Below, piece by piece: positions 1 to 64,000 of a stretch of 64,000 bases of DNA (position 1 is the stretch's first letter; each line of letters begins with the position of its first letter). The notes under the pieces are model-generated. The model did no database searches, had not been told where the DNA came from, and was given only the letters and a program-made list of their open reading frames with translations. Position numbers and translations under genes: made by a program. Origin of the DNA: Deltaproteobacteria bacterium (GTDB lineage Bacteria > Desulfobacterota > Binatia > HRBIN30 > CADEER01); the NCBI GenBank assembly GCA_029262455.1, contig JAJCZJ010000088.1, positions 1 to 64,000 on the forward strand. Direction: 5' to 3'.

Positions 1-545
1 CTGCCCACTTCTCCCCCTGTCAACGCTTCGCTGCGACCTCTCAGTCGCCAACGCATGACTCGGGGCCGATGCGGTTCGCTATTCCTTCATCGTACGGATC
101 TTTCATCCGCTTCTCCTTGCCGATTTTAATCGGCGCTTTCAAGGCGAGGCTCCTCTCCCTCCCCGGGACACGGCTGTACGCGGCTCGGCAGCGCCTCTCC
201 CTCCCGCGACACGGCTGTACGCGGCTCGGCAGCGCCTCTCCCTCCCGCGACACGGCTGTACGCGGCTCGGCGGCGCCTCTCCCCTCCCGGGACTCGGCTG
301 TACGCGGCTCGGCGGCGCCTCTCCCTCCCGCGACTCGGCTGTACGCGGCTCGGCGGCGCCTCTCCCTCCCGCGACTCGGCTGTACGCGGCTCGGCGGCTC
401 CTCTCCCTCCCGCGACTCGGCTGTACGCGGCTCGGCAGCGCCTCTCCCTCCCGCGACTCAGCTGCCAAATCGGATTGCTTGCGCCGAGAATCGGTTCGAC
501 TATTGTCGCGCCCGCAATGAGCGACCTCCTTATGAGCGACTACCA
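1..545. other. Left-end non-coding region with repeat array
   Basis: No gene is supported here. The long open frame that runs into the monooxygenase is an artefact of the GC-rich repeat, whose 41-bp period is not a multiple of three. A perfect hairpin (GCCGATT-TT-AATCGGC, 119-134) followed by a short T-rich stretch may terminate a gene left of the window. The tandem array starts about 10 bases later. The last 80 bases before the monooxygenase carry no obvious promoter or strong ribosome binding site. Confidence 0.6.
144..462. repeat. 41-bp tandem repeat array, about 7 copies
   Basis: Units begin CGGCTGTACG at 171, 212, 253, 295, 336, 377 and 418, a period of 41 bp with one 42-bp unit where an extra C is inserted. 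A degenerate start of an eighth copy lies at 459 and a truncated one before 171. Units differ at a few fixed sites (GGCAGCG/GGCGGCG, CGACA/CGACT, CGCG/CGGG), so copies have diverged or been shuffled. The array has no unique spacers and is not a CRISPR. Related single copies occur at 59441-59476 and, inverted, 59737-59768. Confidence 0.9.
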
Positions 546-1514
546 ATGGTAAACATTTCGCTGCGATACGATCTCCGGCTCCCCCCCTTTGCTCCAGGAA
601 CACACGGCGAGCGCTACCGGGCCTGCCTCGAGCAGAGCGTGTGGGGCGATGGCCTCGGGGTCGGCACCGTCACCCTGTGCGAACATCACGGGATTGACGA
701 CGGCTTCATGTCGGCGCCGCTGACGGTTGCCGCAGCCGTGGCCGGCATGACCAAGCATATCCGGCTCACTGTCGCCGCCGCCCTTGTCACCCTCCACGAT
801 CCGATTCGCTTCGCCGAGCAGTGCGCGGCAATCCAACTGATCAGCAACAACCGACTGCTGCTCGTCGCCGGCATGGGGTACCGCCAGGAAGAGTTCGATA
901 TGGCGGGAGTCAATCGAAAGAAACGCGGAACGATCCTCGAGGAGAACGTCTTGGCCATGCTCAAGGCCTGGACCGGAGAACCGTTCGAGTACAACGGACG
1001 AACGGTCGTCGCCACACCGCGCCCGGAACAACCGCCCATGGTTTTCATTGGCGGCTCGACGCCGCGAGCCGCCCGACGCGCCGCCAAGCTCGGACTCGGC
1101 TTCTTCCCTTCGATCGACGATCCCGAGTTGTTCGAGATCTACCGCTCCGAATGTGAGGCGCGCGGCATTCCGGCCGGCGCAACGGTTGTACCCGGCGGGC
1201 CCGGATTCGTCCACGTCTCAAACGACCCGGAACGAGATTGGCAGCGCATCATGCCTTACGCCCTGCACGAGGCAAAAAGCTACGATTCGTGGCAAGTCGC
1301 CGGCCAGCGCTCGACCGTGCACGTTGACGCCAAGACCCGAGAAGAACTCCGCGCCAACGGCAGCTACCGGGTCGTCACACCCAAGGAGTGCATCGAGCTG
1401 GCTCGGCAGGATGGTCGGCTGACCCTACACCCACTCATGGGAGGCCTACCGCCGGAAATCGGCTGGGAGGGCCTCCGCCTCTTCGAAAAAGAGGTCAGGC
1501 CCCACCTGAGCTAA
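546..1514 (+). CDS. LLM-class (luciferase-like) flavin/F420-dependent oxidoreductase
   Basis: A TIM-barrel monooxygenase or dehydrogenase of about 322 residues, using FMN or F420, for which no substrate can be read. The N-terminus MVNISLRYDLRLPPF and the TLCEHHG motif near residue 45 are typical of the family. The conserved VAGMGYRQEEF segment (residues about 108-118) and IGGSTPRAARRAAKLG (about 168-183), which binds cofactor phosphate in relatives, follow. Family length is normal. The open frame extends upstream through the 41-bp repeat, but homology starts at the ATG at 546, so I place the start there although no good Shine-Dalgarno sequence precedes it. The gene stands alone, convergent with the Cys-rich protein gene, and the two overlap by 4 bases at 1511-1514. 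Confidence 0.88.
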   Translation: MVNISLRYDLRLPPFAPGTHGERYRACLEQSVWGDGLGVGTVTLCEHHGIDDGFMSAPLTVAAAVAGMTKHIRLTVAAALVTLHDPIRFAEQCAAIQLISNNRLLLVAGMGYRQEEFDMAGVNRKKRGTILEENVLAMLKAWTGEPFEYNGRTVVATPRPEQPPMVFIGGSTPRAARRAAKLGLGFFPSIDDPELFEIYRSECEARGIPAGATVVPGGPGFVHVSNDPERDWQRIMPYALHEAKSYDSWQVAGQRSTVHVDAKTREELRANGSYRVVTPKECIELARQDGRLTLHPLMGGLPPEIGWEGLRLFEKEVRPHLS

Positions 1515-2194
1515 TCGACAGCCGGAACGCCGGCGCCGCGGCGCCGTGTCACGACGAAGGCACCGAGCCCGGCCAACACAACAACGAGAGCAACGAGCCC
1601 GAGATTCGAAGCTGCGGGAGCCATCGCGCCCTCGCGACACGTCCCCTCAAAGCCCGGCTGCGAACACGATTGCGTCGCACCGTCGCAAGCGGAATTGCAG
1701 CAAGTCCCTTCCACACAGTTTCCGCTCGCGCACTCACTCGGCAACGCGCAGGTGCCCCCATCCGGCCGATTCGGGACGCACGACCCGAGAATCGAATACG
1801 AGGTCGTAGCCTTGGTCCGATTGGCGACGTCGCAAATCGAATCCGCGAAGAAGTTCCCGCCCTTCATTAGGCAGCCGATCTGCGTGACATTCTCATCACA
1901 AGTCTGCAGAACGAAACACTCGGCTTCGTTCAACCCGGCACAATCTGGGGGATCAGATTCACAGCACCCAGGTTCAGGCTGCACACAGGCCGTACTGTTC
2001 GCGCCGCCACAAACCATATTGTCCGTGAAGTCGCCGATACAATCGAACCCCAGGACAACGTTGCAACCGGACTCGTTCAAACAGCACCCGTACGACGAAG
2101 GAGAGCTGTGGGCAGGGACCAGGGACCACAACGAAAAAACGACTGAAAGTGCTGCGACAACACTCAATAACGTACGACCACTCTGATCCTTCAT
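1511..2194 (-). CDS. Secreted Cys-rich protein with C-terminal membrane-sorting tail
   Basis: This 227-residue protein has an N-terminal signal peptide (residues 1-30, ending near PAHSSPSSYG) and about 20 cysteines. The segment GTCALPSECASGNCVEGTCC matches the Cys-rich module of many myxobacterial surface proteins. The C-terminus reads MAPAAS, then a hydrophobic stretch of about 20 residues, then RRRGAG, the plan of exosortase or rhombosortase-type CTERM anchors. The same MAPAAS hexapeptide precedes the hydrophobic tail of the protein at 48431-49246. The likely location is the cell surface or outer membrane, possibly after cleavage. No enzymatic domain is visible and the function is unknown. 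Confidence 0.7.
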   Translation of the reverse strand: MKDQSGRTLLSVVAALSVVFSLWSLVPAHSSPSSYGCCLNESGCNVVLGFDCIGDFTDNMVCGGANSTACVQPEPGCCESDPPDCAGLNEAECFVLQTCDENVTQIGCLMKGGNFFADSICDVANRTKATTSYSILGSCVPNRPDGGTCALPSECASGNCVEGTCCNSACDGATQSCSQPGFEGTCREGAMAPAASNLGLVALVVVLAGLGAFVVTRRRGAGVPAVD

Positions 2195-2303
2195 CGCCTA
2201 CCCCTCCTCGGAGCTGCCAGGGTGAGAAATTGCTCTCGGCTGCTCGACCGCGGCAGTCTTCCGCATCGACCGTCCGGGGTCAAGCACCTAAGTGCCTGTT
2301 GAA

Positions 2304-3254
2304 TCAGGGCTTTCGGCGGCCGTGTTTGCGACCCGTCGGCCCGCGCGCCTTGATCGCCGCGGTCGTACGCGGGCGCGGCGGTTTCTTGGACTCCTGGACC
2401 TTCGGCCGCTTTGCCTTGGGACCACTGCCGTAGTCTCCGAAAGGGTCATCGCGTTCCCGCACCGCCTCGCGGAATCCCACATCCTCGGCCCGAGAGACGA
2501 AATCGAGGCCCTCCTGGGTGTGGCGCGCGATGCCGTCGAAAAGGGTCCCGAGCTGCCGGCTCGAAGCAAAACCCATGTTTTCCGCCGTTTGATTGCAAAG
2601 TAGCTTGAGCATCACCAACTGGCTGGTCGGCACCTGGGCCATCCGGGCCGCCAGACTCATGGCGTGATCCTGCAGTTCGTCGTCCGGCACGTACTCGTGA
2701 ATCAAGCCGATCTCGGCGGCGCGGGGCGCCGGAATCTCATCGCCCGTGAGCAGGTATCGCTTGGCGTTCTCGAGCCCCATTCGGTAGACCCACATCGCTG
2801 TCGTCGGCGTCCCCCATACCCGCGACGGCGGATATCCAAACGACGCCCCCTCACCAGCGACGATGATATCGGCGCAAAGCACCATGTCGGTGCCGCCGCC
2901 GATGCACCAGCCCTGAACAGCCGCGATTGTCGGTTTCTGCGCGTACCAGAGCTTCATGTACGTATCGACGAAGCGGCCGATCATGCGCATGTCCGAGACC
3001 GAGTCCCAAACCCGCGCCCCCCGACCGGATTCGCGTGCCTGCGCCGTCGTCGACCAGTCCAAACCGTACCCCGCACAAAACGCGCGACCCTCCGCCCGAA
3101 GGAGAATGACGTGCGCCTCGCGGCACTCGTCGGCTGCGTCGATCGCCGCTGCCAACTCGTCGCGCAGCTCCGGCGTGATGGTGTTGTACTCTTCTGCACG
3201 CGCAAGGGTGATGACAAACACACCGTCGACGACCTCAGTTCGCAGTGTCTTCAC
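2304..3254 (-). CDS. Enoyl-CoA hydratase/isomerase (crotonase) family protein with basic C-terminal tail
   Basis: A crotonase-fold acyl-CoA enzyme of 316 residues. The oxyanion-hole segments RAFCAGYGLDW (residues about 57-67) and GWCIGGGTDMVLCADI (about 114-129) are intact. The FGYPPSRVWG segment, where hydratases normally have a catalytic Glu in a PE motif, lacks that Glu, so this is probably not a classical hydratase. It may be an isomerase, hydrolase or decarboxylase type. The last 45 residues, rich in K, R and P, lie beyond the normal fold, and the first two thirds are a standard crotonase. It is probably a single-gene unit; the neighbour at 3318 is on the same strand. Confidence 0.85.
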   Translation of the reverse strand: MKTLRTEVVDGVFVITLARAEEYNTITPELRDELAAAIDAADECREAHVILLRAEGRAFCAGYGLDWSTTAQARESGRGARVWDSVSDMRMIGRFVDTYMKLWYAQKPTIAAVQGWCIGGGTDMVLCADIIVAGEGASFGYPPSRVWGTPTTAMWVYRMGLENAKRYLLTGDEIPAPRAAEIGLIHEYVPDDELQDHAMSLAARMAQVPTSQLVMLKLLCNQTAENMGFASSRQLGTLFDGIARHTQEGLDFVSRAEDVGFREAVRERDDPFGDYGSGPKAKRPKVQESKKPPRPRTTAAIKARGPTGRKHGRRKP

Positions 3255-3317
3255 GACTCTCGCATCTCCTCACTAGAACAATTTCAACTGCGCTCCCGGA
3301 CCGGGATCGACCGACTG

Positions 3318-4280
3318 CTATTGAGTCGGTAACGATTGCAGGAACCTCTCGATACAACGGTCATGCCACGGAACCCGGCTCTGCCGGCCATGAAAGCCTA
3401 CGTGACCACCGGCTGGCGACAACAACGGCACCAGGTTTGGATTCGACGACCAGTCGAACCGTTCGTAGGAGTCGCCCGGGATCCACGGGTCGTCGAGCGA
3501 GTGAATGACCAACGTCCGGACCCCCACGTCGGGCAAGAAACGCAACGACATATTGCGAGAGTAGTAGTCTTCTGCATCGGTAAACCCGTTGCGCGGCGCG
3601 ACGAAATTCTGGTCGAACTCGTAAATCGTTTTGGCCTGAACAACCGCGTTGCGCTCGGACGGTGTCAACACGGCTGATTCGCGAAGGCTCTCCGCACGAA
3701 TTTGGCCCAGCAAATAGCCATGGTACAAACGGTTTCGAGGCGCGAGAATTCTATGACAAGCCGCCTCCAGGTCGAGTGGCGCCGACACGCTGACGGCGCC
3801 GAGCAACGGCAGCTCTCGGCCGTATTCAGCAAGGCACTTGAGTAGCATATTCCCACCAAGCGAATAGCCGATCGGCAGAAAGCTTGCGGCGATGCCCTCG
3901 TCAATCAGCTGCTTGAAGACGCCCAACAGGTCGGCACTTCGACCGGCGTGATACTGCAACCTACACGTAGCGCCAGAGGCACCCGCACCGCGTAAGTTGA
4001 GCCGCAACACCCTCCTGCCTAGTGATAAGAGATGCGAAGCAGTGGCGCGCACATAGTCGCTATCCTCGCAGCCACCCAACCCATGCACCAGAACCACGAG
4101 CTCGTCACCGCTTTCGCCGTGCAACGAGGCGGAAAGCTGGTCGCCGGTGCCGTCGGCCATCGGGATCATGAGCCGTTTCCCGGGCGGTAGTGCAACGGAG
4201 CGCGGCCGGACCTTGTTGCGCAGAGTCTGAAGATCCGGTCCCCACCACGGCAGCCGCGGTTCGAAGGTAGGAAAGTCCAT
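3318..4280 (-). CDS. YheT-family alpha/beta-hydrolase
   Basis: Predicted esterase of the YheT family (about 320 residues), a group that acts on small esters or lipids. The start MDFPTFEPRLPWWGPDLQT is typical; a longer frame to 4436 begins at TTG and overlaps the divergent hydrolase, so I reject it. Signature elements are HGLGG (oxyanion region), the nucleophile elbow IGYSLGGNM, the late SLDDPWIP segment with the acid Asp, and GGHVGF with the catalytic His near the end. The gene lies between the crotonase and a divergent alpha/beta-hydrolase gene and may be co-transcribed with the crotonase (63-base gap). Confidence 0.85.
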   Translation of the reverse strand: MDFPTFEPRLPWWGPDLQTLRNKVRPRSVALPPGKRLMIPMADGTGDQLSASLHGESGDELVVLVHGLGGCEDSDYVRATASHLLSLGRRVLRLNLRGAGASGATCRLQYHAGRSADLLGVFKQLIDEGIAASFLPIGYSLGGNMLLKCLAEYGRELPLLGAVSVSAPLDLEAACHRILAPRNRLYHGYLLGQIRAESLRESAVLTPSERNAVVQAKTIYEFDQNFVAPRNGFTDAEDYYSRNMSLRFLPDVGVRTLVIHSLDDPWIPGDSYERFDWSSNPNLVPLLSPAGGHVGFHGRQSRVPWHDRCIERFLQSLPTQ

Positions 4281-4418
4281 CACGATGCATACTATGCCAG
4301 TCCGCAAGTTCATGCGTAAGGCAGGTTCACCGGGCCCTGCCATGCCTCGATTTCGGGCCCGGTTTGTGGTCAGGCTTGGGATTGATCTGTTCCATCCCAA
4401 GCCTGCCGACGACCAGCC

Positions 4419-5267
4419 ATGCAGAACGAACCGCAAAGACGAGACTTTTCTTCCGCAGACGGCCTCAAGCTCGTCGCCGACGTCTGGGGCCCTCCCGGCG
4501 GCAGGCCTGTGCTCCTACAACACGGTGGCGGTCAGACCCGCTACGCCTGGGGCAACACAGCAAAACAACTCGCCGAGGCCGGTTGGCTCGCAATTTCGCT
4601 GGACTTGAGAGGGCACGGAGACAGCGACTGGGACCCCGGCGAAGACTACAGTCTCGAGACCTACGCCCGCGACACCGCTTCTGTCGTATCGCAAATCGGC
4701 CAACCTCCGATACTCGTTGGAGCCTCACTAGGTGGACTCGCCGCGCTCCGCGCTCTCGACTTGGCCGAGGGATCGCCGTTTGCAGCACTCGTCCTCGTCG
4801 ATGTCACTCCGACTCTCAACAAAGCAGGCGCCGACAACATCATTCGCTTCATGGGGGCCAACATGGCCGATGGTTTCGCAACCCTAGAAGACGTTGCCGA
4901 CTCAATCGCCGAGTACTTGCCGCACCGCAAGCGCCCGACAAACCTGGACGGCTTGAAAAAGAACCTTCGCCTGGGCGACGATGGACGTTACCGCTGGCAC
5001 TGGGATCCAGCCTTCGTCACGTCGCGGCGCCGCGTCACCGGAGATCAGAACAACCCGTTGATCGAGGCCAGCCGCAGAATGCGAATCCCCGCATTGCTCG
5101 TACGCGGCCGGATGAGCGATCTCGTCACCATGGAAAACGCGAGAGAGTTTCTCGATCTCGTCCCGCACGCAAAGTTTGTCGATGTCTCAGGGGCGGGGCA
5201 TATGGTGGCCGGGGACCGCAACGACGCCTTCACCGACGCGGTCGTCGAATTTCTGGGCGAACTCTGA
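4419..5267 (+). CDS. Alpha/beta-fold hydrolase
   Basis: A 282-residue cytosolic alpha/beta-hydrolase. It has the HGGGQTRYAW oxyanion motif (residues about 35-44), LDLRGHGDSDW, the nucleophile elbow GASLGGLAAL, an RGRMSDLV segment holding the acid residue, and the terminal GAGHMVAGD with the catalytic His. The closest general match is the epoxide-hydrolase/haloalkane-dehalogenase-like or peroxidase-like hydrolases; no substrate can be assigned. The start ATG at 4419 leaves 138 bases to the divergent yheT-like gene, enough for two promoters. Confidence 0.85.
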   Translation: MQNEPQRRDFSSADGLKLVADVWGPPGGRPVLLQHGGGQTRYAWGNTAKQLAEAGWLAISLDLRGHGDSDWDPGEDYSLETYARDTASVVSQIGQPPILVGASLGGLAALRALDLAEGSPFAALVLVDVTPTLNKAGADNIIRFMGANMADGFATLEDVADSIAEYLPHRKRPTNLDGLKKNLRLGDDGRYRWHWDPAFVTSRRRVTGDQNNPLIEASRRMRIPALLVRGRMSDLVTMENAREFLDLVPHAKFVDVSGAGHMVAGDRNDAFTDAVVEFLGEL

Positions 5268-5361
5268 GGCGCAGGTCCCGGCTTGCCACGGCGCCTGTGA
5301 CCCGCTAGTCGAAGCTGATTGATCTTCATCGGCGCTTTTGCGCGCATCAACCGAGGTATTC

Positions 5362-5928
5362 ATGGAGAAAGTACAAGCTACGAACCTTCGTCCGGGGATG
5401 GTCGTGACCTTCCAAGACGCGCCGCATCGAGTCATGGCATTCCAACACCGCACACCCGGCAAGGGCAATGCGGTCGTTCAAGCGAAGCTGCGGAACCTGC
5501 GCACCGGAACCCAAACCGAGACGCGCCTCATGTCGACCGAGAGCATGGAGCGCCTCAACGTCGAAGGCCGTCAGATGGAGTACCTCTACGAAGAGGGCAG
5601 CGGGTACATCTTCATGGACTCAGAGAACTACGAGCAGATCACGTTGACTCGTGAGCTGATCGAGACTGAAGTCCCCTGGTTGGAACCCAACATCAAGGTC
5701 GTCGTCCAGTACGTCGCCGAGGAAGCAATGGGGATCGAGCTTCCCAGCACCGTCGACATCGAGATCACTGAAACCGAGCCCCCGATGAAGGGCGCGACGG
5801 CGTCGGCCTCACCGAAGCCCGCCACCCTCGCCAACGGGGTCGTCGTGAAGGTACCCCAATTCATCGAAACCGGCGAAATCGTCCGCGTCGACCCGACCGA
5901 GGGCCGCTATCTCGAGCGCGTCAAGTAG
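5362..5928 (+). CDS. efp: Elongation factor P
   Basis: EF-P binds between the P and E sites of the ribosome and relieves stalling at polyproline stretches. The 188-residue length is normal for the family. Domain I contains HRTPGKGNAVVQ, with the Lys in the loop that is modified in many bacteria. The final domain has the expected GEIVRVDPTEGRYLERVK ending. An upstream in-frame ATG at 5338 would add eight unconserved residues, so I use the ATG at 5362 (MEKVQATNLRPGM). No epmA, epmB or earP gene is nearby to show which modification applies. Confidence 0.96.
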   Translation: MEKVQATNLRPGMVVTFQDAPHRVMAFQHRTPGKGNAVVQAKLRNLRTGTQTETRLMSTESMERLNVEGRQMEYLYEEGSGYIFMDSENYEQITLTRELIETEVPWLEPNIKVVVQYVAEEAMGIELPSTVDIEITETEPPMKGATASASPKPATLANGVVVKVPQFIETGEIVRVDPTEGRYLERVK

Positions 5929-6077
5929 CAACCTACGCTTTCACGACCGAAAATTCGCACCATCGTCGAATTTGTCCCGCGCATCTCGCGGAAGCAATTT
6001 ACTAGACACGCCCAGCGCGATATCTTTCCGCGGCACCCCGCTTTTCTCGGTGGCCTATCAGGGGAGATGAAGCGCTC

Positions 6078-8465
6078 ATGAAGTTTCGGGATGGCGATAC
6101 GATCCAGCGCACCCTTTTCGCCTTTCTCGTCGCTGTTTATGTCGTCGGGGTCGGGATCAACCTTTGGGACAAAGCAACCCGCATGGGCACACCCAACATC
6201 GGCTGGGTGGTCGACGATGGCAACGTCTCACCAACCCGAAGAGATGTCTCGCAGGCTGGACTTCGCGGCGGCGGTCGTCCGCTCACGATCAACGGCGAGC
6301 CATACGAGATCCCCAACGTAGGACTTCCTCCGGCCGTTGCCGGACTCCGAACCCGCAACGGTGACGTCAACCGACTCAGCTTCGAGCGACCGACCGGGGA
6401 AACCGCCGAGATCGATGCCGTCGTAAAGCCTTGGGATTGGCACGATGTGATCTTTACGGAAGGCGCCACCTTTGTTCTCGGCGCCATGTTCTTCGTGGTC
6501 GGCACGATCACGTTCATCCTTCGTCCCTACACCTCGAGCAGCTGGGCCTTGATCAGCATCTGCAGCATGACCGGCGGGCTGATGAGCACATTCCTATTGC
6601 CACTCGTTCTCCGCAACAATCTCGCTACCGTCTATTTTCTGACCCTCGTCGGAATCATCAACGTCGTTTCGATCCACGGCGCACTCGCGTTTCCCGTCAC
6701 ACACCCGCTCTTGAAGCGCTATCCACGCATTCTTTGGGCGGTCTACGCGTTCGGACTGATGCAGTCCGCGTTTTTCCTCACCGCTTGGCAGATGGGATTC
6801 CACGGGCCGTTCGCATGGTCGCGGATCGTCGGCACGGTTTTACTGGCGATCGGCATCGCCATCTTTGTCGGTCGATGCTTTCAGCTGGCTTTCGACGATC
6901 AGCACAGCTTGGTCCGGCAGCGTGCGCGAATCCTGCTGGCAGGTTCGCTCCTTGGCCTGGTCCCGATCGCGATCATCCAGATACTCCAGCAGGGATTCGG
7001 CGTGTTCCCGATCGACAACCGATTCACCTACTGGACCCTGGGAATTTTCTTGGTCGCTCTCGGCCGCGTGACTCTGCGCGAAGAGATGATGAACGCGCGC
7101 ATCGCGGTTCGTCGCGGCATCCTCTACGCCTCGGCGGTTGGGATTCTCACCGGTCTGGCTTGGGTCCTGACCATGGTCAGCCCCTACGCCGTTGCCGCCA
7201 TGCTGTTGCCGCTATTGTATATCTGGCCGCGATTCGTCGAGCGACTCAACCACGTCCTCTACCCGAAACGAGCAAGAGTTCCGGAGATCCTGAGGAAAAT
7301 CGGAGACGAGTTGGCGGAGTCGACCTCCGTCGACATGATCCTCGACAAGCTCGCCGCGGCGCCCACCCGCCTTTGCGACACAACCCGGAGCGTCGCCTTC
7401 GTGGTTCCGGGCGACCACCATCCCGACGAGCACATCCGCGTCAGCGATGGCTCCGTTCTCCCAGAGGGAGCACCGCTAGCCGACGAGGCTCTCGTTCGCA
7501 TCATGACCGCGACGCGGCAAACCATTCCTCGCCCGCAGATCGCCATCCAACCGCAGTTCTCCGAAATCAAAGAGGAATGCTATGCGGGGTTCGATCGGCT
7601 CGGCGCCGAAATCCTCATGCCGATCGTCCAGCACGATCGCGCCGTCGGCGGATTGGCGATCGGACCGCGTCGCACTGGCGACGTGTACGAACGCGCCGAC
7701 TTCGACGCGATCAGATCCGTTGCTCAGCAGGCAGTGCAGTCCATCATCCGCGTCGAGGCAACGGAAAAGTTGCGCGCACGGGAGCTCGAGTTCTCCGATC
7801 TGAAACGCTTCTTTTCGCCACAGGTCATCGACCAGGTCATGGCCCGCGGAGGAGCATCGGAGCTCAAGTCCAAACGCAAGGTCGTCACCGTGTTCTTCGC
7901 CGACCTACGGGGATTCACGAGTTTCTCGGAATCCGTCGAACCAGAGGAAGTTATCTCCACCCTCGCCGAGTACCACGACGCCATGGGTCTGCGGATCGCC
8001 GAATACGACGGCACCCTGGAGCGATTCGCCGGTGATGGATTCATGGTCTTCTTCAACGATCCCGTACAGCAAGACGACCACACCCTGCGCGCTGTTCAGA
8101 TGGCCCTCTCGATGCGGCAGGACATGGACGGTCTCCGGCAGCGGTGGGGGCGCAAAGGCTACGACATCCACGTCGGCATGGGCATCGACACTGGCTACGC
8201 TACCTGCGGATTCATCGGCTACGAAGGTCGCCGCGACTACAGCGTGATCGGCAACGTCACCAATCTCGCCGCTCGGCTGAGCGATGCGGCATCTCCCGGC
8301 GAGATCCTGATCACGCCACGCGTTCGCGGCAAGCTGCGCAACGGCGACAAGGCGGAGTCGATTGGAGAACTCGACCTCAAGGGATTTACACACGCGCAAC
8401 CCGTGTTTCGACTAACCGGCAATCACAGTTCCAAGCCGGGCAACCAAGGGGCACCTCGCCCATGA
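6078..8465 (+). CDS. Membrane-bound class III adenylate/guanylate cyclase with GAF-like domain
   Basis: Makes cyclic nucleotide in response to an unknown signal. Of 795 residues, the first segment (about 13-30) is membrane-spanning, followed by a PDZ-like extracytoplasmic domain (about 45-115) and a block of seven or so hydrophobic helices (about 128-375). A GAF-like region (about 400-570) precedes the cyclase domain (about 595-785). Metal-binding aspartates are visible in VFFADLRGF and FAGDGFMVFF. DYSVIGNVTNLAARL carries the Asp usual for adenine selection and the transition-state Asn. The position commonly Lys before FAGD is Arg (LERF). A ggggag ribosome binding site precedes 6078. The stop overlaps the next gene by 4 bases, so the two are co-translated. 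Confidence 0.9.
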   Translation: MKFRDGDTIQRTLFAFLVAVYVVGVGINLWDKATRMGTPNIGWVVDDGNVSPTRRDVSQAGLRGGGRPLTINGEPYEIPNVGLPPAVAGLRTRNGDVNRLSFERPTGETAEIDAVVKPWDWHDVIFTEGATFVLGAMFFVVGTITFILRPYTSSSWALISICSMTGGLMSTFLLPLVLRNNLATVYFLTLVGIINVVSIHGALAFPVTHPLLKRYPRILWAVYAFGLMQSAFFLTAWQMGFHGPFAWSRIVGTVLLAIGIAIFVGRCFQLAFDDQHSLVRQRARILLAGSLLGLVPIAIIQILQQGFGVFPIDNRFTYWTLGIFLVALGRVTLREEMMNARIAVRRGILYASAVGILTGLAWVLTMVSPYAVAAMLLPLLYIWPRFVERLNHVLYPKRARVPEILRKIGDELAESTSVDMILDKLAAAPTRLCDTTRSVAFVVPGDHHPDEHIRVSDGSVLPEGAPLADEALVRIMTATRQTIPRPQIAIQPQFSEIKEECYAGFDRLGAEILMPIVQHDRAVGGLAIGPRRTGDVYERADFDAIRSVAQQAVQSIIRVEATEKLRARELEFSDLKRFFSPQVIDQVMARGGASELKSKRKVVTVFFADLRGFTSFSESVEPEEVISTLAEYHDAMGLRIAEYDGTLERFAGDGFMVFFNDPVQQDDHTLRAVQMALSMRQDMDGLRQRWGRKGYDIHVGMGIDTGYATCGFIGYEGRRDYSVIGNVTNLAARLSDAASPGEILITPRVRGKLRNGDKAESIGELDLKGFTHAQPVFRLTGNHSSKPGNQGAPRP

Positions 8466-9388
8466 AGGTCGCCGCGATCGCAACCCTGCTGCTGCTCTGC
8501 GCCGCACCCTTCGCGCTCGACGGCGAAACCGAGCAGTTGAGTGATTCACACCGAGAAAGCGCCCCCGGTGAGTTCGCGAAGCTCAGCGACGGGATCGTGC
8601 ACTATCGGATCGAAGGTCCCGAAAACGGTACGAGAGTCGCACTCGTACACGGGTTTTCGACTCCGCTATTCACCTGGGATGAGGTAAGCAGCGGCCTCAC
8701 AGCTGCCGGTTTTCGGGTGCTGCGCTACGATCACTTCGGACGCGGTCTGAGCGATCGCCCGACCGATATCGACTACGACGTCGACCTCTACGATCGCCAA
8801 CTGCGCGAGTTGTTGCGAGCAGTGGGATGGGGCGGCAAAGTCCACCTCGCGGGCCTCTCGATGGGCGGCGCTGTGGTCATCGAGTACGCGGCTAGGCATC
8901 CAGAGGAGGTCGCCAGCCTCACATTGTTTGACCCCGCTGGCTTTCCCATCGATATGCCAGCCACCGCAGGCTTGATCCGCGTGCCGCTACTCGGCGAGTA
9001 CATCATCAAGACGTTCGGAGACAGATTCATCCGGCAGAATCTCGGGAGCAACTTCTACGACAAGTCACTCGTCGAGGAATTTTCCAACCGATTCGTACCG
9101 CAGATGCGGTTCAAGGGTTTCAAGTACGGCCAGCTATCGTCACTGAGGCACATGCCACTGACCGACATGGCCGAGCGCTACCGAGAGGTCGGTCGAGGCG
9201 CCATACCGGTGTTATTGGTCTGGGGCAGGCAGGATGAGGTCGTTCCGTTCGCCAACGCCGAACTCGTGCGCCAGGCGATCCCGCACCTCGAGCTGCTGGT
9301 CGTTGAAAACTGCGGTCACACCCCCAACTACGAGAAACCGGAAGCAGTGATACCAACCCTGGTTCGGTTCCTTACGGCGCAGCAGTAA
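8462..9388 (+). CDS. Exported alpha/beta-hydrolase
   Basis: About 308 residues, with an N-terminal signal peptide (MKVAAIATLLLLCAAPFALDG), so the enzyme probably acts in the periplasm. The core has HGFSTPLFTW, YDHFGRGLSDRP, the nucleophile elbow GLSMGGAVV, the acid region WGRQDEVVP and the His segment NCGHTPNYEKP. This order matches proline-iminopeptidase or lipase-like hydrolases. The start ATG overlaps the cyclase stop (ATGA). The longer open frame starting at 8144 lies inside the cyclase gene and is rejected. Function with the cyclase is not evident from sequence. Confidence 0.87.
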   Translation: MKVAAIATLLLLCAAPFALDGETEQLSDSHRESAPGEFAKLSDGIVHYRIEGPENGTRVALVHGFSTPLFTWDEVSSGLTAAGFRVLRYDHFGRGLSDRPTDIDYDVDLYDRQLRELLRAVGWGGKVHLAGLSMGGAVVIEYAARHPEEVASLTLFDPAGFPIDMPATAGLIRVPLLGEYIIKTFGDRFIRQNLGSNFYDKSLVEEFSNRFVPQMRFKGFKYGQLSSLRHMPLTDMAERYREVGRGAIPVLLVWGRQDEVVPFANAELVRQAIPHLELLVVENCGHTPNYEKPEAVIPTLVRFLTAQQ

Positions 9389-9427
9389 GGGCCAACGTAA
9401 GCGTAGTGGCGGGTGTACCCCGGGCTT

Positions 9428-10729
9428 TCACTCCGGGATCAGTGGATCGCACACAATAGAGCCCAGAGGGTCGCAGGGAAGCCGCTGCACGAAAAACGGG
9501 CCCGAGACTTCGTACGTTATGCCGCCCGAAGGAGAGAATCCCGGCGCACGCTGCGAGCTGAAGTAGAGACGCGTCCCCGACGGATCAAACGCCGGACCCG
9601 TCACTTCCGAACCTCCGTGGCCTTCGATCATCACGATCGGAACGATTTCGCCGGTCGGGACGATCGCGACGATCTGCATGTCGCCACCATCCTCGGCGAC
9701 CAACAAGTCGCCCTGCTCGGAAACCGTGATGTTGTCGACGCCCGACAAGATCGGCGTGTCCGAAGTTGCGAGATCGTAGACGATCGAGACTTCAGCGGCA
9801 TCGATGTCATACGCCCAAACGCGATTGTCGAACTTCGTCGTAAAATACATCACGCGGTTGCTGTACCAGATGCCTTCGCCACCCAAGAAACCGGTGTACT
9901 CGCCAACCTGCCGTCGGGTTGGGGTTCCCCCGGACATCGTCGGATCCGGAACCGGTTTCCACTCGATAGGGCCCTCCTCGCCTTCGCCGAGGACAAGTGC
10001 GATCTCGAGTCGGCCGTCGTCGAGGTCCGGAATCTCCCCATTGCCGGCATTCGCCGGCACATACCGATACAAGCCACCGTCAGGCACGTCTTCGGTCAGG
10101 AACAGGTGATCGGTGTCCGGGTCGACCGCAACCGCTTCGTGACTAAACGTTCCGAGCGCCGGCCGAACCACCGCGGGATCGCGACCGGTCGGGTCGCATT
10201 CCCAGACCTGGCCACCACCGAACTCCTCACAAGAAAGCCAAGTCCCCCAAGGGGTCGCACCGCCCGCGCAGTTGGTGTTGGTACCGGCGAGAATCGGATA
10301 CGCGGAGACGACATCTCCGTTGCGATCGAATCGCAGAGCACCAACGCCGCCCAAGCCGGGGCCGCGCAGCTCGCTGTTCGAAACGTAGATCCAACCGTCA
10401 TTTTCCGTCGCAAAGGTTGCGCCGCCATCGGGCCAGGCATGCCACAGGAAACCCGCGTCTGCCGATGAGGGTGCCTCACCGGTGCGGGCCACGACGCGAC
10501 CGGTGAAACCGGCTGGAAGCCGCAAGCCATTCGCGTCCGCCGCGCCGAGTTCACCGACATCGGCCAGATTGCTGACGCGACGAGTCGGACTCGGACCGCG
10601 ACCGCCGCATCCGTACAGAGTCGGCCCAACCGCGAACATCCCAAGGCCAAGGAAACCACGTCGCAGTGCATCGCGACGCGAGATTTCGCGACTACGTCGC
10701 GGTCCACCAATTCGTCGATTGCCCATCAC
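9428..10729 (-). CDS. DUF839/PhoX-like beta-propeller protein, Tat-exported
   Basis: A 433-residue secreted protein with a twin-arginine signal (SRRDALRRGFLGLGMF) and a possible lipobox Cys (LYGCGG). It matches the DUF839/PhoX group: repeated blades such as GGTNCAGGxTPWGTWLSCEE-like (here TNTNCAGGATPWGTWLSCEE), FSHEAVAVDPDTDHLFLTED, DNITVSEQGDLLVAEDGG and FDPSGTRLYFSSQR. PhoX enzymes are calcium/iron alkaline phosphatases, but many DUF839 members are untested, so phosphatase activity is only possible. It is last in a likely TetR-desaturase-DUF839 operon on this strand, with a 51-base gap to the desaturase. Confidence 0.82.
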   Translation of the reverse strand: MMGNRRIGGPRRSREISRRDALRRGFLGLGMFAVGPTLYGCGGRGPSPTRRVSNLADVGELGAADANGLRLPAGFTGRVVARTGEAPSSADAGFLWHAWPDGGATFATENDGWIYVSNSELRGPGLGGVGALRFDRNGDVVSAYPILAGTNTNCAGGATPWGTWLSCEEFGGGQVWECDPTGRDPAVVRPALGTFSHEAVAVDPDTDHLFLTEDVPDGGLYRYVPANAGNGEIPDLDDGRLEIALVLGEGEEGPIEWKPVPDPTMSGGTPTRRQVGEYTGFLGGEGIWYSNRVMYFTTKFDNRVWAYDIDAAEVSIVYDLATSDTPILSGVDNITVSEQGDLLVAEDGGDMQIVAIVPTGEIVPIVMIEGHGGSEVTGPAFDPSGTRLYFSSQRAPGFSPSGGITYEVSGPFFVQRLPCDPLGSIVCDPLIPE

Positions 10730-10780
10730 CTACCTCCCGGAGCGCCAAAGTAGCAGCGTTCGGCGGAGTTCGCACACTGA

Positions 10781-11677
10781 TCAGACGGTGCGCGCGGCGG
10801 CGGGTGGACAAACGACGGCCGTTGTTCCTTGCTCGCGCATCTGGGGTGCTGTCAGCGTCGATCCATCCGGACTCCACCCAGGCGGCTGGAGAATGTAGTT
10901 GACGGCGTCTGTCCAAGTGTCGGCGCGGGCAGCGTCGCGCAGCATCGCAGACCATTCGTGAAAGGCGACACGAAGCGGATTGTACGTGTCGATGTTCTTG
11001 GTCAACCCGTAGTCGACGGCCGCCGCCTCCGGCTCGAAGCTTCGGAACAAACGATCCCAGACGATGAAGATGCCAGCGTAGTTGCGGTCCAAATACTCGA
11101 TGTTGCGCCCGTGGTGTACGCGGTGGTGCGAAGGCGTGTTGAAGATCCACTCGAGCGGGCCCATGGTGCCAATCAGCTCGGTGTGAATCCAGAATTGGTA
11201 GACCGTGTTCAAAGCACTTGCGGCAAGAATGTGCATTGGCTCGAAACCAATCAACGCGAGCGGCCAGTAGAAGAGCAGGCTGGTAAACGGCGTCGTCCAA
11301 GATTGGCGCAACGCGGTCGATAGATTGTACCGCCGACTCGAGTGATGGTTGACGTGCGCCGCCCAGAGGAAGCGCACTTCGTGGTGTAAACGATGAAACC
11401 AGTAGTAACAAAAGTCGGTCGCGACCAAGAGCACGAGCCAGGGCAGCCAGCCCGTCCCGACGTCGATCAACGCGTAGTTCGCCACCATCGCGAGGAAGAC
11501 GTAGTGCGCGGATTTCATCACCAGGTTGAGCAGCACGTTGCCAATCCCCATGATCAAGCTGGTCGCGGTATCACGCGGCTCGTATCCGTGGATTCGCCGC
11601 GAACTCGTGATCGTAGCCTCAGCCACCATCAATAGAACAAAGGCGGGGATCGCAAGAATCGTCAGATCCAAATCCAT
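10781..11677 (-). CDS. Sterol desaturase/fatty-acid hydroxylase superfamily protein
   Basis: An integral-membrane di-iron oxygenase of 298 residues. The eight-His signature is present: HRLHH in WFHRLHHEVRF, HVNHH in AAHVNHHSS, and HRVHHGRN. Hydrophobic helices lie at about 7-25, 45-70, 77-92 and 130-150. Relatives hydroxylate or desaturate sterols, carotenoids or alkyl-glycerol ethers; the substrate here is unknown. The start ATG (11677) directly follows the TetR stop (11678), so the two form one unit and the regulator probably controls this gene. Confidence 0.88.
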   Translation of the reverse strand: MDLDLTILAIPAFVLLMVAEATITSSRRIHGYEPRDTATSLIMGIGNVLLNLVMKSAHYVFLAMVANYALIDVGTGWLPWLVLLVATDFCYYWFHRLHHEVRFLWAAHVNHHSSRRYNLSTALRQSWTTPFTSLLFYWPLALIGFEPMHILAASALNTVYQFWIHTELIGTMGPLEWIFNTPSHHRVHHGRNIEYLDRNYAGIFIVWDRLFRSFEPEAAAVDYGLTKNIDTYNPLRVAFHEWSAMLRDAARADTWTDAVNYILQPPGWSPDGSTLTAPQMREQGTTAVVCPPAAARTV

Positions 11678-12328
11678 CTATTTCTCCTCCGCGAACTCGA
11701 CCAACAAGGCGTTCGTCGCCAAGCTCTCGAGAGCCGTCAGTCGTTCGTCGATATCGGGCAACGGACCGGAAAGAAATTTCGACAACGCCATCCCCTGCAT
11801 CGCGTCGAGAATCGTACGCAGCACGCCGTCGAGGACGCCACTTCGCGCCGGTTCCGGATAGAAGGCGTGTGCCAACTCATAGACATGCTGCTGGTGCGCT
11901 TGAGCAATCGGCACCAGGCGCTCTCGCAGCTCGCCGTCCGTGCGAGCCGCTGTATAGAGCTCGATCACTGCAACGAAGTGGGGCCGGTCGAACATCGACC
12001 ACAGCAAGTCGATCGCAGCGCCGACATCGCCGCCCTCCAGGCCAGCAAACCCTTCGCGGTACTCATCCCGCATGCGGTCAAAAAGGAGCTCCACGGCGGC
12101 GGCAACTAGGTCGGCCCGGGTCGGAAAATGGTGCAATTGGGCACCACGTGAAACTCCAGCGCGGTCCGACACCATGGTCGTCGTCGTCGCCGCATAGCCG
12201 GCGTCAGCCAGGCACCCGAGGGCAGCGTCGAGCAGCACACCACGGGTTCGCGCCCGCCGCTCCGCCTGCGTACGACGCGCCGGGGTCTCCCCGCGACCAA
12301 CGATTTCGGAGCTCACCGCTGCATCCAT
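11678..12328 (-). CDS. TetR/AcrR-family transcriptional regulator
   Basis: About 216 residues. An N-terminal helix-turn-helix (about residues 20-65) includes TRGVLLDAALGCLADAGYAATTTTM and GVSRGAQLHHFPTRADL, followed by an all-helical ligand domain. The ATG at 12328 (MDAAVSS) is the simplest start; an in-frame ATG at 12355 adds nine residues. The gene abuts the sterol desaturase and faces an SDR gene 150 bases away, so a shared lipid-responsive control region is likely. A CTGCAT-CC-ATGCAG inverted repeat at 12319-12332 overlaps the start codon and could serve in autoregulation. Confidence 0.9.
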   Translation of the reverse strand: MDAAVSSEIVGRGETPARRTQAERRARTRGVLLDAALGCLADAGYAATTTTMVSDRAGVSRGAQLHHFPTRADLVAAAVELLFDRMRDEYREGFAGLEGGDVGAAIDLLWSMFDRPHFVAVIELYTAARTDGELRERLVPIAQAHQQHVYELAHAFYPEPARSGVLDGVLRTILDAMQGMALSKFLSGPLPDIDERLTALESLATNALLVEFAEEK

Positions 12329-12332
12329 GCAG
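12319..12332. promoter_or_regulatory. Inverted repeat at TetR start codon
   Basis: CTGCATCCATGCAG is a perfect 6+2+6 inverted repeat covering the TetR start ATG. TetR proteins often bind palindromes at their own promoters, and the divergent SDR gene begins 150 bases away. No experimental motif is known to me for this protein, so this is a candidate only. Confidence 0.3.
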
Positions 12333-12479
12333 TCTACATAGCGCCCAACAAACAAACAGTCAAGCCTGATTGTAACTTTTCTTCAAGTGCTCTTGGAGGT
12401 ACCGCCGGGGCCGGTTGCCGCATCGCATCAAGACTGCTTTGAAGGGCGTTTCCCATCGACTTCGAAAAAGGAGCAGCTC

Positions 12480-13385
12480 ATGAGTGACATCCGATTTGAC
12501 GACCGCGTCGTCATCATTACGGGGGCCGGAGGTGGCTTGGGCCGCACCTATGCCCTGGAAACAGCAAAGCGTGGAGCCAAAGTCGTCGTCAACGACCTCG
12601 GCGGTGCGTCCGACGGCACCGGTAAGGGCAGCGCAATGGCCGACAAGGTCGTCGACGAGATCACGGCTGCCGGCGGCACCGCCGTGGCCAACTACGACTC
12701 AGTCGCCACTCCCGAGGGCGGCAAGGGCATCATCCAGACAGCGCTCGACAACTTCGGTACTGTCGATGCCGTCATCAACAATGCCGGCATCTTGCGCGAC
12801 AAGACTTTCGCAAAAATGACGGTCGATGAAATCAACCTCGTCCTCGACGTGCACCTTCGCGGGGCATTCTACGTCACCCAGCCGGCGTTCCAGGTCATGA
12901 AGGAAAAGGGCTACGGGCGTATCGTTTTCACCTCCTCCGGCGCCGGAATCTTCGGCAACTTCGGACAGGCCAACTACGGTGCTGCCAAGATGGGGCTCGT
13001 CGGCATGATGCACGTGCTCGCAGTCGAGGGGGCAAAGTACAATATCAAGTCCAACGCGATTGCGCCGACGGCCAAGACTCGAATGACCGAGGATCTGCTC
13101 GGGCCAATGGCGGAGTTCGTGGCGCCCGAGACCGTGACGCCGATGGTCGTATATTTGAGCTCGGAAGCCTGCGACGTGACCCACGAGATCTACTCGATTG
13201 GCGGTGGACGCTTCGCTCGTGCCTTTGTCGGAGTGACGCCCGGCTGGTTTGCCGGTAAAGGCGCGGCGGTCAGCGCCGAGGACGTCTCATCGAATTTGGC
13301 GACCATCCGCGACACCGCTGGTCACACCATCCCGGCCAACATCGGCGACGAGCTGGGCCTGATCATGAAGGCGTTCAGCAGTTAG
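12480..13385 (+). CDS. SDR oxidoreductase, peroxisomal-MFE/17beta-HSD4-like hydroxyacyl-CoA dehydrogenase type
   Basis: NAD(P)-dependent short-chain dehydrogenase of 301 residues. The dinucleotide motif TGAGGGLGRTYALE (about 16-29) is followed by NNAGILRD (about 96-103), the catalytic Ser in TSSGAGIFGNFGQANYGAAKMG, and the YxxxK active site in the same segment. The insert DLGGASDGTGKGSAMADKVV after the Rossmann start is characteristic of the dehydrogenase part of multifunctional enzyme type 2, which oxidises 3-hydroxyacyl-CoA. The hydratase and SCP2 domains are absent. An AAAAAGGAGCAG ribosome binding site precedes the ATG at 12480; the longer frame from 12387 is not supported. Confidence 0.9.
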   Translation: MSDIRFDDRVVIITGAGGGLGRTYALETAKRGAKVVVNDLGGASDGTGKGSAMADKVVDEITAAGGTAVANYDSVATPEGGKGIIQTALDNFGTVDAVINNAGILRDKTFAKMTVDEINLVLDVHLRGAFYVTQPAFQVMKEKGYGRIVFTSSGAGIFGNFGQANYGAAKMGLVGMMHVLAVEGAKYNIKSNAIAPTAKTRMTEDLLGPMAEFVAPETVTPMVVYLSSEACDVTHEIYSIGGGRFARAFVGVTPGWFAGKGAAVSAEDVSSNLATIRDTAGHTIPANIGDELGLIMKAFSS

Positions 13386-13411
13386 CCGGCAAGAACTTTT
13401 TTTCAGCGATT

Positions 13412-13441
13412 GCGGTAGGCTTGCCGATGCGAGCCTACCGC
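13412..13441. terminator. Hairpin between convergent genes
   Basis: GCGGTAGGCT, a 10-base loop, then AGCCTACCGC form a perfect 10-bp stem between the SDR gene and the convergent ferritin-like gene. A run of seven T lies before the stem on the plus strand, not after it, so it is not a textbook intrinsic terminator. Its position still favours a transcription-end role in both directions. Confidence 0.5.
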
Positions 13442-13466
13442 CGATCCCTGTCCCTCCAAGGATGCC

Positions 13467-14258
13467 TCAACGCGAGGCGTGCCTGCGGAGTTCCTGTTCG
13501 ATCACTCGATCGGCCCGCGCCAACAAAGTTCGATCGTTCGCATAGCGCTCAATCATCAAGCTCAAGGCACTCAGGTCATGGATGAGGGTCCGCGCCGCCC
13601 GTTCGCGCTCCTGCGCCCCCTTAAGCAATTGCAGGAGGTCGAGCACCAAATCCTCGATCTCCGAACTCTCGATCTCCAGCGTCAGCTCAAAAGCCCGCTT
13701 CAGCGAGATACCCTTGGCAACTTCGCGCTCGGCTCGATCGAGCATTCGCCGCAGATTGGCTACGTGAGTTTTGGCCGCCGCCGGAACTGCCGGCATCTGG
13801 CGTAGCGTTTGACTCCCGAGCAAGCCTTTCACTAGGGCCAGCGCGCCGACGTGGCGTGACTCGTGCTCAGCCATGTCGAGCCAAAAGGAACGAACCGGAT
13901 CTGGCTCCGCGAAGCAAACTTCAAAACGACAGTAGAGCTCCATCGTCCGCCGCTCCAGATCCATCGCAAGATCCACCAGCTCGGCTACCCTCGACTGCCC
14001 AATGTCCTTCGACGCTCCTCGCAAACCCATTGGGCCGCAGCGATACCAGATGAGCCATCCGGCTTCCATGCCGAGACAGCCAATCATCGTGGCACGTGCC
14101 CAGACAACTGGGTTCCGCGGCGACCACCGAGCGGGTTTCAGCCTTCCAAGGTCGTACCGAAAGGTGGAGACCACTATGTAAAATGCGTTGAAATCATACG
14201 GGTGCGACCGCCATTTAGCGCTCAGTGGCGTCATTCCGTGATTTTCAGCCCTAATCAT
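13467..14258 (-). CDS. Ferritin-like/rubrerythrin-like helical protein
   Basis: The conserved part is residues about 85-263. LVDLAMDLERRTMELYCRFE and MAEHESRHVGALALVKG resemble the first two helices of ferritin-like di-iron bundles (Glu plus E-x2-H type ligands). The later FELTLEIESSEIEDLVLDLL gives further acidic residues. The N-terminal 75 residues have no family support, and the true start may be the ATG at 14030 (MGLRGASKDIGQ). A role in iron or peroxide handling is possible. The gene overlaps no neighbour and faces the small XRE regulator across about 110 bases. Confidence 0.6.
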   Translation of the reverse strand: MIRAENHGMTPLSAKWRSHPYDFNAFYIVVSTFRYDLGRLKPARWSPRNPVVWARATMIGCLGMEAGWLIWYRCGPMGLRGASKDIGQSRVAELVDLAMDLERRTMELYCRFEVCFAEPDPVRSFWLDMAEHESRHVGALALVKGLLGSQTLRQMPAVPAAAKTHVANLRRMLDRAEREVAKGISLKRAFELTLEIESSEIEDLVLDLLQLLKGAQERERAARTLIHDLSALSLMIERYANDRTLLARADRVIEQELRRHASR

Positions 14259-14370
14259 GTGCAGTGCTTTTTAGACAGCCAAGTAGGCACGGCATATGCA
14301 TAGAAGTCATGGTGCCAGCCCCCAAGCCGGCCGCAAACCATCCAAAAAAGATCAGCGAAGGGAAGCAACC

Positions 14371-14664
14371 ATGATGAAAATGGACGAGCCAATGTCGAAC
14401 GAAAACTGGGACACGCCCAACGGAACAGCCGGACCGCGGCGCAATCCACTCGGAGTTCTCGAGCTCCGCAAACGCCTGAGCATGACGCAAGAGCAACTTG
14501 CTCGCGAGCTCGGCGTTACGGTCGGGACCGTAAACCGCTGGGAAAACGGGCGCTTCAGGCCGAGCCCTCTGGCTCTGCGTGGCCTTGAGCGACTCGCTGA
14601 GCGCGCAACGCAGGTCGAGCGACTCGATAGCTATCAGCCGGTAGCTTTCTCAAACGATCGCTAG
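14371..14664 (+). CDS. Small XRE-family HTH regulator
   Basis: About 97 residues with one helix-turn-helix: LGVLELRKRLSMTQEQLARELGV then TVGTVNRWENGRFRPSPLALRGLERL, the usual lambda-Cro/XRE pattern. No ligand domain is present. The ATG at 14371 has a good site (GAAGGGAAG) 7 bases upstream; an in-frame ATG at 14296 lacks one. It is divergent from the ferritin-like gene, so it may regulate that gene or itself. Confidence 0.8.
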   Translation: MMKMDEPMSNENWDTPNGTAGPRRNPLGVLELRKRLSMTQEQLARELGVTVGTVNRWENGRFRPSPLALRGLERLAERATQVERLDSYQPVAFSNDR

Positions 14665-15180
14665 ATCCAGCGAACAACCCGCCTGCCATCAGTCCCGGTA
14701 CCGCACCGGCCAAGATAGCAGCGTCCTGAAGATCGCAGCGTCCCGAAGATTGCAGCGTCCCGAAGACGGTGTGTGGGCGAATCGGCATCTTGTCGCCGGT
14801 TCGCCCATCCTTCGCACCCAGAATATCTGCGCACTCGCGGCGCTCACAAAGCCCCAATTCGCAGTCGCCGGACTAAAGAACAAAACACCCGCCGTGCCGC
14901 GCTCTCCGCGGGCTGCTAGGCCCTGAAAATGGGCACAACCTGCGAGATTGAGCGCCACACAGGTGGCCGCGCGGCCCAAGCCACGCCATCCGCTTGATGT
15001 CGCGGCTCAATTCCCGCCTAATTGCGAGGTGACCTCATGATCGCAGTCCGGCGGGAACTTGCCAGCGATCCCTGAGGTTAGTTCAGAAGATCGCCCCGTG
15101 AGCCATGGCAAACCTACACGCTCCCCCAGCCGGGGCTATTCCATTCAACGATTCGCCCATTTCGAAGGAGAACTCAGAAA
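14665..15180. other. 516-base intergenic region with 17-bp triplication
   Basis: No credible gene on either strand: the open frames here have no family resemblance and no ribosome binding sites. The only structure I see is the 17-bp triplicate at 14718-14768. The yceI-like gene downstream has an AAGGAGAA site at its start; no sigma-70 promoter stands out. Confidence 0.6.
14718..14768. repeat. 17-bp direct repeat, three tandem copies
   Basis: GCAGCGTCCYGAAGAYN repeats at 14718, 14735 and 14752. Copies differ only at position 10 (T/C) and in the last two bases. It lies 50-100 bases after the XRE gene, which could make it an iterated binding site or simple slippage. Confidence 0.85.
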
Positions 15181-15777
15181 ATGCGTAACACTCATCGCGC
15201 CGCCGTAGCAGCCATCGCTCTGCTGCTCGCACCGATCGCTTCGTCAGCCGCTACGTACAAGGTCGACAAGAGCCACACCAACGTCGCTTTCAAGGTCCGG
15301 CATCTCTTCACCAACGTCGCGGGCCGCTTCGACAGCTTCGAGGGTGCCATCAACTTTGACCCCGCCGACTTCTCAAGCGCAAAAGTGACCGGCACGATCG
15401 ATTCCGCGAGCATCAACACAGCCAACGAGAAACGTGATGCTCACTTGAAGAACGCGGATTTCTTCGATGTCGAGAACCACCCCAAGATTACATTCGAGAG
15501 CACCAAGATCGACGCCATCGACAAGGCCAAGAAGACCGCGAAACTGCACGGCAACTTGACCATGCACGGCATTACCAAGCCGATCGTACTCGATGTCGCC
15601 TATCTCGGTACCGGCAAGGACCCTTGGGGCAACACCCGCGGTGGATTCACCGCGACGACGACGATCAATCGAAAAGACTTTGACATCAACTGGAACGAAA
15701 CCCTCGATTCCGGCGGCCTGCTGATCGGAGAAGAAGTCGACGTCGAGATCAACGTCGAAGGCTTCATTCCTCAATAA
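15181..15777 (+). CDS. YceI-family periplasmic protein
   Basis: A 198-residue protein with a signal peptide (residues 1-22, cleaved near SSAATYKVD) and the lipocalin-like YceI fold, which binds isoprenoid or polyunsaturated lipid. Landmarks are KVDKSHTNVAFKVRHLFTNVAGRFDSFEG, the ANEKRDAHLKNADFFDVENHPKI-type segment and GNLTMHGITKPI near the end. Length is normal. It lies 97 bases upstream of the bufferin operon on the same strand. YceI proteins are often found beside stress genes, but a direct link to copper handling is inference. Confidence 0.92.
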   Translation: MRNTHRAAVAAIALLLAPIASSAATYKVDKSHTNVAFKVRHLFTNVAGRFDSFEGAINFDPADFSSAKVTGTIDSASINTANEKRDAHLKNADFFDVENHPKITFESTKIDAIDKAKKTAKLHGNLTMHGITKPIVLDVAYLGTGKDPWGNTRGGFTATTTINRKDFDINWNETLDSGGLLIGEEVDVEINVEGFIPQ

Positions 15778-15874
15778 GCACTTGGTTCGCCATCGAACGT
15801 AACGATCCATCCAAACAACACTACGAAAGCCCGTATCCGACAGGCGGACGCGGATTCGATCAAACGGAGGTAGT

Positions 15875-16177
15875 ATGGAAACGACAACCAAGAAGATTCT
15901 CATGGCTTCGGCAGTCGCCGGACTCCTGTCCGTCGGTGCAAGCGGCGCCGCCCTCGCTGACGCCAACGAAGGCGGAGAAGGTAAGAAAGTTCACTGCTAC
16001 GGCGTTAACAAATGTAAGGGCACTGGCGCATGTGGCGGCGCCCATGCTGACGGAACCCCATATTCCTGCCACGGTAACAATGGTTGCAAAGGCCAGGGCT
16101 TCCTGGAGATCGACAAAGAGACTTGCCTCAAGATCGACGGTGGCCGTCTAACCGCAAAGGCCGAGAAAAAGGGCTGA
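15875..16177 (+). CDS. bufA: Bufferin precursor peptide (BufA, copper-binding RiPP)
   Basis: A 100-residue secreted precursor. The signal peptide spans about residues 1-29 (ending ALADA) and the mature part has six cysteines (41, 47, 53, 65, 71, 84) in repeated CYGVNKCKGTGACGG and CHGNNGCKGQG units. This is the BufA2-like pattern. In characterised bufferins the precursor is modified on cysteines by the DUF692 enzyme and binds copper in the periplasm. The next two genes encode that enzyme and its partner, 6 bases downstream. A GGAGG site precedes the ATG. Confidence 0.88.
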   Translation: METTTKKILMASAVAGLLSVGASGAALADANEGGEGKKVHCYGVNKCKGTGACGGAHADGTPYSCHGNNGCKGQGFLEIDKETCLKIDGGRLTAKAEKKG

Positions 16178-16183
16178 GCCAAC

Positions 16184-17095
16184 GTGCAAGGCGCAAGTGA
16201 TAGGTCGGCATCGACGCCGCAGCCGCTATGGCCGCAGCTCGGATTCGGTGCCGGCCTGCGCGCCGAGCACTACGCCGAAGTACTAGACCAGCCCACTCGT
16301 TTGGACTGGTACGAGGCAATCACTGAGAACTACATGGCGACCGGCGGCCGGCCGCTTTCCACCCTCGAGCGCGTGCGCCGGGACCATCCGGTGGCCCTGC
16401 ACGGCGTCGCACTCTCGATTGGGTCTACAGATCCGCTGGAAGAACGCTATCTCGACGAGCTCGACGAACTCGTAAAACGCATCGAGCCGGCTCTTGTTAC
16501 AGACCACCTCTGCTGGTGCGGCGTCGACGGCGCCAAACTTCACGACCTTCTGCCACTGCCATACACCGAAGAATCTTTGCACCACGTCGTGACCCGGGTC
16601 GCGCAACTACAGGAACGACTGGGGCGGCGCATCCTTTTGGAGAACCCGTCGACGTACTTAGCGTTCAAGCACTCGACCATCGGCGAAGCTGAGTTCATCG
16701 CCGCACTCGCCGAGCAGGCCGACTGCGGGATCCTCCTCGACGTGAACAACGTCTACGTCTCCGCGAAAAACCTCGACCTCGATCCGTTGGCCTACCTCGA
16801 CGCGATACCAATCGACCGTGTCGGCCAGATCCATCTCGCAGGGTTTACCGACATGGGCACCTATCTCTTCGACACGCACAGCGCGCCAGTTCACGACGAT
16901 GTCTGGCGCCTATTCCACCACGCTTGTGAGCGTTTCGGCACCGTGTCGACTCTCGTCGAGTGGGACGACGAGATCCCGACCTTTGATCGCCTCTGCGAAG
17001 AGGTGGAGCGTTCCCGCCGTGAGGCCAACTCGGCCCTGATAACAACCGATGGAAATGCCGTCACTCAAGGCGCTCCAGCAGCTCTACACAGCTGA
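16184..17095 (+). CDS. bufB: Bufferin-modifying MNIO enzyme (DUF692)
   Basis: Multinuclear non-heme iron-dependent oxidative enzyme, 303 residues, TIM-barrel fold. The family opening LGFGAGLRAEHYAEV is at residues about 16-30. Metal ligands are visible in YEAITENYM, ALHGVALSIGS, DHLCWCGVDG, LENPSTYL, LLDVNNVYV, HLAGF and LVEWDDEIP. It acts with BufC on the BufA cysteines. The start is GTG at 16184. The 3' end overlaps bufC by 47 bases, so translation is probably coupled. Confidence 0.93.
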   Translation: MQGASDRSASTPQPLWPQLGFGAGLRAEHYAEVLDQPTRLDWYEAITENYMATGGRPLSTLERVRRDHPVALHGVALSIGSTDPLEERYLDELDELVKRIEPALVTDHLCWCGVDGAKLHDLLPLPYTEESLHHVVTRVAQLQERLGRRILLENPSTYLAFKHSTIGEAEFIAALAEQADCGILLDVNNVYVSAKNLDLDPLAYLDAIPIDRVGQIHLAGFTDMGTYLFDTHSAPVHDDVWRLFHHACERFGTVSTLVEWDDEIPTFDRLCEEVERSRREANSALITTDGNAVTQGAPAALHS

Positions 17096-17846
17096 GGTTC
17101 TCTCCGCCTCGCGCGGCGAGCAGAAGAACACCGAGGAAGTGATTGGGCTCCTGCGGCTGCCGGCCGGGACGGACGCTGACTCTCGGCTCGCAGTGTACCG
17201 CGACGGCTACCCGTCCCGCATCGCCGAATCACTGCAAGACACATACCCGGCGCTCTTCAACATCCTCGGCCAAGGCTCATTCCGAAACTTGGTGCGTCGA
17301 TACCTAGGTGCTACCGATGTCCGACACTACCGGTTGGCCGAGGTGGGCCTCGACTTGCCTGCGTATTGCATCGACGACGCTCTGACCAAGGACCTCGGCT
17401 TCCTACCTGATCTAGCCCTCCTCGAATGGCGACTGCTCGAGGCGTTTCACGCCCATCTAGAATCGCCGGTCGCCCCTCAGTCGATCACAGCACTCAGCGC
17501 TGAGCAGTGGGAGACAGTTCGCTTCGACTTTCAGAAGGCCTGCAGCGTCGTCGAGTCCGCGTGGCCGGTCCACGACCTGTGGAGCGCCAGGGAAACCCCA
17601 CGCGACGCGATCGATCTCGACCTGGAGGATCGCCCGCAGTCGTGTCTGGTGTTCCGCCGCGGCGACGAAGTTGCGTGCGAGAGGATTCCTGCGGGAGAAG
17701 CCCAGCTCACCCGGTCGCTCGTCGAAGGATCAACCCTGAGTGACGCGGTCGAAGCGCTCGCCGATCAAGAAGAGATGGCGACACGCATCGGTCCACTCTT
17801 CGCGCGTTGGCAACAGAACGGACTGATCACAGGCTTTCGCGTCTAG
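17049..17846 (+). CDS. bufC: DUF2063 partner protein of the bufferin MNIO
   Basis: A 265-residue partner that recognises the precursor leader in the MNIO complex. The N-terminal DUF2063 signature (LAVYRDGYPSRIAESLQDTYPALFNILG, about residues 47-75) and the downstream FLPDLALLEWRLLEAFHAHL segment are clear. The C-terminal part corresponds to the leader-binding winged-helix region. It overlaps bufB by 47 bases and is the last gene of the operon, converging with the thioesterase gene with a 4-base overlap. Confidence 0.9.
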   Translation: MEMPSLKALQQLYTAEVLSASRGEQKNTEEVIGLLRLPAGTDADSRLAVYRDGYPSRIAESLQDTYPALFNILGQGSFRNLVRRYLGATDVRHYRLAEVGLDLPAYCIDDALTKDLGFLPDLALLEWRLLEAFHAHLESPVAPQSITALSAEQWETVRFDFQKACSVVESAWPVHDLWSARETPRDAIDLDLEDRPQSCLVFRRGDEVACERIPAGEAQLTRSLVEGSTLSDAVEALADQEEMATRIGPLFARWQQNGLITGFRV

Positions 17847-18286
17847 CCGGCTTTGACCGCGAGTTTCTCGCCAGCCAATTCGCTGCCTTTCTCGAGACAA
17901 AAGAGCCGGACCCGTCCGGTGGAGAGGAGGCGCCCGTCTTGATCCCGCGACTTCGCTTCCCAGAGCTGGGCGCGGCGACCGCGCGAGATCGGTGCGGCAG
18001 TCACCGTGACGGTGCCCTCACGCGCGGCTCGCAGGAAACTCGTGTGGTTCTCTACGCCAACCACGGTGCGCCCGTCCTTTGCGGCGTGCAGTCCGGCCCC
18101 TATGGAGCACGCGGATTCGACGACGGTGCAGTGCATGCCACCGTGAACGATCCCAAAGGGCTGCGTGTGGCGCGCGTCGATGGTGTACTCGAGCACGACT
18201 TCATCGCCACTCGCACGCACAGTTCGCACCCCCAGGTGGGCGTCCAGCCCGACGGTTGGCCTCGTAGTTCCCGCTGATTCCGGCAT
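17843..18286 (-). CDS. PaaI-type hotdog thioesterase
   Basis: A 147-residue single-hotdog acyl-CoA thioesterase. The active-site helix starts at FGIVHGGMHCTVVESACSIG (residues about 44-63), matching the HGG-x-hydrophobic-E pattern of PaaI/YbgC relatives. GVENHTSFLRAAREGTVTV follows. It hydrolyses a small or aromatic acyl-CoA; the substrate is unknown. It is convergent with bufC and does not look part of the bufferin operon. Confidence 0.85.
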   Translation of the reverse strand: MPESAGTTRPTVGLDAHLGVRTVRASGDEVVLEYTIDARHTQPFGIVHGGMHCTVVESACSIGAGLHAAKDGRTVVGVENHTSFLRAAREGTVTVTAAPISRGRRAQLWEAKSRDQDGRLLSTGRVRLFCLEKGSELAGEKLAVKAG

Positions 18287-18341
18287 CGAAAAAACCTAGT
18301 TCGAACGTCCGCCAAAAGCGACATAGCGCCGAAGCAAGGAG

Positions 18342-19463
18342 TCACGCCGGGTCGAGAAACTCCTTGAAGCCGTACGGGGCGTGCGGGCCCAAGGCAAATT
18401 GCTCGAGGACGCCCACGCCTTGGCGACCGCCACAGGTCGCCCGCATCACTTGTTGGATGTGCTGGTGTTCGACCGCCATGGCGTCGATCTCGTCCGATTT
18501 CCAGGACTCCCCGCCAATCGCCAGCTCACCTTTCCAGTGGCCATGCCCCCACTCGGGGTGCGTATAGCCGATCCCTTTCATCCGGAAACACAACAACGGC
18601 TCGAGTGTAATGTCGCGCCGGGCGCCGCCCTCCTCGATCAGTGAAATCGTAGCGCCGCCGGCACGACGCGTCCCGGGGATGTAGTGCAGAGCGTGTTCTA
18701 CGCGGGTAACTTTCGGTCCACCAGCAGCCTCGACTCCCGGAATCTGCTCAGGGTTTTCATAAGCAGGGACGATCGCACCATCCCAGTGCCACGCGTCGCC
18801 GTACTCATTCTCGAAGATCCCAAAATGCGTACAGTGATCCTCCCAGTGCACGGGCGACCAGAGAAAGAAAAACTGCGGTAGGTCTGCTGCGGGCGCACCG
18901 CCCGGGTCGGGGTCACCTACCGGGCGAATCCCCCAACTTCGATCCTTCGTGCCGTAGACTCGCGCTGGGTCAACCTCGACAGTCTTGCCATCGTAATTGA
19001 TACGCCCCTGCCAGCGACCGAACTGCGCAAATCGCGTCGCGTCCATCGCCAAACGGCCGTTCTGATGCCATCGTTGTCGCCCCTCCTCGACGCACGCCGT
19101 GCGAGCGCGAAACGTCAGATCACACTCGATCCCTGTTTCGTTGGCACCAAGGGTGACGCGCAAAACGCGCATCGGCTCCAGAACCTCAATGCGAAATGGA
19201 CCGACCGAGGTGTCGGTCGGCTCAGAAGGCGCCCGTCTCGAACCGTGAAAGGCGTGCTGCTCACTGCCCCGCACGATGCTAAAGCCGCAATCCATGATCC
19301 CCAGGTTGGGATAAATCGCCAACCCGATGCCAAAGTAGAATTCGCCATCCGAGGAGTATCCATTGAACCAATACCGGTCGTACGAATTGCGGTCGCCCGT
19401 TGCCGGATGGGCCACCGGCTCTGGGGTTTGGTGGACCGGGTAGTCATCAAATTTAGAAAGCAT
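18342..19463 (-). CDS. Uncharacterised protein, possibly lipocalin-like (AttH/CrtC-type, DUF7064/7065-like)
   Basis: I do not recognise a characterised function. It has 373 residues, no signal peptide, and many aromatic residues in beta-rich segments such as RYWFNGYSSDGEFYFGIGLA, VYGTKDRSWGIRPVG, FFFLWSPVHWEDH and GYTHPEWGHGHWKGEL. Paired lipocalin-like barrels of this type occur in carotenoid hydratase (CrtC) and AttH relatives, which act on isoprenoids. Proteins of this look are common next to lipid- or sterol-degradation genes. The start ATG at 19463 gives a natural N-terminus. It stands alone between two opposite-strand genes. Confidence 0.55.
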   Translation of the reverse strand: MLSKFDDYPVHQTPEPVAHPATGDRNSYDRYWFNGYSSDGEFYFGIGLAIYPNLGIMDCGFSIVRGSEQHAFHGSRRAPSEPTDTSVGPFRIEVLEPMRVLRVTLGANETGIECDLTFRARTACVEEGRQRWHQNGRLAMDATRFAQFGRWQGRINYDGKTVEVDPARVYGTKDRSWGIRPVGDPDPGGAPAADLPQFFFLWSPVHWEDHCTHFGIFENEYGDAWHWDGAIVPAYENPEQIPGVEAAGGPKVTRVEHALHYIPGTRRAGGATISLIEEGGARRDITLEPLLCFRMKGIGYTHPEWGHGHWKGELAIGGESWKSDEIDAMAVEHQHIQQVMRATCGGRQGVGVLEQFALGPHAPYGFKEFLDPA

Positions 19464-19601
19464 GCTGGCAGTCCCTCCCGCCGTTTAAACAAATCCAGAT
19501 CGAAGGCAGTCTCATCCGACGTGCTAGAAATCGCAACCGCGTAACATTTGCACCATACGCCCATACTCTTCTGTATGAACGGGTATCAACGGAGGAACAA
19601 A

Positions 19602-20594
19602 ATGAAGAGACTACCGATCAACGCGCTGACGCTTCTGGCCGCTATCATCATGCCGAGTGTTGGTCTCTCCGCAACGATCAACGTCAACCCTGGCGAATCC
19701 ATTCAGGCCGCAATCGACGTTGCAATTTCCGGCGACACAGTCGCCGTCTCCGCTGGCACCTACAGCGAAGACATCGACTTCCTGGGCAAGGCGATTTCGG
19801 TCGTCGGCGCGGGAACAACCACCGTCATCCAAGGGACGGGCACAGGATCGGTCGTCACCTTTGCCAACGGAGAAGGCCCCGACAGCATCCTCGATTCCGT
19901 CTTCGTCACCGGCGGCTCGGCCTTGCTCGGCGGCGGCGTCACGATCATTGGCGCCAGCCCGACCCTGGTGCGCAACGTCGTTGCCAACAACAGCGCATCC
20001 TCGCGCGGCAGCGGCATCTACATCGAGAATTCGACCGCCGAACTCTACAACAACCTGATCGTATACAACTTTCACAGCAGCGGTGACCCACACGGGATTC
20101 AGATCTTCGACGCCTCGCCGACGATCATCAACAACACGATCGCCAAACAGGACAGCAACGGCATTCTCATCCGCGGCGCTACTTCGGCTCCATTGATTAT
20201 GAACAACGTCATATCGCGCAACGGGGCAAACGTAGACGGCGAGAGGCGCGGCCGCGCTATCTGCGACTTCTCAGGCGGCGACGCTGTCATCCAGTACAAC
20301 AGCTTCCACAAGAATCGGCGCGCTGCCCTGCTCGCAAACGGCACCGACTACCGGCGAATTCGCTCCGCCCAAAGAGACATCGACCCACCGCGCCTTCTCG
20401 GCAATGTCGATGGCAACCCGCGCTACCGAAGGTTCAAACGCAACTTCGAAGACGCCACGATCCCCGACGATTTCCTGCTGCGAAGCGGCCGCGGGCGAGC
20501 CAAGGACGCAGGGAATCCAGACCCGGCGTTTAACGATCTCGACGGTTCGCGCAACGACATGGGCTTTACCGGGGGACCCTTCGCGACACCCTGA
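19602..20594 (+). CDS. Secreted right-handed parallel beta-helix protein
   Basis: About 330 residues. After a signal peptide (residues 1-24, ending LSATI) the protein opens with INVNPGESIQAAIDVAISGDTVAVSAGTY, the hallmark of pectate-lyase-like or NosD-type beta-helices, followed by coils such as NNLIVYNFHSS, INNTIAKQDSNGILI and NNVISRNGAN. The end, DAGNPDPAFNDLDGSRNDMG, is the usual terminal coil of these surface proteins. No catalytic residues can be assigned. The ATG at 19602 follows a GGAGG site; the open frame from 19548 is longer only by chance. Confidence 0.85.
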   Translation: MKRLPINALTLLAAIIMPSVGLSATINVNPGESIQAAIDVAISGDTVAVSAGTYSEDIDFLGKAISVVGAGTTTVIQGTGTGSVVTFANGEGPDSILDSVFVTGGSALLGGGVTIIGASPTLVRNVVANNSASSRGSGIYIENSTAELYNNLIVYNFHSSGDPHGIQIFDASPTIINNTIAKQDSNGILIRGATSAPLIMNNVISRNGANVDGERRGRAICDFSGGDAVIQYNSFHKNRRAALLANGTDYRRIRSAQRDIDPPRLLGNVDGNPRYRRFKRNFEDATIPDDFLLRSGRGRAKDAGNPDPAFNDLDGSRNDMGFTGGPFATP

Positions 20595-20610
20595 TCAAGC
20601 CTTACCGAGC

Positions 20611-20640
20611 CGAGCCTTGCCGAACCTTGCCGAGCCTTGC
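20611..20640. repeat. 10-bp direct repeat, three copies, upstream of ECF sigma gene
   Basis: CGAGCCTTGC, CGAACCTTGC and CGAGCCTTGC occur in register at 20611, 20621 and 20631, preceded by the related CTTACCGAGC at 20601. The 10-bp period puts the copies on the same face of the helix, 70 bases upstream of the sigma factor start. Confidence 0.75.
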
Positions 20641-20709
20641 ATTGATTGAGCCAATGGCGTCTTTTAGCGTTCGGTCGCCCGCACAGGCGGCTGCTCCCCG
20701 CGACAAACG

Positions 20710-21267
20710 ATGCGAGAGACGCAGCCTAGACTCAATCAAGAGGAAAACCCCGTCGACTGGCGCGGGGTCACGATGGGCCGCGCCCAAGAGGGGGACGAAG
20801 AGGCCTATCGCGCCTTGCTCGCCGACGTTGCTGCACTGCTTCGACGATATTTCTCGAAGCACATTCGCGAAGTGCAAGATCTCGAGGATGTAGTGCAGGA
20901 GACGCTCCTTTCGATCCACCGCGGACGCCACACCTATGATCCATCGCGACCTTTCGAACCTTGGCTCTTTGCCATTGCCCGCAACGTAAAGTCCGACCAC
21001 CTACGACGCCTGATCTCGCGCCAATCGTGGGAGATCCTGGTTGAAGAGCAGCCCGAGCAAGTCGCACAACCGGACACACCAATCGACGCTCTCGGCGACG
21101 CCCTCGAGTCGCTACCAGAATCGCAGCGCAACGCGTTTCGTCACCTCAAAATCGACGGGCGATCTGTCGAGGAGGCCGCGGCGATCGAAGGTACGACGCC
21201 GGGGAACCTGCGGGTTCGGGCTCACCGCGCCTACAAGAGCATCAGGGAACGACTCACTAAATCGTGA
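20710..21267 (+). CDS. ECF RNA polymerase sigma factor (SigF-type, NrsF-linked)
   Basis: A sigma-70-type factor of 185 residues. Region 2 spans about residues 29-97 (HIREVQDLEDVVQETLLSIHRGRHTYDPSRPFEPWLFAIARN) and region 4 about 130-182 (LPESQRNAFRHLKIDGRSVEEAAAIEGTTPGNLRVRAHRAYKSIRERL). It pairs with a downstream NrsF-type membrane anti-sigma factor, the SigF-NrsF arrangement known to control copper and oxidative-stress genes, including bufferins, in Caulobacter. The ATG at 20710 is used; a second ATG at 20773 is possible. The 35-base gap to the partner supports co-transcription. Confidence 0.9.
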   Translation: MRETQPRLNQEENPVDWRGVTMGRAQEGDEEAYRALLADVAALLRRYFSKHIREVQDLEDVVQETLLSIHRGRHTYDPSRPFEPWLFAIARNVKSDHLRRLISRQSWEILVEEQPEQVAQPDTPIDALGDALESLPESQRNAFRHLKIDGRSVEEAAAIEGTTPGNLRVRAHRAYKSIRERLTKS

Positions 21268-21302
21268 GTGGGGATTTGGGAATCCACTGATTTGAAACGC
21301 GA

Positions 21303-21953
21303 ATGAACGAAGTTCCGAACACTAACGCCCTTATTGACTCGCTGGTAGCGGAATCCGCACCGGTGCGTCGGTTGCGTCCGAGCGGATTGCGGCTCAGCCT
21401 CTGGCTGGTCGTTCAAATCGCAATCGCCGCCTACGTCTTTTCCGGCGGAGTTCGTGCAGATATCGGCGGCCAACTCGCTTCACCGCTCTATCTGGTGCAG
21501 CTCGCGATCCTCGCCGCGGCCATCACGCTGCTCGCGAGAGCGGCCATCAACGCCGGCACACCAGGTAGCGAGGCTTGGAGCTCTGCGAAAGTCGGCGTCA
21601 CGCTGATGGTTGTGGCACTGGGATTCCTCGCTGCCTATCCAGCCAACACCGCACTCGAGATCAGCCTTTTTTCCACTTTCGGCTTCCCCTGCGCCGTTCG
21701 CACGGCCATGCTGTCGTTGCTCCCGACTTCTTGGCTGTTGGCAGCAATCTACCGCGGCTGGGCGTTGTCACCCGCCCGCGCTGGCCTGGTTGCCGGGGCC
21801 GCGGGATTCGTACTCGGCTTCACGATGATGCGCGTATTGTGCGCCCTCGACGACCCACTTCACGTCATGGCCTGGCATTGGGCGCCAGTCCTTCTCGGTT
21901 GCGCCGTGTCAGCGGCGGCCGGCGCGCTCATTTTCTCTTTCGGTCGCAAGTAG
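21303..21953 (+). CDS. nrsF: NrsF/DUF1109 membrane anti-sigma factor
   Basis: An anti-sigma factor of 216 residues with six hydrophobic helices, the DUF1109 layout. It starts with a short cytoplasmic segment (TNALIDSLVAESAPVRRLRPS) that should hold the sigma factor. Conserved cysteines occur in TFGFPCAVRTAML and RVLCALDD, positions known to sense metal or oxidant stress in NrsF relatives. It directly follows the ECF sigma gene. The bufferin operon 3 kb away is a plausible target. Confidence 0.85.
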   Translation: MNEVPNTNALIDSLVAESAPVRRLRPSGLRLSLWLVVQIAIAAYVFSGGVRADIGGQLASPLYLVQLAILAAAITLLARAAINAGTPGSEAWSSAKVGVTLMVVALGFLAAYPANTALEISLFSTFGFPCAVRTAMLSLLPTSWLLAAIYRGWALSPARAGLVAGAAGFVLGFTMMRVLCALDDPLHVMAWHWAPVLLGCAVSAAAGALIFSFGRK

Positions 21954-21983
21954 CGCGCCCACAACACCACGTTGCGGCACCCG

Positions 21984-22014
21984 TCGATCCCGCGTAGCGC
22001 GAAGCGCGTATCGA
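21984..22014. terminator. Hairpin between convergent nrsF and glycosyltransferase genes
   Basis: TCGAT at 21984 pairs with ATCGA at 22010, enclosing GCGTAGCGCGAAGCGCGT, which itself folds (GCGC-GAA-GCGC). It sits in the 67-base gap between convergent genes and could end transcription from both sides. There is no T tract. Confidence 0.45.
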
Positions 22015-22020
22015 GGGACG

Positions 22021-22974
22021 TTAGCTACGACCGAGTACGCGTCTCGGGTCGTTTGGCCGCTCCCTGTCGAAAAGCGGTTCACCTTTGGAGTCCAGTTTTT
22101 CGTAGTACTCTGCCGGCGGCGGTCCGTAGTGGCCCCGCAAATAGTCGGCGAAGCCGCGTAGGCGCGCGCGCGGTGCGAACAAGAAGGGTGGAGGTTCGAT
22201 GAGACCCCGCACCAACCCCACCAGGGCAATGGCCAATCTCGTCAACGCATGGGTCGGACCCGACACTTCGCGAACGATGAGCAAAGTGTTCCGCTGCATT
22301 AGGTAATCCACCGCTTCCGAACCAATCCTCATCGTCGGATTGACGACGCGCGCCGCACGCACCAAGCCAACCTCCCATCGGGCCCGACGAGCGCGTACAC
22401 CGATTTCAACTTCTTCGCCGTACGCGAAAAATCGTTCGTCGAATAGTCCGATTTGTTCGAGGCAGTCGCGACGCGCCATGAACAAAGTCCCGTGCGGATA
22501 ATCTGCCGGCTCCCATCCCTCGGAAACGCGAGCGGGAACCCCAATTCCGCCGAGATACGGGTTGAAGAATGGCGTGACCTCGTCACCAACGTCGGCACAG
22601 GCCAGGCCCGCGCTGGGTCTTGCGCGAAATTCACGCACCATCCGTTCGATGCAATCGGGAGCGGGCAACGCATCGTGAGGGGCGACTACCAAAAACTCGT
22701 GGTCACCGGCCGCGAGCAATCGGCGCAATCCCACATTGGCAGTTGGACCGAAGCCGTGGTTCTCTCCCAACTCGATGAGGTCAACGCCTTCACCGAGCGC
22801 AGCCCGTGACTCAGCAGTCGAGCCGTTGTCCACCACCAGCAAATCCACCGGTAGCGTCTGCGCCTCAAATGCATCCCGAGTCTTGCTGAATCGATCCGGC
22901 TGATTCCAGTGAACGATGACGACGGCGACCCGCGCATACGTCGGATCTTTTGTTTCCACTGACGGGCTCATCAA
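22021..22974 (-). CDS. GT2-family glycosyltransferase (rhamnosyltransferase-like)
   Basis: A 317-residue GT-A glycosyltransferase. The start VAVVIVHWNQPDRFSKT, LLVVDNGSTAES (nucleotide binding) and FLVVAPHDALPAP (metal-binding region) are clear. FMARRDCLEQIGLFDERFFAYGEEVE carries the conserved ED-like acidic motif. It probably transfers a nucleotide sugar to a surface polysaccharide or glycolipid. No other glycan genes are nearby, so the acceptor is unknown. It is convergent with nrsF. Confidence 0.88.
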   Translation of the reverse strand: MMSPSVETKDPTYARVAVVIVHWNQPDRFSKTRDAFEAQTLPVDLLVVDNGSTAESRAALGEGVDLIELGENHGFGPTANVGLRRLLAAGDHEFLVVAPHDALPAPDCIERMVREFRARPSAGLACADVGDEVTPFFNPYLGGIGVPARVSEGWEPADYPHGTLFMARRDCLEQIGLFDERFFAYGEEVEIGVRARRARWEVGLVRAARVVNPTMRIGSEAVDYLMQRNTLLIVREVSGPTHALTRLAIALVGLVRGLIEPPPFLFAPRARLRGFADYLRGHYGPPPAEYYEKLDSKGEPLFDRERPNDPRRVLGRS

Positions 22975-23273
22975 TTGTTTGCACGTTCATCGTCTGGAGA
23001 AGACGTGAACCAAGATCAAAGCGCCGGGCAATGAGGTCACCCTGGTGGTATCAAGGGATTTCATCGACACAAAGTACCTACGACCGCTGTTGTTGCAAAC
23101 CAACGCCGCAGCCGGCGCGTTCACGGACATCGACCAGGCGCGCAAGAACCCTCGTAGAGACATGCTGATTCGCGGCAACCCAGCCCGCTGGGCACGCCAC
23201 GACCCGCGTCCCTGTCAGGTCGGCCAAGCGAAGTGAAGACCATTTTCGAAGTACAGCAGTGGGAGTAGTCAGG
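22975..23273. other. 299-base intergenic region, no gene recognised
   Basis: A plus-strand frame reading TKIKAPGNEVTLVVSRDFID (about 22999-23236) has protein-like composition but begins after a stop with only a GTG as possible start and no family match. The opposite-strand frame is no better. I leave both uncalled. Confidence 0.5.
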
Positions 23274-23981
23274 CTAGGCGCGATTGGTCTCGCGCAGCTG
23301 ATCAAAGCGTTGATACCATGCGCCGACATTCGACGTCTTCATGATCTCGTCGTAGATGGGGAATTCCTTCACGCAAGTGATGGCACCGTGCATCGCGACG
23401 TCGGCGAGGCACGGTTCGGCACCGAGCACATACTCTTTGTCGCCAAGCCACGAAGCGAACTGGTCGGTGTTCTCGCGCACCCAAGCGTGCGCGTCGGTCC
23501 GATCATTGCGCTTCAGGATTCGCTTGGAAATTTGCTTCATCACCAACGCGCCCGCCATCTGCACCAGGAACTTCTGACCGCCGCCGAGCTTCGAATTGGT
23601 CGCGACGATCCGGGCCGCTTTGGCCGCCTCGCCCCAGGTGCCGTAGATCACAGTCGGCAAAGCCTCGATGAAATGCGTATCGACCCAATCTTCGATCTCA
23701 TCACTGCGTTTCCGCACTGCCGCGTCAGCCGGGTGAAAGCGCACCTTACCCGGTATCTTTTCCTCGATGTAGTTCAAGATCGCGGTCGAATCGGCCACTG
23801 TGTCGTCGCCGTGTTGGAATACCGGCACCTTTTTCGGCGTCCCTTCGGGCAACTCCGGCAACTCGACCTTCGATCGCGGACTGACTTCGACACTGTCAAA
23901 GGCAATCCCCTTGGCCTCGAGACCAGAGCGAACCTTGTTGCAGAAAGGACATAGCGAGAATTCGTAAAGAGTCGTTGCCAT
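23274..23981 (-). CDS. Glutathione S-transferase-like protein
   Basis: A 235-residue thioredoxin-fold/GST protein. The N-terminus MATTLYEFSLCPFCNKVRSGLEAKGI has a CPFC redox motif rather than the Ser/Tyr of classical GSTs. KVPVFQHGDDTVADSTAILNYIEEKIPG supplies the cis-Pro (KVP) and the glutathione-contacting DS. The C-terminal helical domain is present. It resembles glutaredoxin-like or Omega-like GSTs. The gene stands alone. Confidence 0.85.
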   Translation of the reverse strand: MATTLYEFSLCPFCNKVRSGLEAKGIAFDSVEVSPRSKVELPELPEGTPKKVPVFQHGDDTVADSTAILNYIEEKIPGKVRFHPADAAVRKRSDEIEDWVDTHFIEALPTVIYGTWGEAAKAARIVATNSKLGGGQKFLVQMAGALVMKQISKRILKRNDRTDAHAWVRENTDQFASWLGDKEYVLGAEPCLADVAMHGAITCVKEFPIYDEIMKTSNVGAWYQRFDQLRETNRA

Positions 23982-24048
23982 CGAGCTGGCCTAACCGGTG
24001 ATTCCGACGAAGGCAACAAGCCGGTCCACTCGCTGATCTCGAATTTCT

Positions 24049-24072
24049 CTGGTTGTCGGACCAGTTGACAAT
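24049..24072. promoter_or_regulatory. Overlapping operator palindromes and -35 upstream of GntR gene
   Basis: CTGGTTGTCGGACCAG (24049-24064) has TGGT/ACCA half-sites as in FadR-subfamily GntR operators. It overlaps TTGTC-N9-GACAA (24054-24072 region). A TTGACA -35 match is at 24065-24070, so repressor binding would cover the promoter; the -10 is weak. The start codon lies 38 bases downstream. Confidence 0.6.
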
Positions 24073-24101
24073 CAGACCAGGGGACGTTAGGGGTCTCTCG
24101 C

Positions 24102-24863
24102 ATGACAAAAGACGGATCCACGATGCACTTGCTCACGCCCATCCGGCGCCAAGCCCTTTCGGATGCTGTGTTTGAGCAACTGCGCGACCGAATTGTTGGC
24201 GGGGAGCTCGCCGCCGGTGCTGCCCTGCCAGCCGAACGAGCACTGTGCGACGCCCTCGGCGTCAACCGCAGTTCAGTACGCGAGGCCATCCGGCGCCTCG
24301 AGCAAGCACGGCTCGTATCCGTCCGGCACGGGGGCACGTCCCGTGTTCTCGATTACCAGCGCTCCGCCGGAATGGACCTGCTCGCTACCCTGATCGTCAC
24401 TTCGAACGGGGAAGTGGACCACAAGGTCGTTCGCAGCATTCTGGAGATGCGTTCCGCTATCGCCGCCGACGCCGCTCGCCTTGCGGCGGGGCGGTCCGCG
24501 CCGGTCGTCACCCACGAGCTCGACGAGATCGTTCAAAGGATGCGCAAATCGACTCCCGACCTCACTGCACTGCAAAGCTTGGCGATGGAGTTTTGGGCGG
24601 CCTTGGTCGACGCCGCCGACAACATTGCCTACCGACTCGCTTACAATTCGCTGCGTGAAACCTACAACCAGTGCCGGGACCTGCTCGCGCCAACACTAGC
24701 TGAGGAACTACTCGACACGGCCGCCTACGCCGCGATCGCAGAAAGCATTCGCGCCAAGGACGCCGTCGCGGCGCAAGACCGAACCCGCCAGCTGGTACGA
24801 CGCGGCGAGGAAAGCATCAAAAAGGTCCTCGACGACGTCGACCGAGCAGCGGACTCAGAATGA
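24102..24863 (+). CDS. GntR-family (FadR-subfamily) transcriptional regulator
   Basis: A 253-residue regulator. The N-terminal winged helix has LSDAVFEQLRDRIVGGELAAGAALPAERALCDALGVNRSSVREAIRRLEQARLVSVRHGGTSRV (about 19-83), the standard GntR signature. The C-terminal helical FCD domain has ILEMRSAIAADAARLAAG and the ligand-binding acidic and His positions are partly kept. It overlaps the next gene (sterol-desaturase family) by 4 bases, so it very likely controls that enzyme through the palindromes just upstream. Confidence 0.9.
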   Translation: MTKDGSTMHLLTPIRRQALSDAVFEQLRDRIVGGELAAGAALPAERALCDALGVNRSSVREAIRRLEQARLVSVRHGGTSRVLDYQRSAGMDLLATLIVTSNGEVDHKVVRSILEMRSAIAADAARLAAGRSAPVVTHELDEIVQRMRKSTPDLTALQSLAMEFWAALVDAADNIAYRLAYNSLRETYNQCRDLLAPTLAEELLDTAAYAAIAESIRAKDAVAAQDRTRQLVRRGEESIKKVLDDVDRAADSE

Positions 24864-25564
24864 TTGCAAATCCAGAAACAGCGACTTTCGACGGGCGCGC
24901 AGAGTCTCGTGGCGCATCGCCGTCCAACCTAGCCGACGCGTTCCACTTCTTCGTTCGACGCGCCAGCCCTCGCATCCTGATCGCCGCCACCGCGATTGCC
25001 GCCGTCGCAAGAATCACGCTTGGCAGCTGGAGCGTCGCCGACGTGGTCCCGGTCGTCGTGCTCATCGCGGTTTGGCCGGTGCAAGAGTGGCTGATTCACG
25101 TCTACGTCCTGCATTTCAAGCCGATCCAGGTCGGCTCACACACGATCGATTTCCCCGTCCCCCGCAAACACCGCCAGCACCACCGCGACCCAAACAACCT
25201 CGAGATCCTGTTCATCCCAGAGCACTCGTTCTTCTACACCCTGCCCGTGACAGTGCTTGTCTGGGTCGCCGTGACTCCTACCCTCAATCTCGCACTCACC
25301 GGATTGACGGTGCACTTCCTATTCGCACTCAACTACGAGTGGGTGCACTTCCTGGTGCACACGCGTGTGGTTCCGAAGAGCAACTTCTACCGTAAACTCT
25401 GGAAGAGTCACCGCCTCCATCACTTCAAGAACGAACACTACTGGATGGGCGTATCGCGACTCGAAGCAGATCACCTACTGGGAACCAGCCCGAACCCCGA
25501 TGACGTAATCACATCGCCGACCGCCCGCTCGCTATTCAACGACGACGCCGTCTTTCTCCAATAG
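24860..25564 (+). CDS. Sterol desaturase/fatty-acid hydroxylase family protein
   Basis: A 234-residue membrane di-iron enzyme. Histidine motifs are EWLIHVYVLH, KHRQHHRD, VHFLVHT and HRLHHFKNEHYWMGV, with hydrophobic helices at about 40-58, 62-80, 125-140 and 148-165. The substrate is unknown. The start overlaps the GntR stop (ATGA), giving a regulator-enzyme pair similar in logic to the TetR-desaturase pair at 10781-12328. Confidence 0.86.
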   Translation: MIANPETATFDGRAESRGASPSNLADAFHFFVRRASPRILIAATAIAAVARITLGSWSVADVVPVVVLIAVWPVQEWLIHVYVLHFKPIQVGSHTIDFPVPRKHRQHHRDPNNLEILFIPEHSFFYTLPVTVLVWVAVTPTLNLALTGLTVHFLFALNYEWVHFLVHTRVVPKSNFYRKLWKSHRLHHFKNEHYWMGVSRLEADHLLGTSPNPDDVITSPTARSLFNDDAVFLQ

Positions 25565-25646
25565 ATATCGCGCAGCGACTGACGGGGCGACTAACCGTAG
25601 TGAGCGGACATACGCAGGAGGCCTCGTCGTCAAGCACCCATAGCGA

Positions 25647-27053
25647 TCAGGTGTCCGCCGACCACTCGACAGCAGTTCCGATAGCCCAGCGGTAGCTGAT
25701 CACTGCCCGCAAATACTCCGCCTTGGCATTCACCAAGCGCTTCGCCGCCTCCGCAGCTGAGCGCTCGCGGAGGTTGACGACTAGAAGCGAGCTATCGCCA
25801 GCATCGAAGCGCTCGCGTTCGGCAACAGCCAGGCGGTCTGCGAGTTGGGCTTCGCGCTCTACAGTACCGTAGCGCTCGAGACTCAGTTCAAGGCCGACGA
25901 TGGCGCGATCAACATCAGCGTCGACGGCACGTCGCGCCGTCATCTGTTGGAGCAAGGCACGGTTAGCGGAAATCCGTGCCAGGGTCCGCTGTGCTTTCGG
26001 TTGGCGGAACCACAAGGGGTGACTGATGCTGAAGCCGACCTTAAACTGCTCACGGTCGGGCGAGCTAAGGTCGGTCTGGATCGACTCGGCGAAGGCCTCT
26101 ACCTTTGGCCACCAAAGCTCGTTGGCAAGCGCTACGTCGATTTCCGCGCTCGCTAGGGCTAGCCTGGCGCGGGTGATCTCGGGCCGCCGCCGCTCCGCCT
26201 CTAGGCGCTCTGCGGCGATCCGAGCGGCTTCGAGCGGCGCTGGCGCAGGGACCGCTTCAGGCACCCCGTCGATGTGGCGGGGGCTGCCGTCGCCAGTCCA
26301 CAGGTAGACAGCAACATCGATCGCCGACTGCTCCAGCTTGCGGCGCGCCCCCAGTACGTCACCTTCGCGCCGCGCCAACTGCTGAGCCGCCTCGACGGAG
26401 GCGATCGGGGCCGCCTCCCCTTCTGCCACCCTGCGTTCGACGAACCCGGCGCGCTTCTGGGCAAGCGACAGCAGATCCTCCTCAATCGCAACGATCTCTG
26501 TAGCTTCAGCCCACTCACTGTACTTGATGGCTGCTGCGCGCACGAGCTTGTTGAGCTCGAATCGTCGCACAGCTTCTGCGAGATCGGGACGCAATTCCGC
26601 CTTCGACAGCGCTGCTCGACGACGGTCGGTACGGACTCCCTGCAACAGTGACAGTGCAACACCGACCTTCGATTCGCCATTGTCGGTCGTCACGTCCTCG
26701 GAGTTGATGTTGGTTCCAACGTTCCGCCGGTAGCCGACATAGACCCGAGGTCCAAAGCGCCACGGCAACGGCTTTTCAATCACCGTGTTGCTGCGGTCCG
26801 TCTTGCTACGGCCGTCTTTCTGCTTGAAGTCGGTCTGGCTGCGAAGTACGGGGTCGAAAGCCCCCTCAGCGGCAAGTAATTGTGCTCCGGCGATGTCGCG
26901 CTCGAGGTCGGCCGAGCGCGCCTTCGGGTTTGCCTCCAAGACCTGTTCTACAAACTCTGCGAGAGGGACGACCGCGGGCGAGTCGGCTGCCGCAAACGCA
27001 GGCCAGAAAGCAAGCACCAGAAGTGCACCAACCTGCCTGCCCAGCCGCATCAC
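25647..27053 (-). CDS. TolC-family outer-membrane efflux protein
   Basis: A 468-residue outer-membrane channel for the transport unit. A signal peptide (residues 1-23, ending AFAAADS) precedes the typical opening VPLAEFVEQVLEANPKARSADLERDIAGAQL. Two coiled-coil repeats follow, including FVERRVAEGEAAPIASVEAAQQLARREGDVLGARRKLEQ and the matching YGTVEREAQLADRLAVAERERFDAGDSSLLVVNLRERSAAEAA. It is translated with the HlyD-like gene (4-base overlap at 27050-27053), which indicates a tripartite exporter with the ABC protein. Confidence 0.92.
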   Translation of the reverse strand: MMRLGRQVGALLVLAFWPAFAAADSPAVVPLAEFVEQVLEANPKARSADLERDIAGAQLLAAEGAFDPVLRSQTDFKQKDGRSKTDRSNTVIEKPLPWRFGPRVYVGYRRNVGTNINSEDVTTDNGESKVGVALSLLQGVRTDRRRAALSKAELRPDLAEAVRRFELNKLVRAAAIKYSEWAEATEIVAIEEDLLSLAQKRAGFVERRVAEGEAAPIASVEAAQQLARREGDVLGARRKLEQSAIDVAVYLWTGDGSPRHIDGVPEAVPAPAPLEAARIAAERLEAERRRPEITRARLALASAEIDVALANELWWPKVEAFAESIQTDLSSPDREQFKVGFSISHPLWFRQPKAQRTLARISANRALLQQMTARRAVDADVDRAIVGLELSLERYGTVEREAQLADRLAVAERERFDAGDSSLLVVNLRERSAAEAAKRLVNAKAEYLRAVISYRWAIGTAVEWSADT

Positions 27054-28312
27054 TTACCCTTGCCCTTACCCGCGTCGACACGCACCGGAATCGTCGGTGG
27101 CAGTCCATTGAGCTGGCGCCAGATCTCCCAGCCTACACGCACCTCCTGCATCAGCACCCAAGCCGACGCAGCTGTACCCTGACGTAAGAACCTTCGCGAC
27201 GGCCACAGTTCCTCCTCGGAGTCGGGCACTACGAGGACACGGTAGCGCCCCTTGCCGTCATCAACGGCATCGACCACCGCTACCCTACCGCCGTACGTAC
27301 CGATCGCTACCGAGGACCAGCCGGAGACCTGCAGCGCCGGAAAGCCAGCGAACTGGATCCGCACCCGCGCGCCGGGCTCGATCAGTGCCGCGTCGAGGGC
27401 ACTGACTGCGATCTGGACAGAAACATCGTCGGTCGCCGGAACCACAAGGGCAAGCTCGGAGCCTTGCGACACGGTTTCGCCCGGACCAGCACTCGAGACG
27501 CGGACCACAGTCCCGTCGATCGGAGCGCGCACCATACGCGCCTCCGAGCGCGCACGCGCATTCGCAACATATAGCTCCGCCTCAGCACGGACCGCATCGG
27601 CGACGGCAGAAGTACGCTCCTCATCTTTCCGATACAACTCGAGGTCTTGCGCGGCTGCAGCCCGCGCGGTCTTGGCTCGAACCAGATCAGCCTCGCTCTG
27701 ACGTAGCGCCAAAACCGCGGTTTCCAGGTCACGCGTCGAGACGAGGCCGCTGCTGGCCAGTCGCTTTGCCCGCCGCTCACGCACTTGGGCCGTTTCGCGC
27801 GCGATCACGGCGTTCTGTTCGACCGCTTCGGCGCCAGCGAGGCGCTCGATAGCCTGCCGACTCCGCTCGCGCGCCACTTCGACAGAAAGTCTCTGCGCAT
27901 CGACCTTCGCTGCCTGGACAGACCCAACCTTCTCCGCAAATCCTGCATCCATGTAGCTCGGGCTGAGGTCGTGAAGCTCGGCAATGAGGTCGCCGGTCTT
28001 GACGTCGTCGCCCTCGACGACATGCCAGACCCCGATGCGCCCGCTGATCTGCGCCTCGATCTTCTGAGGACGTACCCCCGGAGTGAAGGCAGTTACCGAT
28101 CCAGAGCCTGCGGCTGTCTGCTGCCACGGAGCCAACAGAAATACGCAGAAAAGCACCAACAATACGATCAGCAACAGGGCGAGCGACCACGCCCGCCGCG
28201 GAGAACGAACGAGACGAAGCGAGATTGCCCCGGCGCGGCCGGCGCGGGACTCGGTGCCGAGGATCTCTCTTTCGGTCTCTTCGCGCGTCAGGGTAGTGCT
28301 GCGATCACGCAT
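27050..28312 (-). CDS. HlyD-family periplasmic adaptor (membrane fusion protein)
   Basis: About 420 residues. One N-terminal membrane helix (SLALLLIVLLVLFCVFLLAPW) is followed by a barrel-sandwich half PGVRPQKIEAQISGRIGVWHVVEGDDVKTGDLIAELHDLS. A long coiled coil (about 130-240) then leads to the second half MVRAPIDGTVVRV and the beta-barrel. It joins the inner-membrane ABC protein to TolC. The start at 28312 (MRDRST) overlaps the ABC gene stop by 8 bases; an in-frame ATG at 28342 is also possible. Confidence 0.9.
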   Translation of the reverse strand: MRDRSTTLTREETEREILGTESRAGRAGAISLRLVRSPRRAWSLALLLIVLLVLFCVFLLAPWQQTAAGSGSVTAFTPGVRPQKIEAQISGRIGVWHVVEGDDVKTGDLIAELHDLSPSYMDAGFAEKVGSVQAAKVDAQRLSVEVARERSRQAIERLAGAEAVEQNAVIARETAQVRERRAKRLASSGLVSTRDLETAVLALRQSEADLVRAKTARAAAAQDLELYRKDEERTSAVADAVRAEAELYVANARARSEARMVRAPIDGTVVRVSSAGPGETVSQGSELALVVPATDDVSVQIAVSALDAALIEPGARVRIQFAGFPALQVSGWSSVAIGTYGGRVAVVDAVDDGKGRYRVLVVPDSEEELWPSRRFLRQGTAASAWVLMQEVRVGWEIWRQLNGLPPTIPVRVDAGKGKGK

Positions 28313-30026
28313 GACCCGCCCCCTGCTCGACGACACGCCCATCGGTCAGCGCCAACGTGCGCCCGGACCGACTCCCCAGACGCGGATCCTGAGATAGATC
28401 GACAACCGTCCATGTGGGCTCGCCCCACAACGCATCGAGGAGAGCTTGGTGCATATCCGGCGGCATACCAGCCAGCGCATCGTCGACAATCAGCAACCGC
28501 GGGCGGCCAACGACGGCACGGGCGCAGAGAATACGGGTGCATACGGACTCGCTCATCGTTCCGCCGATAGCGGGCAGTCTGGTTTGCAGACCTTCTGGAA
28601 GCAGCCCAATCTCATCAGCGAGTTGGGCGATCGCGATCGCCCAACGGACATCGGCGTGGGAGAGGCTGCGCCCCATCGTGATGTTCTCCTCGACGGTGCC
28701 CTCGAAAATCTGATCGCGGCGGCCCTCCACAACCCCGACCTGCACCCTGAGCACTTCCGGGTCGATGGTGCGGACGTCAACTCCGTCGAGCTCGATCAGT
28801 CCACTCGCAGGTTCTCGAAGGCGTGTCACGAGCGCTACGAGCGATGACTTTCCACGCCCGACCAGGCTCACGCGCTCACCAGGTTCGATCGTCGCGCTCG
28901 CTCCATCGAGGACCGGGCGCCGCCCCTCATACGCGAAGACGACCCCCTGCAATCGTAGGCCGGCTGGGCCAGACGGAAGCGGCGGCGCCTCGCGGGCGGC
29001 TTCCGCTTCGAGCGGCAAATCTATGATGATGCTGAGTTTATTGAGTGACGTAAGGAGATCGTAGACTTGCTCGAGTTGGGCCACCAACTTCTGAAGCGCG
29101 CTCGCCAGATAGAGCACGACGACTTCGGCAGCAACGAACTGACCGAGCGAGAGCTGCTGTTCGATAACCAGGCTTCCGCCGATGCCGAGCGCACCGACGA
29201 CCAAGAAAGCGCGGAAAATCTCAGACCCGACGAGTTGTCGGGCGATAACTCGGAAGTGCGCGTGCCGCGCCTTGACGTACCATGAGGCGAGCACATCGAC
29301 GCGCTCGAACACGGCTTCGGGATTTCCGGCCAACTTCATCGGCACGCGACAGCGCGCGATCTCCTCGAGCCAGTTCGCCACTTCATACTTGTGGGTAGAC
29401 TCGCCTAGACTCGTCGCCAACCCTCCACGGCCGAGCACAAAAAGCATGAACGGCAGAAACATCAACACGACCAAGTCGAAGACCAGGAAGATCGGGTGAT
29501 AGGCGGCGAGCAGAATCATGCCGAACAAGACAGTCAATGCCGCTGAAGAGCCGTCCAACAGGACCTTGCCAAGAGTCTTTTGAAGAGTCAGCACGTCGAA
29601 GAATCGGTTGACGAGCTCAGGGGGGTAGTGGTCTCCCAACGCGGCTTCGCGAATTCGCGGTAGCCGGTAGGCAACGTCGAAGGTCGTGCGGACGAAGAGC
29701 CGCCGCTGTAGCAGATCGATGACGTAGCGTTCCATCACGAAGAGGCCGCCACCAGCCAGAAGTCCGACCAGAACGAGTAGGCAAAGCACCCATAGGTTCG
29801 GGGTAAAGACACCAAACGCGACCGTATTGACCACGGCCTGCGTACCGAGCGGCAACACCAGAGAGAGAAGGCCGCCGAGAACGGCATACACGAGGACTGC
29901 GGCGATATCGCGGCGCTCCCGCATGAGTAGCCGCCAGAGCTGGCCCAGTTCGCGCCCGGACGGACCGTGGTGAGAATTGGCCGTCGCGGCGGGGGCAACA
30001 CCCGATATCAAATGCAGGATTTTCAT
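28305..30026 (-). CDS. ABC exporter with a degenerate ATPase domain
   Basis: A 573-residue half-transporter: six-helix membrane domain (about 30-310) and a nucleotide-binding domain (about 345-573). The NBD has lost several catalytic features. The P-loop reads VGRGKSS, missing three residues of GxxxxGKS. The LSGGQ signature is replaced by MSESV. Walker B ends DDA, without the catalytic Glu, and the switch His is absent (VVDLSQ). The protein probably cannot hydrolyse ATP by itself. It is first in the ABC-HlyD-TolC operon. The cargo is unknown, and a second active subunit might come from elsewhere. Confidence 0.85.
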   Translation of the reverse strand: MKILHLISGVAPAATANSHHGPSGRELGQLWRLLMRERRDIAAVLVYAVLGGLLSLVLPLGTQAVVNTVAFGVFTPNLWVLCLLVLVGLLAGGGLFVMERYVIDLLQRRLFVRTTFDVAYRLPRIREAALGDHYPPELVNRFFDVLTLQKTLGKVLLDGSSAALTVLFGMILLAAYHPIFLVFDLVVLMFLPFMLFVLGRGGLATSLGESTHKYEVANWLEEIARCRVPMKLAGNPEAVFERVDVLASWYVKARHAHFRVIARQLVGSEIFRAFLVVGALGIGGSLVIEQQLSLGQFVAAEVVVLYLASALQKLVAQLEQVYDLLTSLNKLSIIIDLPLEAEAAREAPPLPSGPAGLRLQGVVFAYEGRRPVLDGASATIEPGERVSLVGRGKSSLVALVTRLREPASGLIELDGVDVRTIDPEVLRVQVGVVEGRRDQIFEGTVEENITMGRSLSHADVRWAIAIAQLADEIGLLPEGLQTRLPAIGGTMSESVCTRILCARAVVGRPRLLIVDDALAGMPPDMHQALLDALWGEPTWTVVDLSQDPRLGSRSGRTLALTDGRVVEQGAGHA

Positions 30027-30185
30027 TTCCGGTAATTTCTATCAGGTAAAAGCAGCGCGAGCAAGCCGTCAAACGTCACCGGACTTCGGACCAGCGCACA
30101 GGTGCGGGGCACTCGTTCCCGCGCCGCAACCCTGACACCCGAACTGTCCGAGCAGCCGCTTTTCCGCCCCGGCCTCGCACCGCGA

Positions 30186-30201
30186 AGGGGACCGGTCCCC
30201 T
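30186..30201. terminator. 16-bp perfect palindrome after the carboxylase operon
   Basis: AGGGGACCGGTCCCCT is a perfect 16-bp palindrome 4 bases after the biotin carboxylase stop. As RNA it would form a stem with a very short loop. No T tract follows. It may be a terminator or a protein-binding site. Confidence 0.4.
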
Positions 30202-30204
30202 CGA

Positions 30205-32220
30205 CTATTTTTCGAGCTCGACGAGAAGGTCGCCGGTGTCGACCGACTGCCCTTCGACGATATGAACCTGAACCACGTGACCATCGGTCGCGGCCGCCAC
30301 GCCGCTTTGCATCTTCATGGACTCTAGCGTCAGCAGCACGTCGCCTGCGTGGACCTCATCTCCGACCTTCACATTGACTGCGACGACGAGACCGGGCATC
30401 GGACACGTAACCGTGCCTGCGTCGGCGTCCTTGGCCGGTTCCGGCATGAACTGCGCCAACTCCCACTCGCGAGGCGAGTAGATTTCAAAGGTTCTCCGAA
30501 TTCCACAGTGAGCCGCGGCTATGAAGGCATCATCGTAACGGAGCAGAAATCTCTCCCGCTGGCCGCCGATGTCCAATCGCAGGCGGCGACGATAGAACTC
30601 AAACTCCGGTGTTGATACATCGTAGTCGGTTCCATCGACTTGGACCTTCCAACGGCGCGAATCGCCCGCCCGTACCAAGCGAACCCGAAAGACATCGGAA
30701 TCCGCTTTGACCACGTACTCGTACCCGTCAGATCTCGACTTCACACCACCAGTGGACGGCGCCATCGGCTGAAGTGAGTCGACGACCAGCGCGCGCCGAT
30801 TGTGGTACACCAACACCGTCGCGATCGCCATGTAATGAAGTCGCTCCACCGGAGGCTGCTCGATCGCAGTGCCATCCACATAGTTTTCGGCAATGAAGTT
30901 CGTCGACAGGTCTCCCGCGACGAATTGCGAGTGGTTGAGGATCGAATTTGCGAAGTCAATGTTGGTCGACGGGCCCGCCAAATCGTAGCCGTTCAGCGCG
31001 TCAATCAGGCGACCGCGCGCCTGGTCGCGATCCTCGCCATAGGCGATCACTTTGGCCAACATCGAATCGTAATAGACACCAATACTCGATCCGGCGCGCA
31101 CCCCGCTGTCGACGCGGATTCCGCTCCCCCGAGGCTCCGAATAGCGTGTAATGGTCCCAGCCGATGGAGCGAAACCACGCGCCGGGTCCTCCGCGCAAAT
31201 TCGAGCCTCGATCGCCCAGCCGTTGATAGCAACATCCTCTTGGCGCAGATCGAGGCGCTCTCCGGCGGCAATTCGCAGCTGCAACTCGACCAGGTCGACG
31301 CCGGTGATCAACTCTGTCACCGGGTGTTCGACCTGCAGGCGCGTGTTCATCTCGAGGAAGAAAAAGCTTCCGTCCTCGTCGAGAATGAACTCGACCGTAC
31401 CCGCATTGGCATAGCCAGCTGCCTTGGCCAGCGCACAGGAAGCCTCTCCCATGCGTGCCCGCAAGGCTGGGTCGACGACCGGGGACGGCGCCTCTTCGAT
31501 CACCTTCTGATACCGGCGCTGAATCGAACACTCGCGTTCGTTGAGATAAATGACATTGCCATACGAGTCCGCGAGAATCTGAATTTCAATGTGTCGAGGC
31601 CGCCCAACGTACCGCTCGACAAATACGCGGTCGTCGCCGAACGCCTTTGTCGCCTCGGCCTGGCACGCAGAAAGCGCCTCGGCGATCTCGCTCTCGGAGT
31701 GAACGATCCGCATTCCTTTACCACCGCCGCCAGCGGCGGGTTTGAGTAGAACCGGATACCCGACTTCGGACGCTGCAGCGCGCGCCGAAGTTTCGTCTTT
31801 GGAAGGTTCCGGGGAACCCGGAACGACCGGCGTCCCTGCCTTCAAAGCCGTCTTCTTCGCCGCCACCTTATCGCCGAGGAGGCTGATCGCATCGGCGGAA
31901 GGTCCGACGAACGTCACTCCCGCGTCCGCCAACTTTCGAGCGAAAGACGGATTCTCAGACAAGAACCCGTAGCCTGGGTGGACGGCATCGGCGCCAGTGC
32001 GCTTCACGGCATCCAGAATAAGATCTTGGTCGAGGTACGATTCGACCGCTGTGGCGCCGCCCAAGGACACGACCTCGTCGGCAAGCTCGACGTGCAGACT
32101 CCTCATGTCGGGATCCGAGTGCACCGCTACCGTCTCAACGCCGAGCCGACGACAAGTCTTCATGACGCGGACGGCAATTTCTCCGCGATTGGCTACCAGT
32201 ACCTTCTTGGGCAATTGCAT
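30205..32220 (-). CDS. Acyl-CoA carboxylase alpha subunit (biotin carboxylase plus biotin carrier)
   Basis: A 671-residue biotin-dependent carboxylase subunit that carboxylates biotin and carries it to the partner. Biotin carboxylase occupies about residues 1-450, with GGGGKGMR (ATP grasp), EMNTRLQVEHPVTE and the LANRGEIAVRV start. The biotin carrier domain is at the end, with ESMKMQ carrying the modified Lys. Length matches acetyl/propionyl or 3-methylcrotonyl-CoA carboxylase alpha subunits. It is separated by 2 bases from the carboxyltransferase gene. Substrate choice cannot be read, but a branched-chain or propionyl-CoA role would suit the lipid-oxidation genes. Confidence 0.94.
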   Translation of the reverse strand: MQLPKKVLVANRGEIAVRVMKTCRRLGVETVAVHSDPDMRSLHVELADEVVSLGGATAVESYLDQDLILDAVKRTGADAVHPGYGFLSENPSFARKLADAGVTFVGPSADAISLLGDKVAAKKTALKAGTPVVPGSPEPSKDETSARAAASEVGYPVLLKPAAGGGGKGMRIVHSESEIAEALSACQAEATKAFGDDRVFVERYVGRPRHIEIQILADSYGNVIYLNERECSIQRRYQKVIEEAPSPVVDPALRARMGEASCALAKAAGYANAGTVEFILDEDGSFFFLEMNTRLQVEHPVTELITGVDLVELQLRIAAGERLDLRQEDVAINGWAIEARICAEDPARGFAPSAGTITRYSEPRGSGIRVDSGVRAGSSIGVYYDSMLAKVIAYGEDRDQARGRLIDALNGYDLAGPSTNIDFANSILNHSQFVAGDLSTNFIAENYVDGTAIEQPPVERLHYMAIATVLVYHNRRALVVDSLQPMAPSTGGVKSRSDGYEYVVKADSDVFRVRLVRAGDSRRWKVQVDGTDYDVSTPEFEFYRRRLRLDIGGQRERFLLRYDDAFIAAAHCGIRRTFEIYSPREWELAQFMPEPAKDADAGTVTCPMPGLVVAVNVKVGDEVHAGDVLLTLESMKMQSGVAAATDGHVVQVHIVEGQSVDTGDLLVELEK

Positions 32221-32222
32221 GA

Positions 32223-33800
32223 TCAGAGAGGAATGTTTCCGTGTTTTCGCGCCGGAAGGTCGGTCTTCTTCTCTTCGAGCACTTGGAACGCGCGAATCAG
32301 GCGACGACGAGTATCGCGCGGGAAGATCACATCGTCGATGTAGCCGCGCCGCGCGGCTACGAACGGGTTCACGAACATACTTCGGTACTCCTCCAGCTTG
32401 TCCTGCAAGACCTTCTCCGGGTCTGGCGCCGCCGCGATTTCCTTCCGGTACACGATTTCCGCAGCCCCTTTGGGCCCCATCACCGCGATCTCCGCCGTCG
32501 GCCAGGCGTAGACCACATCTCCGCCGATGTGTTTTGAATTCATGACGACGTACGCACCGCCGTAGGCCTTGCGTACGATGACGGTAACGCGCGGCACAGT
32601 CGCTTCGGAAAACGCGTAGAGCAGCTTCGCGCCGTGGCGAATGATGCCCCCATGCTCCTGCTCCGGCCCCGGCATGAACCCCGGCACATCAACCAGGCAG
32701 ACCAACGGAATGTTGAAGTCGTCGCAGAAGCGAACAAATCGCGCCGCTTTGGCCGACGCGTCGCAATCGAGCGCCCCGGCCAGCACGGCCGACTGGTTTG
32801 CAACCAATCCAATCGTCTTGCCTCCGAGGCGGCCCAGGCCGCAAATGATATTGCGCGCGAAGTCCGCGTGCACCTCCAAAAATTCGCCACCGTCCAAGAT
32901 GCTGTGAATGACGATGCCCATGTCATAGGTCTGGGTCGGAGTGAGCGGCACCAGATGATCGAGCGCCGGGTCGGCGCGGTCGTCCGGATCTCGTAAATCC
33001 AGCACCGGCGCGCTCTGACGATTGTTTGACGGTAAATAGTTGATCAACTTGCGCACGTCGCGAAGACAGAGAATGTCGTTCTCCGCGACGAAGTGGGCGA
33101 CGCCGCTCTTGCTGGCGTGCACGCGGGCTCCTCCGAGTTCATCGAATCCGATATCCTGATGGGTGACCGTCTTGACCACATCGGGACCGGTGACGAACAT
33201 GAACGAGTTGCTCGACACCATGAAGGTGAAGTCGGTCATCGCCGGGCTGTAGACCGCGCCTCCCGCGCACGGCCCCATGACGCACGAGATCTGCGGAACG
33301 ACACCACTAGCGCGAACATTCCGATGGAAGATTTCGCCGTACGCCGCCAGCGAATCGACTCCTTCCTGGATGCGCGCCCCACCCGAGTCGTTCAGGCCGA
33401 CGATCGGCGCACCGGATCGAACCGCCATGTCCATGACCGCACAGATCTTCTGAGAATGCGCCTCGCCAAGCGATCCACCGATGACAGTGAAATCCTGGCT
33501 GAAAACGAACACCTCTCGACCGTCAACCGTTCCGTGTCCGGTCACGACGCCGTCGCCGGGGTACTCGCCCTCATCGCCGAGCGCGCCACCACGCCCGACT
33601 TTCAGCATTCCCATTTCTTCGAAGGACCCCTCGTCCAGCAACAAGTCGATGCGCTCGCGCGCCGTAAGCTTACCCTTCCCGTGCTGGGCCTCGACCCGCT
33701 TCGCTCCACCGCCAGCTCGAGCTTCCGCGCGCAAACGCTCGAGCGTGGCGATAGTCTTGGCCTCTGCTGGCTTCAAGTCTTCTTGTTTGGTCTCAGGCAT
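32223..33800 (-). CDS. Acyl-CoA carboxylase beta subunit (carboxyltransferase)
   Basis: A 525-residue carboxyltransferase of the PccB/AccD5 type. It contains [31 protein letters not shown] (N-terminal oxyanion loop), [19 protein letters not shown] and, in the C-terminal half, [28 protein letters not shown]. The ending [31 protein letters not shown] is typical of propionyl-CoA carboxylase beta. It precedes the alpha subunit gene by 2 bases. With that subunit it would convert an acyl-CoA to a carboxylated acyl-CoA. Confidence 0.94.
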
Positions 33801-33865
33801 GACGCCATTCTCTCCCTTTCGAGCAAAACGAGAGCCCCCCTACAGAACCTATATCGTTACGCCAC

Positions 33866-34072
33866 TCAACCAATCGAAGCGACGCTGGCCGGTAATTCCT
33901 TGGCAACCCGGACGATCGGAATGCCTGTCTGCACATTGTCATGCATTTCTTTCAATGCGCGGGGCAAATCTTCGGAATCGTACACCTCCCGGTGGACTGC
34001 CGGACGAAAGACAGAACCATAAAGCTCTGTGCAAGCTTCGCAACCCGCGATGGTGTCGTAGTGGGTCCATGA
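33866..34072 (-). pseudogene. C-terminal remnant of an MDR-family (zinc alcohol dehydrogenase-like) gene
   Basis: Reading the minus strand, an open segment without a start codon encodes ELYGSVFRPAVHREVYDSED followed by LPRALKEMHDNVQTGIPIVR and VAKELPASVASIG-stop. That is the typical end of a medium-chain dehydrogenase/reductase (the PVxxREVY-FEDxPxALxxMxxN pattern). An in-frame stop lies just upstream at 34073-34075, and neither the Rossmann core nor the catalytic domain is found in the next 180 bases. Only about 68 codons remain. It lies upstream of the carboxylase operon, on the same strand. Confidence 0.6.
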
Positions 34073-34255
34073 TCAGCCCCACGAGTGGACCCTCGTTGCC
34101 CGAACGCGTTGACTCACCAATTGCCTCGCTCATCGACTCAGTGCTCCCATCTTGGCGGCGCAAATTCCGCCCTCGGACATACTAGTACGATACCAAATAC
34201 ACGTAATCAAGTTCGTGTGTTGAAATTCGCGAGTTCTGTCTCGTATAAAGCTGAC

Positions 34256-34594
34256 GTGGACCCAAAAGAACCAATTGTAGGCGGCGGCACAGCACCTTGG
34301 ACGTTTCTCACCAACCACGCACACGTGCTGTTGTGTCTGGCCGATGACCCCGAGGTCCGCCTCCGTGACGTTTCCGCTCGAGTCGGTGTTACTGAGCGGG
34401 CTGTGCAGAGAATCATCACAGAGCTCGAAGAGGCAGGTTATCTTAGGCGCATCAGAATCGGCCGTCGCAATCGCTACGAGATCAACCTCGATTTGCCCCT
34501 GCGGCATCCAATCGAGCGCCATTGTAAGGCCTCAATGCTGGTAGAGACCGTTTTGGGCAAGGCTCAGCGCAGCAGTCGATCGAAGCATCGCTAA
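34256..34594 (+). CDS. Small winged-helix transcriptional regulator (MarR/ArsR-like)
   Basis: About 112 residues. The core TFLTNHAHVLLCLADDPEVRLRDVSARVGVTERAVQRIITELEEAGYLRRIRIGRRNRYEINL is a winged helix with wing and recognition helix (GVTERAVQRIITELEEAGYL). The ending DLPLRHPIERHCKASMLVETVL is seen in short regulators of this type. GTG at 34256 (VDPKEPIV) is the likely start; the open frame to 34085 has no support. It faces the remnant gene and carboxylase operon and may regulate the latter. Confidence 0.7.
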   Translation: MDPKEPIVGGGTAPWTFLTNHAHVLLCLADDPEVRLRDVSARVGVTERAVQRIITELEEAGYLRRIRIGRRNRYEINLDLPLRHPIERHCKASMLVETVLGKAQRSSRSKHR

Positions 34595-34732
34595 GGGCGA
34601 TTCATATCAGGCTCGATAGTTGCCCGCCACGCCGTCAAACTTCAGTAGCCCCAAAGGGGAGAACCACCTCTCCGATTGAACGTCGCGCAGCGACCACTAT
34701 CCTCAGCCTTTACCTACGAGCGCAGCGAGTTT

Positions 34733-35944
34733 TCAAGCAAACAATCGATCGGCATTGCCGCGCAAGATTGCTGCGCGCACAGCGGGTTTGTTTTTGGTAA
34801 CAATCAGCACTTTCGCGAGAGTCGCGGCCAGGTGATAGAAGGGCCAGTCTGTCCCGAAGAGTAGACGGTCGGAACCGACCCGTTCGATCAGCTCGTGCAG
34901 TTTCGTAACTCCCTGCCCGTGAATCTCCATCCAGACATTTGGGTAGCGCTTTGCGAGAGGAATCGCATCGGCGATATCGCGCGCGCCGGCGTGCCCGAAC
35001 ACGAACTGTAGCTGCGGGAAACGCTTCAGCATCGGTTCGTAGTTCCGCATCATCGTAAACTGGTGCGTGTACGACGGCTCGATACCTGCGCGACCGGCAT
35101 GGAAGAATACAACGAGTCCGAGGCGCTCACACGCCTCGTAGATTTCCATCGCCTCAGGCGAGTCCGGGAAGAACCGTTGACCGGCAGGGTGCAATTTTAC
35201 AGCACGTGCGCCGGCCTTTGCGTAGCGCTCCAGCTTCTCGACCGCCTCGTCGTCCCCGTGGTGCACCGACGCACCAAAGATAAACCGGTTCTCCGCGCCA
35301 GCGGTGCGAATCGCCGCCATGAACCGCTCAGTAAGGTCGTCGCCAAACGGTAGACCGAAGGAAATCGGGAGGATCACCGCCTTGTCGATCCGCGTCGCGT
35401 CCATCTCAGCGAGCAGGTTCGGCAACGTATGCGTCGCCGCCGCAGAGCTACCCCACAGCAGCTGACTCACACTGCCGAATTGCAACTCTCTCAGGTGAGC
35501 ATCGGTGAAGTTCGCATTGATGTATACATCGAGATCGAGATCGCAGCCCGGATCAGTCGCATCGCAATCGAGCAGGTGATGCACCCGATCGGTCTTTGCC
35601 TGCAGATCGATATTTGGCGCAAAGAGCAGTGAGATCCCCAGATGCGCGTGGAAATCAAGCGCCGGGGGCAGATCTTCCACCGTGCAACGCAAGACGCCGT
35701 TGCCGTCGAGCTCAAACCACGGCAACTCGGCCAGACCGCGGTAGCCGCGATAGCGTTGCATGCCAAAAGGGCCGCTCCCCGACTGCTCCAACTCACGAGC
35801 TTTCTGCGCGACCAAGCCTGCGGAATCCTCGGATGAGTACCGGTCGCCGTCGACACAGCCAGCAGTGCCGGCAGCGATCCCTACCGCAAGTCCATGTAAG
35901 AATTGCCTACGAGTTGCGAACGCTCCGAAGCGTGGGACTCTCAT
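34733..35944 (-). CDS. Amidohydrolase (metal-dependent TIM-barrel), exported lipoprotein
   Basis: About 403 residues. A twin-arginine-like signal (TRRQFLHGLAVGIAAGTAGC) with a lipobox Cys indicates an exported lipoprotein. The amidohydrolase-2 fold follows: LDFHAHLG (HxH metal motif), VKLHPAGQRFFPDSPEAM, FFHAGRAG, FVFGHAGARD and LFGTDWPFYH with the metal-binding Asp. Relatives are ACMSD-type decarboxylases and hydrolases. Substrate unknown. The ATG at 35944 (MRVPRF) starts the Tat signal neatly; 35956 adds four residues. Confidence 0.82.
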   Translation of the reverse strand: MRVPRFGAFATRRQFLHGLAVGIAAGTAGCVDGDRYSSEDSAGLVAQKARELEQSGSGPFGMQRYRGYRGLAELPWFELDGNGVLRCTVEDLPPALDFHAHLGISLLFAPNIDLQAKTDRVHHLLDCDATDPGCDLDLDVYINANFTDAHLRELQFGSVSQLLWGSSAAATHTLPNLLAEMDATRIDKAVILPISFGLPFGDDLTERFMAAIRTAGAENRFIFGASVHHGDDEAVEKLERYAKAGARAVKLHPAGQRFFPDSPEAMEIYEACERLGLVVFFHAGRAGIEPSYTHQFTMMRNYEPMLKRFPQLQFVFGHAGARDIADAIPLAKRYPNVWMEIHGQGVTKLHELIERVGSDRLLFGTDWPFYHLAATLAKVLIVTKNKPAVRAAILRGNADRLFA

Positions 35945-36070
35945 GGCACCGGACAATTGCGCCTATTCAGCACGCGCGCAACGGGTCGGGATCAACTTAC
36001 TACGCCCAAGCCCCTCCGGCCCCACGATTCGATCTATTGGCTGGAGAGAAATCGTCGCAACAGATTCGGC

Positions 36071-36316
36071 TCAAACTCCGCCGGCAAGTGGCGGAAAGAC
36101 ACTGAGCACATCGTCCTCAACCAGCACTTGTTCGAGATCGCGATTCTGCAACCCGTTCACCAGAACCATCTGGGCTTCTTTGTGCGTGATCTGCATCCGA
36201 TCGAGCACCTCCGCGATCCTCGTCCCATCTTCGAGGTCGAGCTCGCAGTGGGTGCGGGGCGAACCGGGAGGTAATCGCTTGCGCAGGCTTGCGAAGAGCC
36301 GGAGCGTAATTCTCAT
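36071..36316 (-). CDS. MoaD/ThiS-like ubiquitin-fold protein (C-terminal GGV)
   Basis: An 81-residue beta-grasp sulfur carrier related to MoaD. ITLRLFASLRKRLPPG and IAEVLDRMQI are typical, as is the ending DVLSVFPPLAGGV. Usually these proteins end with GG exactly, but here a Val follows, so it would need trimming before adenylation. The gene is last in the aldehyde oxidoreductase operon, 9 bases after the NAD(P)H oxidoreductase stop. Confidence 0.8.
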   Translation of the reverse strand: MRITLRLFASLRKRLPPGSPRTHCELDLEDGTRIAEVLDRMQITHKEAQMVLVNGLQNRDLEQVLVEDDVLSVFPPLAGGV

Positions 36317-36325
36317 GCTCGCCTT

Positions 36326-37762
36326 CTACGCTTCGCCCTTCTTATAAATGCCCGGCGTCGGCGTGCGCGGCAGATCCTCGAAACCTTCCGGTCGCGTCCC
36401 TGCCATGTCGGCGTGATACGGGCTTCGAGTGTTCGGCGGCTTCCGACCCTCGTGCGTGTATGAGCGTGGGCGAGCCGCGCCACCGACGACACTTCGCTTC
36501 AACAGCGTCGTCGCGGTTCCACTCGCGACGTAGGGGCGCCGCAAATCCCACGGCTTCTCATGAAGGTACTTCTTCCAGGATTCACCGAGATCGGTCTGCG
36601 CCTGCACCAACCCTTTGACCATCCCGACGTCGGTTAGCATCGTCGTATCCTCGACCGGCCCAATCATGATCGCTCCGACGATCCGTGTGCCACTCCACAC
36701 CAGTTTGCGATAGACCGGTCGCGCCGGCGCCCACACCTCGGTCGTGTCAGCATCGTCGGCCCACGATCCAAAGCTGGCCATGTGCAATCCGGCGACATCG
36801 AGAATATTCATTGCCAAGCTGCCGTCGTACGTGACTTCCGAACCCGCCATGTTGGAGCCCGCCACCCGACCGTGGTCGACCGCCGTCGGCTGAATCGCGT
36901 GGATCGCTTGCCCACCCGCGGCGCCCGGCCCTGCGGCGATATCGCCTGCCGCGTAGACTCCCGACACGCTGCTCTCACAATGCGCGTCGACTAGGACACC
37001 ACCGTCCGCAGCCAGCTCGACTCCTGAACCCGCCAAGAATTCCAAGTTCGTCTTGATTCCCGTCGAGACAATGACCAGGTCGGCCTCGAGAACCTGCTCA
37101 TCCGAGAGACGCAACGATTTGCGGGCATCTCCCGAGATCTCAGTCACCGAACAGCCGGTGTACACCTTGACGCCGCGCTCACGCAGCCACGCTTCGGCCG
37201 CATCGGAGCCGCGTCGATCGACCATTCGCGGCAGTATGCGCGCTTCGCGCTCAACCAGAGTCAGGTCCCATCCGCGTTTGTGCATCGCATTCAGCACGAT
37301 CAAGCCGATGAAGCCCGCCCCGACCAACACCACCGTCGGCTTTCCATCCCCGGCGGCGCCGAGAACAGCCTCGGCATCTTCAACGGTCCAAAGCGTGTGT
37401 ACATTGGCTCCGTCGACACCCGGAATCGCCGGTCGCAGCGGAGACGAGCCGGTTGCGAGTAGGAGCTTGTCGAACGTGACCTCGCCTCCATCGTCGAGCG
37501 CAACAGATTTCTTCGACGGGTCGATCGCCGAGACCTTGGCTCCGAAGCGCGTTTCGACACCGAGTTTGTCGAAAGTTGCCTCCGAACCCGTGGCAAGCTG
37601 TTGGCGCGGGATCTCGCCGGTCAAGAAGTACGGCAGTGCCATCCGCGAATACGCACTCTCATCGGAGATCAGCGTAATCGTTCCGTCTTGATCGAGACCA
37701 CGAATCGTCTCGACGGCGTTCATACCAGCGGGTCCTGCTCCTACGATCACATATCGAGTCAT
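36326..37762 (-). CDS. FAD-dependent NAD(P)H oxidoreductase
   Basis: A 478-residue two-Rossmann flavoprotein of the nitrite-reductase/rubredoxin-reductase family. FAD binding is at VIVGAGPAGMNAVETIRG (residues 5-22). NAD binding is at VVLVGAGFIGLIVLNAMHKRG (about 143-163). Further landmarks are LLLATGSSPLRPAIPG and YAAGDIAAG. The last 80 residues after the conserved domain (KPPNTRSPYHADMAG...) are unusual and rich in polar residues. It probably moves electrons between the ferredoxin and NAD(P)H for the aldehyde oxidoreductase. Confidence 0.9.
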   Translation of the reverse strand: MTRYVIVGAGPAGMNAVETIRGLDQDGTITLISDESAYSRMALPYFLTGEIPRQQLATGSEATFDKLGVETRFGAKVSAIDPSKKSVALDDGGEVTFDKLLLATGSSPLRPAIPGVDGANVHTLWTVEDAEAVLGAAGDGKPTVVLVGAGFIGLIVLNAMHKRGWDLTLVEREARILPRMVDRRGSDAAEAWLRERGVKVYTGCSVTEISGDARKSLRLSDEQVLEADLVIVSTGIKTNLEFLAGSGVELAADGGVLVDAHCESSVSGVYAAGDIAAGPGAAGGQAIHAIQPTAVDHGRVAGSNMAGSEVTYDGSLAMNILDVAGLHMASFGSWADDADTTEVWAPARPVYRKLVWSGTRIVGAIMIGPVEDTTMLTDVGMVKGLVQAQTDLGESWKKYLHEKPWDLRRPYVASGTATTLLKRSVVGGAARPRSYTHEGRKPPNTRSPYHADMAGTRPEGFEDLPRTPTPGIYKKGEA

Positions 37763-37780
37763 CTCGTCTCCGATTCCGGA

Positions 37781-38053
37781 TCACCCACCGGGATATCCGC
37801 GCGCACCGTGCAAGAAGATCGTCACCCGATCCTCGTCCGTTACGGGGGTGTCGAGGTCGGCCATGAAAGCTATGTTTCGACCGTTGACCAGCACCTCGAT
37901 ATCCCGATTGAGGACTTCGCCCTCGGGAAAGAGCAGGTCGTTCGGAACACCAACCGTGTCCAGAACGACACGCACTGTGCCACCTTCGATTGCCTGCTGC
38001 GCTCCCCCAAACTTGCGCAAACCCCCGAGCAGCTTCACCGTCGGCACTTCCAT
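37781..38053 (-). CDS. MoaD-like small ubiquitin-fold protein (C-terminal GG)
   Basis: A 90-residue protein with the beta-grasp pattern VTIFLHGARGYPGG at the end, matching MoaD/ThiS sulfur carriers that end in GG. KLLGGLRKFGG near the start fits the first strand-turn. It lies between the oxidoreductase gene and the AOR gene, sharing one base with the AOR stop (TAATG). A function in tungsten/molybdenum cofactor delivery to the AOR is inferred from the operon. Confidence 0.75.
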   Translation of the reverse strand: MEVPTVKLLGGLRKFGGAQQAIEGGTVRVVLDTVGVPNDLLFPEGEVLNRDIEVLVNGRNIAFMADLDTPVTDEDRVTIFLHGARGYPGG

Positions 38054-39903
38054 TACGCCTTGGGCAATCCCAGCTCTTTGCGCTTCTCTTCGGTCACCAT
38101 CCCGTCTGCCGTCCAGCCGCGCCTTTCGTAATATTCCGGCAGCATCACGTTGAGCTTGCTGGTTAAACCTTTCGCTGGACCGCCGGGAATCGGATCGTGC
38201 GTCAGACGTCGCGGCAGCTTGTCGTGCCCCTTGCCGACGCCCGCGCGCTCATTCCAAAGCCGTTCGAGATTCCACGTCCGTTCACCCGCCTGCGTCAACG
38301 TATCGATATCGTAATCCACGCCGGTGGCCGCAACGATCTGCGGAAGCATATCCTCTAAACCGACTCCAAAGGTCAGGAACAGACACAAGCCACTGGAATC
38401 GACGGCCGAAGTAATGTCTTGAAAGATCTTTGTAATCTCGGCCTTGCCCTCGCTGACGTGCGGATCCATTTTTTCCGGAATTCCGAGAATCTCAGGCGAT
38501 ACGGTGTAGGACTTGAGGTGACAGGCGCCGCGGTTCGATGTCGCATAACCTAGCCCCATCCCCTGCACCGCACGTGGATCGTAGGCCGGAAACTCCTGCC
38601 CTCGCACGCCCATAAACAATTCTGGTCTGGCATAACGCGCCGTCAATCGTTTCGAACCCTCGGCCAACTGGTCGCCAAACCCCTGTCGGAAGGCCACCTT
38701 CTCCGACATCGCGACCAGCGCATCGGCATTGCCAAACCCAAGCGGCATTCCGGTGACCGATTCGTCGATTGCACCGGTCTCGTACATTTCCATCGCGGCA
38801 GCCAACGTCGCACCGTAGGAGATCGGGTCCATCCCGTAGTCGTTGCACAGCCAGCCGACCTTGATGATCGCGTCGAGGTCACTGATGTCACAGTCCGACC
38901 CCATCGCCCAGGCGTTCTCAAACTCGGGCCCCTCGCCAGCGATATTCCAATTGCGAGGACTCGTATTGACGCTGAACTTATCCGAGGCCTCGCCCGGCAA
39001 AGAGGTCACGCGGCCGCACGCCATCGTGCAAGCAAAGCAAGCCTTGTTGGCGACCAGGCGCGTCTCGGTCAGGGTCTCTCCGCTGATATCCTCGGCCCTG
39101 TCGAATACAGTCGCCTGGTGATTGCGCGTCGGCAACGCGCCGTGCTCGTTGATGACGTTGACCAACGACTCAGTGCCATAGGTCGCAAGCCCTTCCGCCG
39201 TCACCGCAGAATCCTTGAGCTTGGCCTTCATCTCCCAAGATGCGCTCATGAACTCACGAGGCTTTGCCAGCCGCACACCCCCCGTGCCGCGCACGGCGAT
39301 CGCCTTGAGATTCTTCGAGCCCATCACCGCGCCGACCCCGGAACGACCAGCGGCGCGATGCAGATCGTTTATGATCGCCGCATAACGGACCAAATTCTCG
39401 CCAGCTTGGCCGATACACGCGACGATCGTATCCGGCACACCGGAATCGCGTCGAAGCGTCTCCTCGGTCTCCCACACACCCTTACCCCAGAGGTGCTGGG
39501 CGTCACGCAACTCGACCTGGTCGTTGTGGATCCACAAATACTTCGGCGACGGCGCGCGACCTTCGAGGATAATCATGTCGTATCCGGCAAACTTGAGTTC
39601 CGGACCCCAGTGCCCTCCCGAGTTGGAGGTGGTGATCGCACCGGTCAGCGGCCCCTTGGTGATCACCATGTAGCGAGCCGCACACGACGCGTTCGTACCG
39701 GTCAGCGGACCGGTAACGAAAAGCAACTTGTTCTCAGGGCTGAGGGGATCAACTTTCGGGTCGCCCTCCTCCCAGTAGTAACGCGCCCCCAGCCCGCGCC
39801 CACCGACATACTCGCGCGCCCAATCTTCCCGCAGCGGTTCCGTGCTGATCTTGCTGTTGGTCAAGTCGACCCGCAGCACCTTACCTACCCATCCGCAGAT
39901 CAT
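38053..39903 (-). CDS. Aldehyde ferredoxin oxidoreductase (tungsten-type AOR)
   Basis: A 616-residue AOR. The opening ICGWVGKVLRVDLTNSKISTEPL and GGRGLGARYYWEEG are typical. The 4Fe-4S ligands are ACFACTMAC (CxxCxxxC) and the later DSSGLC Cys. Pterin-binding segments GSKNLKAIAVRG and GPLTGAITTSNSGGHWG are present. It oxidises an aldehyde to the acid, or runs in reverse, with ferredoxin. The real start is ATG at 39903, overlapping the ferredoxin gene stop by 4 bases; the frame to 40044 is longer by chance. Confidence 0.95.
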   Translation of the reverse strand: MICGWVGKVLRVDLTNSKISTEPLREDWAREYVGGRGLGARYYWEEGDPKVDPLSPENKLLFVTGPLTGTNASCAARYMVITKGPLTGAITTSNSGGHWGPELKFAGYDMIILEGRAPSPKYLWIHNDQVELRDAQHLWGKGVWETEETLRRDSGVPDTIVACIGQAGENLVRYAAIINDLHRAAGRSGVGAVMGSKNLKAIAVRGTGGVRLAKPREFMSASWEMKAKLKDSAVTAEGLATYGTESLVNVINEHGALPTRNHQATVFDRAEDISGETLTETRLVANKACFACTMACGRVTSLPGEASDKFSVNTSPRNWNIAGEGPEFENAWAMGSDCDISDLDAIIKVGWLCNDYGMDPISYGATLAAAMEMYETGAIDESVTGMPLGFGNADALVAMSEKVAFRQGFGDQLAEGSKRLTARYARPELFMGVRGQEFPAYDPRAVQGMGLGYATSNRGACHLKSYTVSPEILGIPEKMDPHVSEGKAEITKIFQDITSAVDSSGLCLFLTFGVGLEDMLPQIVAATGVDYDIDTLTQAGERTWNLERLWNERAGVGKGHDKLPRRLTHDPIPGGPAKGLTSKLNVMLPEYYERRGWTADGMVTEEKRKELGLPKA

Positions 39904-40385
39904 GACGGTTCCCCCTGATCGATCTCGCTGCGGGTGCGATTGAGATCCGCTGCCCACGTTCCCAACCAATCCGTAGACTCGGTCTCGACATACTCGATCG
40001 CGCCGGTTGGACACGCCGCGACGCAGGCTGGATCGCCAGCGCACAAGTCACACTTGTCGGCCTTGCCCTTATCCGGGTTGTACCAAACGGTTCCGTAGGG
40101 ACAGGCGATGACGCAAAGGCCGCAGCCGATGCAGAGTTCCGGCGTAATCACCTTGGCCTCGGCGTCGGAGATCCCGATCGCATTGATCGGGCAAGCGTTC
40201 ATGCACCACGCCTCTTCACACTGGAAGCACGTATACGGCGCATAACTCGCCTGATCGTCGAAGATGTTGACGCGGATCAAAGATCGCGCCGGTTGAAAGG
40301 TACCGGTCTGCACCCAAGAGCACGCCAGCTCACACTGAATGCACCCCGTACACTTCTCAGGAATAATGCGGAGTTGCTTTGACAC
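39900..40385 (-). CDS. Polyferredoxin (four 4Fe-4S clusters), AOR partner
   Basis: A 161-residue iron-sulfur protein with four cysteine sets: CTGCIQCELAC, CFQCEEAWCMNAC, CIGCGLCVIACP and CDLCAGDPACVAACP. This is the HycB/AOR-subunit layout. It is first in the AOR operon and overlaps the AOR gene by 4 bases. It is the likely electron carrier between AOR and the FAD oxidoreductase. Confidence 0.93.
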   Translation of the reverse strand: MSKQLRIIPEKCTGCIQCELACSWVQTGTFQPARSLIRVNIFDDQASYAPYTCFQCEEAWCMNACPINAIGISDAEAKVITPELCIGCGLCVIACPYGTVWYNPDKGKADKCDLCAGDPACVAACPTGAIEYVETESTDWLGTWAADLNRTRSEIDQGEPS

Positions 40386-40453
40386 CGTCCGTCCCTCCCG
40401 TCGAACCGAAGACGGGATCGTAGCAACATCACGTGGCTATCGACAAACTGGAT

Positions 40454-43003
40454 TTACATTGGGATATCGCAACCCGACACTTCGAGGGTTGCCGCACTCG
40501 CGAAGGCCACCCGCATGACTCCGGTGGCGTCGTCGTAGCTCCACGCTGCGTCATCCAGGGCGACACCGCCAAGCGCCACTTCGCAGGGCTCAAACGGCTG
40601 CTCCAGCAAACGCATGCTAGCCTGCAAAACAACCTCGTACTCAGTCTCTTGGTCACTGAGCCGAAGTGTCCAACGGCTCGGGGTCTCTCGGCTCTCATAC
40701 GAACCCGTTGCGAAAAACCTCCCATTGCTAGAACCGCGAGGAAACGCCAACAGCCGGAGCTGATCGGCGCGATCGGCCAACCGTACGATCGATGGGTCGG
40801 AACCGTGCTCGGCGAGCGTGTACACATCGGGCGCCAGCATCGCGATCACCGCGCCGGCGCGGATAAAAAGCGGAATCTCATCGATCGGGGCCGACACCAC
40901 CACCTCCGCGGAGCCGGCGTGCTGTTCGACCGCCGCCAGCCTGAAGCTCCCGTCCTCCGGAACATAGTCGACCGACCGCCACCACTCGGCCCACTCGCCT
41001 TGCGGCAGGTACAACGAACGGTTCGTATCGCCCTGAACGACGACCGGGGCAACCAGGAGATCCGGCCCGAACAAATATTGATCGTCGCGCCCGTGTGCGC
41101 GCGCATCGCCTGGGTTCGTCAGCAAATGGTGGCGCATGACCGGCATGCCGGTCTCGAGGTACTGTTCGACCGCAGCCTGAAGGTACGGATAGAGCTGCGT
41201 GTGCAATTTGGCGTATTTGCGCCAAACTTCGAGATGCCGCGGATCCCAAAGCTGCGGGCGCTCCATACCGCTCAGGTTCGTGCCGTTGCGTTGGCTGCGC
41301 ATAACCACGGAAAGTGCACCAAAGCCAATCCAGCGATCGTGCAACTCGGCATCGAGGAAATGCGGCGAGAAGGCGAAGAAGCCGCCGATGTCCGAACCCC
41401 AAATCCCGACACCGGACGTCCCCATCGACAGCGCCTGGTAGATCGACGATTCCAACCCATCAAAACCGAAGTTCGTCGTTGGATCGCCTCCCCATACGAT
41501 CGGCGTGCACGCCGCGGATCCAGTCCACCCCGAGCGAGCAAAGCGCGCCAGCGGCTTGCCGGCGTCGGCAGTCGCCTCGGCAACACCGCAGTGATAGTCA
41601 CGCGCATAGCGGTTGTGAAATGCTGTACCCGTCGCTCCATCCGAAGAAACCGCGTCGAGCGGCGTGTACTCGCCGAAGTCCTCCATCCACCCTTCGTATC
41701 CGTGGCTCAGCGCCTCGTCGGTCAGCGACTTGTACGCGGCCACGCCGCCCGGCGATCGAAAATCGAATTGACTGACCGTGAACGTACGCGAGGTGAAGTA
41801 GTCGTAAAGGTAGGTGTCGCCCTGCGCGTTCTCGATCAGGGCATTCATGCCTTCCGCCACCCCGAACTCTGGCATGTAGTCGGCGCAGATCATCGGATTG
41901 AAGTAGGTATGCACTGCGGTGCCCGCGGCATTGCGAACCGCCGTTCGGTTCAGCTCGCGCTCTTCGTTGCCGCGCTGCGATCCACACGGCAGGTAGTGCG
42001 TATACGTCGCCGTGACGGACGTCGGTACATCCGCTTCGCGTAGCTCGTCGATCCGTGAGTCGCGATCCGATTGCACCCATGGCCCGAAGAACCACGGCGC
42101 ATAGTCGCTCGGTTGGCGGCCCACCTCGTCTGTGAACCGTCTCAACACATCCGCCGGCTCGGGGCCTGCGAAAACACGAAAGCGAATCTCCTCGGCCTCG
42201 ACCTCGACCGCCCAGGCGTCAGGGCGATCGGAAGAGATTCGGTGGTAGCTCACTTCGTCATTGTCGACCAGCACGCCATACCCACGCGAGGAGAGGAGCC
42301 ATGGGATTGGAAAGTAACTCGCATCGCGCCGCCAGCGCACGCCCTGTGGCGGGATAACCTCGTTAATGAGTGGGTACTCCGAGTCCTGATACGGCCCCTC
42401 GGCGACATAGTTCTCGAGCACCTGGCCAAACTGGTTCACAGCGTTACTGCGTTCTCCGAAACCGACGAAACGTTCTTCGGCTCCGGCGCCAAACGCGATG
42501 CTCATCGCCTGCGCACCAAAGCCAACACCCCGCGCCGAAACAGCAATGACGCCATCCCCGACGGCTGCAGCCCGCACCTCGATCGTCCAGTCGGGGTCAT
42601 CCGTCGCAATCGTCCCGACCCACTCCCCCCCGTCGTTCTTCGATGACACCAGGTCCGTCGCTCGGATCCATCCTGAATCACGGTGAGCCGGCGTCGCCGG
42701 TTCACCCAGCTCCAACGGTGGCAGGGATACGATACCGCCGCTGCCCTGCGCCGGCGCACCGGGAAAAACACCGATTCGCCCTACTGGCGCATCCCCGCCA
42801 TGGTCGTACTCGGCGAGAATCTCTTCACCGGCGGCGTCGCGAAACTTCATGCGCCACGGCGATTCGACGATCTCCAAACGCAGAGAGCCAGCATCTACAA
42901 CCGCCGCCGACCCGTCGGAAGACGAATCACAACCGAAAAGAAATGCGACAAGGAGTAGTCCCACTACACGATCGAGCCCGCGTATCGATACCGTCATGAC
43001 CAC
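40454..43003 (-). CDS. GH31 alpha-glucosidase/alpha-xylosidase lipoprotein
   Basis: An 849-residue glycoside hydrolase family 31 enzyme. A lipoprotein signal (LDRVVGLLLVAFLFGC) places it in the outer membrane or periplasm. The catalytic nucleophile Asp is in GWMEDFGEYTPLD. WGGDPTTNFGFDGLESSIYQ, which follows ARSGWTGSAACTPIVW, holds the second acid. GTSGVGIWGSDIGGFF is the C-terminal loop of the catalytic barrel. It cleaves an alpha-linked glucose or xylose oligosaccharide outside the cytoplasm. No sugar transporter is nearby. The polyferredoxin gene lies 69 bases downstream on the same strand, so these two are probably separately controlled. Confidence 0.92.
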   Translation of the reverse strand: MVMTVSIRGLDRVVGLLLVAFLFGCDSSSDGSAAVVDAGSLRLEIVESPWRMKFRDAAGEEILAEYDHGGDAPVGRIGVFPGAPAQGSGGIVSLPPLELGEPATPAHRDSGWIRATDLVSSKNDGGEWVGTIATDDPDWTIEVRAAAVGDGVIAVSARGVGFGAQAMSIAFGAGAEERFVGFGERSNAVNQFGQVLENYVAEGPYQDSEYPLINEVIPPQGVRWRRDASYFPIPWLLSSRGYGVLVDNDEVSYHRISSDRPDAWAVEVEAEEIRFRVFAGPEPADVLRRFTDEVGRQPSDYAPWFFGPWVQSDRDSRIDELREADVPTSVTATYTHYLPCGSQRGNEERELNRTAVRNAAGTAVHTYFNPMICADYMPEFGVAEGMNALIENAQGDTYLYDYFTSRTFTVSQFDFRSPGGVAAYKSLTDEALSHGYEGWMEDFGEYTPLDAVSSDGATGTAFHNRYARDYHCGVAEATADAGKPLARFARSGWTGSAACTPIVWGGDPTTNFGFDGLESSIYQALSMGTSGVGIWGSDIGGFFAFSPHFLDAELHDRWIGFGALSVVMRSQRNGTNLSGMERPQLWDPRHLEVWRKYAKLHTQLYPYLQAAVEQYLETGMPVMRHHLLTNPGDARAHGRDDQYLFGPDLLVAPVVVQGDTNRSLYLPQGEWAEWWRSVDYVPEDGSFRLAAVEQHAGSAEVVVSAPIDEIPLFIRAGAVIAMLAPDVYTLAEHGSDPSIVRLADRADQLRLLAFPRGSSNGRFFATGSYESRETPSRWTLRLSDQETEYEVVLQASMRLLEQPFEPCEVALGGVALDDAAWSYDDATGVMRVAFASAATLEVSGCDIPM

Positions 43004-43160
43004 AACATCCTACACCGGCGCGAGCCAAGCTAGGGCGATCGGTCGTGAGCTAGTGGCAGTGGAGCGACAGGGGATCTTGTGACCAACTAATGGTTCAGGG
43101 TCCTCGCCGTCGCTCGTTGAACAGGCGCGATACGACGATTTGTGGCGCGGGTCCGGCTTT

Positions 43161-44003
43161 TCAGCTTTCCGGCTGTGCAGCCTCGGGCAGCTCCACACAA
43201 AAGGTCGATCCCTCGCCGACGACACTCTCGACCCAAATCCGTCCGCCATGAGCTTCGACGATGGCGCGACTGATGGCGAGGCCCAACCCAACGCTTTTCT
43301 CTCCGCCCGTCGGGCGGCTCGCGATACGCGGGAACGGTCGAAACAGGCGTGACTGGTCCTCCGTCGAGATGCCACAGCCACGATCGGAAACTGAGACGAG
43401 CACAAGATCCCGGTCGCAGATCAGGTCCACTTGAACCACCGCATGCTCGGGCGAATAGGCGATCGCGTTGGACAACAGATTGTTGATCACTTGCTCGATG
43501 CGGGTCCGGTCGGCCGAACAATAAATGCCGCTCGTCAGTGATCGCGCAATCACGACATTCTTTCGGTCAGCTAGCACCTGATTGATCGAAACGGTTGCGC
43601 CGACGAGTTCGGTCATATCGACTGTCTCGACATTGATCGACTGGCTAGCTTTCTCCAGTACCGACACCTCGAGCAGGCTCTCGACAATCTTCAGCATATA
43701 GCGGGAACTGCGGCCGATCGCTTCGACAAGCGGAAGTTGAGCTTGGCTTGGAGGACTCTTCTCGTCCGCAATCAAGCAGTCTGTCAACATTGTGACCGCG
43801 CTCAGCGGGTTGCGAAGATCGTGCGCGGCGGCGCGGAGAAGATCGTCTTTCTGCTCATTCGCCCGCTCGAGCTGGGCATTGCGCTTGGCCAGCTCACGTT
43901 GGGCATTGGCAAACTCCTCAGAAAGCGACGCAAACTCGCGCAGAAGGCGTTGGTCGTCCCAATCCTCCATCGAGGTTCTACGACCGCCGGGGGAATTCGT
44001 CAT
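43161..44003 (-). CDS. Soluble sensor histidine kinase with coiled-coil N-terminus
   Basis: About 280 residues and no membrane helix. The coiled coil (about 10-55: LLREFASLSEEFANAQRELAKRNAQLERANEQ) leads to the H-box AAAHDLRNPLSAVTMLTDCL with the phosphorylated His. The ATPase domain has the N box INNLLSNAIAYSP, DRGCGIS, the F-box region LFRPFPRI and VGLGLAISRAIVEAHGG. There is no sensor domain, so its input probably comes from a partner. It starts at 44003 with a TGATG overlap to the cobalamin-binding gene, making that protein the obvious partner. Confidence 0.93.
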   Translation of the reverse strand: MTNSPGGRRTSMEDWDDQRLLREFASLSEEFANAQRELAKRNAQLERANEQKDDLLRAAAHDLRNPLSAVTMLTDCLIADEKSPPSQAQLPLVEAIGRSSRYMLKIVESLLEVSVLEKASQSINVETVDMTELVGATVSINQVLADRKNVVIARSLTSGIYCSADRTRIEQVINNLLSNAIAYSPEHAVVQVDLICDRDLVLVSVSDRGCGISTEDQSRLFRPFPRIASRPTGGEKSVGLGLAISRAIVEAHGGRIWVESVVGEGSTFCVELPEAAQPES

Positions 44004-44995
44004 CAGGACCGGCGCTCTTGGACCAATTGAACCGCGCCCGCGGCGTCGCCTGCAGTGGCATCGGCTCCAACCTCGCGCCACAGTTCGGGGACCGCAGAGA
44101 ACGCCAGGCCTCCGACAAGAATCATCACTTGTTGGCCGAACGCTTCACGCACGGACACAATCAACTGTCTACATGTATCAATGTGGCTGCGGGTGGTGGC
44201 TGATATCATGAGAGCGTCGGCGTTGCGCTCTTGCAGCATTGCAACGACGTCCGCCGCCGGCACGTCCGCTCCGAGGTAGTGGCAGTCCCAACCTTCCATC
44301 TCAAAAAAATCGGCGACCATCCGGAGACCAATTTCATGCGTCTCTCGACCAATGCAGCACGCCACCGCCGCGTGACCGACGCGGTCGGTGCAGAAGATTC
44401 GGTCGTAGAGTTGAGACATGACTAGCTGCACGGCCGCCGAGGCGTAGTGTTCGACCGCGACACTCAACCGGTTGTACTGCCACCGCCGCCCAACCTCACG
44501 CATGACCGGCTGGAGAACTAGAAGGTAGATATCGCGCACGTCGGTACCCGCTTCAACGGCATTCAAGACAATGCGACTCGCCTTGCGGCGCTCGGCGCGC
44601 AGCAGCAAGTCCAAAAACTCGGTGGCAAGGGGCTCGATCTCGCCTGATTCGACGAGAAAGCTCGAAGGTTCAGCAGCCAACGGCTCGTCCAATGCACGGT
44701 CGATGAGGATTACTGCGTTGCTCGCGTCATCGTCAGGTAGGTTGGCGCGAAGAGCCTCCTTCAAGGCGCCGATGGCCTCGCCCGAGTATGGGTTTTCGAG
44801 ACCGCGGCTGCTCGTCACCGAGGACCACCACGAGATGTGTCGCGCGATGAGTTCCGGCCGGTTCAAACGCTGCGCGTCGATGAGGTGATGGACGGTATCA
44901 GTCCACAACTCCCTGACATCGACCCCTGAGTCCGGGTTGGAAGTGGGCGCGCCAATGACGTAATCGACGCAGCGATCTACGAGTCTGGAATCCAA
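44003..44995 (-). CDS. Cobalamin-binding sensory protein with CarH-type W-x9-EH motif
   Basis: A 330-residue cytosolic protein. The helical domain (about 105-200) contains RRWQYNRLSVAVEHYASAA: W172, E182 and H183 form the W-x9-EH motif that caps adenosylcobalamin in CarH/LitR photoreceptors. The B12-binding domain follows, with E218-x-H220-x-x-G223 (ETHEIG), where the His binds cobalt from below, then LMISAT and VGGLAF. The first 105 residues lack the MerR DNA-binding domain and match no domain I know. It is joined by a 1-base overlap to a histidine kinase gene. Light or B12 sensing that controls the kinase is inferred. Confidence 0.85.
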   Translation of the reverse strand: MDSRLVDRCVDYVIGAPTSNPDSGVDVRELWTDTVHHLIDAQRLNRPELIARHISWWSSVTSSRGLENPYSGEAIGALKEALRANLPDDDASNAVILIDRALDEPLAAEPSSFLVESGEIEPLATEFLDLLLRAERRKASRIVLNAVEAGTDVRDIYLLVLQPVMREVGRRWQYNRLSVAVEHYASAAVQLVMSQLYDRIFCTDRVGHAAVACCIGRETHEIGLRMVADFFEMEGWDCHYLGADVPAADVVAMLQERNADALMISATTRSHIDTCRQLIVSVREAFGQQVMILVGGLAFSAVPELWREVGADATAGDAAGAVQLVQERRS

Positions 44996-45108
44996 GGTGG
45001 CCTCTCTCCGCGGGCAATGGACTAGGGCACTCTAGTCACGGAGAACAACCCGCGCTAGGTTGCCGATGAATTATTGTCGACCCCAGAATGAGAGAGTTCC
45101 CAACGGTC

Positions 45109-46518
45109 TCAGTTCTGGCCCTCCTGCTCTCTGTACTCGTTGAGCCGGTTATACAGCGTCTTCAGGCTGAATCCGAGACTGTCGGCTGCCTTGTGCTTGT
45201 TGCCCTCGAAATGATCGAGAGTGGCCATGACGAGACGTTTCTCGGCTTCCTTCGCCGCCATTCCAACAGGAATGTGCAAAATGTCGCCTTGATGATCCAG
45301 CCCATCGCTCGGCGGCTTCTCAGTCGAAACGTGAAGTGGTGGAGCCACTCGACCCGAAGCCGATCGGATCTTCTCCGGAAAATGCTCTGGCAACAGTTCC
45401 CGATCCGCCAGGATATGAGCTCGCTGCGTGGCATTGGCCAGCTCGCGAACGTTGCCCGGCCATCCGTACGACATGATCGCCGCCTCAGCCACTTTCGCAA
45501 TCCGAGTCGTCTTGCCCTCCAACTTGTTGAACTTTTCTAGAAAGTGCATTGCGAGCAATAGCTTATCATTGCCACGCTCGCGCAATGGCGGGATCTCGAT
45601 CGGAAACACATTGAGACGGTAGAGAAGGTCCTCTCGGAAGGTGCCATTCTTGACGCACTGTTCGGGATCGCGGTTGGTCGCGGCAACGATTCGCACGTCG
45701 ACATCGATCGGTACTTCGCCGCCGGTGCGCATGATCTGACCAGTTTCGAGCACGCGCAACAGCTTCACCTGCAATTCCAGAGGCATTTCGGTCACTTCGT
45801 CGAGAAACAGAGTGCCGCCAGAGGCTCGTTCGAAATAGCCGCGATGCATGCGCTCAGCGCCCGTGAAGCTGCCCTTTTCATGGCCGAAGAGCTGAGATTC
45901 GATCAAGTTCGGCGACACCGCTCCGCAGTTGATTGGCTCATACGGGCCCTTACTCTGCTTCCCCTGCTCGTGCAGGGTTCGAGCGACCACGTCCTTGCCC
46001 GTGCCGCTTTCTCCGGTGATGAAAACCGTCGCCGAGGTCGGAGCGACGCGGTCGATCATGTCGTACAGCTGGTTCATCACTGGCGACGATCCGACCAGTC
46101 GGCCAAAGTGCCCCAGCCGACGCAGCTCGCCGCGCAGGTCGACTACCTGATCTTTGAGATCACGTGTCCTAACGGCATTGACCAAAACCGAACGCAGACG
46201 GGCAAGATCGAGTGGCTTGGTGAGATAGTCAGAGACGCCGCGTCGGAGAGCTTTGACAGCCGTATCGAGAGTGGCGTTTCCCGTCACCAGGATCACCGTC
46301 GGGTCGTATGGCGGCTCGATCGAGTCTAGGATCTCGAGCCCGTCACCATCCGGCAACATCAAGTCGGTGATGATGACATCCGGTTGCTCGCGGAGAAGTG
46401 CCTCGACGGCTTCAGCGAGGGTGCCCGCTCGCAGGGTCTCTAAACCCTCCCTACAGACCAACTGGTCCAGGGCGTCGAGAGCATCGGGATCGTCTTCGAC
46501 GAGGAGTGCGCTGGTCAT
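45109..46518 (-). CDS. NtrC-family sigma-54-dependent response regulator
   Basis: About 469 residues. The receiver domain (about 1-115) has VEDDPDALDAL and DVIITDLMLPDGDGLEI with the phospho-acceptor Asp. The AAA+ domain (about 145-380) has GESGTGKDVVAR, GHEKGSFTGAERMHRGYFERASGGTLFLDE and the sigma-54 contact loop GSFTGA, in place of the usual GAFTGA. The Fis-type HTH at the end is DHFEGNKHKAADSLGFSLKTLYNRLNEY. It lies 113 bases upstream of the cobalamin-sensor/kinase pair, with the likely target promoter in the divergent region. The ATG at 46518 (MTSALLVEDD) is chosen; the frame reaches 46581. Confidence 0.94.
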   Translation of the reverse strand: MTSALLVEDDPDALDALDQLVCREGLETLRAGTLAEAVEALLREQPDVIITDLMLPDGDGLEILDSIEPPYDPTVILVTGNATLDTAVKALRRGVSDYLTKPLDLARLRSVLVNAVRTRDLKDQVVDLRGELRRLGHFGRLVGSSPVMNQLYDMIDRVAPTSATVFITGESGTGKDVVARTLHEQGKQSKGPYEPINCGAVSPNLIESQLFGHEKGSFTGAERMHRGYFERASGGTLFLDEVTEMPLELQVKLLRVLETGQIMRTGGEVPIDVDVRIVAATNRDPEQCVKNGTFREDLLYRLNVFPIEIPPLRERGNDKLLLAMHFLEKFNKLEGKTTRIAKVAEAAIMSYGWPGNVRELANATQRAHILADRELLPEHFPEKIRSASGRVAPPLHVSTEKPPSDGLDHQGDILHIPVGMAAKEAEKRLVMATLDHFEGNKHKAADSLGFSLKTLYNRLNEYREQEGQN

Positions 46519-46916
46519 GCGCGCCCAAGGTAGCGAAGCATCCTCTGGCTGACTAGTGGGTGGGAGGACGGAGGGACTCATTCAGAGCAATGAGCCTCAG
46601 AGTGCCGCCGAACTTTGCGCGGCTAGCCAGTCCACAGTCTCCCTTGCGCAGCCCGACCGCAATAGACTCTGATTGTAGTAGTTGCAAACGAGAAACGCAG
46701 GCGTCGCAGGGACTTCCCCGTTTGAAGGTCTTGCAAGCCTCCTCTGCAACCACGGCCCTCAAGCTAGGGTCCCCACCGAAATGGCACGAACCTAGCAAGG
46801 CTATACCTCCACATGCAGATCGACAGAATACGGCTGGGAGGGAAAAGTTCGCTCGAAGTCCTCAGCAAGAGCGCCGAGATCCGAGGATCGACGAAGTTTG
46901 TTACCGAGCGGAAAAA
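46519..46916. other. 398-base divergent control region
   Basis: Lies between the NtrC-type regulator and the two-ATPase kinase. It contains the sigma-54 match at 46782-46797. No other structure was found. The start of the kinase gene could lie earlier, but the frame upstream of 46917 shows no conserved domain. Confidence 0.5.
46782..46797 (+). promoter_or_regulatory. Sigma-54 (-24/-12) promoter match
   Basis: TGGCACG-AACC-TAGCA fits the sigma-54 consensus TGGCACG-N4-TTGCA with one mismatch, and the GG and GC are the required 10 bases apart. It points toward the kinase at 46917. The NtrC-type activator encoded on the other strand is the natural activator. I did not locate its upstream binding sites. 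Confidence 0.65.
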
Positions 46917-48239
46917 ATGTCCGCCTGTAGGAGCGGCCGGATGATGGTCGCGAGATCGGTTGGGAACAGCATCCAGATGCGTCGGCCGCTGGCAACAGCG
47001 AACGTCCGGTTCGAGCTAGACAATGTCAAGGTACGCCAGCAGGCGGTCGCTGTTGCAGCCGCCATGGGCTTCGACCAACGCGACCAGGAGCGAATCGCGG
47101 CAGCCGTCTCAGAAATTACCAGGAATGCCTTCGATTACGGGCGTTCGGCGCGCGTTGAGTTCGCCCTCGACCTGCAGCCGTACATCGCGCTGCGCATCAC
47201 CCTGCGCGACGAGGGGCCGGGGATCGAGAATCTTGAGGCTATCCTTAGCGGCTCGTTTAGATCGAGACGCCGCATCGGAGTGGGTATTCGCGGGGCCCGG
47301 GCCTTGATGGACGATTTCTCAGTCCAGACACAGGTCGGCTGCGGGACCACCGTGACGATGAGCAAGCGACTGCTTGCGCCAGTGTCGGCTTCGGCGGAGT
47401 CAATCACTCGCAAAGTCGGCGCAGCTCTCGCGGATCTAGAACTCGAAGATCCCCTCGACGATCCCTTCGATCAACGGAGTCCTCGAATCGATGACCCCAC
47501 GGGCCTTCCCGCTCGCCTACCGTCGCTTGCCGAAAAGAACGTAGCGCTCGACGAGGAGACAGGGCGGTCGGCTGAAACGCGCGAGCGGATCATGGCGGCG
47601 CTCTCGCACGACATGAAGAGCCCGCTCTGCGCGATCGGTCTAGCAGCATCGTTGATCGGCGAGACCGCGGAATCTGAACAGCAGAGGAAGAACTCCGCTA
47701 CGATCCAACGCGCCACAAATCGCCTTGAGCGCATGATCCAAGATCTCTCGGACTTCGCGGAACTCCAGGCCGGCAAGCTGCAGCTCGAGATGGGCTCAAT
47801 CGAAATCGGGAGACTCCTCGTCGAAGTCGCGACCCTGCATCAGGCGGCGGCGGAAAACCTCGACATCAGCTTCGAGATCGAGAGACCTGAGGCGGAGCTA
47901 CTCGTTCTCGCCGACCGCGAGCGCATCCTGCAAGTCCTGAACCACCTAGTGAGAAACTCGCTCAAAATCTGCCCCGCAGGCTCTACCATACACCTCGAAG
48001 TAACAGCGCGTGCCAGCGAGGCTATTGTGACTGTGCGCGACGACGGACCGGGGATTCCCGCGAACGTACGTGCCAACCTCTTCCGGCCGTACCGCTCAGC
48101 CGAACAAGACCGTCGGGGCGGTACCGGGCTCGGCCTTCCCATCGCACAAGAGCTGGTCCAGGCACACGGTGGGCGGATATGGGCAGACTCCCACCAACCA
48201 GGCGGGGCCGTGATACGATTCTCCCTTCAACGCGCGTGA
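46917..48239 (+). CDS. Hybrid kinase with RsbT/RsbW-like ATPase domain plus histidine kinase
   Basis: About 440 residues. The N-terminal ATPase domain (about 15-155) has the RsbT/RsbW-like motifs AAAVSEITRNAFDYG, LRDEGPGI and GVGIRGARALMDDF. A linker leads to a full histidine kinase: H-box ALSHDMKSPLCAIGLAASLI (His near 225), N box LNHLVRNSLKICP, DDGPGIP and GGTGLGLPIAQELVQAHGG. No receiver or membrane segment exists. Two ATPase domains in one chain link a partner-switch anti-sigma kinase to two-component signalling. The ATG at 46917 is used; ATGs at 46941 and 46944 are also possible. It is probably driven by the sigma-54 match at 46782. Confidence 0.88.
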   Translation: MSACRSGRMMVARSVGNSIQMRRPLATANVRFELDNVKVRQQAVAVAAAMGFDQRDQERIAAAVSEITRNAFDYGRSARVEFALDLQPYIALRITLRDEGPGIENLEAILSGSFRSRRRIGVGIRGARALMDDFSVQTQVGCGTTVTMSKRLLAPVSASAESITRKVGAALADLELEDPLDDPFDQRSPRIDDPTGLPARLPSLAEKNVALDEETGRSAETRERIMAALSHDMKSPLCAIGLAASLIGETAESEQQRKNSATIQRATNRLERMIQDLSDFAELQAGKLQLEMGSIEIGRLLVEVATLHQAAAENLDISFEIERPEAELLVLADRERILQVLNHLVRNSLKICPAGSTIHLEVTARASEAIVTVRDDGPGIPANVRANLFRPYRSAEQDRRGGTGLGLPIAQELVQAHGGRIWADSHQPGGAVIRFSLQRA

Positions 48240-48430
48240 CGACATCGGTAATCAGCTAGACAGACTGCCAACATCCCTCCAACCGCAGAATGCGAATCCT
48301 ACGAAATCGCAGTCGCCACAGCAGCGGTCGGGCACACTGGCTCGCCGTGCCGCCCATGCTCAGGCGTCGTCTCGAACCTCTCGATCAGGCTTCACCGACG
48401 CACGCTCCTACGCGACGATGTGAAACGGCG

Positions 48431-49246
48431 CTAACGCTTGCGCAAGCGAGTTACGCCAAGGGCCAAGCCGGCAACCGCAAGCAGCACCAGTCCGACAGGA
48501 CTTGCTGCGGGCGCCATGGTCGACGCGCTCGGCGAGAACTCCAGGAGGCCATTGCATGCTTGCACTCCACTCAGATCGGGAAGCGTCAGCGGTAGGGCGC
48601 TCCCCATTCCCATCGGAATTGTTACCCCTGGGGCGTCCGCCATATCGGACACGCACGGGACGACAACTGGATAGAAAGTCTTGCCACCACTCTGCACCTT
48701 TCCGGTCACGACCGGCTTTACTTCAATTTCTCGTGGTGGATCGACGTTGAAAACAATCTGGATCTGGTAGAGCCCGAGAGGCGTGTTCGGCGGGATATCA
48801 AAGATGACGAGTTGATGCCCGGGCTCGGCGCAGAGTTGCTCGCCCGGGGTCGTATCGACACAGGTCAATCCCGATTGGATCAATGCGGGGACCGCCGGAT
48901 CCGGCGCTTTTTCGAGCAATGCCATGAAACCGGTCGCATCACTCGGAACCTGCATCACCACCGGATCGAGAAAGGGGTCACCGGTTCCCACAACTTCAAA
49001 CGAAGAGTCGAAAAGGGTAGGCGAACTTTCAAACGGTAGGACGCCGTTTGAGCAAAACACCATCTTGCCGCTGGAGCTCTCGCTGTCGTAGCTCTCGCAC
49101 TGCTTAATTTCGGCCCGGACGTTGATGTAAACTTCTCCGGTCATCGGGTTCACACATCCCTCGAACCCGCCAAACAAGAACAACAGGCACCCCGACATGA
49201 ACAAGGGAAGAGTGCCGAATCCCACAAAGGTCAGTTGCTTTTTCAT
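48431..49246 (-). CDS. Secreted protein with MAPAAS C-terminal membrane tail
   Basis: About 271 residues, function unknown. The signal peptide is lipoprotein-like (MKKQLTFVGFGTLPLFMSGC) with cysteines near residue 20. The body has several cysteines in SYDSESSSGKMVFCSNG and GLTCVDTTPGEQLCAEPG. The C-terminus is MAPAASPVGLVLLAVAGLAL then TRLRKR, an anchor-like tail with the same MAPAAS hexapeptide as the protein at 1511-2194. The ATG at 49246 (MKKQ) is the start; the frame extends to 49300 without support. Confidence 0.65.
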   Translation of the reverse strand: MKKQLTFVGFGTLPLFMSGCLLFLFGGFEGCVNPMTGEVYINVRAEIKQCESYDSESSSGKMVFCSNGVLPFESSPTLFDSSFEVVGTGDPFLDPVVMQVPSDATGFMALLEKAPDPAVPALIQSGLTCVDTTPGEQLCAEPGHQLVIFDIPPNTPLGLYQIQIVFNVDPPREIEVKPVVTGKVQSGGKTFYPVVVPCVSDMADAPGVTIPMGMGSALPLTLPDLSGVQACNGLLEFSPSASTMAPAASPVGLVLLAVAGLALGVTRLRKR

Positions 49247-49343
49247 CACCGCTCCAAAGTCGACCGCGCAGAATTTATCGGGAAGCTGACGGACTTGCAA
49301 TCAAGAGAAGTGATGCAGCAAACACCCCCGATCGATCGGGAAC

Positions 49344-49919
49344 CTAGCGAAGCGCCAAACGCTCGGGCCCAGCAGCCGCGACATCGGTAAGTGCCGCGTC
49401 GATTACCTGCGCCGACGCTCCCTGGGCCTCGAGAGCCTTGATTAGAAAACTACGCGCATGTTCGTTATCGCTGCGGATCGAGAGCGACCGTCGCAACAGT
49501 TCCTCGCCGGCGGACGGATCGCCACCGAAGATCTTGGGCAACTCGACCAACATCGATCCCTTGGCCGCCAGGATATCCGCATCACGGGGCGCCAGATCCA
49601 TAGCTAAGTCGATCTCCGCACGCAGCCGACGAACCTTGGAGACAGTACCAAAGCCGATCCCCTCGCGCTCAATCTGCTTGCCCAGGGTGCAAAATAGAGC
49701 CAGTCGCGCCCGCGCATCCGTCCCGTCCGCAGCAACTGCCGCCTCCGCCAACTCGAGGCCCTGGTCGAGCAATTCTAGAGCCTTGGCACCGCCGCACTCC
49801 GCAGCGCGGTGGCAGAGGTCCAGAGCTTCCTCGCTAGACTCCCCGGCGCATGCGCAAGAGGCAGCCAAACTACAAAGAACCCCAACAACGGCGAGACTTT
49901 TCTGGACCTGAGCAATCAT
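49344..49919 (-). CDS. Hypothetical secreted TPR-like protein
   Basis: About 191 residues with an N-terminal signal (MIAQVQKSLAVVGVLCSLAASCACA, possible lipobox). Helical repeats follow: GAKALELLDQGLELAEAAVAADGTDARARLALFCTLG and EIDLAMDLAPRDADILAAKGSMLVELPKIFGGDPSAGEELLRRSL. This is a tetratricopeptide-like pattern as in TRAP-T periplasmic proteins. No partner gene is obvious. Confidence 0.6.
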   Translation of the reverse strand: MIAQVQKSLAVVGVLCSLAASCACAGESSEEALDLCHRAAECGGAKALELLDQGLELAEAAVAADGTDARARLALFCTLGKQIEREGIGFGTVSKVRRLRAEIDLAMDLAPRDADILAAKGSMLVELPKIFGGDPSAGEELLRRSLSIRSDNEHARSFLIKALEAQGASAQVIDAALTDVAAAGPERLALR

Positions 49920-50028
49920 AGTCACGAGAAGAAAAGCCGGAATCGTGCCAACTCGCACACGTCACTCCATCAGGCGAGAATCACCAAGTCGCCGCAAACT
50001 ATGCGATACGCCCTGAAAGCTTCTTCAT

Positions 50029-50051
50029 GCACTCCATACAATGGAGTGCAG
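50029..50051. terminator. Perfect hairpin downstream of YjbR-like gene
   Basis: TGCACTCCAT-ACA-ATGGAGTGCA is a perfect 10-bp stem with a 3-base loop. CTTCATGC before it and GCATGAAG after it add further pairing, and TGAAGGGCCCTTCA (50055-50068) is a second palindrome. It lies about 40 bases after the minus-strand gene ending at 50090. No T tract is present. Confidence 0.55.
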
Positions 50052-50089
50052 CATGAAGGGCCCTTCACAACGGCGAGCCGGTCGCACCC

Positions 50090-50452
50090 TCAGCGGTCGT
50101 CGAGCAACGCAATCGCCCGCTTCGGAGCGACCATCCGGTATCCGTCTTCGAGAATCTCGCTCACCAACTCCCAGTCAACGCCGCGGTCGAGCCGCACCCC
50201 GAGCCAGCCGCGGTGGCCGACATACGGCGGCACGAAAAACGTTTCCGGATCCATCGCAACGAAGTGCTCTTGGCCGTCCACCGTGCAATTGATCCAAAGC
50301 GCGAGGCGCCCATCCCCGTGATGATTGTCGTGAAGAGTGGCGAATGTCTTGCGCCCGCCCCAAAAAGTCGGCGCTCCATGAGAAAGCTTCTCCGACGTCT
50401 CCGGCCAGGCACTGATGATTTTCCTTAGCCGTTCGAGCGGATTCCGACTCAC
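50090..50452 (-). CDS. MmcQ/YjbR-family protein
   Basis: A CyaY-like fold protein of about 120 residues. LRKIISAWPETSEKLSHGAPTFWGGRKTFATLHDNHHGDGRLALW and MDPETFFVPPYVGHRGWLGVRLDRGVDWELVSEILEDGYRMVAPKR are characteristic. Biochemical function is unknown. I use the GTG at 50452 (VSRNPLERL); the frame extends to 50563 with poor coding character and overlaps the divergent gene. Confidence 0.8.
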   Translation of the reverse strand: MSRNPLERLRKIISAWPETSEKLSHGAPTFWGGRKTFATLHDNHHGDGRLALWINCTVDGQEHFVAMDPETFFVPPYVGHRGWLGVRLDRGVDWELVSEILEDGYRMVAPKRAIALLDDR

Positions 50453-50571
50453 GACCCACGCCCCATCACATATTTCATGACATCGCCGTAACACAGGATC
50501 GGGCGGAGATTGAAGCCCGACGAGCCTGTCCGATGCTCGCGTCTGCACCAATGTTGTGGTCAATTCAGGCG

Positions 50572-51276
50572 ATGTCCAACACCGTACTCATCCACAAACG
50601 CTTCAACGGGCCGCCCAACTCCGCACACGGCGGCTACGTTGCCGGACTCATCGCCGACCTGATCGGCGGCACTTCGGAAGTCACGTTGCGCAAGCCACCA
50701 CCGCTCGAAACTCCACTGACCGTTGTAAGGAATGGCGACTCGGTCGAGATTCAAGACGGCGAGGGAGTCACCCAGGCGAGCGGTGCCCCAGCCGAGTTCG
50801 AGCTCGAGATCCCAGACCTGCCGACCCCGAACGCGATCGAAGACGCACAAACCCGATCCACTCGTTTAGTTCCAGGCGCCCCGTTCCCGACCTGCTTCGC
50901 CTGCGGACACGGACGCGACCACGGCGACGGTTTGCGAATCTTTGCCGGGCCAGTCGAAGGAACGGACTTGGTCGCCGCGCGATGGACTCCGGATCCTACG
51001 CTGGCGGACTCCGCAGAAACCGTCGCAAACCGTTTCCTCTGGGCGGCACTCGACTGTCCCTCCTACGGTGCGCTCGACACCAAACCAGAGAAGCTCCCAG
51101 CCCTCCTCGGACGGATGACCGGCACTGTCCTGCAATCAGTCTACGCCAACGAGCACACCTCGATCATCGCCTGGCCGCTGGCAAGAGACGGTCGCAAGCT
51201 ACATTCAGCCAGCGCATTGTTTTCCGAGTCCGGCCTGCTTTGCGCCTACGCCAAAATGGTATGGATCACGCTATGA
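50572..51276 (+). CDS. Hotdog-fold thioesterase-like protein
   Basis: About 234 residues in two hotdog-like parts. NSAHGGYVAGLIADLIGG (residues about 14-31) is the first active-site-like helix. PTCFACGHGRDHGDGLRIFAGP is a cysteine-rich turn common in this uncharacterised thioesterase group, and LWAALDCPSYGAL is the second helix. It probably handles an acyl-CoA or acyl-ACP. The ATG at 50572 (MSNTVLIHKRF) is the start. The stop overlaps the next ATG by 4 bases. Confidence 0.75.
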   Translation: MSNTVLIHKRFNGPPNSAHGGYVAGLIADLIGGTSEVTLRKPPPLETPLTVVRNGDSVEIQDGEGVTQASGAPAEFELEIPDLPTPNAIEDAQTRSTRLVPGAPFPTCFACGHGRDHGDGLRIFAGPVEGTDLVAARWTPDPTLADSAETVANRFLWAALDCPSYGALDTKPEKLPALLGRMTGTVLQSVYANEHTSIIAWPLARDGRKLHSASALFSESGLLCAYAKMVWITL

Positions 51277-51755
51277 AGAACCTCCTACGCTCCACGACAA
51301 CCGCTCTCATCGCAGGCGCGTGCACACTGACCGGCTGCACTGCTACCGAAGCACCGACAATCAACAGCGCAGCGAAAGCCGAAGAAACACGCCAGGACAT
51401 CGCACAAACGCACGCGGCGATCGGCGAGGAGCCACCAAGTCTCCTGCAGATCGACATCCGCGACATCACCGCCATCGGTCGCACGGTGCGCGTCCGCGGC
51501 AGTGTCATCAACGGTCACGAACAGGCAGTGGAAGGTGTGCAGTACCGCCTGCGGCTGTTCAACACCGAAGGCGACCGGACCTTACGCGCCGAGTACGACG
51601 AAGACGATCACGAAATCGAACCCGGCGCTTCGGCGCCGTTCAATTTCGAAATCGAGAGCATGTACTTCGCCACCGCCCCGCGCTTGCTGGTCGATGCGAT
51701 CCCGCTGAAGGTCGGGGACAGCGCCTTCGCCGAACCAGACGACTGGGCGCCGTAG
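51273..51755 (+). CDS. Small lipoprotein with FxLYD-like domain
   Basis: About 160 residues. A lipoprotein signal peptide (MKNLLRSTTTALIAGACTLTGC) has its Cys at residue 22. The body has one beta-sandwich, INGHEQAVEGVQYRLRLFNTEGDRTL through FNFEIESMYFA, similar to FxLYD or YcfL-like domains. It starts inside the stop of the hotdog gene, so co-translated. Role unknown. Confidence 0.7.
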   Translation: MKNLLRSTTTALIAGACTLTGCTATEAPTINSAAKAEETRQDIAQTHAAIGEEPPSLLQIDIRDITAIGRTVRVRGSVINGHEQAVEGVQYRLRLFNTEGDRTLRAEYDEDDHEIEPGASAPFNFEIESMYFATAPRLLVDAIPLKVGDSAFAEPDDWAP

Positions 51756-51767
51756 CAACAAATACAG

Positions 51768-53060
51768 CTAGTCGGGAAAGCAGCCGTATATCGGACCCGG
51801 AAGCTGAAAGTGATCGTCCGGGAAGCTGGATTCGATCACACTGGTCGTAGGACGTCCGCTGATTGCCGCACGATTCGCGACGTCATTGACCCCAAGCACG
51901 AAGCCCAAGCCCGTCGCTGCCACAGAGCCGTCTTCGCTTCGGGCCCAGTAGTGATTGAACATCGCATTGTAAAAATACTCTCCGGCGCGGTCGTAAACCA
52001 ATTTCCAGTAGATTCGATACATCTCCCTGTCGATGTACAAAACGACTTTGCCGAACTCATGATGGGGATCGAGGCTCCTTCCTTCGACAATCCAGACCGG
52101 TCGCCGCACCATCCGCACATTCTCGACCACCTGCCACGGCACACCGCTCGCACCGGGCGTCTCGTAAGCTCCCGGGAGTTTCGGAAGATCAATCTCATAA
52201 CGCGTATCCGTCAGCCGTTTCATGGTCAGCAGCGTCGGCGTGACCACTGAGGCAAGCACCTCTTCAGCGCCGACCAGTCGCCAACTGAAGTACTCGATCT
52301 TGCTATCAAACCCGCCGAAATCTTCGGGATAGAAAGGGAGTTCCGCGATCGGGGTGGAGCGCGAAGACGGTTCCTCCCGCCGAATGCGACGAGTGGAGGT
52401 GACAAAGATCCATCTCTTGTCCGGCGAAGCATCGTTGAAGCGTTTCTCGAGGCCACTCGCGCCGTCGACGTCCGGAGGTTCGAGGAGTCTCGTCATCGAT
52501 GCCCGCCGCAGGATCTCTGTAGCGTCCGATCTATTGTGCACCAGGTGCGACAGGAATTCGCCCTCTTCCCGAGAAAGCTTGAGGCGTTTGTGCTCGCCGT
52601 CGATGTCGATCCCGTTGATCGTGAAAGTACTGCCTCGTCCGCCACCTAGAACATCAGCGGCGCGCACGTTCCACATGATGCTGCAGGCCGCGTCGGCAGC
52701 GTCCGCCGACACCGACGGAAACGGGAAGCCGTCGAGGCTCGCCGGCATCGCATCAGCCGCGTCACGCAATCCACACGTCTTCGGGTCGATCCGATAGATG
52801 CCTTGATTGCTGCGGCTCTTCGCCCAAAACGCTTCGGGATAAAGAGCGCGAAACTTCTCGCCCGCCACATCCGCAACACGATACGAGTAGTCGCCCGCCT
52901 TGAGCCGACGCAGGACCGGCTCCGGCAATAGGCCTTCGGCTTTCTGCCAGTTACTCGAATCGAGTGTCCATTCGGGTACGACCTGCGCTGCTCCGGGGCT
53001 CGCGCAGAAAGACAAGATCGCAATCCCACAAGTCAGCGCAGCGTGCCCGATCGTTGTCAC
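51768..53060 (-). CDS. DUF1329 family periplasmic protein
   Basis: A 430-residue DUF1329 (LolA/LolB-like beta-barrel) protein, common in hydrocarbon-degrading bacteria and thought to bind hydrophobic ligands. A signal peptide ends near SFCASPGAAQ. Family segments are AFWAKSRSNQGIYRIDPKTCGL, FDSKIEYFSWRLVGAEEVLA, PVWIVEGRSLDPHHEFGKVVLYIDREMYRIYWKLVYDRAGEYFYNAM and GVNDVANRAAI. It follows the fused paralogue at 53074 by 13 bases, and the two share the same blocks throughout. Confidence 0.88.
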   Translation of the reverse strand: MTTIGHAALTCGIAILSFCASPGAAQVVPEWTLDSSNWQKAEGLLPEPVLRRLKAGDYSYRVADVAGEKFRALYPEAFWAKSRSNQGIYRIDPKTCGLRDAADAMPASLDGFPFPSVSADAADAACSIMWNVRAADVLGGGRGSTFTINGIDIDGEHKRLKLSREEGEFLSHLVHNRSDATEILRRASMTRLLEPPDVDGASGLEKRFNDASPDKRWIFVTSTRRIRREEPSSRSTPIAELPFYPEDFGGFDSKIEYFSWRLVGAEEVLASVVTPTLLTMKRLTDTRYEIDLPKLPGAYETPGASGVPWQVVENVRMVRRPVWIVEGRSLDPHHEFGKVVLYIDREMYRIYWKLVYDRAGEYFYNAMFNHYWARSEDGSVAATGLGFVLGVNDVANRAAISGRPTTSVIESSFPDDHFQLPGPIYGCFPD

Positions 53061-53073
53061 TAAGTGGAAGATC

Positions 53074-54774
53074 TCAGTCGCTCATTCGGGTCAGTGTGGT
53101 CAGCGTAAAGAGATTCGGCGGTGTGTTGGCGCCGACAACACTCGTCATCTGGCGGCCGACGATGGCGGCGCGATTGGTTCTGTCATTGACGCCGACGAGA
53201 AAGCCCGGTGTGACGGCTGCCATCGAACCGTCCTCGCTGCGTGACCAGTAGTAGCTGAACATCGCGTTGTAGAAGTACTCACCGGCACGGTCGTAGACCA
53301 ACTTCCAGTAGATCCTGTACATCTCCTTGTCGATGTAGAGTACGACTTTGCCGAAGTTGTGGTACGGGTCCTCCGAACGCCCTTCGACGATCCACACAGG
53401 TCGTCGCACCATGTTCGCCCCCTCGACGACCAACCAAGGGATACCACGACTGCCGGGCACCTCGTACGCCGCGCGTACCTGCGGCGGCGAGACCTCGAAC
53501 CTCGAGTCTCCGACCCGCGACAGCGGTAGCGGAGACGTCGACGTCATTGACGCCAGTGTCTCCCCTTCTCCAATGAATCGCCATTTGAAGTACTCGAGCT
53601 TGCTGCCAAAACCACCGAGGTCTTCGTGATAGACCGCCAGGTCCGCGATCGGCTCGGACCGCGCCGCTGGATTGACCCGCCGCACCCGACGTGTCGCCGG
53701 CACGAAGAACCAAATCTTGTCGTAGGTCGTCGCATCGTTGGTCCGGCGAGCAACACCGCCGACGCTATCGAGATCGAGGGGCTCCAGAACATTCTGCATC
53801 AGCGCGTGGCGTAGGTTGTCCGGGTTCTCCCGGCGCCCTGCCAAAAAGTGCGACTCGTACGACGCGATCTTGACCCGCTTCATTTCGCCCGAAGTATCGA
53901 TACCGTTGATCGAGTACTTACTTTCCTGCCCCCCGCCCAACGCGTCGGCCGCGCGCATGTTCCACAGAATCTTGCAGGCCGCATCACCGACAGAGTCGTC
54001 GATCGAGTCAAAAGGCAGCCCGACCAACTGACCAGCAGCGGCGCCGGTCGCGGAATCGATCAACCCACACGTCTCCGGGTCGACCTCATAGCGGTCGCGA
54101 TTGGCGCGGCTATCAATCCAGAACGACTGCGGATAGTTCGCCCGAAACACAGCCGGACGCACTTGCCGAACCTGAAACCAATAGTCCCCCGACTGTACGC
54201 GCCGCAAAACCGGCTCCGGCAACAATCCCTGGGCGTGATGCCAGCTGTTTGAATCGAGCAGCCATGGTTTGTTTCGTGGCACGGCGGCGACGACCCGCAT
54301 CGGGTCGTCGCGCGTAGCCGGTGCGAGATCAACCTCCGACTCCACCGCACCGGCACCATTCTTCTGGCGCGCAGCGACGACCTCCGCCGGCTGCTCGTCT
54401 CGCAGCGGCACTGCGGTCGGTACGCTCGCAACCGATGGCGCCGAATTCCTTTGCGATCGATAATCGTCTGCGTAGCGAGTCACCATGAGCACCCCGGCTG
54501 CCAACGCCGCCGCCAGCCACACCCCAGTCTTGAGGAGCCGCTGACCCGAGGGAGCCGTTTCTGTTGCCGGCGCTTCGGGGACGAGTTCTCCGCTGAGGTG
54601 CACCTGCGCCAAGCGCGCACTCCGTTCGGACACCGACGCCGGATCCAAGCCGACTTCGCGCAACGCTTCTTGCTCGCCGAGTCCATCTTTTGGCGCAATT
54701 TGGTCAAAGAGATCGGCCAGGGCCTCGACCACACGCCGATCGTCGCGCGGTGATTCACCGCTGCGCTCAGCCAT
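53074..54774 (-). CDS. Fusion: anti-sigma-like N-terminus, membrane helix and DUF1329
   Basis: A 566-residue protein. The first 80 residues (VVEALADLFDQIAPKDGLGE ...) are acidic, helical and cytoplasmic. A single membrane helix (LKTGVWLAAALAAGVLMVTRY, about 82-103) and a 60-residue linker follow. Residues about 170-566 form a DUF1329 domain nearly parallel to the neighbour. The layout suggests an anti-sigma factor whose extracytoplasmic sensor is a DUF1329 lipid-binding domain. Its start overlaps the sigma factor stop by 8 bases. I know of no described protein with this fusion. Confidence 0.75.
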   Translation of the reverse strand: MAERSGESPRDDRRVVEALADLFDQIAPKDGLGEQEALREVGLDPASVSERSARLAQVHLSGELVPEAPATETAPSGQRLLKTGVWLAAALAAGVLMVTRYADDYRSQRNSAPSVASVPTAVPLRDEQPAEVVAARQKNGAGAVESEVDLAPATRDDPMRVVAAVPRNKPWLLDSNSWHHAQGLLPEPVLRRVQSGDYWFQVRQVRPAVFRANYPQSFWIDSRANRDRYEVDPETCGLIDSATGAAAGQLVGLPFDSIDDSVGDAACKILWNMRAADALGGGQESKYSINGIDTSGEMKRVKIASYESHFLAGRRENPDNLRHALMQNVLEPLDLDSVGGVARRTNDATTYDKIWFFVPATRRVRRVNPAARSEPIADLAVYHEDLGGFGSKLEYFKWRFIGEGETLASMTSTSPLPLSRVGDSRFEVSPPQVRAAYEVPGSRGIPWLVVEGANMVRRPVWIVEGRSEDPYHNFGKVVLYIDKEMYRIYWKLVYDRAGEYFYNAMFSYYWSRSEDGSMAAVTPGFLVGVNDRTNRAAIVGRQMTSVVGANTPPNLFTLTTLTRMSD

Positions 54775-55354
54775 GGGTTACCTCCACTCCTTTTGCCGCC
54801 TCGAGTTCCGCGACGACGCGCAGGGCGCAGCGCCGGAGTCGTTTCAGGCGATTGTTGATGTCGGTGACGGAGGTCCCGAGGGTTTCTGCCAGGGCGCGCG
54901 GTGTCGGTTCACAATGCAACGTCACCGCATCGATGACTTCGAGCAACGGGCGTTGGCCCTCGGCACGGAGCAGCGAACGCAAGGCGTCCAGCTTTTCAGA
55001 ATCACAATCGTCCGCGGCAGGCGGCGCCGCGGGGTCCGGCTGCTGATCGAGATCGGCATACAGTCGGTTGTCATGCGATGTCGCCAAGTGGCTGGCCAAG
55101 CTGTCCACCACTCCGCGCAGGTAGGGCAGCAACTCGCCTCTGGCGGGATCCCATCGGCGTTCGCCCGACAACACCTTCTCGATCGCTTCCGCGGCCAGAT
55201 CCTCGGCGCTCTTGCCGGCCGCCAGCACACCTAGACTGCTTCGACGCCAACGCAAGTTAGACGAACGCCAAGCCGAATAAGCGGTCAGGCGCATCCCGAC
55301 ATCTCTCCAGTCGATCCGGAGCAACGCGTGCCGAGTTGTCGAGCTAATGGTCAA
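54767..55354 (-). CDS. ECF-like RNA polymerase sigma factor
   Basis: A 195-residue protein. AEDLAAEAIEKVLSGERRWDPARGELLPYLRGVVDSLASHLATS is region 2-like. A region 4-like HTH lies near residues 140-190 (PRALAETLGTSVTDINNRLKRLRRCALRVVAEL). It is divergent from typical ECF sequences, so assignment is moderate. The gene overlaps the anti-sigma/DUF1329 fusion by 8 bases, the usual sigma/anti-sigma arrangement. Confidence 0.65.
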   Translation of the reverse strand: MTISSTTRHALLRIDWRDVGMRLTAYSAWRSSNLRWRRSSLGVLAAGKSAEDLAAEAIEKVLSGERRWDPARGELLPYLRGVVDSLASHLATSHDNRLYADLDQQPDPAAPPAADDCDSEKLDALRSLLRAEGQRPLLEVIDAVTLHCEPTPRALAETLGTSVTDINNRLKRLRRCALRVVAELEAAKGVEVTHG

Positions 55355-55527
55355 CGATCCCCTCCATCGAACCTTCTCACCTTTCCCATGCCCTAGGCAG
55401 AAGAAAATTCGCCACGCAGAGGGAAAAACAATCCGCCGAGCAAGGAATTCCGATGGTCACCAGGCATCTTCCCGGCGTCATAACGGTTCAGCTTGCGCTG
55501 CCGCCAATGTGCATGCATGCTCTGTGT

Positions 55528-55770
55528 ATGGCGACGAAAACAATCTCAGTTGATCTCGAAGCGTATGAGATTCTCCGCCGCGCCCGGCAGACGGCGAAAG
55601 AGTCGTTCTCCCAAGTGATCAAGCGCGGTCGATGGAAACGGTCCCCGAAGACCTGCGGCGATATTCTTGCGTCCTCTGCCGAAATTCCGGCCGCTCCGGC
55701 GAGCGTTCTGAAAAAACTGGAGGTGGCACAATCTAGCGACGCGCCGCCCGACTCAGCATGGGATGAGTGA
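55528..55770 (+). CDS. VapB-like antitoxin
   Basis: An 80-residue protein. ATKTISVDLEAYEILRRARQTAKESFSQVIKR is an antitoxin DNA-binding segment as in DUF217/VapB proteins, and the acidic C-terminus (SSDAPPDSAWDE) fits toxin contact. The ATG at 55528 is used; the frame extends upstream to 55453 without support. It overlaps the PIN toxin gene by 8 bases. Confidence 0.82.
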   Translation: MATKTISVDLEAYEILRRARQTAKESFSQVIKRGRWKRSPKTCGDILASSAEIPAAPASVLKKLEVAQSSDAPPDSAWDE

Positions 55771-56155
55771 TCTCCTCTTCGACACCTGCTTTCTGATCGA
55801 CTTCGAGCGCGAGCTCAAACGCCAATCCGGTGCCGCGCACGATTTTCTAGCCGACAATCACAATGCGGTCCCGTGGATATCGTGGGTCGTAGCCGGCGAA
55901 TTCGCAGAAGGTTTCGGCGATATCGATGACCCCGCTTGTGCGGCACTCCTCGCGCGCTTCGAAGTCGTCGAAGCAACGAAGAACACAGCTAGCCACTACG
56001 CGCGAATCACTTCTCGCCTACGCAGCAAGCGTCAGCTAATCGGAGCAAACGACCTGTGGATCGCGGCAGCAGCCCTGGCCCAGGACTTTCCGCTGGTATC
56101 GAGGAACACCTCACACTTCACCAGAGTCCCGGGCCTCAAGGTGATCACTTATTGA
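55763..56155 (+). CDS. PIN-domain toxin (VapC-like RNase)
   Basis: A 130-residue PIN-domain endoribonuclease. Acidic active-site residues are D7 (LLFDTCFLIDF), E46 (VAGEFAEG) and D97 (GANDLWIAAAAL), with N and S near the fourth site (VSRNTSHF). It would cut tRNA or rRNA when freed from the antitoxin at 55528. The stop lies 5 bases from the convergent SDR gene. Confidence 0.88.
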   Translation: MSDLLFDTCFLIDFERELKRQSGAAHDFLADNHNAVPWISWVVAGEFAEGFGDIDDPACAALLARFEVVEATKNTASHYARITSRLRSKRQLIGANDLWIAAAALAQDFPLVSRNTSHFTRVPGLKVITY

Positions 56156-56159
56156 AGCC

Positions 56160-56939
56160 TCACAACAAACCGGCGTAGCTGCCGCCGTCGAGTTGGAGGT
56201 TTTGGCCGGAGATGAAGCCGGCTTGCGCGCTACACAGAAAGGCACACGCGTCGCCAAGCTCCTGCGGGCGACCGAGTCGTCCTGCCGCGATCGATGCTTT
56301 CATCTCTTCGTAGGCTTGCTCGATCGATACGCCGCCGAAGTCGGCGCGCAACTGCGCCATCCCGCGTTGGCGATCGGTATCGATGCGCTCAGGGAGCAAT
56401 TGGTTGATCGTCACGTTTGACGACACGACCTGCTTTGACAGCGCCTTGGCCATTGCCGTGAGCCCGGTGCGCGCAGCGGTCGACAGACCCATCGGAGCGA
56501 GTGGCGTCTTGACCATCGCCGAGGTGATGTTGACGATGCGCCCGAAACGCCGCTCGACCATGCCGTCGATGACCGAGCGGATCATCAACACCGGCGCGAG
56601 CATGTTCGCGTCGAGAGCAGCGATCCACGCGTCGCGATCCCAGTCCTGAAAACGACCCGGAGGTGGCCCGCCGTTGTTGTTGATGAGAATGTCCGGCTCC
56701 GGACAAGCATCGAGCAACGCCTGTCGAGTCGATTCTTCACCGATATCGCCGACCGCCACTGAAACGTCGACAGCGAAGGCATTGGCAATCGCTGCCTGCG
56801 TTTTCTCCAAGGTCGCCGCATCGCGCCCATTGAGAACGACGTGCACTCCTTCGCGCGCCAGCGACTCAGCGCAGGCGCGACCGAGCCCGCGGCTCGAAGC
56901 GCAAACAATCGCTCGTTTCCCTTTGATCCCTAGATCCAT
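56160..56939 (-). CDS. SDR-family oxidoreductase
   Basis: A 259-residue Rossmann-fold SDR. KRAIVCASSRGLGRACAESLARE carries the NAD(P) motif (SSRGLG, variant of TGxxxGIG). INNNGGPPPGRF is the NNAG variant. NITSAMVKTPLAPMGLSTAARTGLTAM has the catalytic Ser but not the usual YxxxK: the position reads STAARTG. That loss of the Tyr suggests altered chemistry or an inactive enzyme. It lies 111 bases downstream of the acyl-CoA dehydrogenase pair on the same strand. Confidence 0.82.
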   Translation of the reverse strand: MDLGIKGKRAIVCASSRGLGRACAESLAREGVHVVLNGRDAATLEKTQAAIANAFAVDVSVAVGDIGEESTRQALLDACPEPDILINNNGGPPPGRFQDWDRDAWIAALDANMLAPVLMIRSVIDGMVERRFGRIVNITSAMVKTPLAPMGLSTAARTGLTAMAKALSKQVVSSNVTINQLLPERIDTDRQRGMAQLRADFGGVSIEQAYEEMKASIAAGRLGRPQELGDACAFLCSAQAGFISGQNLQLDGGSYAGLL

Positions 56940-57049
56940 TTTAGACTCGCTGCGCTCGTAGGCTCAGGCGAAGGCTTGGGCATAGGCTGAGGGTAGTGGT
57001 CGCCCGGCGACTATCGTCGGCCGTGGGCATTGCAAATTGCGACACGTCG

Positions 57050-58156
57050 CTAGGCCGCCGCGATCATCTTGCCGAGCTTTCGCAACTGGTGCGTTCCGCC
57101 GCCGAGCGGCAGCTCGAGTTGCTTGGCCAGGACGAAGTAGCGGTGCAGGGGATAGTCACGGTCGACGCCGATGCCGCCGTGCAGGTGCTGGGCAGCGTGC
57201 ACGATGCGCTGACCGCCTTCCGACGCCCAATACTTGGCGATGGCGGTCTCTTCCGCGGCGGGCAACCCGGTGCCGATACGCCAACACGCCTGGCGCGCCG
57301 TGAGACGGATCGCCTCGGCGTCGATGTAGGCGTCGGCAGCGCGGTGGCCAACCGCTTGGAAGGTGGCGATGGCAACGCCGAACTGCTTGCGCTCCTTTGT
57401 ATACTCCGCCGTTAACCGCAGCGACTCATCGCAAAGGCCGACAGTCATCGCGCACTGCGCCGCGGTGATTCGCTCGGTCATCCATGCGAGCACACTTCCG
57501 GCAGCGTCCGCAGTACCGAGGGCTCGTCCCGGCGCACCTGCGAAGACAAACGTCGCTTCCGGATGCGCCGCCGTGGTTGTCAAAGCAGTCCGCTCAACTC
57601 CCGGACCGTCCAACTCGACGAGGTACACGCCGATCTTGCCATCTCCAGTCTTCGCCGAGACCAGCGCGCGGTGCGCGATCATTCCCGCCGGCACACAGTA
57701 CTTCGTACCACTGATCTTCCATAAGTCGCCGTCCTCGACCGCCGACGCCTGCGGCGACGCGTCTGGGTCCGGATCGATCAACGCCGCCGTCAAAATCACT
57801 TCGCCGGCGCAAACCTTCGGCAAGATCGCGGCACGTGTGTCGGCGCTGCCGAACTCGGACACCGCCAACGCACCCATCACCGTAGTCTCCAAATACGGGA
57901 CCGCCGCTGCCATGCGGCCAACCTCTTCCAGGATCAACGACAGCTCCAGAAAGGACAGCCCTGCACCACCGTGCTCTTCGGCGATGGCCAGTCCGATGAG
58001 TCCAGACTGCGCGAGATCCGACCACAACTCGCTGTCGAAGCGCGGGCCATCCGAGGTCTCCAGAGCCTTGAGACGCTCTGGCGTCGAGCGATCGGTCAGG
58101 ATCTGCTTCGCGAGGTTGACGATTTCCTGTGTTTCTTCGGGAATAGAAAAATCCAT
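57050..58156 (-). CDS. Acyl-CoA dehydrogenase, short subunit type
   Basis: A 368-residue acyl-CoA dehydrogenase. MDFSIPEETQEIVNLAKQIL, LILEEVGRMAAAVPYLETTV and the C-terminal HLHGGIGVDRDYPLHRYFVLAKQLELPLGG are typical of the shorter chain in two-subunit acyl-CoA dehydrogenases such as those of sterol side-chain degradation. Residues about 125-190 (ILTAALIDPDPDASP) deviate from the standard FAD/substrate loop. The partner at 58184 lies 27 bases away in the same operon. Confidence 0.9.
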   Translation of the reverse strand: MDFSIPEETQEIVNLAKQILTDRSTPERLKALETSDGPRFDSELWSDLAQSGLIGLAIAEEHGGAGLSFLELSLILEEVGRMAAAVPYLETTVMGALAVSEFGSADTRAAILPKVCAGEVILTAALIDPDPDASPQASAVEDGDLWKISGTKYCVPAGMIAHRALVSAKTGDGKIGVYLVELDGPGVERTALTTTAAHPEATFVFAGAPGRALGTADAAGSVLAWMTERITAAQCAMTVGLCDESLRLTAEYTKERKQFGVAIATFQAVGHRAADAYIDAEAIRLTARQACWRIGTGLPAAEETAIAKYWASEGGQRIVHAAQHLHGGIGVDRDYPLHRYFVLAKQLELPLGGGTHQLRKLGKMIAAA

Positions 58157-58183
58157 GCTGCTTCGCCTTTCGAGAGTGACGCG

Positions 58184-59362
58184 CTAGCCGCGCAGTGCCC
58201 GTGGGAGGCCGAGACCGAAGATCGCGATCAAATCGCGCTGAATCTCGTTGGTGCCGCCACCAAAAGTCAGGATGATCAAGGAGCGGTAGAGCGTCTCGAG
58301 CTTGCCGTGGGCAACCGCGTCAGGCGAGTCGAAGGTCAGATAGGCGCGCGGACCGACGATCTCCATGAGGTGTCGGAACGCATCGAGGAAGAACTCCGTC
58401 CCGAAAACTTTCACGGACGACGCGTCGGCAACATCCAGTGTGCCCTGAGCACCGGTCCAAGCGACCTTCCAGTTCATCAGCCGCAAGAACTCAATCCCCG
58501 TGCGTACCTTGGCAAAATTGACCTGCACCCACTCCTCGTCGATGACGCGGCGACCATCGGCGCGTTTGGTCTCCTTCGACCAGGCCAACACTTCATCGTA
58601 GGCACTCTCCAGCATTCCCGGCGCACACAGAGTGACGCGCTCGTGGTTGAGTTGATTGGTAATCAACGACCAACCACCGTTGACCTCGCCAACGACGTTG
58701 CTCGCCGGCACCCGTACATCCTCCAAGAACACGGTGTTGATGTCGTGCTGTGACAACAGGTGCATCGGGTCGACTTTGATCCCCGGCGTCTTCATGTCGG
58801 CCAGGATCATCGAGATACCCTTGTGCTTGGCAGCATCTTGGTCGGTACGGCAGGCCAGCCAGATGTAGTCCGCGTCACTGGCAAGGCTGGTGAAGACTTT
58901 CTGTCCATTGATAACGAAGTGATCACCGTCGCGGTCGGCACGCGTGCGCAGGGCCGCGAGATCCGTGCCGGCGTTGGGCTCGGTGTAGCCGATGCAAAAA
59001 TGAATCTCGCCCTTGAGGATCTTGGGCAGGAAGAAATCCTTCTGCTCGGCCGAACCGAACTTCATGATCGACGGACCGACGGTATTGATCGTCAACATCG
59101 GCACCGGCGCGCCGCAGCGCATCGACTCATCGAAGAAGATGAACTGCTCGACGTGAGAACGCCCCTGGCCGCCGTACTCGGCCGGCCATCCGATACCGAG
59201 CCAGCCGTCCTCGCCCATCTGCCGAACCACGCCGCGGGTGGTCTTACCGATCCCGTGCTCGATCAAAAGCTCCTTGCGAACCTCCGGAGTCAGGATCCTG
59301 CCGTAATACTCGCGCAGCTCAGACCGCAGCGCCTGCTGCTCCTCGTTGTAACCAATGTACAT
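58184..59362 (-). CDS. Acyl-CoA dehydrogenase, long subunit type
   Basis: A 392-residue acyl-CoA dehydrogenase. GWPAEYGGQGRSHVEQFIFFDESMR, FCIGYTEPNAGTDLAALRTRA (FAD binding), FVINGQKVFTSLASDADYIWLACRTD and the C-terminal FGGGTNEIQRDLIAIFGLGLPR are conserved. It is upstream of the short-type subunit and probably forms a heteromer with it. The operator-like palindrome at 59504 lies 142 bases upstream of its start. Substrate probably a bulky acyl-CoA; this is inference. Confidence 0.92.
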   Translation of the reverse strand: MYIGYNEEQQALRSELREYYGRILTPEVRKELLIEHGIGKTTRGVVRQMGEDGWLGIGWPAEYGGQGRSHVEQFIFFDESMRCGAPVPMLTINTVGPSIMKFGSAEQKDFFLPKILKGEIHFCIGYTEPNAGTDLAALRTRADRDGDHFVINGQKVFTSLASDADYIWLACRTDQDAAKHKGISMILADMKTPGIKVDPMHLLSQHDINTVFLEDVRVPASNVVGEVNGGWSLITNQLNHERVTLCAPGMLESAYDEVLAWSKETKRADGRRVIDEEWVQVNFAKVRTGIEFLRLMNWKVAWTGAQGTLDVADASSVKVFGTEFFLDAFRHLMEIVGPRAYLTFDSPDAVAHGKLETLYRSLIILTFGGGTNEIQRDLIAIFGLGLPRALRG

Positions 59363-59440
59363 TTCAATCTCTCCTGATAGCTCGCACTACCCGATCTGTG
59401 TCCCGGACGCGCGAAATTCGGCCGATCCGCTGAAAGTGAA

Positions 59441-59476
59441 CCGCGGCTCGGCAGGAGCATCTCCCTCCCTCGACTC
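59441..59476 (+). repeat. Dispersed relative of the 41-bp repeat
   Basis: CCGCGGCTCGGCAGGAGC followed by ATCTCCCTCCCTCGACTC aligns with one unit of the array at 144-462 with a few mismatches and one indel. It lies 79 bases upstream of the start of the acyl-CoA dehydrogenase at 59362. Confidence 0.7.
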
Positions 59477-59503
59477 TGGGGTAACTCGTCCCTTTAGCCC
59501 AGT

Positions 59504-59517
59504 CAAACGATCGTTTG
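59504..59517. promoter_or_regulatory. PsrA-like TetR operator CAAACGATCGTTTG
   Basis: A perfect 14-bp palindrome, matching the PsrA-type consensus (G/C)AAAC-N2-4-GTTT(G/C). It is 142 bases upstream of the acyl-CoA dehydrogenase operon start and flanked by CCA/TGG, which extends the symmetry. The same core recurs at 61097. Confidence 0.7.
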
Positions 59518-59736
59518 GCTGGCGGTCCGCCCACTCTTCGAATGTGAGGGGTTCGTGCGGAGATCACTTTCGGTAGGACCTCGAGAAGTTGCGGGCCACG
59601 CGGTTCTTCTGGAGATAACCAGCCCGGCCGATGGCCAGAACCAAACCGCTGATAAACGCAGGTGAACGCTGATGACACTAAGGCTGGTGCTCGCTGCGCT
59701 CGTTATTGACGTCGGTGGAGGTGCGTCAAGCTAAAT

Positions 59737-59768
59737 GGAGGGCGAGGCTCTGCCCGAGCCGCGTAGCG
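59737..59768 (-). repeat. Inverted dispersed relative of the 41-bp repeat
   Basis: GGAGGGCGAGGCTCTGCCC then GAGCCGCGTAGCG is the reverse complement of the array unit (core CGCTACGCGGCTC...GCCCTCC). It lies 261 bases from the forward copy at 59476. Confidence 0.65.
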
Positions 59769-59909
59769 GATCTGGTTTTCTCGGATCGACTCAACTTTTA
59801 TTGGTATTGCTCCCATACGCGCGAGGCGCTTCGTTGCCGATGCAAATCTTCGCGCGCCGGGCACAAACGTGATGTTTGCCAAGCAGCAATCGACTTCCGA
59901 CGGCATCGT

Positions 59910-60147
59910 GTGGATCGGCGTCGAAGTTCGACCCCTTTCGGCGTGCAATCTTGACCCCGGCGGGCCGTGAGAAACCTCACCGTCTGCAACGGGTTACGTC
60001 ATCGTGGGCGGGGTCAGTATTGGACGCTGTGGATCGGCGTCGAACTTCGACCCCTTTCGGCGTTCAATCTCGACCCCGGCTGGCCGTGAGAAACCTCAAC
60101 GTCCGCAGCGGGTTACGTCATCGTGGGAGGGGTCAGTATTGGACGCC
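59910..60147. repeat. 119-bp tandem duplication
   Basis: Two copies, starting GTGGATCGGCGTCGAA at 59910 and 60029, with about ten differences. Each unit contains GTCGAAGTTCGAC (symmetric), TTTCGGCGT, GACCCC twice, GGGGTC once and the same trailing GGTCAGTATTGGACGC, so the unit has internal inverted pieces. The second copy ends at 60147. Confidence 0.85.
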
Positions 60148-60269
60148 GATTCGCTTTGAAACCCCGCGCCGAGTCACACGAAAGGGCAGCCCCAGGAGTG
60201 AATCCAGAGAGACGAGCGTGCCCTCAACCCCAATTTGGAAGAGAAGGCGAATTTCAATCCAAATATCCC

Positions 60270-61016
60270 TCAAGCCAAAGTGCCGCCGTCCACGCGGATT
60301 GACTCGCCGTTGATATGGGCGCCTTCGTCCGACCCGACCATGGCGATGACGTTCGCAACCACCTCCGGTCCGCGCGCTTCATCTAGGGGCATATGCCGTT
60401 CGATCAACTTCCAATCGAGGTCTTCCGGGAGGTTCTGCCGGCTGCCCATCGCCGTCTTGATCGAGCCGGGGGAAACCGCGTTGGCTCGCAGCCCCTTCTT
60501 GCCGTACTCGACCGCCAACGTACGAGTCAGCGCCATCACACCAGCTTTGCTGGCTCCGTACGCCGCTCCGTAGGGCATCCCAGCCAGCGCCGAGGTCGAA
60601 GCGGTGTTGACGATGTTGCCGCGCGACTTCAACAAGTGGGGCAGCGCCGCCTGACAAAACAGGAAGGTTCCAGTCAGGTTGATGGTGAGGACCTGGTTCC
60701 ACCTCTCCAACGAGAGCTCGTGCGTGTGATCGAGACTCAAGATGCCCGCAATATTGACCAGAACATCGAGCTTGCCGAGCTCGCTGACGCAACGGTCGAT
60801 CGCCGCTCCAACCTGCGCCGGGTCGCTGACGTCGCAGGCCATGTGCAGCACTTTGCCGCTGCCTGCGCAGAGACCCGCCGTCTCGGCGACCGCGTCCGCC
60901 TGCACGTCGACCAGCATCAAGCTCGCGCCCTCAGACGCCAATCGCAACGCCGTCGCGCGACCGATGCCAGCCGCGGCGCCCGTAATCAAGCCCGTCTTTC
61001 CTTCGAAACGATTCAT
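60270..61016 (-). CDS. SDR-family dehydrogenase
   Basis: A 248-residue classical SDR. TGAAAGIGRATALRLASEGAS (residues 12-32), NIAGILS, the catalytic Ser in NTASTSALAGMPYGAAYGASKAGV and the YxxxK within it are intact. It ends SIRVDGGTLA. Likely a 3-hydroxyacyl-CoA or alcohol dehydrogenase. It is divergent from the acyl-CoA dehydrogenase at 61196, and both are flanked by the palindrome at 61097. Confidence 0.93.
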   Translation of the reverse strand: MNRFEGKTGLITGAAAGIGRATALRLASEGASLMLVDVQADAVAETAGLCAGSGKVLHMACDVSDPAQVGAAIDRCVSELGKLDVLVNIAGILSLDHTHELSLERWNQVLTINLTGTFLFCQAALPHLLKSRGNIVNTASTSALAGMPYGAAYGASKAGVMALTRTLAVEYGKKGLRANAVSPGSIKTAMGSRQNLPEDLDWKLIERHMPLDEARGPEVVANVIAMVGSDEGAHINGESIRVDGGTLA

Positions 61017-61096
61017 CGGCGATCTCCCAGGTGCAGCCCGATCGACCTGGGACAGGCCGGTCTTGAGGTGCCCCGCGCCACTCTGTTAATCCTGTC

Positions 61097-61110
61097 CAAA
61101 CGATCGTTTC
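61097..61110. promoter_or_regulatory. Second PsrA-like operator CAAACGATCGTTTC
   Basis: Identical to the palindrome at 59504 except for the last base. It lies in the 179-base region between the SDR (60270-61016) and the acyl-CoA dehydrogenase (61196), so one repressor could control both directions. Confidence 0.68.
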
Positions 61111-61195
61111 AATCCTTCCTTCAAGAACCCTCCCTCAAGCAATCCCTCCAGCTCACCCCGAAACAGCAAGAACGTGCAGCACAGGAGCGTCTAAG

Positions 61196-62422
61196 GTGAA
61201 CCTCAGCTACAGCAAGGAATACGAAGACTTTCGCCACGAAGTGCGAAGCTTCCTCGACGAGAACTGGACCGACGCCGATCGCGCTTCAGCCCCCGAAGCC
61301 GACCTTCAAACCGTTCGCGGCGCCATGGGCGGTGGCATTCGCAAGGACCAGCGAGCGACCGAGTTCCGCAAGAAAGCCATCGCCAGAGGCTACCTGTACC
61401 GCCGGATTCCGCGCCGCTTCGGTGGCGGGGAGCAACCGCCCGACGCTCTCAAGGCGACTATCCTCGCCGAGGAGTTTCGCCGTGCCAAGGCGCCGTTCGA
61501 AATCATGGGTCAGGGTGCCAGCATGCTGGCACCCACCTTGGTCGAAAAGGGCAGTGAGGAGCAGTGCCAGAAGTACGTCGAGTCGACACTGCTCGGTCAC
61601 ACAGCGTGGTGCCAAGGCTACAGCGAGCCCGGCGCTGGCAGCGATCTCGCCTCCCTGCGCACCAGTGCCGTCCTCGAAGGCGACCACTGGGTGATCAACG
61701 GGCAGAAAATCTGGACATCGAACGCGCAAGAAGCCGATATGATGTTCGCTCTCATCCGCACAGAGCCGGACAAGCCGCAACACGACGGCATCTCCTACTT
61801 CCTGATCGACATGAAGACAGAGGGGATCGACGTGCGTCCTCTCCGGCAGATGACCGGCGAGGCCGATTTCAACGAAGTGTTCTTCGACAACGTCCGTGTC
61901 CCGGTCGACAGCATCGTCGGCGAACGCGGCGAAGGTTGGCTGGTGAGTCGGTCGACGCTCAAACACGAGCGAGCCCTGATCGGCAACGCTTCGCTTGCTC
62001 GCCGCACATTCGACGGCCTGATCGCCATGGCGCAAGTCATCGAGGTCCGCGGTGAGAAGGTCATTGACGATCCCGTCATCCGTGACCGCATCAGCACCAT
62101 CGAGGCCGATCTGCTCGCCGCCGAGTACAACGGCTATCGTTTGCTCACCACCCGGGCAAAAAAAGCAGACGCCGGACTGTCAGGCCTGGTACCAAAGCTG
62201 CACTCGACCAACCTGGTCTACAAAGTTTCGAAACTCGCCATGGACATCCTCAACGACCGCGGCCTGTGCGCGCCCGGCGAGGCCATCGCCCCCGACATGG
62301 GCGGATTCTCGACCGCCTACATGTGGTACTGGGGCATGGCGCTCGGCGGCGGCGCACCGAACATTCAACGCAACATCATCGGCGAACGCGGTCTCGGCTT
62401 GCCGCGCGACGATCGAAACTGA
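61196..62422 (+). CDS. Acyl-CoA dehydrogenase, long subunit type
   Basis: A 408-residue acyl-CoA dehydrogenase, starting with GTG at 61196. YRRIPRRFGGGEQPPDALKATILAEEFRR, WCQGYSEPGAGSDLASLRTSA (FAD binding), DHWVINGQKIWTSNAQEADMMFALIRTEP and GGGAPNIQRNIIGERGLGLPR are conserved. It forms a pair with the gene at 62430 (7-base gap). Probably the FAD-binding chain of a heteromer acting on branched or sterol-derived acyl-CoA; this is inferred. Confidence 0.92.
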   Translation: MNLSYSKEYEDFRHEVRSFLDENWTDADRASAPEADLQTVRGAMGGGIRKDQRATEFRKKAIARGYLYRRIPRRFGGGEQPPDALKATILAEEFRRAKAPFEIMGQGASMLAPTLVEKGSEEQCQKYVESTLLGHTAWCQGYSEPGAGSDLASLRTSAVLEGDHWVINGQKIWTSNAQEADMMFALIRTEPDKPQHDGISYFLIDMKTEGIDVRPLRQMTGEADFNEVFFDNVRVPVDSIVGERGEGWLVSRSTLKHERALIGNASLARRTFDGLIAMAQVIEVRGEKVIDDPVIRDRISTIEADLLAAEYNGYRLLTTRAKKADAGLSGLVPKLHSTNLVYKVSKLAMDILNDRGLCAPGEAIAPDMGGFSTAYMWYWGMALGGGAPNIQRNIIGERGLGLPRDDRN

Positions 62423-62429
62423 GGGAACT

Positions 62430-63515
62430 ATGGATTTCGGACTCTCTGAAGAACAAGTCCTCCTGAAGGAAACCGTTAGGCGCTACCTCGAGAACGGTTG
62501 TCCGACGACACGCGTGCGCGCCATCATGGAAAGCGACGACGGCCACGACCCCGATCTCTGGACCGGCCTCGCCGAGCTCGGCATTACCGGATTAATGGTC
62601 CCGGAAGAATTCGGCGGGTCGGCGCTCGAAGTCCTCGACCTCGCGCTCGTAGCGGAAGAGCTGGGCTGGGCGGCGATCCCAGGACCTTTCCTCGGCAACG
62701 CGATGGCGACGGCAGCGCTGCTGCTCTGCGACGACGAAGCCAAGTCGGCACAGTTGCCAAAGATCGCCGCGGGCGAGACCATCGCAACCTTCGCGCTCGG
62801 CGAGGGAATCGGCCAATGGGATGCCTCCGACCTCGAAGCAACAGGCGATGCGACCAGCATCACCGGCGTCAAGCCACTCGTCCCCTACGGCGCCACCAGC
62901 GACGTCATCTTGGTCGCCGGCCGTGATGCGGAGGGTCCCGGCGTTTGGCTGGTCGAACGCGGTGCTGCGGGCCTAACCACAACCGCTGTGAGCGGCAACG
63001 ACATGACCCGTCGCCTCGACAGCCTCAACTTCGACAAAACACCGGCGCGCAAGATCGCCGGCGGCCGCGCCGCGATCGACCGCGCCCGCGACGCCGGACT
63101 GATCCTGATCGCGGCCGACTGCTACGGCGGCGGCAGTCGCTGCCTCCGCATGACGAGCGAGTACGCCCTCACGCGCGAGCAGTTCGGCCGCGTCATCGGA
63201 TCCTTCCAGGGGGTTAAACACCAGCTCGCCAATCTCGCCACCGATCTCGAGCCTGCACTGTCGCTGTTGTGGTACAGCGCTCACGCAATGGACCACATCG
63301 AGGATCGCGCCGCGCGCCACGCCGCGCTCACCAAGGCGCACCTGACCGACATCTACGACAATGTCGTCCGCTACGCCATCGAGCTACACGGCGGCATCGG
63401 CTTCACCTGGGAGTTCGACCTGCACTTGTGGTTTCGCCGCGCCCTCTTCAACCGCGCCTACCTCGGCACTGCCGCCGACCACCGCAAACGCGCCGCGCAA
63501 TTGGCGGCCTGGTAG
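62430..63515 (+). CDS. Acyl-CoA dehydrogenase, short subunit type
   Basis: A 361-residue acyl-CoA dehydrogenase. MDFGLSEEQVLLKETVRRYLENG, MVPEEFGGSALEVLDLALVAEELGWAAIPGPF and the C-terminal ELHGGIGFTWEFDLHLWFRRALFNRAYLG match the short-chain member of heteromeric acyl-CoA dehydrogenases. The segment around residues 115-145 (FALGEGIGQWD) differs from standard. It is partner to the gene at 61196. The ATG at 62430 follows GAGGGAAC. Confidence 0.92.
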   Translation: MDFGLSEEQVLLKETVRRYLENGCPTTRVRAIMESDDGHDPDLWTGLAELGITGLMVPEEFGGSALEVLDLALVAEELGWAAIPGPFLGNAMATAALLLCDDEAKSAQLPKIAAGETIATFALGEGIGQWDASDLEATGDATSITGVKPLVPYGATSDVILVAGRDAEGPGVWLVERGAAGLTTTAVSGNDMTRRLDSLNFDKTPARKIAGGRAAIDRARDAGLILIAADCYGGGSRCLRMTSEYALTREQFGRVIGSFQGVKHQLANLATDLEPALSLLWYSAHAMDHIEDRAARHAALTKAHLTDIYDNVVRYAIELHGGIGFTWEFDLHLWFRRALFNRAYLGTAADHRKRAAQLAAW

Positions 63516-63592
63516 AGCGCGCATTGCGCTCTCTAGTCGAAAGAAGCGCACAACTCAGGACTCGAAGTTGAACTAGTCAAATTGGGGGAACG

Positions 63593-64000
63593 ATGGGACG
63601 TCTTGAAAACAAGATCGCCGTTATCACCGGTGCCGCTTCCGGTATTGGCTTCGCCACCGCACAACGCTTTGCGTCTGAGGGAGCTTCGATCGCAGGCATC
63701 GACCTGGCGACACAACCCGAGAGCTGGGATGCGGTCCAAGAGACCGCGCCGGAGACTTCGTATACCGGACTTGTCGATGTCCGAGACGAGGCTGCCGTCC
63801 AACGCGCGATCGAGGGAATTCGCAGCGAACACGGACGTATCGACATCCTGGTCAACGGCGCAGGCGTCGAAGGTATCGGCGTTGCGCACGAGTTGAGCGT
63901 CGAAGACTGGGACCGCACGATGGATATCAATCTGAAAGGATCGTTCATCGTCGCCAAACACGTTCTGCCCGCCATGATCGAACAAGGCGCCGGAAACATC
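63593..64000 (+). CDS. SDR-family dehydrogenase, cut by the window edge
   Basis: The first 136 residues are present and the frame is open at 64000. VITGAASGIGFATAQRFASEGASIA binds NAD(P), NGAGVEGIGVA is the NNAG-like motif, and MDINLKGSFIVAKHVLPAM is conserved. The catalytic Tyr lies beyond the window. It follows the acyl-CoA dehydrogenase pair by 77 bases, likely in the same operon, with an AATTGGGGGAACG site. Confidence 0.9.
   Translation, partial: MGRLENKIAVITGAASGIGFATAQRFASEGASIAGIDLATQPESWDAVQETAPETSYTGLVDVRDEAAVQRAIEGIRSEHGRIDILVNGAGVEGIGVAHELSVEDWDRTMDINLKGSFIVAKHVLPAMIEQGAGNI

Follow-up and report, generated by a model that had tools for sequence, protein, structure and literature searches.

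The window analysed here, 64,000 nucleotides of contig JAJCZJ010000088.1 from the 7.34-Mb genome of a Deltaproteobacteria bacterium, contains three minus-strand genes that, in the ORF list of the window, run from 55354 to 51768 and encode, in this order, a sigma-like protein, a 566-aa fusion protein and a free DUF1329 protein. The features of this operon are as follows:

55359-55365, minus: Shine-Dalgarno-like GGAGGGG ahead of the sigma gene
54767-55354, minus: ECF-like sigma factor, 195 aa, TTG start (Sigma70_r2 below cut-off, HMM of seven sigmas, Foldseek list)
54767-54774, minus: 8-base overlap of the sigma stop and the fusion-gene start
53074-54774, minus: 566-aa fusion, ATG start; sigma-partner segment, transmembrane helix, linker and DUF1329
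54604-54750, minus: sigma-partner segment, residues 9-57, predicted to be cytoplasmic (Smith-Waterman, eight-partner HMM)
54481-54537, minus: single predicted transmembrane helix, residues 80-98 (Kyte-Doolittle mean 1.91 over 19 residues)
54265-54480, minus: Ala/Val/Pro-rich linker, residues 99-170 (composition)
53227-54162, minus: DUF1329 (PF07044) domain, residues 205-516, predicted to be periplasmic (75.4 bits, cut-off 23.1)
51768-53060, minus: free DUF1329 protein, 430 aa, GTG start (Pfam, 83.8 bits)

Both the overlap of the fusion-gene start with the sigma gene and the second DUF1329 protein next in the operon had been claimed in an earlier note on this DNA and were confirmed. The fusion gene and the free DUF1329 gene are 13 bp apart, and GGAGG-type sites precede the sigma and fusion-gene starts. 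The GC3 of the fusion gene is 0.66 for residues 1-110 compared with 0.74 for the whole gene, which gives no clear sign of a frame artefact. The region upstream of the sigma gene contains no match to an ECF-promoter pattern. Divergent from the operon, at 55453-56155, are a small ORF and a PIN-domain gene (PIN, 39.5 bits), possibly a toxin-antitoxin pair. Elsewhere in the window, a histidine kinase ORF (46560-48239) carries an extra N-terminal HATPase_c_2 domain, which we take to be RsbW-like, and is divergent from the gene for a sigma-54-activator response regulator (45109-46581).

DUF1329 in the fusion and in related genomes

The earlier note had described the 566-aa protein as a cytoplasmic helical segment connected through one membrane helix to a periplasmic DUF1329 domain. 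The helix and the domain are borne out: an N-terminal segment of about 60 residues precedes one strong hydrophobic helix, and DUF1329 scores well above the Pfam cut-off, as it does in the 430-aa protein; the helicity of the N-terminal segment and its cytoplasmic location are predictions. In both proteins, the Pfam family LolA_like is also just above its cut-off. The fused and free DUF1329 sequences are 55.9% identical over 392 aligned positions and are sisters with a support of 1.000 in a tree of 34 sequences, which was built from the fetched loci, a subset of the matches, with aligned pieces shorter than 300 positions left out. The free protein starts with a hydrophobic, signal-like segment, and the helix at residues 80-98 of the fusion could be the former signal peptide of its DUF1329 part, in which case the join may be a simple read-through. 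The approximately 70 linker residues that follow the helix have no counterpart in the free protein.

DUF1329 relatives are present in all 20 genomes searched, which were chosen from 57 relatives, and none of the DUF1329 alignments listed for these genomes reaches residues 1-66 of the fusion. The N-termini of the 32 tree relatives look, by eye, like signal peptides, with only the last 19 residues visible in one case. The one alignment that extends to residue 67 (G006:C14) comes from a DUF1329 protein of the secreted type that has an Ala/Pro-rich linker and is not a fusion; others (G007:C7, G006:C27 twice, G009:C144) start at residues 107-117, within the linker, and none of them reaches the helix or the partner segment. 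One of these genomes (G006) also encodes two tandem DUF1329-type proteins whose signal peptides are followed by very long Ala/Pro-rich linkers (L041, 1153-5403). The operon is absent from the only syntenic locus found (L075, in G003 of the same genus), where the two genes found on the 51755 side of the operon have counterparts and the next gene is an unrelated one that appears, by eye, to be amidohydrolase-like.

Thus, the DUF1329 fusion is unique so far. The earlier note had proposed a search for the same fusion in other genomes and had named its absence from relatives as an observation that would count against the idea; none was seen in the 20 related genomes, so formally that is the outcome. 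This result is qualified by the fact that the 57 relatives contain no close match to the sigma factor either, so the whole module is rare.

The sigma factor and its homologs

By the usual definition of an ECF sigma factor, with region 2 and region 4 both above the curated cut-offs, the 195-aa protein does not qualify: the Sigma70_r2 match (22.2 bits, cut-off 24; E = 1.3e-4) falls short, no Pfam region-4 family is matched, and TIGR02937 gives 18.3 bits against a cut-off of 42.9. The AlphaFold2 model, built from only three sequences, is of low confidence (mean pLDDT 59.9), with a confident C-terminal helical part (residues 121-190, block pLDDT 71-89) and a region 2 that is not confident. Sigma-factor chains head the Foldseek list for this model, with the best E-value at 0.012 and none at or below 0.001; five of the top seven are labelled as sigma H or sigma L complexes and the other two are chain F of Mycobacterium tuberculosis initiation complexes. 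Against an HMM of seven homologous sigmas from which it was excluded, the window protein scores 125 bits, and it groups with the sigma of locus L050 (support 0.952).

As a lone query, the window sigma gave, besides itself, weak matches in two of the 57 relatives and, at E = 1e-6, nothing further among 395 phylum genomes (best 8 candidates per genome); the two weak matches, G003:C543 and G041:C127, look like ordinary ECF sigmas and were rejected. Stepwise sigma profiles detected homologs in at least 4 of 145 class genomes (best ~20 candidates per genome), at least 2 of 395 phylum genomes (best 7 candidates per genome), at least 3 of 85 genomes in the class of G320 and, at E = 1e-4, at least 9 of 148 class genomes (best ~20 candidates per genome), all of these being lower bounds that include the genomes that supplied query rows. 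A contig pattern scan yielded two sigma loci from 178 pattern stretches, L063 and the new L064, and searches of plasmids, in which the window sigma and three more sigmas served as queries, yielded a single record, from Pontibacter (L067). Five weak sigma matches with E-values from 3e-7 to 9e-5 (G000:C63, G041, G054, G495, G002) were dropped; a partner was sought beside four of these, with one frame at the G002 locus reaching E = 0.046 and nothing at the other three, and the fifth, G041, was judged by look only.

At least ten loci outside the window were retained: L050 and L086 (both in G463), L063 (G487), L058 (G451), L064, L067 (Pontibacter), L066 (G320), L071 (G575), L072 (G557) and L081 (G445). 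The gene directly downstream of the sigma gene encodes a partner or partner-like protein at every one of these loci, and, with the starts as chosen, the two genes overlap by 4-10 bases in seven loci and are separated by 23, 54 or 79 bases in three. Seven loci encode a soluble partner of 139-152 aa followed by an ImmA/IrrE-type peptidase:

L063, 2910-4880: sigma, ~140-aa partner, CapP-type protease
L072, 3600-5517: same cassette
L067, 2863-4659: same cassette
L058, 1501-3419: same cassette
L071, 3671-5521: same cassette
L066, 265-2100: same cassette
L064, 152-1960: same cassette, beginning near the contig end

All seven partner-linked peptidases match the PADLOC capP model (166-214 bits), and all five that were tested match Pfam Peptidase_M78. 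Immune-type genes adjoin five of these seven sigma loci: CBASS cyclases in L063 (314 bits) and L072 (464 bits), the ubiquitin-like genes Multi_ubiq, Prok-E2_E, DUF6527 and E1-E2 in L067, Multi_ubiq in L058, and E1-E2 (41 bits) together with a frame that is DUF6527-like by eye in L071. There is no obvious immune system in the 11 kb of L066. Through CapP-type proteases, the partner family links a sigma factor with immune operons, and the cassettes are a possible further class of immune-operon controller, of which we found no description in the open-access literature (titles and abstract starts, in which the search term 'irre' also matches other words). According to a published report, CapP is a protease that is activated by single-stranded DNA and cleaves the repressor CapH (PMC13373217). 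Cleavage of a paired repressor by this family elsewhere fits the sigma partner being an inhibitor, and, by analogy, the CapP-linked partner would be an inhibitor removed by its own peptidase.

The remaining three loci are organised differently. L050 encodes a short, 85-aa partner alone, which lacks the tail of its CapP-linked counterparts. Inspection by eye showed no peptidase in the 9.5 kb around it, nor was a protease seen by eye near the partners of L081 and L086.

The partner segment and what follows it

The N-terminal segment of the fusion resembles these partners. Residues 1-80 align to the 85-aa L050 partner with a Smith-Waterman score of 81, reached by none of 5000 shuffles (maximum 57), and to the L063 partner with the same score, reached by none of 3000 shuffles and by none of 1396 reading-frame tiles (best tile 52). 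Scored against an eight-partner HMM, the segment reaches 21.5 bits (domain score), compared with 13.1 for the best of 5000 shuffles. The L050 partner was found with the window segment as the query, next to a sigma 48% identical to that of the window, and the L063 partner was found through its sigma. Without the L050 partner, a five-partner HMM scores residues 1-112 at 13.9 bits and the whole protein at 10.1 (best of 2000 shuffles, 9.7), and a seven-partner HMM gives 10.8 bits (best of 3000 shuffles, 10.6). For three other CapP-linked partners, 8-30 of 3000 shuffles attain the pair score, and for three more 17-62 of 500 shuffles do. Similarity to these six is marginal, so that homology of the segment is carried by two partners together with gene position. 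The window thus has a homologous sigma with a partner encoded directly downstream, the partner being the N-terminal segment of the fusion. This resemblance to proteins encoded directly downstream of such sigmas, which elsewhere have a CapP-type protease after them or another domain fused to them, supports in part the signal path suggested in the earlier note, in which DUF1329 would sense lipids and would release the sigma factor; these putative sensing and release steps are considered below.

The segment matches no Pfam, PHROGs or PADLOC family, and residues 1-80, being free of cysteine, cannot form a zinc motif of the known kind; AlphaFold2 gives an unusable model for the 566-aa protein (mean pLDDT 30). 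The absence of a confident fold and of family matches would be expected if the segment were unrelated to sigma control, with the fusion simply a DUF1329 protein whose N-terminus is unusually long and whose gene by chance follows a sigma gene. We find this highly improbable because none of the shuffles reach the two best pair scores, because the DUF1329 relatives inspected have signal-peptide-like N-termini instead, and because the best match to the segment alone in 148 class genomes, besides itself, lies beside the 48%-identical sigma in G463. That search gave five matches besides itself, of which two were inspected: that in G463 is genuine and that in G495 is no partner; the other three, in G522, G470 and G002, have E-values of 0.005-0.01. 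An N-terminal match on a viral contig (L048) sits in an apparent YefM-type antitoxin frame and is not a relative.

What the window does not have is the protease. No M78 peptidase match at E <= 0.001 was found in the whole window genome (6 candidates scored), whereas 7 of 14 control genomes were positive, so that the sigma-partner module would need another input. Two of the ten loci, L081 and L086, share with the window a fused extra domain and the lack of a protease nearby. The clearer case is that of G445:

L081, 2-2016: sigma, partner::ChrR-like cupin fusion, free cupin

In the 265-aa fusion of this locus, the partner segment scores 23.9 bits (best of 3000 shuffles, 12.1) and the cupin is ChrR-like, with 22.7 bits, below the 27-bit cut-off. 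The fused and free cupins are 80.6% identical over 160 aa. The fusion has no membrane helix (best hydropathy 1.14), its gene is 79 bases from the sigma gene, and its partner segment is weakly similar to that of the window, a score reached by 23 of 1000 shuffles. The gene order is nevertheless the same, namely, sigma, partner::TM::DUF1329 and DUF1329 in the window, and sigma, partner::cupin and cupin in G445. In L086 (205-3144, on contig C214 of G463), a 329-aa partner-like protein, with a marginal partner match (12.5 compared with 11.5 bits), and a glyoxalase-like protein flank the sigma gene, and a 44-aa segment (50% identity, E = 6e-10) is common to the 329-aa protein and the product of the gene upstream of the sigma gene. 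We read these loci and the window as cases in which the protease has been replaced rather than merely lost.

A different view of the missing protease is that an immune regulator, acquired horizontally, lost it and left the sigma and the segment as remnants; the partner would have run in frame into a DUF1329 signal peptide, and the module would no longer signal. The lack of close sigma matches among the 57 relatives, the absence of the operon from the one syntenic locus found in the genus, the missing M78 peptidase, the long branches in the trees and the possible origin of the helix at residues 80-98 from an old signal peptide are all compatible with such decay. However, the three frames are intact, with coding-like GC3 and good ribosome-binding sites on the first two, the linker of about 70 residues has no counterpart in the free DUF1329 protein, and the same gene order recurs with a cupin in G445; we therefore regard decay as unlikely.

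A candidate sensor and its relation to known regulators

The reading that we favour, with a probability of roughly 0.6, is that the 566-aa protein is an anti-sigma-like regulator with one helix, in which a copy of the neighbouring product serves as the sensor, so that release of the sigma factor would be gated by a ligand. The N-terminal ~60 residues would bind the sigma and restrain it at the inner membrane, and the predicted periplasmic DUF1329 domain would detect either the apolar ligand handled by the free DUF1329 protein or the loaded state of a transport machinery. A change in DUF1329 would then free the sigma, by regulated proteolysis or by a conformational change, and the released sigma would transcribe at least its own operon.

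The presumption that DUF1329 binds a hydrophobic ligand, which is outside the Pfam definition, derives from substrate phenotypes. DUF1329 proteins are described as necessary if cells are to grow on monoterpenes (PMC6394551), to grow well on phenanthrene (a result reported in PMC13101534) or to use Tween20 (PMC10866462); no account of what these proteins bind was met in the literature searched. The last of these reports also gives two separate sets of predicted contacts for a Pseudomonas putida DUF1329 protein, one with a DUF1302 barrel in the outer membrane and the other with a periplasmic protein together with a multidrug efflux transporter (PMC10866462). Such contacts would also suit a fusion that constitutively tethers the sigma to the membrane or assists it as a positive co-factor, with DUF1329 only positioning the fusion beside a transport complex, the more so as inhibition by the fusion is deduced from its relatives. 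The CapP-type protease beside the partner in seven of the ten loci fits removal of an inhibitor better, and in G445 a different domain has been exchanged in behind the partner segment; accordingly, we consider a tether or co-factor improbable compared with the ligand-gated regulator.

If that regulator is real, the findings suggest that a member of an uncultured group of bacteria uses a copy of DUF1329 as a sensor to turn genes on, and, with DUF1329 wired to a sigma factor, its ligands could be screened with a reporter. A layout in which sensor and neighbouring product are copies of one family was seen twice and would offer a simple rule for predicting the signal of such a regulator. A broader proposal, which we put forward tentatively and with the odds somewhat against it, is that this sigma/anti-sigma family is a plug-in controller that takes its input from whatever lies behind the partner segment: a soluble tail with a CapP-type peptidase would couple it to CBASS or ubiquitin-like operons, and replacement of the tail by a copy of the operon's product (DUF1329 here, cupin in G445) would make it sense what the operon handles, with DUF1329 as a true signal-input domain for apolar compounds. 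DUF1329 as the input domain of an anti-sigma factor was not met in the literature searched.

Among known systems, the fusion is closest in plan to the class I membrane anti-sigma factors (ASDI), of which RseA is an example alongside RsiW. As defined in PMC7406223, this class has a short N-terminus, one transmembrane helix and an extracytoplasmic domain; the fusion is predicted to have the same architecture and is encoded directly after an ECF-like sigma. The ASDI fold itself has four helices, three of them forming a bundle on sigma4 and the fourth lying on sigma2. Unlike in known members, the N-terminus of the fusion has no Pfam match and no cysteine in residues 1-80. With the CapP-linked cassettes, the window shares the homologous sigma, a similar N-terminal partner segment and overlapping genes, but it has a transmembrane helix and DUF1329 instead of the protease and the ~80-residue partner tail. 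A further parallel is with ChrR, an anti-sigma factor with a cupin domain, and with sensors of the RsgI/BlaR1 type, which resemble the regulated product. As in these cases, the putative sensor domain in the window is similar to a protein from its own operon or regulon; unlike in these, it is DUF1329 rather than a cupin, a carbohydrate-binding module or a beta-lactamase domain, and the sigma-side segment is different. Finally, the window protein shares the DUF1329 family and a periplasmic location, here predicted, with AmeB, PP_0766 and other DUF1329 proteins associated with apolar substrates, but those are described as separate proteins, whereas in the window one copy is fused with a membrane helix and the sigma-partner segment.
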